Shown here piece after piece: positions 1 through 38,828 of a stretch of 38,828 bases of DNA. Both the position numbers and the translations under genes were made by a program. Below the pieces are notes generated by a model. The model was given only the letters and a program-made list of their open reading frames with translations. It had not been told where the DNA came from and did no database searches. How positions within the stretch are numbered: the first letter of the stretch is position 1; the number at the start of each line of letters is the position of its first letter. Location: positions 1 to 38,828 of the forward strand of contig JAODGH010000033.1 of NCBI GenBank assembly GCA_025464325.1, in the 5' to 3' direction. The DNA is from Methanosarcinales archaeon. Lineage in GTDB: Archaea; Halobacteriota; Syntropharchaeia; Alkanophagales; Methanospirareceae.

Positions 1-1
1 A

Positions 2-121
2 TTTATAAGTGCTACAAAGGTAGAACACATGTTTAACGAGGTAAAATTGAAAATTCTCTTCTATAATGCGATATTAAGGTATGATAAGACTCACAGACCG
101 TTCTTCGCAAGTCTTGTTTGA
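2..121 (+). mobile_element. C-terminal end of a probable transposase, truncated by the window edge (FISATKVEHMFNEVKLKILFYNAILRYDKTHRPFFASLV*)
   Basis: Open frame from base 2 to TGA at 119-121; C-terminal sequence resembles IS transposase tails; followed by a 20-nt sequence repeated in inverted orientation at the other end of the window. Confidence 0.4.
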
Positions 122-162
122 ATACGAGGCTGAACTTAGATAGTATTACTATACGATGCAAT

Positions 163-182
163 ACTTAATTATGCAACACAGC
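163..182 (+). repeat. Candidate IS terminal inverted repeat ACTTAATTATGCAACACAGC
   Basis: Exact reverse complement of 38809-38828 (GCTGTGTTGCATAATTAAGT). Confidence 0.6.
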
Positions 183-255
183 ACAATACGAATGCAACTC
201 CGCACCGTGTATATCAAAGAACGCCTGTTCTCCTCCGACTGCAACCACAAGATAG

Positions 256-1383
256 TCATAGGCTTCCGCATACTTTTTGATAAACCTCCCTCAGTTCATC
301 ATCAGAGAGTGCTCTCTTTGTGTTCTCTGCCATTATGCGGACCATTCCGAGTATGTCCCTGGACGCCTTTTCTGTCAGTTTAATGCCCATTTTCTCAAAT
401 ACATACCTTACTGCATGTGAGCCCGAATGTTTACCGATTAATATCTTCCTCTCAAGTCCGACCTCGCATGGGGGAAACGGTTCGTATGTTCGAGGATTTT
501 GCAGGACACCATCTACATGAACGCCAGATTCATGGGCAAATATATCGCTGCCCACAATCGGTTTTGAGACGGGAATTGGACGTGATGATGCATTAGCCAC
601 GTATTCAGATATCTCACGGAAACGTGAGGTATCAAAGCCGAGGTCAACTCCTTCTATGTGATTGAGTGCCATGACCACTTCCTCAAGAGGAGCATTTCCC
701 GTCCGCTCACCAATGCCATTAACGGTTACACTCGCATATCTCGCTCCTGCTTTGATAGCCGCCAGCGTATTTGCCGTTGCCATTCCAAAATCGTTGTGGC
801 AATGTATTTCTATGTCCATCTTTATTCTTGACCTCAATTTGTTTATGATGGCGAAGGTTTGAAAAGGGTCAAGAATACCCACGGTATCGTCAAATCTCAG
901 CCTGTCCGCACCGCAATCTTGAAGTGATCTGGCAAATTGCATGAGATAATCCTCATCGCTTCTTGAGGCATCTACCGCACCAACACAGACATAAAGACCG
1001 TGTTCTTTGGCATAATCAATAACCTTTTCAGTCTGCTCAAGCACCCATTTCCTATCTTTATTGAGAACATATTTCTGCTGAATATCTGAAACGGGCACCG
1101 CAATGGAGACCATTCCGACACCACAATCAATTGACGCATTGATATCTCCGATCACTGCACGATTCCATGTGGAAATTTCTGCCTTGAGACCCAAATTGAG
1201 AATTGCTCTTATTGTCTCTTGCTCTTCCTCACCCATCGCGGGAATACCAACTTCCATCTCCTGAACGCCTATCGCATCGAGCAACCGGGCAATATGTAAC
1301 TTCTCGTCACGCCTGAAGACAACACCCGCTGCCTGTTCACCGTCTCTCAGGGTTGTATCGTTTATTACATCATCTCCATTCAT
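256..1383 (-). CDS. nifV: Homocitrate synthase, NifV type
   Basis: [51 protein letters not shown] and HESGVHVDG motifs; last gene of the nif-linked unit. Confidence 0.9.
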
Positions 1384-2066
1384 TTAACCAATCCAAAAAA
1401 GTTTGTGAAGAGTCTCGCTGACAATTCACGGTAAATATCTGCTTTTTTCTCCGCCTCTTTTAGCATAACCGCAGCATCAATCCCTTCCTCGTTGAGCTCG
1501 TCGGCATAAACAACGGTCCACTCCTTCAGCATTTCTGGCGTGGTCTCAAGATGAAACTGGAGCCCATATGCATTTTCGAATCTGAACGCTTGATTTGAGC
1601 AAAGTTCCGATTCTGCCAGCTTTACTGCTCCTTCTGGTATCTCAAATGTATCTTCGTGCCATTCCAATGCAGGAAATGTCCGCTTGAACCCTTTAAACAG
1701 CGGGTCTTTCGCTCCTTCTTCCGTCAGATGGATTTCGAAATTCCCTATCTCCCTCGTGTGGTTTCTTCTGACCTTTGCACCAAGTGCCTTTGCCAGAAGC
1801 TGACCGCCCAGACAGAAGCCTAAATAATGCCCGCCTTCAGAAACGAATTTCTTTATCGTCCTGTTGAGACCTTTTAAATATGTGTAACATTCTTCCTCGT
1901 ACACGCTCATCGGACCGCCGAGCACGACCAACGCATCGAAATCGTCTGGCAACTGTTCTCCCTCATACATTCTCGCTATTTCGTATTCAATCCCTCTCCT
2001 GTGTAGAAAGTACCCTAAGTAGCCGGGACCCTCACATTCCACATGCTGGACTATCAGCACTTTCAT
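1380..2066 (-). CDS. Stand-alone class I glutamine amidotransferase (GMP-synthase-like)
   Basis: GGPMSVYEEE, nucleophile motif GFCLGGQLLA and QFHLE histidine; overlaps neighbours on both sides. Confidence 0.85.
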   Translation of the reverse strand: MKVLIVQHVECEGPGYLGYFLHRRGIEYEIARMYEGEQLPDDFDALVVLGGPMSVYEEECYTYLKGLNRTIKKFVSEGGHYLGFCLGGQLLAKALGAKVRRNHTREIGNFEIHLTEEGAKDPLFKGFKRTFPALEWHEDTFEIPEGAVKLAESELCSNQAFRFENAYGLQFHLETTPEMLKEWTVVYADELNEEGIDAAVMLKEAEKKADIYRELSARLFTNFFGLVK

Positions 2067-2815
2067 AATCCATCTCCTCCTTTCCTCTTACAATAGCAAT
2101 TTATCGCACAATGCAGACAATCTTGAAACCTTTGAGAGCGATTGCCATTATCCACAGCAGCATTCTTAAACAACATCTCATTTGATTTAACCTGCCGGAT
2201 TTTACCACCATTTAAAACCACAATTCTATCGCTCATCTCCTCTGCATCTGCTAAATTATGCGTGACAAGTATCGTCGTGATTCGCATCTCTCTCTGTATC
2301 TGACGAATTTCTCTTCTCAGACATTTACACATCCCGATGTCCAGGTTGTTGAAGGGCTCATCGAGGAGTAACACCTCTGGAGAAGAGGCAAGTGCCCTGG
2401 CAAGCGCCACCCGCTGCTTCTCACCACCGCTGAGACTCTTCGGATACCTGTATTTTAGATGCTCTATCTTCATCAACTTCAATAATTCATCCACTTTATC
2501 CTCAATTTCCTCCCTCCTTTTACCACACACCCTCAAGCTGTAACCGACATTGGAGGCGACATCGAGGTGAGGGAAAAGTGCTAAGTTCTGGAATAAGTAT
2601 CCAATCTGCCGTTCATTTGCAGGCACCTTATCAACTGGAACGCCATCAAAGAGAACCGTTCCCTCATAATCAACCAATCCCGCAATGATATTAAGCAATG
2701 TGGTTTTCCCTGCTCCATTCGGTCCTAAAACTACCAGTAACTCGCCGTCAAGTACCTTCATGTCCAGGTTGCTGAACACATGATTCCTTATGTTTCTTAA
2801 TTCTATGGCTGGCAT
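2063..2815 (-). CDS. ABC transporter ATP-binding protein with Cys-rich C-terminal tail
   Basis: Walker A GPNGAGKTT, signature LSGGEKQR, Walker B VLLLDEP; C-terminus CLHCAINCYCKRK. Confidence 0.9.
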   Translation of the reverse strand: MPAIELRNIRNHVFSNLDMKVLDGELLVVLGPNGAGKTTLLNIIAGLVDYEGTVLFDGVPVDKVPANERQIGYLFQNLALFPHLDVASNVGYSLRVCGKRREEIEDKVDELLKLMKIEHLKYRYPKSLSGGEKQRVALARALASSPEVLLLDEPFNNLDIGMCKCLRREIRQIQREMRITTILVTHNLADAEEMSDRIVVLNGGKIRQVKSNEMLFKNAAVDNGNRSQRFQDCLHCAINCYCKRKGGDGL

Positions 2816-2818
2816 TTG

Positions 2819-3598
2819 CTACCCCCACCCCATTGTGATTCTCCGCTCCATAAATTGAAAAAATCGTTCAAATGCGAGGCACATCACCGAAAGAACCATC
2901 AGACAGACGATTATTACATCCATACGCAGCAAACTCTCTGACCTTATCATCAGAGCTCCTATACCCGTGGGAATCGCAACCATCTCCGCTGCTATCACCA
3001 CCCTCCATGCCATACCCGCCTCTAACCTCAATCCAGTAAAGATGTTGGGTATAGCCAGCGGCAGGACGACCGTGGTTAAAATCTTCGTATCTGATGCACC
3101 CAGTGTTCTTGCAGCTTTGATGACTCCTCGGTCAACGCCTTTGATGCCTGTAATCGTGTTGTAAAGAACCGGGAAGAACGAACAGAGAAATATCAATGCG
3201 ACTGGTAACAGCTCATTTATCCCTATCCAGACCATAAGCAATGGCGCCCAGCCGAGAGCGGGAATGGGGTAAAGCAGACTAAAAATCGGGTGGAATGACT
3301 TGTTGATGATTTCTTTACTGCCCATCACGATTCCTACGAGAATGCCGGCGGCGGAACCCAGTAGAAAGCCTGCCAGTACTCTGAACAGACTGCTCAGAAT
3401 ATTATCCAGTAACACACCACTGACCGCCAGGTGGTAAAATTCTATCATCACGGCGGAAAATGGAGGAAATATGTATATTGGGACAAGATTCAGTTGAGCG
3501 ATGCACTCCCATAATATTACGAATGCAATGACAGGTAGTATCCCGGTCAGCACGCTTTTAATTCTCATATTCGCCTTACCGTAAGAATCTTGTATCAA
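2819..3598 (-). CDS. ABC transporter permease, NitT/TauT (SsuC/TauC-like) family
   Basis: Multiple TM segments and EAA-type loop AARTLGASDTKILTTVVLPLAIPNIFTGLRL; alternative start at 3568. Confidence 0.85.
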   Translation of the reverse strand: MIQDSYGKANMRIKSVLTGILPVIAFVILWECIAQLNLVPIYIFPPFSAVMIEFYHLAVSGVLLDNILSSLFRVLAGFLLGSAAGILVGIVMGSKEIINKSFHPIFSLLYPIPALGWAPLLMVWIGINELLPVALIFLCSFFPVLYNTITGIKGVDRGVIKAARTLGASDTKILTTVVLPLAIPNIFTGLRLEAGMAWRVVIAAEMVAIPTGIGALMIRSESLLRMDVIIVCLMVLSVMCLAFERFFQFMERRITMGWG

Positions 3599-4499
3599 GA
3601 ATATCTTCAGCTTTCAGTCCTTCCTCAATATAACCCAATTTCACCATGTAATCTATCGTCTCCTGAACAGATTCTGCATCTATGTCAGTCGTGTAGTTCA
3701 GTCTGCTAATTGATCTGTTGATGATCTCAGGTTTTGTGTCCAGCACACTGGCAAGAATTACTGCGGTGCGCTCAGGATTTTCATTCACCCAGCTCGTTGC
3801 TTTTTGTGTGACCTTAACCAGTTTTCTCACGGTTTCCGGGTCATTCTCTATGAGGTCGGTTTTCACAACAAGGACGCTACCCTGCATATCTTGCCACAGG
3901 TCCTGACTTTTGATGAGCATGTGAAAGCCCATGGACTCGGCAACGGCTGCATGATGCTCAGGCAAAAATGCCGCATCTATCCTCCCTGTTTCCAGAGCAA
4001 CGACCTGTTTCAAAGGATTCATGCGCCGAATGTTGACTTCTTTGAGGTTATATTCCTCAATCAGGCGATTGAGAAGCAGGTCCACCGGCGCACCTTCTCT
4101 AACGCAGCCGATGGTCTTACCCTCCAGATCACTGACATTCGTTATATCGGGTCTGACAACCAGACCATAACCATATCTGTGTGTGCCTGCGACGATCTTT
4201 ATCGGAACACCTCTGGAATACGCCAGTATAGCAGGAGAGAGGCAGATATAAGCAACTTGAATATCCCCTCTCGCAAGGGCGCTGGCAAGTCTCATCCCGG
4301 TAGCATAGCTCTCATAAGCGGTGAAATTGATTCCTTCGTCTTTGTACCACCCTTTCTCCTTCGCCACATAAGCGCATGCGGCATGGGAGTTGAACTCCAG
4401 AGCCATGCCGACATCTGATTGTTGTTCTTGCACACAGCAAGTTGTGAAGATGAGCACGCCAAGTATTCCTGCTACGAGGAGAAGCCCAAAAATCCTCAT
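3576..4499 (-). CDS. ABC transporter substrate-binding lipoprotein, NMT1/SsuA/TauA-like
   Basis: Signal peptide MRIFGLLLVAGILGVLIFTTCC; AYVAKEKGWYKDEGI and GKTIGCVREGAP typical of the family; longer ORF start at 4517. Confidence 0.8.
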   Translation of the reverse strand: MRIFGLLLVAGILGVLIFTTCCVQEQQSDVGMALEFNSHAACAYVAKEKGWYKDEGINFTAYESYATGMRLASALARGDIQVAYICLSPAILAYSRGVPIKIVAGTHRYGYGLVVRPDITNVSDLEGKTIGCVREGAPVDLLLNRLIEEYNLKEVNIRRMNPLKQVVALETGRIDAAFLPEHHAAVAESMGFHMLIKSQDLWQDMQGSVLVVKTDLIENDPETVRKLVKVTQKATSWVNENPERTAVILASVLDTKPEIINRSISRLNYTTDIDAESVQETIDYMVKLGYIEEGLKAEDILDTRFLR

Positions 4500-4762
4500 T
4501 TTCCACATTTCCCACATACCTCACAGTCCTCTGGACTGCAATGCCCTTCACAACCGTAGTTATCAATTCTTTTGAGTTTTCCACCGCATTCAGGGCATGT
4601 TAAATCTTTTCCACGCAGTCCATGAGCGCAGGGCGACATATCAAACGTATAACCGCATACACGGCACTGGAATTGGCGGGAGGGCTTCCGCATCATATCG
4701 GCAATCAATTGCCTGCGTCCTATCGGTGTTTCTTTTTCACTCTCAGTTTTCACTCTTTCCAT
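4496..4762 (-). CDS. Small Cys-rich zinc-ribbon-like protein in nif cluster
   Basis: 88 aa with 10 Cys: FQCRVCGY...CPECGG ribbon plus tail GCEGHCSPEDCEVCGKCGK; ATGA overlap with substrate-binding protein; RBS ggaggt upstream. Confidence 0.7.
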   Translation of the reverse strand: MERVKTESEKETPIGRRQLIADMMRKPSRQFQCRVCGYTFDMSPCAHGLRGKDLTCPECGGKLKRIDNYGCEGHCSPEDCEVCGKCGK

Positions 4763-4803
4763 TTTTTCTTTTTATTTACCTCCTGCTCAGAGTTTGCTTA
4801 ATA

Positions 4804-4825
4804 CCCCTTATTAGACTATTTGAGA
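4804..4825 (-). promoter_or_regulatory. Leader repeat copy 1 (coding strand TCTCAAATAGTCTAATAAGGGG) upstream of Cys-rich protein/ABC unit
   Basis: 22-nt exact match to 9045-9066, within ~48 nt of similar sequence that includes the RBS. Confidence 0.6.
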
Positions 4826-4861
4826 GATTTGCATAGGAGTTATGAAAAGATAAGAAAGCTC

Positions 4862-6139
4862 TCACTCTCTCTCCTCCCATTCCAGAATCGCATTCATAAT
4901 CATATCCGTGAGATATACGCCCCCATGATAACCCATGATACCATACCTGTGGTATCCAACTCTGTCGTAGACCGGGAATCCGCATCTGACGAATGCAACG
5001 CCCTCATCCTTAGCAATCGGCTTGCATTTTGTATTTCCAAACAGAATATCCACCTCCCTGTCTTTCACTGCACGATGCAACTCGTATAAATCGCGCCCGT
5101 TCAATATCTCACCACCGTCAGTCACCGATTTCGCCTTCTGTAAAAACTTCCTGCTCGCTGTGCTGCTTGAAATGATGACCACATCCATACCCAGCTCCGT
5201 CACGAATTCTGCAAGTGCAAGTGCGATGTCGGGGTCGGCGAATATAGCCGCGCGCTTGCCGTATGTCTTCATGTGCACATCCACCATTGCATCAATGAGC
5301 CTTCCGCGTTCCTTTTCAAGCGAATTTGGTATCCCTCCTCCAGTCATATCGCAGACAGCAGCCAGGAATCTATCTGTATTTTCAACCCCGATCGGGCAGA
5401 TCGTATCCGCTGCCATCCCGTATTTACCCTTCAGGAATACAGCGGCGGAACCACCCGCATGCTCGCACAATGAAATGACGCCACACGCATTCGCACAATC
5501 TTCTATTTCGTCCACCGATGTTCCACCCTCGGGAAAAGGCGGCTTTGGCAGCATAAGCGGGGCATTGAGCGTCTCCGAAATGTCGCTCAGAATCGTGTAT
5601 GATACGTTCATAGAATCGAGCATCTGCTTTATCTCCATGATATCGCCAGGGTTCACCATTCCAGGAACGATATTTATCCTTTCATCCACGGCGTCCGGTT
5701 CTTTAGATAGGTGGCTTACGAGCGAACACAATGCATTGTCATAGCCCGTGACGTGGGACCCTACGTAGCTCGGCGTGTGGATTGGAACCACCTTACATTC
5801 GTATTTACCTTCTCTGATGATGCCGTCAATGTCATCACCTATGGTCTCCGAGAGGCAGGTAGTAATCACGCCTATTAGCTCAGGATGTCTTCTCGCTATC
5901 ACATTCTTTATTGCAGTCGTCAGGTTCTTCTTCCCTCCAAATACAGACGCATCTTCACCGAGCGAACTCACCGCCACCTGCACGAGTTCTCTGAAATGGC
6001 GGTTGAACATCCGCATCGGATACGCTGCGCAGCCCTGAGAGCCGTGAACGAGGGATACCGCAGCGTGAACACCGAAGAGTGCGTACATTGCACCAATTGG
6101 CTGACACATCCTTGCTGGATTAATCGTTACACTACGCAT
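4862..6139 (-). CDS. nifK: Nitrogenase component 1 beta chain
   Basis: P-cluster Cys motifs NPARMCQPIGA, GSQGCAAYP, TTCLSETIGDD; short N-terminus as in archaeal NifK. Confidence 0.92.
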   Translation of the reverse strand: MRSVTINPARMCQPIGAMYALFGVHAAVSLVHGSQGCAAYPMRMFNRHFRELVQVAVSSLGEDASVFGGKKNLTTAIKNVIARRHPELIGVITTCLSETIGDDIDGIIREGKYECKVVPIHTPSYVGSHVTGYDNALCSLVSHLSKEPDAVDERINIVPGMVNPGDIMEIKQMLDSMNVSYTILSDISETLNAPLMLPKPPFPEGGTSVDEIEDCANACGVISLCEHAGGSAAVFLKGKYGMAADTICPIGVENTDRFLAAVCDMTGGGIPNSLEKERGRLIDAMVDVHMKTYGKRAAIFADPDIALALAEFVTELGMDVVIISSSTASRKFLQKAKSVTDGGEILNGRDLYELHRAVKDREVDILFGNTKCKPIAKDEGVAFVRCGFPVYDRVGYHRYGIMGYHGGVYLTDMIMNAILEWEERE

Positions 6140-7508
6140 GTCCCTCCCTCCTTATCAAACCCCACACAGGTGCGAACATCGCCTTCTCAATGTCACTTAC
6201 GAAGTTCAAGAACCCGGAATAAGCTGCATAAGGTCCGTTCTCGTAGGAATGCCCGTTTATGAATGGCACACCGAGCTTATAAGAGAGATATTTCTCCTTG
6301 AGCCCTGAAACGAACAGGTCTGGCTTCAATTCGGAGAGAATCTCCTCCAGTTCGAGCGCGTTCGGATTGTCCAGCACCAGAACACCGTCATTCACACGCG
6401 CACAGATCTTCGCATAATCATCCTCATGCCCGAAGGTCGTGGCAGCGGCAATCGTTTCGATTCCCAGCTCTCTGAACATAGGAATCCAGTGCCATGCTCG
6501 TGGCGCACCCTGATAAATGAAAACGCGTTTACCATCGAATTTCTTCCGGTATTCCTCGATTTCCGGCGCTACTTTTGACTCCTCCTCTTCGATTATCTCT
6601 TCTGCTTTGTCTTCCAATCCAAAGAATGCAGCAACCTCTCTCAACGCCTTTGACGTCTGTTCTATTCCAAACAGTGACGCTCTCAATACAGGAATCCCGT
6701 ATTTCTTCTCCATCAATCTGCATATATACGGTGTGGACCGCTGACAGTGCATCAGATTGAGCTTTGCACGGTGTGCCTGTGCAATCTCATCAACCGAAGC
6801 GTTTCCAGTGAATGTGCAAAGAATCCTGATCCCCATGCGCTCAAATAGCGGCTTTATCACCCATAGATCGCCCTGGATATTGTAGTCTCCAATGATGTTC
6901 ATGTCGTAATCCGTTGTGTATTCAGGCTCCTTTGTGCCCACCACTCTCTCGAAGAGCGTGTCATTTGCTATGTGATGCCCAAGCGATTGGCTGCAGCCTC
7001 TGAAACCCTCGCAGTTGAATGGAACAACTCGTATCCCTATTTCCTGCTCCGCACGTTTGCACACGCCGTTGAGGTCATCCCCAATCAGCCCGATTGTGCA
7101 GGTTGCATGCACGAATACGCCCTTTGCCTCCGGGAATTCCTCGTGTGCCTCTAATATGGATTTATAGAGCTTATCTTCACCGCCGAAGATGACGTTATCT
7201 TCCTGCATGTCCGTGGAGAAGCAATATTTGCGATGAAAGCCTGGATTGTCCGAGAGGTTCTGCCTCGTGCCACCGCCCCAGGTCCAGTAAGCGCAGCCGA
7301 TTGGTCCATGCACAAGATGAATCACATCCTTTATCGGACCGCACACCACACCCATGCAACCTGCATATGTGCAACCACGCTCGGTGAAATCACCCGGTGT
7401 CGTCTGAACATTGCATCGTGGCAGAAGATTCTCTGATGCTGCTTTGATATATGTGTGCTTCTCTCGTTCAGGTATGGGTTTATCCGACTTTAAAAGCGTA
7501 AAAGGCAA
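6132..7508 (-). CDS. nifD: Nitrogenase component 1 alpha chain
   Basis: ERGCTYAGCMGVVCGPIKD, HGPIGCAYWTW, CEGFRGCSQSLGHHIAND, cofactor Cys (LMHCQRS) and cofactor His (NGHSYENGPYAAYSGF) all present. Confidence 0.93.
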   Translation of the reverse strand: MPFTLLKSDKPIPEREKHTYIKAASENLLPRCNVQTTPGDFTERGCTYAGCMGVVCGPIKDVIHLVHGPIGCAYWTWGGGTRQNLSDNPGFHRKYCFSTDMQEDNVIFGGEDKLYKSILEAHEEFPEAKGVFVHATCTIGLIGDDLNGVCKRAEQEIGIRVVPFNCEGFRGCSQSLGHHIANDTLFERVVGTKEPEYTTDYDMNIIGDYNIQGDLWVIKPLFERMGIRILCTFTGNASVDEIAQAHRAKLNLMHCQRSTPYICRLMEKKYGIPVLRASLFGIEQTSKALREVAAFFGLEDKAEEIIEEEESKVAPEIEEYRKKFDGKRVFIYQGAPRAWHWIPMFRELGIETIAAATTFGHEDDYAKICARVNDGVLVLDNPNALELEEILSELKPDLFVSGLKEKYLSYKLGVPFINGHSYENGPYAAYSGFLNFVSDIEKAMFAPVWGLIRREGHA

Positions 7509-7868
7509 TTAAATCGCCTCCTCACCGCGTTCTCCGGTCCTTATCCTGATAGCCTCCTCCACGGGACATACAAATATCCTGCCATCGCCTATCATCCCTG
7601 TTCTATTCGTCCTCATGATTGTCTCGATGACCTGTCCAACTTTATCGTCTGACACGACCATAGTGAGCATCCTTTTTGGCACGTATTTCATCCCACCTCC
7701 TTTACTATCCTCTGGATTGATACTGGCAGGTGGGAAGAGATGCAGTCCCTTTTGTTTCCCCCTACCAAATACACGCTCTACTGTGACTGAAGGGAAGCCG
7801 GCATCCGCAAGAGCACGTTTCGTCTTCTGTATTGCATTCATCCTGATTATCGCTATCACTTCTTTCAT
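7509..7868 (-). CDS. nifI2: Nitrogen regulatory PII-family protein NifI2
   Basis: PII fold motifs (VFGRGKQKG, IRTGERG) with extended T-loop; located between nifH and nifD. Confidence 0.9.
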   Translation of the reverse strand: MKEVIAIIRMNAIQKTKRALADAGFPSVTVERVFGRGKQKGLHLFPPASINPEDSKGGGMKYVPKRMLTMVVSDDKVGQVIETIMRTNRTGMIGDGRIFVCPVEEAIRIRTGERGEEAI

Positions 7869-7873
7869 CCTTC

Positions 7874-9027
<1,154 letters not shown>

Positions 9028-9044
9028 CTATAAGGTTCTTAAAA

Positions 9045-9066
9045 CCCCTTATTAGACTATTTGAGA
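9045..9066 (-). promoter_or_regulatory. Leader repeat copy 2 upstream of nifH
   Basis: 22-nt exact match to 4804-4825; flanking acctcctgct (RBS) also shared. Confidence 0.6.
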
Positions 9067-9080
9067 ACTCAGCACAAAGA

Positions 9081-9097
9081 TTCATAAAAATTATGAA
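9081..9097. promoter_or_regulatory. Dyad TTCATAA-AAA-TTATGAA upstream of nifH; possible operator
   Basis: Perfect 7-bp inverted repeat with 3-nt spacer ~72 nt upstream of the nifH start. Confidence 0.35.
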
Positions 9098-9222
9098 AAA
9101 AGTTTGTAAACAATTGTTTCGACAATTCACGGTAAATACTCGCTTTTTCTCCGCCTCTTTTAGCATAACCGCAGCATCAATCCCTTCCTCGTTGAGCTCG
9201 CCGGCGTAAACATCGCTCCACT
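9094..9222 (-). pseudogene. Degraded duplicate of the 3' end of the amidotransferase gene at 1395-1522
   Basis: Near-identical block ctccgcctcttttagcataaccgcagcatcaatcccttcctcgttgagctcg; the copy is frameshifted. Confidence 0.85.
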
Positions 9223-9346
9223 GAAATGTAGTACAATAGTGTAATCATCTCCTACCATGCACTCTTTTTATATACTGCTGGCAATATAACGGTCTGACAA
9301 GTCTCGTTTTCGCCGCTATATTTGCTGTTTATACACTCAAGCTGGC

Positions 9347-9466
9347 GATACCGTGGGTGACCCTTTCAAGGATACCGCCGGACCCGCGATCAATCCACTC
9401 ATCAAAGCCAGGAATATGGTCGCAATTCTGTTCTCCACGCTATTCATTACTTTCTGTATAATTTAA
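9347..9466 (+). pseudogene. C-terminal fragment of a membrane-bound pyrophosphatase
   Basis: [39 protein letters not shown] matches the conserved HppA C-terminal motif [14 protein letters not shown]; no upstream coding sequence. Confidence 0.75.
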
Positions 9467-9496
9467 ATGGTGTAAGCCGTAGATTCCGGACTTATT

Positions 9497-9735
9497 TTCT
9501 TATATAAATCTCCTGTATCTGCTCTTCTATTCGCGAGGATACCAGCTCAGCAATCAGCTGGAGTTTATACTTCGCATCGGAATTTTCCAGGCTGTCCAGG
9601 TTACTCTTCGCATCCATTATCAGCTCTTTTGATAATGCAATTTAACCCCCTCCACTAACCGTTTATAAAAGATCATCGTATCACTCTCCAATCTATCAAG
9701 CCAGCATTTTATACCTCTGCCATATAAAGAGACGA
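9497..9735 (-). pseudogene. Frameshifted remnant of a small helical ORF
   Basis: RGIKCWLDRLESDTMIFYKRLVEGVKLHYQKS in one frame, continuing as ELIMDAKSNLDSLENSDAKYKLQLIAELVSSRIEEQIQEIYIRK* in another. Confidence 0.4.
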
Positions 9736-9873
9736 TTTGTAATCACGTATAATTAAAAATAAACAGATAAAAACCGAAAATTTTAAAAACTGAAGATTCT
9801 ATAGTTCACTAAAGTGATTTAAAATGATAACACCGTTGATACCAGAAGAGGGGGGTCCCCCAGATGGGATTTT

Positions 9874-10317
9874 GTGAGAAAAGACGATTTTTTAGTATTA
9901 TACAGGGGATTTTACGCTTACAAGCATTATACTGATGATTTACTCAGATACGGCATCGTACCGATGATATTTCCAAAGAAGAATTTTAACCTCGAAAAAG
10001 TGTTGAATAGCATTCGGCTTACCTTAAACTTCTTTAATGACAAAGCATACCGTATAAAGGAGAAAATACAGCATTTAAAGACTATTTTAAAGGTTTTTAA
10101 GCAGAATATCATTAAATGGGAGGTATTTAAGCCAAAGCGGTCTTTAATAGAGGATGTTTTTAAAGTAATAAAAGGTACATTTTCCTTAGATAAAATACAT
10201 AGATTTACACTGCCCTCTGTGACAAAGATCACTTCCCCTGGTGTCGTTTTGATTGGCATTGCTATTTCATTTGGTTTTAGAGATAAAAGAAGCCTCCAAA
10301 GGCTTGCTGAATGGTGA
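9874..10317 (+). mobile_element. Truncated DDE transposase (C-terminal part)
   Basis: YGIVPMIFPKKNF...KRSLIEDVFKVIKGTFSLDKIHRFTLPSVTKITSPGVVLIGIAIS resembles transposase C-termini; N-terminal catalytic part absent. Confidence 0.7.
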
Positions 10318-10383
10318 CGTTTTGGAGTGGGTTACTGTTTTTGTATCCGATTACTTCCGTCTCACGATGAGTGATGATAGCAA

Positions 10384-11229
10384 TTACTGTACCCTCCTAC
10401 CGCGATATGGTACCGGGATGTATTCCACACTTGGTCGTCTGCCCGCCGGCTGTGGATACAGATCCATCAGCGTATATACCTCATCTGGTAGCCCTTTCTT
10501 AACGGGAAAGCCCAGTTCCTGCGCATGTTCAAACGTTATGGGATAATCATGGGTCCAGCGACCGGAGGTAAGTACATCTGCAATCTCCTTCGCTTTATCT
10601 TCACCCAATCGATCCCTCACCAGTCCATATACGAATTCTTGCACCTGTGTGAGTGCTTTTCTTGATACATCCGCAAGTATAAGAGTCTCATCTTTTATCC
10701 TGTTCCGGTCCTTCTCCTCTATGATCTTGAGAATAGACGCGGCAGGATATTCGCCCAATTGCGGATCCACAGGTCCCAGTACGGCGTTCTCATCCATGAT
10801 GACCTCATCAGCTGCTAATGCCAGAAGCGTACCACCTGACATCGCATAATGGGGTATAATCACCCTTACCGGCGCCTCATGACGTTTCAATGCCAGTGCT
10901 ATCTGCTCCGCCGCGAGAACCAGCCCACCGGGCGTATGCAGTACGATATCGATTGGCATGTCCTTCGGTGTCAGCCGAATAGCACGAAGGACCTCTTCTG
11001 AATCCTCTATATCTATATATTTGAATACCGGTATACCGAGTATAGCCATCGCCTCCTGGCGATGTATCATCGTAATAACACGTGACCCTCTTTTACTCTC
11101 TATCTTCTGTATCACCTTCAGTCGTGCGGTATCCAGCAGTTTCTTCTTTATCACCGGTGACAGCATGACGAACATCATGAATAGCCAGAATATATTCCAC
11201 ATATCGCCCATCACGTCACTGCCATTCAT
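10384..11229 (-). CDS. Archaeal SDH/ClpP-class membrane serine protease (DUF114 type)
   Basis: HTPGGLVLAAEQIA and YAMSGGTLLALAADEVIMD; N-terminal TM; start chosen at internal Met. Confidence 0.85.
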   Translation of the reverse strand: MNGSDVMGDMWNIFWLFMMFVMLSPVIKKKLLDTARLKVIQKIESKRGSRVITMIHRQEAMAILGIPVFKYIDIEDSEEVLRAIRLTPKDMPIDIVLHTPGGLVLAAEQIALALKRHEAPVRVIIPHYAMSGGTLLALAADEVIMDENAVLGPVDPQLGEYPAASILKIIEEKDRNRIKDETLILADVSRKALTQVQEFVYGLVRDRLGEDKAKEIADVLTSGRWTHDYPITFEHAQELGFPVKKGLPDEVYTLMDLYPQPAGRRPSVEYIPVPYRGRRVQ

Positions 11230-11276
11230 TTCTCTAAAAAGATAGATACATTTACATTTAATGTAATAGTAACGCA

Positions 11277-12296
11277 ATGAATGGGAGTGTATACGTAACT
11301 TCACCCAGTCGGCTACATTTTACGCTCATAGACCTGAATGGCGAGCTTGGCAGGATTGATGGCGGTATCGGTGTCGCATTGAATGAGCCGTCCTTAACGG
11401 TAAAGGTCACACCCGTGGATGATGCGGAAACGGAAGTGGATAATCCTCCTGCGATTATACCTGTACTGGAACGAATAAAGCGAGGATTCAAGCCGGGTTT
11501 GAAGTACCGCTATAAGGTCGAGATATTGAAGCCGTTACCGCATCATGTTGGGCTGGGCTCGCGTACACAGCTCTCTTTATGCGTGGCGAAGGCGATAAGC
11601 GTGCTTGAAGAACGGGAACTGACAACATTTGAACTCGCAGAACTGGTAAGTCGTGGTGGTACATCAGGTATCGGTACCGCAGCTTTTGACCGTGGCGGGT
11701 TCATACTCGATGGTGGACATCTCTTCGGTAGCGGTTATACCGGCACGGGAGTGAAACACACATTTATGCCTTCTTCTGCATCTAAGGTACCCCCACCGCC
11801 CGTTCTCTTCCAGTACCCGTTACCAGAAGACTGGTACTTCGTGATTGCCATCCCGGAAGTGAAGAGAGGCGCACATGGTACCGAGGAGATAGAGATATTC
11901 AAAAGATACTGCCCTGTAAGTGCCACAGAGGTGGAGAAGCTATGCAGAATCATACTGATGCGAGTACTGCCCTCGGTCATCGAGCGCGATATCTATACCT
12001 TTGGGGAGTGTCTATCGATGATACAGCGGATAGGCTTCAAGAAGATCGAGGTTGAACTCCAGCACAGTATAATAAAATCACTGTTCGAGTTCTTCGCATC
12101 GCATGCACTGGGGTACGGTATGTCCTCTTTTGGACCCGCAACTTACGGGCTGGTCAGAGGCGAGAAAGCGGCACGCGAACTCGTTCAATACACGCGCGAA
12201 TTCCTGGCAGAACGGCAGATAAAAGCGTCTGTCTTCCATTCATCCACAAATAATAAGGGTAGTGAAGTGATCCGCAGGTTCCATCTGCCTGCATGA
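11277..12296 (+). CDS. Beta-ribofuranosylaminobenzene 5'-phosphate synthase (methanopterin biosynthesis)
   Basis: SPSRLHFTLIDLNGELGRIDGGIGVALNEP and HHVGLGSRTQLSLCVAKA. Confidence 0.88.
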   Translation: MNGSVYVTSPSRLHFTLIDLNGELGRIDGGIGVALNEPSLTVKVTPVDDAETEVDNPPAIIPVLERIKRGFKPGLKYRYKVEILKPLPHHVGLGSRTQLSLCVAKAISVLEERELTTFELAELVSRGGTSGIGTAAFDRGGFILDGGHLFGSGYTGTGVKHTFMPSSASKVPPPPVLFQYPLPEDWYFVIAIPEVKRGAHGTEEIEIFKRYCPVSATEVEKLCRIILMRVLPSVIERDIYTFGECLSMIQRIGFKKIEVELQHSIIKSLFEFFASHALGYGMSSFGPATYGLVRGEKAARELVQYTREFLAERQIKASVFHSSTNNKGSEVIRRFHLPA

Positions 12297-12356
12297 CCTC
12301 ATTAGCTCCACACTCCATCGGTTTTCGTCCAGAATCGATGTCCGTGGGAGTCAGCA

Positions 12357-13589
12357 TTATAATTCAACATCAATAACATCCAGCTCCTTCACTTCTGCTT
12401 CTACCCCCAGCAGACCACTTAGGCTCGGGCTCGTACGACCGCCATCGCCCGATATCAGTTCCTTTACGTACAGACCACCATCACACTTCACTTCCAGTTC
12501 ACAGGTAGAGCCCGAATAGCCGACTAAATTCAGCTCGTAAATTCGTCGCCGCCGTACCAGGTCGGCTCTACGATGTACCACCCGCAGCGGTGTACGTTGC
12601 TCGATCATAGCACCATTGAGCTTCGTAACTGCATCCATCAGAGCTTCTTCTTTTACGGCTCTTCTTAGTTCCACCACCACCCGGTACGTCTTCCTTGCTT
12701 TCGCGTTCTTTATTCGGGCAACCATATCTCTGTCCACGTACCGCAGCGCTGTGACCGCCAGTTTCCCGTTATTATCCGCGTTGATCTTATCCTCGAGTGC
12801 CTGAAGATCCACGTGACGCCGGCTCGGTTCTTTCAATTCCACCACAAATGGTCGTCCTGAGCCGAGCATTCGAGCATCTATGTCCTCCCTGCCACTACCG
12901 TGCAGTATCATATCATCTGCGCCGAATTCATCAATAATGGACGTCTTTATCAATTCCTCGACCGATTCCGCATACATCTTACCCGTGAAGTTGCATCTCG
13001 CACAGCCCCTGCCCCGACATTCACGGCAGTACCATCTCGTCTGTGGTATGCCACGTTTGTATTTCAGATATCTACCGTAAATGAAGACCGGTTTCACATT
13101 TAATTCGATTTCATCGCGCCAGAGGTTCAATATAACGACGATATCAGGTTTTTCGAAATCCACACGCTTACCTGTTGCTCGTTCTATCCTCTTGCCCACC
13201 TCCCGGTTCAGTTCGGCTTTCAGTGGTTCTGCGAACACAGCACCCGTCAGTTCCCACATCAAATCCTCGTTCTCCATCAGCAGTCCGCTCACTTTCGTGC
13301 CCACCAGAAAAGAGTCATACTCATAGCGGTCTAACTTCTTCAGTGCGGCTTCCACCCACCTATCAAGGTCTGTGAATAGCCCGTTACAAAGCCAGCATTT
13401 GCCTGTCTCCAGTACCTCCCCGCTATCTGCGAGTAGCTCCTTCAGTATCTTCCCGCGCAACTCGTTCGATACACCCGAAGATATCTTCGCAAATTGCCTG
13501 CCCAGGCAGTGGTTGCAAATTGGTCCCTCACGTATTATCTTCCGTGCTATCTCCAGGATCTCCTCATTGTTCAGTTCGTCTCGCAGCAT
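12357..13589 (-). CDS. pus10: tRNA pseudouridine(54/55) synthase Pus10
   Basis: CNHCLGRQFAK, HGSGREDIDARMLGSGRPFVVEL, CDGGLYVKELISGDGGRTSPSLSGLLG. Confidence 0.9.
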   Translation of the reverse strand: MLRDELNNEEILEIARKIIREGPICNHCLGRQFAKISSGVSNELRGKILKELLADSGEVLETGKCWLCNGLFTDLDRWVEAALKKLDRYEYDSFLVGTKVSGLLMENEDLMWELTGAVFAEPLKAELNREVGKRIERATGKRVDFEKPDIVVILNLWRDEIELNVKPVFIYGRYLKYKRGIPQTRWYCRECRGRGCARCNFTGKMYAESVEELIKTSIIDEFGADDMILHGSGREDIDARMLGSGRPFVVELKEPSRRHVDLQALEDKINADNNGKLAVTALRYVDRDMVARIKNAKARKTYRVVVELRRAVKEEALMDAVTKLNGAMIEQRTPLRVVHRRADLVRRRRIYELNLVGYSGSTCELEVKCDGGLYVKELISGDGGRTSPSLSGLLGVEAEVKELDVIDVEL

Positions 13590-13661
13590 CGACTATTTCT
13601 GGATTGAAGAACGACAAATATAAAATATAGCATAGCATAGCTAAACACATGCTGCCACTTA

Positions 13662-14777
13662 TCAGCCCAAACGCCAATATCCGTGTCTTCCCTGGCATCT
13701 GGTCTTCGCTTCTCTCATCACGGCACGCAGTATCTCCGTGGTCTCGTCCATTCTATGCCTGTCCACAGGATAAGGCACGCCATCTTTGCCACCAAACGCG
13801 AAAGAGAACTTGACCGGATCCCGCCAGCTCGGTTTCGTACCGTATATAAGCTCCGCAATGAGCGCTAAAGCCCGTACTGTTGCGGGTCCCACACCACGGA
13901 TAGCGATAAGTTCTTCAAAATTTGATGGCTGATTCTCGTATGCTGTGCGAAGCGCATCCCAGTTCACCCGTCTCGGTAGCCTTAACACGTGTAGCGATAC
14001 AGACTTATCATCTTTCTCGCTGGCATTGAAATTGAATAGGGTTCTCTGTCCCCTATCCCTCATCTTCAACCTGATATCGGATTCAAGCTCCTGATACAAT
14101 CGTTTCAGTTCTCTACCCTTGACCAGATCGAGAGAGACATCGCGGCATTCTCTGCTATCCCTTGCGGTCATATTCAGAACGTGATTGTGCGCAAACCCCA
14201 CGATACCACGGTGTGGTTCTTCCTCATACGTCTTAACAGCAGAAGATAGCCAGTGATATCGCCTTGCGTATCTATTACCGGGATTCATACCCTGCTGTAT
14301 CACCGCCCATTCGCCCTTCTCGGTGATGATCATCGAGTGATGATACAGCTGATAACCATCCTGAATACATGCATTATCCACCCTGGCAGATATTCTACTG
14401 ACATATTTCAGCTCCTCTATCCTGGCATCGCTGAGCCCCAGCTTTGTCCCTATCTCCTCTATATCCGATAACGTATTCAGCGATCTCTTACCTTTACCAC
14501 CGGCGATACCGATACCGAACTCTTCGGGTTCTATTACGGATTTCAATACACCACAGACCACCGTTGTGGTACCACTACTGTGCCAGTCATAAGCAAGCAC
14601 ACATGAGAGCGATTGGAACCATAGAGGGTCTGCCAGCCGCTCTACAACGCCATTGACACCGTACTCATCGACCATCAGCTCAAATATAGCATGAGCCAGG
14701 CTCTTCATACGCTTAACCAGCCAGTACGGTGCCGAGCCACCATGAAGTGGCAGATCAACCACGCCCGACCTGTTCAT
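13662..14777 (-). CDS. DUF763 family protein
   Basis: SGVVDLPLHGGSAPYWLVKRM and C-terminal HhH-like IRGVGPATVRALALIAELIYG. Confidence 0.85.
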   Translation of the reverse strand: MNRSGVVDLPLHGGSAPYWLVKRMKSLAHAIFELMVDEYGVNGVVERLADPLWFQSLSCVLAYDWHSSGTTTVVCGVLKSVIEPEEFGIGIAGGKGKRSLNTLSDIEEIGTKLGLSDARIEELKYVSRISARVDNACIQDGYQLYHHSMIITEKGEWAVIQQGMNPGNRYARRYHWLSSAVKTYEEEPHRGIVGFAHNHVLNMTARDSRECRDVSLDLVKGRELKRLYQELESDIRLKMRDRGQRTLFNFNASEKDDKSVSLHVLRLPRRVNWDALRTAYENQPSNFEELIAIRGVGPATVRALALIAELIYGTKPSWRDPVKFSFAFGGKDGVPYPVDRHRMDETTEILRAVMREAKTRCQGRHGYWRLG

Positions 14778-15298
14778 TAAATCAGAGCACGTCCTTTTTT
14801 ACCTGCAGAAGTGAGCCCCCGAAAAGCTCGCCCTTTTTGACGAGCGATCCAGTTGAGGTTCTTATCAGACTTTATCATGGGGTTTGTGGGTTCGACAAGT
14901 ATCACCTCAAACCATTTACGTTTGCCGTCCTCTGCGACCCAGTATGAGTTGAGAACCTCCATGTTGGGATATTTGCGCGCTGCACGTTCCTCCGCGATAC
15001 GCTGCAGACTCTTGCGTGGATTGATCTTATGCACACCCATCCTCTTTGGTCTTCTGCCTTTTCTCGGTCTCTGCTTGCGCCTGCCACCACGTCTGACCTT
15101 AACTCGGACAACGATAATCCCTTTTTTCGCTTTATAGCCGAGAGTGCGGGCACGATCTATCCTCGTTGGATGCTCAATCCTGACAACTGCCGGCTCTCTT
15201 CGCCATTTTATGAGCCGTTCGCGCCGCAGCTCTCCCACATACGACTCATCCGGTCTCTTCCATGCTTCGCCTACATATTCATAAAAAGACTTTACCAT
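14777..15298 (-). CDS. rpl15e: Ribosomal protein L15e
   Basis: Basic protein with [34 protein letters not shown]. Confidence 0.95.
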
Positions 15299-15331
15299 CG
15301 CTCATCTACTCCCTGATACGATAAAATATAA

Positions 15332-15873
<542 letters not shown>

Positions 15874-15908
15874 TGATGCTGAACTGAGCTGAAACCGGTA
15901 AACAGCAA

Positions 15909-15994
15909 GCCGAGGTAGCTTAGTGGACAAAAGCGCCGGCCTTGAGAGCCGGTGTCCCTCACGGGACGCAAGGGTTCAAATCCCTTCCTCGGCG
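15909..15994 (+). tRNA. tRNA-Ser (anticodon UGA), class II with long variable arm
   Basis: Acceptor GCCGAGG/CCTCGGC, anticodon stem CCGGC-CTTGAGA-GCCGG, variable stem, T arm GGGTTCAAATCCC. Confidence 0.92.
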
Positions 15995-16031
15995 CTGTAG
16001 GCTTGATAATAATAGGAAGGACGCAGGAGAT

Positions 16032-16469
16032 ATGGAAGATTCGGAATATAAGGAGCTATTGGATCGGGCTTTTGGTATGCTACGGGAGAGCGCGAAGAGC
16101 AGTGATTCTCGATTTGTTATACCCCGTGCAAAGGTCTTTATCGAGGGTAAAACCACCATATTCGACAATTTCGACTCGATTTGTAATTACATCAATCGTG
16201 AACCCGAATATGTAATTAAGTTCTTGCTGAGTGAACTGGGCACTGCGGGCAAAATAGAAGGTAATAGGGCGATATTCCAGGGCAGGTTCTCTCCCGATGA
16301 GGTACAGCGGCAAATCCAGCGGTTCATACACGAATACGTGTTATGCTGGGAATGTAAGAAGCCCGACACACACTTCTCAAAGATGGAACGGGTATGGGTA
16401 CTGAAATGTGATGCCTGTGGCGCTATTAGACCGATAGCGAAGATAAAAAGTGGAGGGAGAAGGAAGTAA
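16032..16469 (+). CDS. Translation initiation factor aIF2 beta subunit
   Basis: IRNYINREPEYV-like central motif and C-terminal zinc ribbon CWECKKPDTHF...CDACGAIRPI. Confidence 0.92.
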   Translation: MEDSEYKELLDRAFGMLRESAKSSDSRFVIPRAKVFIEGKTTIFDNFDSICNYINREPEYVIKFLLSELGTAGKIEGNRAIFQGRFSPDEVQRQIQRFIHEYVLCWECKKPDTHFSKMERVWVLKCDACGAIRPIAKIKSGGRRK

Positions 16470-16473
16470 CCTG

Positions 16474-17424
16474 CTATAACTCTACCGGGATACCCATTAT
16501 GGTTTTCTTACCGTAATATACATCCTTTGCAATCTCAGCACACCCGATAGCTGCACTGTACCGGGTTACCGTGTATAATTCCACTTTTTTGAAGCCCATG
16601 AGCCGACTTATACGGTCCTTAAATCGTCTCTTCTCTCCCTCTGAACCCGTCAGGAATACCGCATAGTCGGTTATACCGTAGTCGTGCATTACAACATGCA
16701 TCGCGGATAGTTCCATTGCAACGAGAAATGCCAGTGTATCAATAGCATGTACTACCCGCTTGCTCATGACACCCGCATTGGAAAAAGCTTCATTTGCACT
16801 CAATTTGCCAGCGTCTATATCACGTATCAGCTGCAGGTCAATAGGACCCTGACGAAGACCCGGAGCACCAATGCACGCATCTATACCACCGATTATCACT
16901 CCGTTCACCACACATATCGTCACCGTGTTGGAACTGACATCGGACATGACGAAGTTATCAAAACCTTTCTTATAGACATGATACGCAGCACCAACCTTCT
17001 CGGGACTGCCACAATGCGAGAAAAACTTCATTCTCGGATCTATATTATCACAATCGGCATGTAGTCCTGGTATAAGTATAACAGGCAGCCCCGCACCTTT
17101 TATAGCGTCAAATACGTTCGTACCTCCACCAACTATCGTGCCGGCACCACCCTCGCATCTCAAACCCCTGTCGGGCACGTTGTTCATATCCATTATCTTC
17201 GAGAAGCCGTCGCCCATCGAATAAGTCATTGCAATGAGTTCTATCGTATCTGTTCCCAGCCCTTTCTTGATACTGCTCACTATAGCATCCGGTGTCATTT
17301 CCGCTGCTTCACTGCGTAATAACTCGAAAATCTTCGCGGATTCCGTTACTGCATCTGTATTTACACCCGCATTTATACCCGCGAATCGTATTCCTGTAGT
17401 TCCATGGTCAACACCTACGAACAT
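16474..17424 (-). CDS. Methanogenesis marker protein 12 (ASKHA-fold)
   Basis: FVGVDHGTTGIRFAG, GGGTNVFDAIKGAGLPVILIPGLH. Confidence 0.8.
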   Translation of the reverse strand: MFVGVDHGTTGIRFAGINAGVNTDAVTESAKIFELLRSEAAEMTPDAIVSSIKKGLGTDTIELIAMTYSMGDGFSKIMDMNNVPDRGLRCEGGAGTIVGGGTNVFDAIKGAGLPVILIPGLHADCDNIDPRMKFFSHCGSPEKVGAAYHVYKKGFDNFVMSDVSSNTVTICVVNGVIIGGIDACIGAPGLRQGPIDLQLIRDIDAGKLSANEAFSNAGVMSKRVVHAIDTLAFLVAMELSAMHVVMHDYGITDYAVFLTGSEGEKRRFKDRISRLMGFKKVELYTVTRYSAAIGCAEIAKDVYYGKKTIMGIPVEL

Positions 17425-17861
17425 CTATACCCGGTTTCTCGTTTCAATTCCACCAGTTTCAACCCGCCCGGTAGATCATCCAGTACATCCACAACCACGC
17501 ATCTATCACCTTCTACAAGCCCTGCTGGATGACTTAAATCATGCAGTGCAGGTTCACAATCCACCGGTTTGAATACGATCTTCGACCCTTTAACCGCATA
17601 TTTCGCATCAACTATCGCTTTAATCGGCGGTTCTATTACCTCAACGACCGAGACACCGCCTTCGTGTACGTAACACTCATGCCTGATATCCTCCCTTATC
17701 TTCACCACCCGGTACCTCCTGCCAATTTCGAGGTTAGCACACGCCTTCTTCAATCTGCATTCTTCACACTTATTTGCCATGCCGAGGAATACGAATTCTT
17801 CACCCTCCTTCGCCAGCTTCTCGCCTATCAGCGTTACTATTCTACCAGCTTCCATATTCAT
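17415..17861 (-). CDS. UPF0179 family protein
   Basis: TLIGEKLAKEGEEFVFLG, CEECRLKKACANLEIGRRYRVV. Confidence 0.85.
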   Translation of the reverse strand: MNMEAGRIVTLIGEKLAKEGEEFVFLGMANKCEECRLKKACANLEIGRRYRVVKIREDIRHECYVHEGGVSVVEVIEPPIKAIVDAKYAVKGSKIVFKPVDCEPALHDLSHPAGLVEGDRCVVVDVLDDLPGGLKLVELKRETGYRCS

Positions 17862-17880
17862 CCCTGTCTAATCAATTAAT

Positions 17881-17902
17881 TGATTGATTGATCAATCAAT
17901 CA
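17881..17902. repeat. 22-bp perfect palindrome TGATTGATTGATCAATCAATCA
   Basis: Sequence equals its own reverse complement; overlaps the stop of the downstream-coordinate minus-strand gene. Confidence 0.8.
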
Positions 17903-18986
17903 CGCCAGTGGCAATAGCGAGCCTCTCCGCTGCCTCTTGCGTCAGACCGGATTCGCCAAGAATCGTATATCGTTCGGGATTGATCTTGTGCGCGGTAGTA
18001 AGTGCCTCGATGATGTGCTCTTCCTTTATACCCAGCTCCTTCGCGGTCGTTGGTGCGCCAATCTCTTTCAGCGTATCACGGATCAGCTGCCAGTTGTTAT
18101 CACCGTATAGATAAGCCATCATTATGGTACCGACACCACACTGTTCGCCATGTAACGCCGGTCTGTCCACGATCATATCAAGAGCATGGCTGAACTTATG
18201 TTCAGAACCCGATGCAGGCGCTGAAGTGCCTGCTATGCTTATTGCCACGCCGCTTGATACCAGTGCCTTTACAACCGTCCATACCGCGCTTTCATCACGC
18301 TTCTTTATCTCTTTCGCCTTCTCCATTATCATGTTGGCGGTCATCTCTGATAGTGCCGCGGCATAACTGCTGAATTCGGCATTCTGCAACCTCTGAGCCA
18401 GTTGCCAGTCGCGTACAGCGGTATAGTTTGCGATTATATCACCACAGCCCGCAGCGGTAAACCTGAAGGGAGCGGAGTATATTATCTTGGTATCGGCGAC
18501 GACCGCGAGAGGCGCCTGTGCCTCCCGCGATACCGGACTGTTTCCGTTTTCACCCCTTATCGAAGCCCGGGGCGATGCTATACCGTCATGTGAGGCAATG
18601 GTAGGAACCGAGATAAAGGGGATACCGAGTTCAAAAGAGGCTATTTTGCCTGTGTCTATAATCGTACCGCCACCAACGCTTAGTATAAATCTGCTTTTAT
18701 TCTCCCTCGCGATATTTTCCACGTTATATATACTCTCACGGCTTATAGTCGGCACCTCCACCAGTTGCACATCATAACCCGAATCGGCAAGGATTTCTGT
18801 CACCTCCCCGCCTATCTTCCTCGTATAATGCACCCCTGTAACCACAAGGGCATCGCCTCGCAACCCGAGGTGTCGACATACACGGCTGATCTCTTCCAAT
18901 ACGCCGTGACCCACAATAAGGTCCCTCGGTAGTTGCATCCACTTCACCTTCGCAAAAGCTTCTGGTTCCATTACTTTTACGCTCAC
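17892..18986 (-). CDS. egsA: sn-glycerol-1-phosphate dehydrogenase
   Basis: GGGTIIDTGKIAS, VPTIASHDGIASPRASI, SEHKFSHALD, HGEQCGVGTIMMAYL. Confidence 0.93.
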   Translation of the reverse strand: MSVKVMEPEAFAKVKWMQLPRDLIVGHGVLEEISRVCRHLGLRGDALVVTGVHYTRKIGGEVTEILADSGYDVQLVEVPTISRESIYNVENIARENKSRFILSVGGGTIIDTGKIASFELGIPFISVPTIASHDGIASPRASIRGENGNSPVSREAQAPLAVVADTKIIYSAPFRFTAAGCGDIIANYTAVRDWQLAQRLQNAEFSSYAAALSEMTANMIMEKAKEIKKRDESAVWTVVKALVSSGVAISIAGTSAPASGSEHKFSHALDMIVDRPALHGEQCGVGTIMMAYLYGDNNWQLIRDTLKEIGAPTTAKELGIKEEHIIEALTTAHKINPERYTILGESGLTQEAAERLAIATGVID

Positions 18987-19050
18987 TTCCTTTTACCTAT
19001 TGGATATGAGATACGTATCTTTAAAGCTTTCTTTAACCACCTTTACGATC

Positions 19051-19749
19051 TCATTCGTGAACCAGTGCTAAGAAGCCCAATTCTGGTTCGTAACAGCTGC
19101 CTTCCGCAATCAGCTCTTCAATCACATCCTCTATCCACGCGCCTTCCAGCCCCCGCGCCCTCAACTCCTCCATCAACCGCTCTCTACTGCTCGTACCCAC
19201 ATCGTGCAGGAACTTCAGAATCATCTCTTTTGCGGTTGTGTTATAATGCTGCCACAGTCGCTGTACAGCCTCTACCGCACCACTAATACACTCGTCCAGT
19301 TTAGCCTCACCATAATGTTCCAACGCACGTTGCATCCATTTGGGTTTATCTGATGCTCGTAATGCATTCACACGCTCCATCGTGCGTATGGCAGTACTGA
19401 GTATCCAGTTCTCCCTCACCACCGGTGTTGTCACCTCACAGATATTTCTGCCGATTATCAAGAAAATGCCGTCCGAATGGCGTATACGAACCTCACCGAG
19501 GAATGCCACCAAGGCACGTGGCTCTAAAATAACCTCAATGTCGGTATATATCTTGAGGGAACCCGTGGAATCGTTAATCGTCAGTCTGGTTATCCTGCCT
19601 CGTTTCTCTACCTCCTCCAGCTCTCCAATGCCAAACAGTACCGGGCATCTTGCACAGGTCGGTGTAACAATGGTGTCGTCAACAATGAAGTCACTGACTG
19701 CTAATTCCCGGGAGAACACCCGGCATGCTACTCGTGGCATGACGCTCAA
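19051..19749 (-). CDS. RPA-associated OB-fold protein (COG3390-like)
   Basis: PRVACRVFSRELAVSDF, OB-fold-like IVTPTCARCPVLFGIGELEEV; helical C-terminus. Confidence 0.65.
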   Translation of the reverse strand: MSVMPRVACRVFSRELAVSDFIVDDTIVTPTCARCPVLFGIGELEEVEKRGRITRLTINDSTGSLKIYTDIEVILEPRALVAFLGEVRIRHSDGIFLIIGRNICEVTTPVVRENWILSTAIRTMERVNALRASDKPKWMQRALEHYGEAKLDECISGAVEAVQRLWQHYNTTAKEMILKFLHDVGTSSRERLMEELRARGLEGAWIEDVIEELIAEGSCYEPELGFLALVHE

Positions 19750-19755
19750 CTCAAA

Positions 19756-20558
19756 TTAGAATATTACGATACCACCATATCCAACAACACTTGTTCTATC
19801 ACCGGTGACATCGCCACTTGTGGCGTACTTGACCAGTAAGCCCTGCGTTGCACCGAGTCTCTTCGCGGCATGCATCAATGATGCTATCGGACCGATACCA
19901 CACGCGGAAGATCGACGTGTAAATACTCGATTATAGAACTTGCCAACATCCAGCTCTGTTATCGCTTCTATCACAAACTCATCTTTATCACGGGCTATGT
20001 GATCGGGCTCATAATGTGTGAAGTCGGAAGAGGCGATTATAACAAACTTCTTATCATCGAATCTGGCTATTGTCCCGGCGAGGTCTTCTCCCACCTCGCG
20101 GGTGGTATCCGCATCACTGAGTGCCATGCAGATGGGCACGATACGGAAAGAATCGAACCGGTATTGTATAAAAGGTAGCTGAACCTCTATTGAATGCTCA
20201 TGCTGATGGGCGGTCTCATCAATATCTATTATACGGCGCGGTAACGCCTCTATAAACTCGGTATCTACATCCACCCTGCCAAGGGGTGTCTGCCATGACT
20301 CCATCGAGACGGCAACAAGCGAGCCCAAACCGTAATGATTGGGACCCAGTATGATGAACGTATCGGCATGTGGCAGCCTGGCATATACATGCGCGGCAAC
20401 CGTACCCGAATACATGTAGCCCGCGTGTGGCGAGACAGCGCCCACAATGTGATCATCTTCTGCCACGTCTGCTGGCACATTGGCAAAGCATCCCTCAAGC
20501 TGAGCCATCAACCCTCTTCTGTCGGATTCATAAAATGAACCTGCTACTGCTGCTCGCC

Positions 20559-20562
<4 letters not shown>
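19756..20562 (-). CDS. MEMO1 family protein
   Basis: [49 protein letters not shown]. Confidence 0.93.
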
Positions 20563-23302
<2,740 letters not shown>

Positions 23303-23357
23303 AGATACGTTATTGGTTTTTTTATTTTACACGTTTATTTTATCATAGGTATGGGGT

Positions 23358-24602
23358 ATGGATACAACCGAGAACATCATATACATAATAGATGTCACCA
23401 ATAGAGACGGGGTACAGACGTCAAGATTGGGTCTGGCGAAATTAGAGAAGACTCTGTTGAATATCTATTTAGACGAGATGGGTATTTTTCAGAGTGAGTT
23501 CGGGTTCCCGGTTACGAGGCACGAGACGAATTATTTGAACGCCAATCTTGAGCTGGTGGAGATAGGCGCTCTGAAGCGTATTCGACTCGGTGGCTGGCTG
23601 CGTGCAATGAAAGAGGATGTAGAGCTGGGTTTCAAGCTGGTACCGAAGTTGAAGCATGTCAATCTGAGTATATCAACATCGAAGCAGATGATAGAGGGCA
23701 AGTTCAGGGGTAAGTACTCATGGGATGACATAATAGAGATGATGTGTGACGCGGTGGATGCGGCTAAGAGTCATGGTGCGGAGTCAATAGGGGTGAATGC
23801 GGAAGATTCATCGAGGACCGAGCTGGAGCATCTGATAGAATTCGCGCAGGCTGCGAAGGAGCATGGTGCAGATCGGATAAGGTATTGTGATACCCTGGGC
23901 TATGATGATCCATTCACGATCTATGATCGTGTGAAGAAGCTTGCGGAGGCGATTGGTATTCCCATTGAGCTGCACTGTCATAATGATCTTGGTATGGCGG
24001 TTGCGTGTTCGGTTGCAGGTGCTAAAGCTGCAGTAGACGCTGGTGTTGATGCGTACATCACGACAACCGTTAATGGGCTGGGCGAACGAGCGGGCAATGC
24101 AGACCTTGTCTCAACGATCCTCGCTGTTAAGAAGTCGAGTGGATTCCATGATAAATATCGTCTGGACGAGCATATAGACCTGCGATATGCGTGGAAGATC
24201 TGTAAATATGCATCGTTATCGTTCAGAGTGCCCATACCGGTAAATCAGCCTGCAGTTGGTGAGAATGCATTTGCTCACGAGTCGGGTATACATGCGGATG
24301 GCGCGTTGAAGGACAGCAGGAATTACGAGCTGTATGACTACCGGGAGGTTGGGAGAGGTCACATAGAGGTGATAGAAACCGGCAGGCAGATAACTGCGGG
24401 AGAATACTCGGGTATAAAAGGATTCAAGAACGTGGCGGGCAAATACAAGTTGAGGTTCAGGGATGATGAGGAGGCGAGGGAGATACTGGAACTCGTGCGA
24501 TACGCGAACGTGCATACCCAGAAGCCAGTGACCGAGGACGAGATGAGATTCATAGCAAAGTATCCTGAGCAGGCAAGGAAGATTATGTCGGTACAACCAT
24601 GA
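23358..24602 (+). CDS. Homocitrate/isopropylmalate-synthase family enzyme, candidate Re-citrate synthase
   Basis: IDVTNRDGVQTSRL, ELHCHNDLGMAVA, GLGERAGNADL, HESGIHADG. Confidence 0.8.
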   Translation: MDTTENIIYIIDVTNRDGVQTSRLGLAKLEKTLLNIYLDEMGIFQSEFGFPVTRHETNYLNANLELVEIGALKRIRLGGWLRAMKEDVELGFKLVPKLKHVNLSISTSKQMIEGKFRGKYSWDDIIEMMCDAVDAAKSHGAESIGVNAEDSSRTELEHLIEFAQAAKEHGADRIRYCDTLGYDDPFTIYDRVKKLAEAIGIPIELHCHNDLGMAVACSVAGAKAAVDAGVDAYITTTVNGLGERAGNADLVSTILAVKKSSGFHDKYRLDEHIDLRYAWKICKYASLSFRVPIPVNQPAVGENAFAHESGIHADGALKDSRNYELYDYREVGRGHIEVIETGRQITAGEYSGIKGFKNVAGKYKLRFRDDEEAREILELVRYANVHTQKPVTEDEMRFIAKYPEQARKIMSVQP

Positions 24603-25735
24603 CCCGATTTGCCGCTCGTATGAGGGATGTTAAACCTTCCGCGACGTTCAAGTACGATGCAGCCGCGAAGCAGCCGGGCGTGATCAACCTCACGATTGGT
24701 AGACCTGGTTTTGATACACCGGTAGTGATAAAGGAAGCAGCCAAGCGTGCACTGGACGATGGAAAGGTTCACTATACGGCATCAAAGGGCATACTCGAGC
24801 TGAGGGAGGCGATTGCTGCCAAACTGGAACGCGAGAATAACATCAAAGGCATCGATGCGGATAATATAGTTGTCTCAGGCGGTGGGAAGCAGATATTGTA
24901 CTGTATATTGATGGCACTTGTGGATAACGGCGATGTCGTGGCGATACCGAACCCCTCGTGGGTGAGTTACGAGGCACAAATTCGACTCGCGGGTGCGGAA
25001 GTCGCGTGGTTGAAGTTGAATCCCGAGGATGGTTTCATACCGGGTGATGAGTTCCTCGTTGCTCTTGAGTACAGTAAAGCCAAACTGTTAATTCTGAATT
25101 CACCTGCAAATCCTACTGGCGCGGTTATTCCTGAACGTACGATCAAAGAGATAATGGATATCTGCGAAGATAAGGACATATACGTGATATCAGACGAGGT
25201 ATATGAGAAGCTGATCTACGAAGGCAGGCATTACAGTCCCGCCAGCGAGTACGAGAATGTGATAACCGTGAATGCGTTCAGCAAGACGTACAGTATGACC
25301 GGCTGGCGGCTCGGGTACTGTGCTTGCAGCGATCGTACGGTGATTGAGAAGATAGCGATAGTGCACCAGCAATCGCTCTCATGCTGTACTTCGTTTGCGC
25401 AATATGGTGCTCTGGCATCGTTCACCAGGGATGCGGAAGATGCAATGACGCGTATGGTAGAAGAGTTGAGGATACGAAGGGATTATGTGATGGAACGACT
25501 GGGCGAGCTGGATGGTGTAGTGTGTGAGAAGCCGGGTGGTGCGTTCTACGTGTTCCCGTATTTCAGAGATGTTGATGATTACGAACTGGCGGATAGGCTA
25601 CTGAGACGGGGTGTGGCAGTGATACCAGGTAGTGCGTTCGGCACACAGGGGCGTGGCTGTATCAGGATAAGTTATGGCGGTGCGGACCTGAACATGCTGT
25701 CCCGGGCGTTTGATAGGATTGCAGAATGCGTGTGA
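24599..25735 (+). CDS. PLP-dependent class I/II aminotransferase (aspartate aminotransferase-like)
   Basis: LTIGRPGFDTP, NSPANPTGAV, SDEVYEKLIY, NAFSKTYSMTGWRLGY; ATGA overlap with upstream gene. Confidence 0.92.
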   Translation: MTRFAARMRDVKPSATFKYDAAAKQPGVINLTIGRPGFDTPVVIKEAAKRALDDGKVHYTASKGILELREAIAAKLERENNIKGIDADNIVVSGGGKQILYCILMALVDNGDVVAIPNPSWVSYEAQIRLAGAEVAWLKLNPEDGFIPGDEFLVALEYSKAKLLILNSPANPTGAVIPERTIKEIMDICEDKDIYVISDEVYEKLIYEGRHYSPASEYENVITVNAFSKTYSMTGWRLGYCACSDRTVIEKIAIVHQQSLSCCTSFAQYGALASFTRDAEDAMTRMVEELRIRRDYVMERLGELDGVVCEKPGGAFYVFPYFRDVDDYELADRLLRRGVAVIPGSAFGTQGRGCIRISYGGADLNMLSRAFDRIAECV

Positions 25736-25752
25736 ATACCGGTTATATTTAT

Positions 25753-26679
25753 TTAGATTTTCATATCCCTGCCGGGTGCCCACCATATATCCGGCTCTAT
25801 CGTTCTCAACCCGCTATAATCGCCTCTTAAACACTTCTGTACCACCTCTATCAATTGATCGGTCCTGGACGCGAGATAGTCGCGTGCAGTCTCGTAAATC
25901 TCAGCCTCGCTTTTTGTTATTGCACCGACGTATTCATCCAGTATCTTACGGTATACACTCAAAAAGCCGTGCTTGAACTCCACCTTCCAGGGTAATGTCC
26001 TCTTTATATCCTCAATTACTTCGGAATTCGGTGGTAAAAATAATGGCACGCCCAAGATGCTATATCGATCTGTATCATGCTCATAATACCGTTTCAAGAA
26101 AGCATTGATCGCGAACCTCTGCATTCGTCTCGCTATCACTTCTTCCTTCTCACGTACGTAGAGCGGTGCCATAGACACCATTGAGTGCCCGGTACTGTCA
26201 CTCGCTTTTTCCGCCAGATCGGAATATAACGCCGAATAATCGGTCTTATGGACGTGCGAATGCGTATCTTCATGTACCTGTCGCGTGAGTAAGAACCTGA
26301 GTACCGTGAAGTTGTATGCATGATATCTCGTCTTTATCAACCATTCCTTTATTCTCGTCAGTTCGTAGTTCTCGATAAGTATGTAAGCTGTATCCTCCTC
26401 AATCGCAAAGCAGGAGAAGTACAACATCTTCAGATGGTCTTTGACCGTAGTTCGCCCCGCATTAACGGCTTCTACAAGCCTCTCGCCTATCCTGACCCTT
26501 GCACCCCGCATACCAACCGCATCTTCAAACTCGGGCAGGTAGTCTTCGATCTCGTGTAACAGCGATAGATACAAATCACTGGATATCCCGTTCCTTCGAT
26601 TGATGTAACCGAACGGTTCTTCATCTGCCAGCACCAGCGCCCGTTTCGATTCCCTGGTCAATTTCAACCAGTCGCACAT
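25753..26679 (-). CDS. Hypothetical protein, 308 aa, no recognised family
   Basis: Long ORF immediately downstream of radical SAM gene on same strand. Confidence 0.65.
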   Translation of the reverse strand: MCDWLKLTRESKRALVLADEEPFGYINRRNGISSDLYLSLLHEIEDYLPEFEDAVGMRGARVRIGERLVEAVNAGRTTVKDHLKMLYFSCFAIEEDTAYILIENYELTRIKEWLIKTRYHAYNFTVLRFLLTRQVHEDTHSHVHKTDYSALYSDLAEKASDSTGHSMVSMAPLYVREKEEVIARRMQRFAINAFLKRYYEHDTDRYSILGVPLFLPPNSEVIEDIKRTLPWKVEFKHGFLSVYRKILDEYVGAITKSEAEIYETARDYLASRTDQLIEVVQKCLRGDYSGLRTIEPDIWWAPGRDMKI

Positions 26680-26707
26680 GTTCTAAAGCCACATACTGAT
26701 CTGCGTT

Positions 26708-27736
26708 TCAATCCGCTTCTTCAAAGAAGAACTCGTCACATAACGGGTCTTCAGCTAAAAAATCTCCGGTATGGATATATGCACGTACGCGGCAGCCACC
26801 GCATAGATACCTGTGCTTACATCGTGCGCATCTGCCCTTCACTTCTCTATCCCTGAGCGATCGGAATACCTGCGAATCGAGTATCGCACGAAGCCCCATA
26901 TCCTTTATGTTGCCTGCTTTAACATCCAGCAGCGGGCATGGTACAACATCGCCATTGGGCTTAATTGATAGCATTCCCGTTGCAGCACGACATCCAGGCA
27001 GCTCAGAGAAGAAGAAATCGGGCACGAAGAGCCCCTCTTCTGCTTTCCTCTTCAGTATCACCCAGTATTGTGATGCCTGCGTGGTGCATATATCAAGACC
27101 TTTCTCTATCCTGCGTTGTTCATCGTATAGCAACAGCAGGTTGTTTATGTATTCCTCCATACTCAGTTCATCTGCGGGTATCTTCGCCTCTCCCCTGCCC
27201 AGCGCTATATAATGGAAGAATCTGCACTGTCTGGCACCCAGTTTCAGTGCAGTACTGATTATATACGAAGTATCCTCTTCGTTCTGCTTCATTATACAGG
27301 GATCGATGACGAGTTCCATACCCGATTCTTTACATAATTGTGCGGCTCTTACCGCTTTATCGTATACGCCCGATCCCCGGATTCTATCGTGCGTCGCCGG
27401 TCTACCGTCGATAGGAATGATAACCTCCCCAATACCTGCTTCTTTTAGCCGCTTTACCAGCCTGTCATTGAGCGTTGTACCGTTGGTTGCGAGTGTTAAA
27501 CGTAAACCCTTCTCATTTGCATATTCTATGAGTTTGAATATATCCTCTCGCATCAGGGGCTCACCACCACCAAGTGTTATATTCGCATCGGATCCGAATA
27601 CAGAAGCTATTTCGTCTATAACCGCACAGGCTTCCTCGGTGGTGAGTTCGTCATCCAGAGGGTTACCCGCACTATAGTAGCAATGCAAACACCGTAGATT
27701 ACAGGCACGCGTCACGTTCCAGTTGATGCTATACAC
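26708..27736 (-). CDS. Radical SAM/SPASM-domain protein
   Basis: CNLRCLHC (CX3CX2C), GGGEPLMRED; C-terminal Cys set CRAATGMLSIKPNGDVVPCPLL...CARCKHRYLCGGCRVRAYIHTGDFLAEDPLC. Confidence 0.85.
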   Translation of the reverse strand: MYSINWNVTRACNLRCLHCYYSAGNPLDDELTTEEACAVIDEIASVFGSDANITLGGGEPLMREDIFKLIEYANEKGLRLTLATNGTTLNDRLVKRLKEAGIGEVIIPIDGRPATHDRIRGSGVYDKAVRAAQLCKESGMELVIDPCIMKQNEEDTSYIISTALKLGARQCRFFHYIALGRGEAKIPADELSMEEYINNLLLLYDEQRRIEKGLDICTTQASQYWVILKRKAEEGLFVPDFFFSELPGCRAATGMLSIKPNGDVVPCPLLDVKAGNIKDMGLRAILDSQVFRSLRDREVKGRCARCKHRYLCGGCRVRAYIHTGDFLAEDPLCDEFFFEEAD

Positions 27737-27854
27737 TTTATATCACCCCTACTACTATGTTCTTGTAGATAAAGTATAACTTCTTTCCACTGTACTATCT
27801 AAGCCCGGCGGTATCATACTCCTTGATAGTAAACATGCCATAATCCACCACTTA

Positions 27855-28544
27855 TTAACGACTGACCTTTTTGGGTTCCAGTACTGCTTTCTCGATTATG
27901 TATTGACCATTAAGGCTCCTGGCGTCCCATACGCTGCTACTCTTCACTATCCGAATCCGTTCATCGAATAGCGGGCAGTTAACGACGAACGTTTCGAACT
28001 CACCACCTTCTCCTGCAATATCCACATTGCGTATACTACAGAGCGCGTCAAGCGCTTCACGATCAATTCTCCTGCCAAGCCAATCGTCCGTGAGTCCATA
28101 AGCAGCAACTGCTGTTATCAGTATCTCGAAACCCGAATCCAGCATCTCAGTCCAGAGTTCTCTGCGGTCTCTGCCCCATAACGGCGCTAAACTGACCAGT
28201 CCGAGTTCTTCACATATCCGCTCTATCCGGTTCTTCTGGTACTCCGAGCCTATTGCTCCAGATACAACGCCTTCCACACCGTAACAGTCCAGAGCTTCAC
28301 GTAAAGCCGTCTTGAGGTCTCCAAGCTCTTCCTCTTTGTTACCCGCGGAATGGCGGAAAATAAGCGGCAGCCGCATCGCCTTCGCCTGCAGTCTGACGAG
28401 TTCTATGTTCGGTACATGATACATGTACGATTCCGGGTTATACGATTTGACAGTTACAATAACGCAGATTTCGTGTATTCTACCAGCCATGTACGTAGCA
28501 TACAGACTGTCCTTACCACCGGATACCAGCGCTGCCAGTTTCAT
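27855..28544 (-). CDS. Diphthine--ammonia ligase-like PP-loop ATPase
   Basis: MKLAALVSGGKDSLYA, VEGVVSGAIGSEYQKNRIERICEELGL, GEGGEFETFVVNCPLF; start set at internal Met. Confidence 0.9.
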   Translation of the reverse strand: MKLAALVSGGKDSLYATYMAGRIHEICVIVTVKSYNPESYMYHVPNIELVRLQAKAMRLPLIFRHSAGNKEEELGDLKTALREALDCYGVEGVVSGAIGSEYQKNRIERICEELGLVSLAPLWGRDRRELWTEMLDSGFEILITAVAAYGLTDDWLGRRIDREALDALCSIRNVDIAGEGGEFETFVVNCPLFDERIRIVKSSSVWDARSLNGQYIIEKAVLEPKKVSR

Positions 28545-29221
28545 TCTTCGAGCACCGACCTGAATGTGAGCGTCATTACGGCGGTAATCACCAGTAGAAA
28601 CGCCAGTAACAGCCGCAATTCCGGTATGTCCCATATAGCATAACCTTCGAGTACCTTCTTCGTCGCTACCACCGCAGACAATAGTGCGGGTATGCATACA
28701 GGAATGAGTAGAAAGGAGAGGAGTAAAGTCTTACCCTCTGAGAACATCACGAGTCCGGAGATAAAAGAACCGGCAAATGCGAGACAAATCGCGCCGAGTA
28801 TACAAACCAGTAGCAGTGAGGGCAATTGCGTTCCAACGGGTATGCTGAGGAATATAACCGTTGAGGGTATCAGTATACACTCGACAAACAGGAGCAGTGC
28901 GATACCGTAAATGATTTTACCCGTGAGAATCGCCATTGGCGAACATGGCAGGGTCTTCAAACCGCCGAGCGTGCCCAGATCCGCCTCCCGCATGAAGGAT
29001 GTGGTGAACGTGAGTATGCTGGTGAAGAAGAGTATCAGCCATAACAATGCTGCTGCTACTTCGGGTGATGGCGCACTCGCAATGCCGAAAGCGAATTTAC
29101 TGATGAGTATGGATCCAAACGAGAACGCGAATATCGATATAAGCTCGTAAGAGCGTCTGAATTCTGTCCGCAAGTCCTTACTGGCAATGCCCAGTGCCGC
29201 TCTCGTGAACTCGTACGTCAT
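28541..29221 (-). CDS. ccmB: CcmB-like heme exporter membrane subunit
   Basis: KDLRTEFRRSYELISIFAF, LGTLGGLKTLPCSPMAILTGKI, six TM segments. Confidence 0.8.
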   Translation of the reverse strand: MTYEFTRAALGIASKDLRTEFRRSYELISIFAFSFGSILISKFAFGIASAPSPEVAAALLWLILFFTSILTFTTSFMREADLGTLGGLKTLPCSPMAILTGKIIYGIALLLFVECILIPSTVIFLSIPVGTQLPSLLLVCILGAICLAFAGSFISGLVMFSEGKTLLLSFLLIPVCIPALLSAVVATKKVLEGYAIWDIPELRLLLAFLLVITAVMTLTFRSVLEE

Positions 29222-29267
29222 TTTCTTCTCTATTACGGTCTTAACATGATATTATCATAATATTATT

Positions 29268-29723
29268 TTACTGTACTACATCGACCCATAAATGGAGTGA
29301 TCGATAGACCACAACATCATCATCCTGTTTATACAGCAGGAATTCCAGTTTCTGATGTCTGCCCGTTCTATCCGGTCTGAAGCTGAAAGGATGTTCCCAC
29401 GTCTCGTTATTTGATAGTTCGACCGTTCTATCCTCTATCGTGCTATTATCAAACCGTACGACAAGCCGATATAGAACCGTATCATATTCGTGGTTTACGA
29501 TACCTATTATCACTTTGCCCGGCTCACCCTGTTTCAGTACCGTCGGGTAGTCTGAAGCAGTACCGTTGGGTCCAAGGATATAGAACTCTGTGAACCTCTC
29601 GCCCTGTTTCGGCGTCACTATCACGTAGATAGTAACGGAAATAGAAACGATGATAGAAATAATGAGAATGAAGGACAATAGCGAATCTAAACGGTTCTGC
29701 TTCTCTATGCCTCTCAATCTCAC
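29268..29723 (-). CDS. DUF1616-like membrane-anchored protein
   Basis: N-terminal TM then TPKQGERFTEFYILGPNGTASDYPT. Confidence 0.75.
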   Translation of the reverse strand: MRLRGIEKQNRLDSLLSFILIISIIVSISVTIYVIVTPKQGERFTEFYILGPNGTASDYPTVLKQGEPGKVIIGIVNHEYDTVLYRLVVRFDNSTIEDRTVELSNNETWEHPFSFRPDRTGRHQKLEFLLYKQDDDVVVYRSLHLWVDVVQ

Positions 29724-29752
29724 CTGCTCTTATTTTATCTGTCTTATTCTGC

Positions 29753-30217
29753 CTACCTTTGTGCACCAGTTCTTGCCACCAGCTCCTGCAATCGCGCCTG
29801 TAATTTCTGCGCTTCTTGCTCTATCCGTTGCATCATTCCAGCCAGTTGACGCTGTGATTCTTCCAGTTCCTTCTTCTTGTCCTCCAGGAACTTTATAGCA
29901 GAATCCGGGTCCTTCTCTGCGCTCACACCGCCTCCAATGCGTACTATTATCCTGTCTGTGTTGCTGAGCGTGACATAAACAGATGTACTGGCACCAACGG
30001 GTACTATCAGTTCATCACCGGGTTTCATATTCTTCAGGTATTTTAACGTCTCTATCGCCTTATCATGTTCGGCTATCGCCTGTTGAACCATAACCAGCTC
30101 CTGCGATGTTGTCTCCGCCTGCGCCTGGTACTGCCGTAATCGCAGCACCAGTGACTGCACTTCGGCTTCCGTCTCCTTATCTCCACCACTACTTACCTGC
30201 TCTTCCATTCTTATCAC
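29753..30217 (-). CDS. pfdA: Prefoldin alpha subunit
   Basis: Coiled coils flanking ELIVPVGASTSVYVTLSNTDRIIVRIGGGVSAEK. Confidence 0.9.
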   Translation of the reverse strand: MIRMEEQVSSGGDKETEAEVQSLVLRLRQYQAQAETTSQELVMVQQAIAEHDKAIETLKYLKNMKPGDELIVPVGASTSVYVTLSNTDRIIVRIGGGVSAEKDPDSAIKFLEDKKKELEESQRQLAGMMQRIEQEAQKLQARLQELVARTGAQR

Positions 30218-30259
30218 TCTTAATATATCTCATCCCATACATTATAAATAAAGTAAGCG

Positions 30260-30664
30260 ATGGAGGTTGTGAGAATACCGGGTAGAATCGTATCAAAGGG
30301 GGTAGCAACGGGTCCGGCACTGGTCTCACGCCAGCGGATTTCGTTCCTCGGTGCTGTAGATCCCAAAACCGGCGTCATAGTTGACCGGTCACATGACCTC
30401 TACGGTCAGTCGATATCCAACAGGATACTGATATTCCCGGGTGGTAAAGGCTCTACTGTCGGCTCGTACGTCATATATCAGTTAAAATTGCACGCTAAGA
30501 GCCCGTTAGCCATGGTCATCACAAATCGTGTGGATACTATGGTGGCGGTCGGTGCGATAATAGCTGAGATACCAGCAGTTGAATCGATCGAACTCAACCC
30601 TGACAGGATAAGGAATGAAGAGGTACTTGTAAATGGTACAGAGGGCTATATTGAACTACGATGA
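30260..30664 (+). CDS. Aconitase-X swivel domain (DUF126) / phosphomevalonate dehydratase small subunit-like
   Basis: GRIVSKGVATGPALVS, DRSHDLYGQSISNRILIFPGGKGSTVGSYVIYQL. Confidence 0.9.
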   Translation: MEVVRIPGRIVSKGVATGPALVSRQRISFLGAVDPKTGVIVDRSHDLYGQSISNRILIFPGGKGSTVGSYVIYQLKLHAKSPLAMVITNRVDTMVAVGAIIAEIPAVESIELNPDRIRNEEVLVNGTEGYIELR

Positions 30665-31586
30665 GAATACGAGGCAGATACTGGAGCGACAGGGCTATCA
30701 TTTCGTGGGTGCACACAGCCACAGCGCGGTGAAGACCTGCCTCTGGTTGCGTAAGTCGTTACGTGGCGAGGGTAACTGCTACAAAGGCAAATTCTACGGG
30801 ATTCATGCGCATCGCTGTCTTCAGATGACGCCATCGGTATTCTGTAATCAGCGCTGTGTGCATTGCTGGCGCCCTCTTGAAGCTTTCAATATTGACACGA
30901 AGCGGCAAAATGTCATCTGGGATAGCCCGGAAGAGATAGCGGAAGCATGCATAACGGAACAGAGACGGCTGGTATCGGGGTTCAAAGGCTCGATAAAGAC
31001 GAATATCAGGGCTTTCGAGGAAGCGAACCAGCCGAAGCACGTGGCTATTTCACTGATCGGTGAGCCCACACTGTATCCTTATCTGGCTGAGCTCATAGAA
31101 GCGTTCCATGCACGTGATATGACGACCTTTGTGGTCTCCAATGGTACGAACCCAGAAATGATAAGAGAGATAAACCCCACACAACTCTATATCTCCTTGA
31201 ACGCACCGGAGGAGAGTATATACAGGTGTGTTGCACATGCTAACTACTGGGATGAGATAATCGAATCGCTGGAAGTGCTGAGCGGTAAGAACTGCCGTAC
31301 GGTGATAAGAATCACGTGTATAGAGGGTCTGAACATGGAGAATCCGGCAGGCTATGCGGATTTACTCAGCCGGGCAAAGCCCGATTTCATCGAGGTGAAG
31401 GCGTACATGCATATCGGATACTCGAGGATGCGACTACCCCGTACCGCCATGCCTGCGATATCGCGTGTAAGGGCATTCGCAGCAGATATTGCCGATCACC
31501 TGCAGGGTTACAGGATAGTGGACGAATCGGTGCCAAGCCGTGTGGTGCTTATCGCTTCCAGGACCAGTTCTATTCACATAATGTAG
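30633..31586 (+). CDS. taw1: 4-demethylwyosine synthase TYW1
   Basis: HRCLQMTPSVFCNQRCVHCWRPLE radical SAM motif, AISLIGEPTLYP, IEVKAYMHIGYSR. Confidence 0.92.
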   Translation: MVQRAILNYDENTRQILERQGYHFVGAHSHSAVKTCLWLRKSLRGEGNCYKGKFYGIHAHRCLQMTPSVFCNQRCVHCWRPLEAFNIDTKRQNVIWDSPEEIAEACITEQRRLVSGFKGSIKTNIRAFEEANQPKHVAISLIGEPTLYPYLAELIEAFHARDMTTFVVSNGTNPEMIREINPTQLYISLNAPEESIYRCVAHANYWDEIIESLEVLSGKNCRTVIRITCIEGLNMENPAGYADLLSRAKPDFIEVKAYMHIGYSRMRLPRTAMPAISRVRAFAADIADHLQGYRIVDESVPSRVVLIASRTSSIHIM

Positions 31587-31600
31587 CCAATTTTTTTCAT

Positions 31601-32548
31601 TTATTGCCCGATGAGCTCGATACCGAGCCTTGTATCTTCCAGTTCCTCACTCCATCGTCTGAAATCCCACCATAAAACTACGGTAATAGCCAGCAGGATC
31701 AGCAGATAAACAGCAACTATCTTCAGGGTATCGAGCATCAATCTCCGATAAACGGCATCGATCTCCGCCCCTTTTGCACTTATCGCGTCCAGTTCCGGAT
31801 CACTATGCTTCTCGTATATCCGCTTCGCACGTTCGAACGAATCACGTGCCCTCAGTATCTCCATGAATGCTGCACCGAATAATGCGGGCTGTGTGGCATT
31901 ATGGAGGTGGCGTTCCGAATCCTCCATGTAAGCTCTTGCTCGTGCCATATCACGGTCATACACACGCTCATCGTGTCTCGCTTCGAACTCCATCCTTGTG
32001 GCATCGCTGTGCATTCCACCAAGCGCGTATGTGGTTGCACTCAGATACTCGTACTCTATCTTCAATTTGGTCTCCGCCGTATCAGCAGCAATATCCTGAA
32101 AAAAGGACCCCTCTCTTCGGTAGAAACGCTTGAGTGCGAGCTCTAAAAGCAGAGGTATACCGTTACTTTCTGGTATATCGTATGCTCGGAGTTCATATAT
32201 GGACTCGTTGATCATTTCTGCTTTCTTTATAGCTTCACGATGATACGATGGATCATCATTCTTACTCAGAGCGGTCATTGCATCAAAATCTTTTACTATT
32301 GCTATGAACAGGTCGACCCAGTTTCTACAATCCTCCGTCACAGCCGAACCATGCATTCCCTGTATCACCGCCTGCGTTTTCGCTTTTGCCAGTACCAGCT
32401 CCTTGTAATCGCCGAATACAGGGCTGTTCAGTGATATTATATCACGCAGCAAAACCCGTTTCAGTTCATCAGAGCCAGCTACTGGTGATGCACAGGCTAA
32501 TAGAAGCAATATCAATACAAGTACAGCCATGCCACCGCGTATTTTCAT
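31601..32548 (-). CDS. Secreted/membrane-anchored helical protein, unknown
   Basis: Signal peptide MKIRGGMAVLVLILLLLACASPVAG and C-terminal TM LKIVAVYLLILLAITVVLWW. Confidence 0.65.
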   Translation of the reverse strand: MKIRGGMAVLVLILLLLACASPVAGSDELKRVLLRDIISLNSPVFGDYKELVLAKAKTQAVIQGMHGSAVTEDCRNWVDLFIAIVKDFDAMTALSKNDDPSYHREAIKKAEMINESIYELRAYDIPESNGIPLLLELALKRFYRREGSFFQDIAADTAETKLKIEYEYLSATTYALGGMHSDATRMEFEARHDERVYDRDMARARAYMEDSERHLHNATQPALFGAAFMEILRARDSFERAKRIYEKHSDPELDAISAKGAEIDAVYRRLMLDTLKIVAVYLLILLAITVVLWWDFRRWSEELEDTRLGIELIGQ

Positions 32549-32586
32549 CTCTATATTTATGGTATGTGCGATATGATTTTAATGAT

Positions 32587-33480
32587 ATGGCATACCTTCT
32601 GGCAGGAGTAGGAACTGCAGGAAACGCTATACTCAAGTCGGTGCTGAGTTACAAAGAGGTTAAACGGGATAAGCCAGTAGTGCTCAAGCTCGGAGAAGAC
32701 GCGGGAAATAGAATAGACCGCGAATTAACCCGTGCATCTGGCACCGACTTCGGGCTCGTATTCTCTGAACTCAATGATAGTGACGTTTCACATCGCGTAG
32801 CCGGACAGTTACATGAGCACGGTATAAAGCAGCTGTTTATCGGTGTTCTACCAGCACGACGGCGACAGAAGAGCGAGAATATAATATCGGCGTTTTATGC
32901 ACTTGAAAAGCTGAAAGAATATGTTAATACCTTCATACTTGTTGATAATCAGAGGATAGCGCATCTCCCCAACTTCGAGGAATATATTCCGCAATATAAC
33001 CGCTATATAGCATCCTGCATTGTGGATATACTTGCCGGACTGCGAGGTGGCGAATCGATAGAATTTGGAAGGTTGCTGGCTTTACTTTCATTTGATGACG
33101 AACCGGGCTATGTGGCACTGTCTCGATCTTCCGAGCTGACAAAAGATCTGCCCGGCTATATCCTGCCTTTTATTATGCCGAAACCGCTCGACCTCAGGAC
33201 TCTCGTTCGGATATCACTGGAGAAGCTCAGTATCGCGGACGCTCCCGTGAGCAGTGAAAAGTGTGTGACCTTTCTCCGTGTACCTGCATACTATATCGAT
33301 ACGGAGCATCTCGACAAGGACCTGGTAGTGGATTTCATGCATATGTATGCCCGGGAGTGCTATGTGGTGGTCTGTAGCACGGGACGTAATATAGCCGCGA
33401 TAACCAATCTCTTCGCTTACAGGTTCGAACAGTTAAAGCGACTGCGTGAATTGAGGGGGCTTGCTCATGAGGGGCTATAA
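32587..33480 (+). CDS. Divergent FtsZ/tubulin-superfamily-like protein
   Basis: N-terminal LLAGVGTAGNAIL, FtsZ-like ALEKLKEYVNTFILVDNQRIAHLP followed by NRYIASCIVDIL; start at internal Met. Confidence 0.6.
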   Translation: MAYLLAGVGTAGNAILKSVLSYKEVKRDKPVVLKLGEDAGNRIDRELTRASGTDFGLVFSELNDSDVSHRVAGQLHEHGIKQLFIGVLPARRRQKSENIISAFYALEKLKEYVNTFILVDNQRIAHLPNFEEYIPQYNRYIASCIVDILAGLRGGESIEFGRLLALLSFDDEPGYVALSRSSELTKDLPGYILPFIMPKPLDLRTLVRISLEKLSIADAPVSSEKCVTFLRVPAYYIDTEHLDKDLVVDFMHMYARECYVVVCSTGRNIAAITNLFAYRFEQLKRLRELRGLAHEGL

Positions 33481-34741
33481 GTACAACATACTGCTGTCAC
33501 TGGTGTTTCTCTTACTGGTACTGGGCTCCATCTTCGTACTATTCAATACGGGCTCCGATCTCGCAATAACTATTATATTGATCTTCATACCGGTTATGAT
33601 CGGTATATCGTTCCTGATACGATATCTCGTCACGGTACGCAAGAGGAGCATAAGGGAACAGGTGATGGAGCGTGATATACGGGGCATTGCGAACCGATAT
33701 AAGGAGCACATGCGAATATTACAAGATCTCGAGGATAAATACAGGATAAGTACAGAAGAGTTCAGAGCAGACCTGCAGAAGGTGAAGGAGGGTTTGTCCG
33801 AGCTGGGCTGTGAGGTGACCGGGCGATTGCGGATTGACCGTGCACGATTGCGGAAAGTGGTATTTTCAGATGTTGAGTGGTTGAATAAGCTCTTCGATGA
33901 GATAACAGAGCGGCAGGGATTGATATTATACTCACGAGCACGCGCCAGATGTGAGGAGTATTTAAAGTCGCTGGAAGAGCTCAAACTCGCGGGTTATGAA
34001 GCCATAAACGTACAAATAGAGCAGATGGTGGGTAAACTGGAAGATACGAGTGTTATGGACGCCGGCGTACTTGAGCTTGCAATGTACCTTAACGAGGTCT
34101 CTTCGCTTATAGAAGAGGCGCTGAGCGTATGTGTGCGTACAGCAACAGATTTAGAGGTAGTAGCGCGAGAGCGTGCAGGTGCAGATACCGCCAGGGTCCG
34201 GACAGATATAAAGCTCGTGGAACGGAATATCGAGCATGGTAATTACGAGAACGCGATGGAGATACTGAAGGGCGTTATTAAACGATTGAGTAAGGCATTG
34301 ACCGCCGAATTTGAGCGATACAGGGCTAATGCGATTGCACTGGTGAGTATCGTGTTGACCGAATCCGGGAGAGAGGATGAAGAGGCTATCGCTCTTGGGG
34401 CGAGAATAGAAGGGTGCAAGAAACCCTCGCAGATGCTGGAGTTACTTAAGCACGGTGCAGCCCTGAAGAGCCTATCGGTGGTCAGGTTAGAGGATATTTA
34501 TAAGCGGATATTCGAACTGGAGTCAGAGCTAAGGGCAGCGAATCCAGGTACAGACCTGTATCCGGTCGAATACTGGCAGGATTATAAGATGAATGAGATA
34601 GATGAGTTGAAGGCGCTATTGCGAGATGATGAACGTATGGACGAATTCGTACGCCGATACAGGCAACTTGCTTCTGATGCATACTCGAGACTGAAGTACG
34701 ATTCGGAACGGCTGGAGTATATAAAATTGCGAAATGGATGA
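33461..34741 (+). CDS. Membrane-anchored coiled-coil protein, unknown
   Basis: Two N-terminal TM helices followed by ~350 aa of charged helical sequence; overlaps FtsZ-like gene. Confidence 0.75.
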   Translation: MLMRGYKYNILLSLVFLLLVLGSIFVLFNTGSDLAITIILIFIPVMIGISFLIRYLVTVRKRSIREQVMERDIRGIANRYKEHMRILQDLEDKYRISTEEFRADLQKVKEGLSELGCEVTGRLRIDRARLRKVVFSDVEWLNKLFDEITERQGLILYSRARARCEEYLKSLEELKLAGYEAINVQIEQMVGKLEDTSVMDAGVLELAMYLNEVSSLIEEALSVCVRTATDLEVVARERAGADTARVRTDIKLVERNIEHGNYENAMEILKGVIKRLSKALTAEFERYRANAIALVSIVLTESGREDEEAIALGARIEGCKKPSQMLELLKHGAALKSLSVVRLEDIYKRIFELESELRAANPGTDLYPVEYWQDYKMNEIDELKALLRDDERMDEFVRRYRQLASDAYSRLKYDSERLEYIKLRNG

Positions 34742-34790
34742 AAAAATTGATTTTTTATTTTTTAATAACACAAAGAGAAAAGGGATAGCA

Positions 34791-36044
34791 ATGACAGAGA
34801 TACCATATGGTGACTATCAGCTGGAAGTGGCCATAGAAGGAGCGGAGCTGTTAGAATGGGATGTCAGCAATACCGGAGCAGAAAGATCCGGTAGTGATAT
34901 AATAAAGGATGCAATAGAGCATCCCGTGGGCACTAAACGGCTGAATGAGATAATAGCTGCGAGGGATGATGATAGCAAAATAGTTATAGTTGTGGATGAT
35001 CATACGAGGGATACTCCAACGGTGGAGATGCTCGATGCACTGGTCAGGGAGATTGGTGATTGTGATAATCGAATCACGATACTCGTAGCCTGTGGTACTC
35101 ATTCACCACCTTCCGCTGAAGAACTGAATAGAATACTCGGTAAATATGCCCGGCAGTTTGAGGTGGTGGTTCATGATTGTGATGCCCCGGATCTGGTTTA
35201 TGTCGGTACTACAGCCAGAGGTACGCCTGTCTGGCTGAACAGGACTTATGTTGATGCGGATATCCGAATCCTGACGGGGGATATAACGCTTCATTACTAT
35301 GCAGGGTTCGGTGGCGGACGAAAGAGTATACTACCGGGCATATCATCACGCGAGACGATAAAGCAGAACCATGCACTCTTAATCGATGAACGTGCGAGCG
35401 CGGCAAATATAACCGATAATCCTGTACATCAGGACATGACCGATGCTGCGGCATTTGCACCGCCGGATTTCATTATTAATACCATCGCTGATGCTTCGGG
35501 CGCGATAGTCTCGGCGTATGCGGGCGATCTGAACGCGGTATTTGAGAAGGGTACCGGGATTGCGAAGGAGTTATTAATACACGAGACGGATTTGTTCGAT
35601 GCCATAGTGGTGAGCGCAGGTGGTTTCCCCAAGGATCGGAATCTGTATCAGGCGACGAAAGCGATTCAAAACTGTTATAATGCCGTTAAACCCGGTGGCT
35701 GTTTGATACTGGTTGCCGAATGTCGGGAAGGGATAGGGGATGCATTTTTTGAGGAGTGGATGAATAGTTATGAGAGTTACGAAGCAACTGAAGAAGCGAT
35801 CAGAGCGCATTTCGTACTCGGAGGTCATAAAGCGTTTTATATGCGGAAAGTGATGCGGTATCTTCGGCTTTCGATAGTATCTGAACTCGATCCTGATCTG
35901 TTGCGTAACTGGGGGATACACGCGTACACGTCGCTTGAGGCAGCCCTTGAGAGCGAGCTTAATGGTAACTTTAAAATAGGGATAGTGAGAAATGGCTTAG
36001 ATACTTTATTAGTTCCAGACAAATTATTTAAGAAGGAGCAATGA
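34791..36044 (+). CDS. LarA-like nickel-dependent lactate racemase family protein (DUF2088)
   Basis: [57 protein letters not shown]. Confidence 0.88.
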
Positions 36045-36490
36045 CAAACCTGGCAAAGCAGCGGCGGATCGCAGCAAAGTTGTTGAAGGTGGGTGAGGGT
36101 AGAGTATGGATAGACCCTGAAGCGACGGAGGATGTAGCAGAGGCGATAACAAGGGAAGAGATCAGGGCATTGATAGCCGATGGCGTGATAAAGAAGAAAC
36201 AGAAACGGGGCGTTAGCAGGGGTAGAGCGAGGCTGAGAGCGCTGAAGAAAACTATGGGGCGCAGGAGCGGTCATGGATCAAGAAAAGGTGCTAAAGGGGC
36301 GCGCAGGAGCAGGAAACGGCAATGGATCATCCGTATAAGGGCGTTACGGCGCAGATTGAAGGAACTAAGGGCGGATGGTACGATTGATAAGAGCCTGTAT
36401 CGCAAGTTATATAATAAGGCGAAGGGGGGCGAGATAAAGAGCGTGGCTCGGTTGGAATCGATAATAGAGCAGGAAGGAGCGAAATTGTAG
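36041..36490 (+). CDS. rpl19e: Ribosomal protein L19e
   Basis: [24 protein letters not shown]; basic [29 protein letters not shown]. Confidence 0.95.
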
Positions 36491-36494
36491 GATG

Positions 36495-37040
36495 ATGGTA
36501 AAAGTACGATCAATTGGAGGACCCACGTATAGGGTTCCATTCAGGCGGAGGAGGGAAGGTAAGACTGATTACCGTAAGCGATTGAAGTTACTCATGAGCC
36601 ATAAGCCGCGGGTGGTGGTCCGGAGAAGCAATAAATACATAAGGATACAGATGGTAGAGGCAGATAAGCAGGGCGACCGGACATTTGTGGATATTAGTTC
36701 TGCGCAACTGAGAGAATACGGGTACGAAGGCGGGGGTAAGAATCTGCCGGCAGCGTATCTTACGGGGTTGTTGTTCGGTAAGAAGTCAAAAGAGGCGGGA
36801 TTTGAGGAGGCTATACTTGATATTGGACTCCACACACCCGTGCATGGCTCACGTGTGTTCGCGGCACTGAAGGGTATTGTTGATGCCGGGCTGGAGGTAC
36901 CACACGATCCTGTTGTTTTTCCACCCGATGAGAGAATTAGAGGCGAGCATATCGCATCATATGTCGGTGATTCGTCAATAATTGATAATTTTGAATTAGT
37001 AAAGGAGAGGATATTAACGGATGGCAGGAATAAGGCATGA
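36495..37040 (+). CDS. rpl18: Ribosomal protein L18
   Basis: [35 protein letters not shown]. Confidence 0.95.
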
Positions 37041-37635
37041 TGAGGATGAATGGGAACCGGTAACGAAATTGGGTAAACTGGTGAAGAGCGGTGAGATAAC
37101 GACGATAGAGGAGGCACTGAAGTCACGATATCCAATAAAGGAGTATCAAATAGTAGAGACGCTGCTGCCCGATCTCAGTGAGGAGGTACTGGACATCAAT
37201 ATGGTGCAGCGGATGACCGATTCTGGACGCAGGATCAAGTTCAGGGTGTGTGTGATCGTGGGCAATAAGGATGGATATCTCGGTCTGGGGCTGGGTAAAG
37301 ATGCTCTGGTACGTAACGGTATATTGAAAGCGACGCGTGCTGCGGAGTTGAATATCCACTACATAGAGAGGGGTTGTGGTTCATGGGAGTGTAACTGTGA
37401 TGAGAAGCACTCGTTACCGTTTGCGGTTCGCGGTAAGTCCGGTGGTGTAGAGATAACACTGAAACCCGCACCGCGAGGATTGGGACTCGCAGCTGGAGAT
37501 ACACCGAAGAAGGTACTGGAATTCGCAGGTATAAAGGATGTATGGACGAAGACGAAGGGCAGTACCCGTACGACGTTCAATCTTGCTATGGCAACATTCA
37601 ATGCTCTTGTGAAGACATCATCAATAAAGAGATAA
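37021..37635 (+). CDS. rps5: Ribosomal protein S5
   Basis: [60 protein letters not shown]. Confidence 0.96.
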
Positions 37636-37641
37636 GATAAA

Positions 37642-38115
37642 ATGACATTATACGCGATAGTAAAACTGAGGGGAAGAGTGGGTATAAAGCCGGAAATAAG
37701 GTACACGCTGGAGCTACTGAGGTTACACCGGGTGAACCACTGTGTGGTGGTGGAGGACAGCGAGTATTATCGAGGCATGATAAAGAAAGTGAAGGATTAC
37801 GTTGCATGGGGCGAGATATCGAAAGATATGCTGGAGTTGCTATTGAAACGGCGGGGTAGACTGAAAGGCGGGAAGAGATTGACCGAGGAGTATCTACGCG
37901 ATAACACCCCTTTTGGATCGTTCGAAGCACTGGTAGATGCTCTTTGTTCGGGTGAAGTGAAGATGAAGGATCTGATGAGGTATGGGATCAAACCCGTTTT
38001 CAGGTTGCATCCACCACGTAAAGGGCATCGTGGTATCAAAAAGAGTGTGAAACAGGGAGGCGAGCTCGGATATCACGGTACCGAAATAAATGAACTGCTA
38101 TACAAGATGAGGTAG
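37642..38115 (+). CDS. rpl30: Ribosomal protein L30
   Basis: VKLRGRVGIKPEIRYTLELLRLHRVNHCVVV; FRLHPPRKGHRGIKKSVKQGGELGYHG. Confidence 0.94.
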   Translation: MTLYAIVKLRGRVGIKPEIRYTLELLRLHRVNHCVVVEDSEYYRGMIKKVKDYVAWGEISKDMLELLLKRRGRLKGGKRLTEEYLRDNTPFGSFEALVDALCSGEVKMKDLMRYGIKPVFRLHPPRKGHRGIKKSVKQGGELGYHGTEINELLYKMR

Positions 38116-38184
38116 CTCTCCTTTTATTCTTCTGCCCGGGATAAAAAATAGTAGGGGGGAGAAGAAATTTCGAGGTTTTTCTAT

Positions 38185-38751
38185 TTATTTCAAACCGTGT
38201 ATCTGTGATATCTCCCCAACATGGCAAACTGTACAATCTTTGCCCCTTGAAAGGTGTATATCCACGAGATTACCGTTGCTTGGTTTCAATGGATCCGGAT
38301 AGCCATGACATTCCTCGCAGGTTGTACCACCAGGTCCTTTCTTTGGTATCGTCGGTATCTTACCATGACATACTATACATCCAACGGTAGAGGGGTGAAC
38401 GGTATGCACAGTAGCGTTTCCCGTCTTGCCACCATGACAGCCATTCGCAAGGTTCGGCTTGCCCGCGTAGTCAAAGCAACCTGGTTTACCATTTACCAGC
38501 AGTCCACCCTTTACATGAGCCTGTAAGTTTGCCGTTGCCTCACGTTTGTGACACATCTCACAACTGGTCTTGGTGGATGGTTGCGTTACCACTGGAGCTG
38601 GTGTCGGTTTTGGCGTCGGTTTCGGTGTTGCTTTTGGTGTTACTTTGGGTGTCGCGGAAGGTGCAGGCGTCTTCGTTGGCTGCTCCACACAGCCTGCCAA
38701 TACCCCCACCAACACTACTGCAATGATAGCCACCACTAATTTCTTCATCAT
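38185..38751 (-). CDS. Multiheme c-type cytochrome lipoprotein-like
   Basis: Signal/lipobox VLVGVLAGC, Thr/Pro/Lys-rich linker, four CXXCH (CEMCH, CIVCH, CEECH, CTVCH). Confidence 0.85.
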   Translation of the reverse strand: MMKKLVVAIIAVVLVGVLAGCVEQPTKTPAPSATPKVTPKATPKPTPKPTPAPVVTQPSTKTSCEMCHKREATANLQAHVKGGLLVNGKPGCFDYAGKPNLANGCHGGKTGNATVHTVHPSTVGCIVCHGKIPTIPKKGPGGTTCEECHGYPDPLKPSNGNLVDIHLSRGKDCTVCHVGEISQIHGLK

Positions 38752-38808
38752 TTCACACCACTGTATTCGTATTCGCACTTATCACTATAAAAACTTTTCT
38801 ATTTTGAT

Positions 38809-38828
38809 GCTGTGTTGCATAATTAAGT
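38809..38828 (-). repeat. Candidate IS terminal inverted repeat at window edge
   Basis: Exact reverse complement of 163-182. Confidence 0.6.

Follow-up and report, generated by a model that had tools for sequence, protein, structure and literature searches.

The 38,828-nt stretch of archaeal DNA analysed here (the window) encodes a reduced tubulin homologue, Z, whose lineage has derived from a full-length CetZ-like family by removal of much of the T1–T4 segment, of the GGGTGxG loop and of the acidic pair in T7. Z belongs to a module of membrane-protein genes, together with which it is retained across related genomes. The window genome is that of an ANME-1 archaeon (Methanophagales), one of the methane-oxidising archaea. 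As an anatomical statement, the original prediction of a pseudo-tubulin in a membrane module holds, because the tubulin/FtsZ fold, the conservation of the three genes and the clade-wide loss of both catalytic loops were all found; the loss of GTPase activity and the scaffold role that it added are what we infer from that anatomy.

The Z gene (32587..33480, plus strand) runs from an ATG at 32587 to a stop at 33480 and encodes a CetZ-like pseudo-tubulin of 297 aa. Gene A (31601..32548, minus strand) lies head to head with it. As judged from hydrophobicity, the A protein has a signal peptide, a helical ectodomain, and a C-terminal TM helix placed ahead of a short predicted cytosolic tail, in which the motif WSEELEDTRLGIEL is conserved. 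The 38 nt separating the start codons of A and Z (32549..32586, assigned to neither strand) are AT-rich (TATATTTATGG) and may contain a promoter. Gene B (33467..34741, plus strand) encodes two N-terminal TM helices followed by a cytosolic helical/coiled-coil region of about 365 aa. Its start is likelier to be the ATG at 33467, which follows GAGGGGG, than the TTG at 33461. The resulting 14-nt overlap of Z and B (33467..33480, plus strand) is also seen in relatives, and translational coupling of the two genes is likely. Thus the three open reading frames are present where they had been predicted, except for this start of B; the sequence and its hydrophobicity agree with the predicted orientation, signal peptide and TM helix of A, and B is indeed a two-TM coiled-coil protein overlapping Z. 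Downstream, the last 8 nt of B are shared with the gene for a homologue of LarA-type nickel racemases (34734-36044; best NCBIfam model LarAH6, with a score under the cut-off); in many related loci this place is occupied by the genes D and FtsZl1. Upstream of the module, a short protein (29268-29723), whose match to DUF1616 (PF07760) is limited to the C-terminal half of that domain, adjoins a CcmB-like permease. Three related loci (L045:5389-5736, also L051 and L059) have a gene of about 115 aa resembling a DNA-binding regulator between A and Z.

Searches with the Z sequence alone gave little: Pfam Tubulin matched with E 0.0075, which is below the cut-off, the PDB sequence search returned one weak FtsZ match (E 0.55), and the NCBIfam search found nothing. 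Because the single-sequence search was weak, we relied on the family profile and on structure. The AlphaFold2 model of Z, built from an alignment of 31 sequences, has a pLDDT of 88.3 and a pTM of 0.89. In Foldseek it has 283 PDB matches with E <= 0.001, and the best 50 of the 283 are all CetZ, FtsZ, TubZ or tubulin. The best solved matches are CetZ2 (4b45, E 5.5e-14), CetZ1 and CetZ (E to 2e-13; TM 0.75–0.76 by query length); FtsZ, TubZ and tubulin come next. The extended-family profile gave the same three at the head of the PDB search, led by CetZ1 (4b46, E 1.4e-20), with CetZ2 and CetZ behind (E to 3e-19). The modelled structure of Z therefore has a tubulin/CetZ fold. A tubulin/FtsZ fold was one of the points on which the original prediction had been staked in advance, and the model and Foldseek bear it out; the nearest kin is a CetZ-like family and not FtsZ. 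Z is not itself an FtsZl1, as PF13809 did not match it in the Pfam search. The CetZs of Haloferax volcanii (CetZ1/CetZ2, 4b46/4b45) and Methanosaeta (3zid) are thus the nearest solved fold and the best profile match, but Z differs from them in lacking T4, the T7 acidic pair and the T2–T3 segment, and in its context, a cassette of the membrane proteins A, B and S.

Within the same family, relatives of Z are present in 35 of 51 genomes, with full-length matches at 52–69% identity and intact frames. In a scan of named reference genomes they are almost all from Methanophagales, with distant members in Hydrothermarchaeota, and on this basis the window is assigned to ANME-1. The same Methanophagales-type cassette was found on two contigs (L062 and L068) that bear the titles Candidatus Nitrosotalea and Halobacteria archaeon and are probably mislabelled by them. 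Longer relatives of 387–429 aa, which keep the loops, are present in haloarchaea, with related forms in Hydrothermarchaeota and one in an ANME-1 genome, G024. In a tree that included these together with paralogues and FtsZ, the 13 short sequences all fell into one clade (100/100) that groups with the full-length Hydrothermarchaeal and G024 sequences (97/92). The short clade is nested in the full-length group, which is monophyletic only if the short clade is included, and the tree thus places Z inside the full-length CetZ-like Z1 family. Pairwise dN/dS values of 0.2–0.5 indicate that Z is under purifying selection. Given these values, the intact frames and the presence of A and B on either side of Z in almost all loci whose flanks extend far enough, Z is not a chance open reading frame.

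The losses in Z are confined to one side of the nucleotide pocket, as seen when 29 reduced sequences are aligned with 10 full-length ones. On the retained side, the T1 loop (GVGTAG, residues 7–12; 32605..32622, plus strand) keeps GxGxxG in 29/29 reduced and 10/10 full-length sequences, and the same holds for the guanine-side asparagines of T6 (Asn121; 32947..32949, plus strand) and H7 (Asn138; 32998..33000, plus strand). The stacking ring of H7, four residues before Asn138, is Y/F in 28/29 reduced sequences, the window Z having Ile134. GGGTG, in contrast, is present in all 10 full-length and in none of the 29 reduced sequences, and so are both T7 acids. The distance from T1 to T5 is 79–88 residues in the reduced proteins as against 140–173 in the full-length ones, a shortening of about 60 residues. 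Genomes G056 and G057, which belong to a second family of the class, have an intermediate T4, GLGGEIGGTV. That the T4 glycine loop is reduced or lost had been predicted correctly, but the segment proposed for it, ASGTDFG (residues 50–56), lies before strand S4; by alignment the T4 equivalent is ELNDSDV (residues 61–67; 32767..32787, plus strand), which replaces GGGTGCG. The predicted replacement of the NxDxxD catalytic loop is correct in both substance and position: IEFGR (residues 158–162) aligns with the IDLRD motif of the full-length relatives, and in its remnant EFGR (residues 159–162; 33061..33072, plus strand) the second acidic residue of the dyad has become Arg. With GGGTG and the T7 acids gone and T1, T6 and H7 kept, the phosphate/catalytic side is lost and the guanine side retained. 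GTP hydrolysis by Z has presumably been lost, and the invariant guanine-side residues could still allow a nucleotide to bind.

In many ANME-1 loci whose flanks are long enough, the gene order of the module is S, A and, on the opposite strand, Z, B, D, FtsZl1, C. Z is retained together with A and B and, in most genomes, also with FtsZl1, D, C and S. In the window genome it is split over three contigs, with A, Z and B in the window, D, FtsZl1 and C on a second contig (C1) and S on a third (C11), and all of its genes are kept. Across 58 genomes of the class, Z occurs with A in 36 of 37 genomes and likewise with B in 36 of 37 (Fisher 7e-15), and with FtsZl1 in 33 of 37, while A and B are missing from the genomes without Z; these counts are inflated by shared descent and by the loss of whole contigs carrying linked genes. 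Conservation of the three genes, which had been named as a check, is therefore almost perfect at this scale. The module is accessory, since several ANME-1 genomes of 89–98% completeness (G005, G016, G017 and G031) have none of it.

The ~900-aa gene of the module encodes an FtsZl1 (Tubulin_2/PF13809, E 1e-24 to 2e-24, 87 bits against a cut-off of 27) with an intact GGGTG loop and, according to its sequence and weak matches to coiled-coil families, a coiled coil after the tubulin domain. The window genome also has a second FtsZl1-type protein of 733 aa (L093:5438-7639, contig C8; PF13809 E 1.9e-18, loop SVGGGTGSG) at a locus separate from the module, preceded by a 220-aa signal-peptide/TM protein, and two ordinary FtsZ genes elsewhere. 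C and D appear by eye to be TM proteins with helical parts. The A and B families are each found in ANME-1, Hydrothermarchaeota and haloarchaea. The AlphaFold2 model of B (pLDDT 86.4) has no Foldseek match with E <= 0.001 and so no known fold by that search; an EzrA- or spectrin-like identity was dropped for this reason. Similarity of B to ribosomal protein S20 (Pfam E 0.004, below the cut-off, and sub-threshold in NCBIfam) and of A to orthoreovirus p10 (E 0.017, below the cut-off) was attributed to chance resemblance between helical proteins; NCBIfam returned nothing for A.

The S protein is predicted to be secreted and to have a helical part, followed by a TM helix with a short tail; one of two S members tested shows weak HYDIN-type Ig similarity. 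The last ~290 residues of A and S are homologous (hhalign probability 93.5%, P 2.4e-7) and form a helical-TM-tail domain that ends, directly after the TM helix, in a common predicted cytosolic tail, [WY]xx[DE]x6Gxx. Among 1,996 other open reading frames this pattern has three matches, all of them A homologues, a count that is descriptive as the pattern was devised after inspecting the tails. The profile comparison provides the independent support for the relationship. It is a reasonable guess that A and S share a cytosolic docking partner.

The counterpart clusters of haloarchaea contain up to three tubulin homologues with T4-type loops (Z4, Z1 and Z3) together with B, which is about 700 aa there, A, S and further TM proteins. 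Such clusters are found on plasmid PHS2 of the salt-loving archaeon Halobacterium salinarum R1 (OE_RS12025-OE_RS12075) and on a plasmid of Halobaculum roseum, annotated mainly as hypothetical proteins or FtsZ. The PHS2 cluster (L099, 172619-189846) comprises eleven genes, three of them for GTPase-type tubulin homologues; its members include OE_RS12060 (Z1), OE_RS12045 (B), OE_RS12040 (Z3), OE_RS12030 (A) and OE_RS12025 (S). The 407-aa product of OE_RS12040 has a GGGTG loop, yet its annotation is just that of a hypothetical protein. Full-length Z1 is present in 11 of 116 sampled haloarchaeal genomes. These relatives score 486–555 bits, and the remaining haloarchaeal matches, presumably CetZs, reach at most 94 bits on the same profile; because of this gap we regard the full-length relatives as a family separate from CetZ. 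In the haloarchaeal and Hydrothermarchaeal clusters examined, the neighbours of Z1 are mostly Z3 and Z4 and not FtsZl1, so it is the ANME-1-type module that is characterised by an FtsZl1 partner. In the ANME-1 genome G024, full-length Z1 lies on a different contig from a haloarchaea-like set of A, S, a Z3-type tubulin and large TM proteins, and there is also a fragment of ANME-1-type A with an S (L094, L095 and L096).

Part of this gene set has been noticed before. Makarova and Koonin (2010) proposed FtsZl1 as a component of membrane remodelling, typically partnered by vWA proteins, kinases and GTPases (PMC2875224). The ~900-aa gene links our module to that system, but its partners are A, B and S instead, and Pfam detects no vWA, kinase or GTPase domain protein among S, A, B, D and C. 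Halo.Tub, noted by Santana-Molina et al. (2023) without a function, comprises CetZ-like paralogues of Halobacterota in quasi-tandem copies among unknown coiled-coil genes (PMC9871819). By its description it fits the clusters of full-length Z1, Z3 and Z4, and the full-length Z1 family is probably Halo.Tub; unlike for the Z module, the part of that paper considered here mentions neither a loss of the GTP loops nor members from ANME-1, and it names no membrane partners. The arrangement that the original prediction did not recognise is therefore larger than three genes, by S, D, FtsZl1 and C, and overlaps partly with published FtsZl1 loci and probably with those of Halo.Tub. The open-access literature searched yielded no description of the module or of the reduced ANME-1 clade. 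Tentatively, a tubulin without GTP may serve as a permanent adaptor tying S, A and B to an FtsZl1 polymer, in what would be a multi-gene tubulin system of ANME-1, Hydrothermarchaeota and haloarchaea that is undescribed as such.

Our best explanation of Z itself, to which we give an even chance, is a nucleotide-independent adaptor that would link an FtsZl1 polymer to membrane proteins. Z would not hydrolyse GTP and would act as a structural subunit. It would be coupled to B, which would serve as its membrane anchor by means of the TM hairpin and the cytosolic coiled coil. Z would bridge or cap a polymer of FtsZl1, from which the GTP-driven dynamics would come. A and S, single-pass proteins that differ in their ectodomains and have a TM-proximal cytosolic tail motif in common, would tie this scaffold to the surface layer of the cell, a suggestion based on topology and on the weak Ig-like similarity of S. 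The whole may be a transmembrane linker from cytoskeleton to envelope that organises the envelope or shapes the membrane. We place it apart from division, for which two ordinary FtsZ genes are retained in the genome. Tubulin homologues accompanied by membrane proteins that have cytosolic tails are well known from divisomes; an accessory of division or septation that anchors FtsZ1/FtsZ2 instead of the FtsZl1 system is nevertheless improbable, for division is universal and the module is patchy, being missing from the four ANME-1 genomes named above while Z1 is confined to 11 of 116 haloarchaeal ones.

What Z does with nucleotide separates the adaptor from two further readings. The more serious of these, still rather unlikely, is that T1, T6 and H7 still let Z bind a guanine nucleotide or nucleoside, which it does not hydrolyse, and that Z acts as a cap or switch controlled by this ligand. 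The invariance of the T1 glycines and of the T6 and H7 asparagines and the nearly constant aromatic ring in H7 speak for it. But the absence of the T2/T3 segment and of T4 means that phosphate and Mg contacts should be absent, the ring is Ile in the window, and the kept glycines and asparagines may serve folding or the protofilament interface. There is also a slim chance that Z is an ordinary dynamic filament of the CetZ/FtsZ type, self-polymerising with GTP, whose loops have merely diverged too far to align: its overall fold closely resembles that of CetZ and, the loops aside, Z can be aligned well with full-length relatives. The loss is, however, clean between conserved flanks, and both features are missing from every reduced sequence and present in every sister sequence. 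Moreover, a comparable archaeal FtsZ homologue that has lost the T4 (GGGTGTG) and T7 motifs, Nmar_1262 of Nitrosopumilus maritimus, did not polymerise in yeast (PMC3684127). The likeness has limits: T4 of Nmar_1262 is degenerate (AGKAGSA), whereas that of Z was deleted together with the preceding segment, and Nmar_1262 is not reported with a membrane gene module (PMC3684127), whereas Z is in one. Decay of Z, as a leftover that has simply stayed beside A and B, could explain why it is shorter than its relatives and has no catalytic loops. We reject this, leaving it hardly any credence, on the evidence of selection: dN/dS is 0.2–0.5, stops number 0 in 35 genomes, residues are invariant family-wide and the overlap with B is conserved.

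Polymers of the tubulin superfamily are driven by GTP. The reduced clade and its full-length sisters in a parallel cluster thus form a natural before-and-after pair, which lets one ask what the tubulin fold does without nucleotide. We know of no pure culture of ANME-1 archaea; the PHS2 cluster of Halobacterium salinarum makes this question testable in a laboratory strain.
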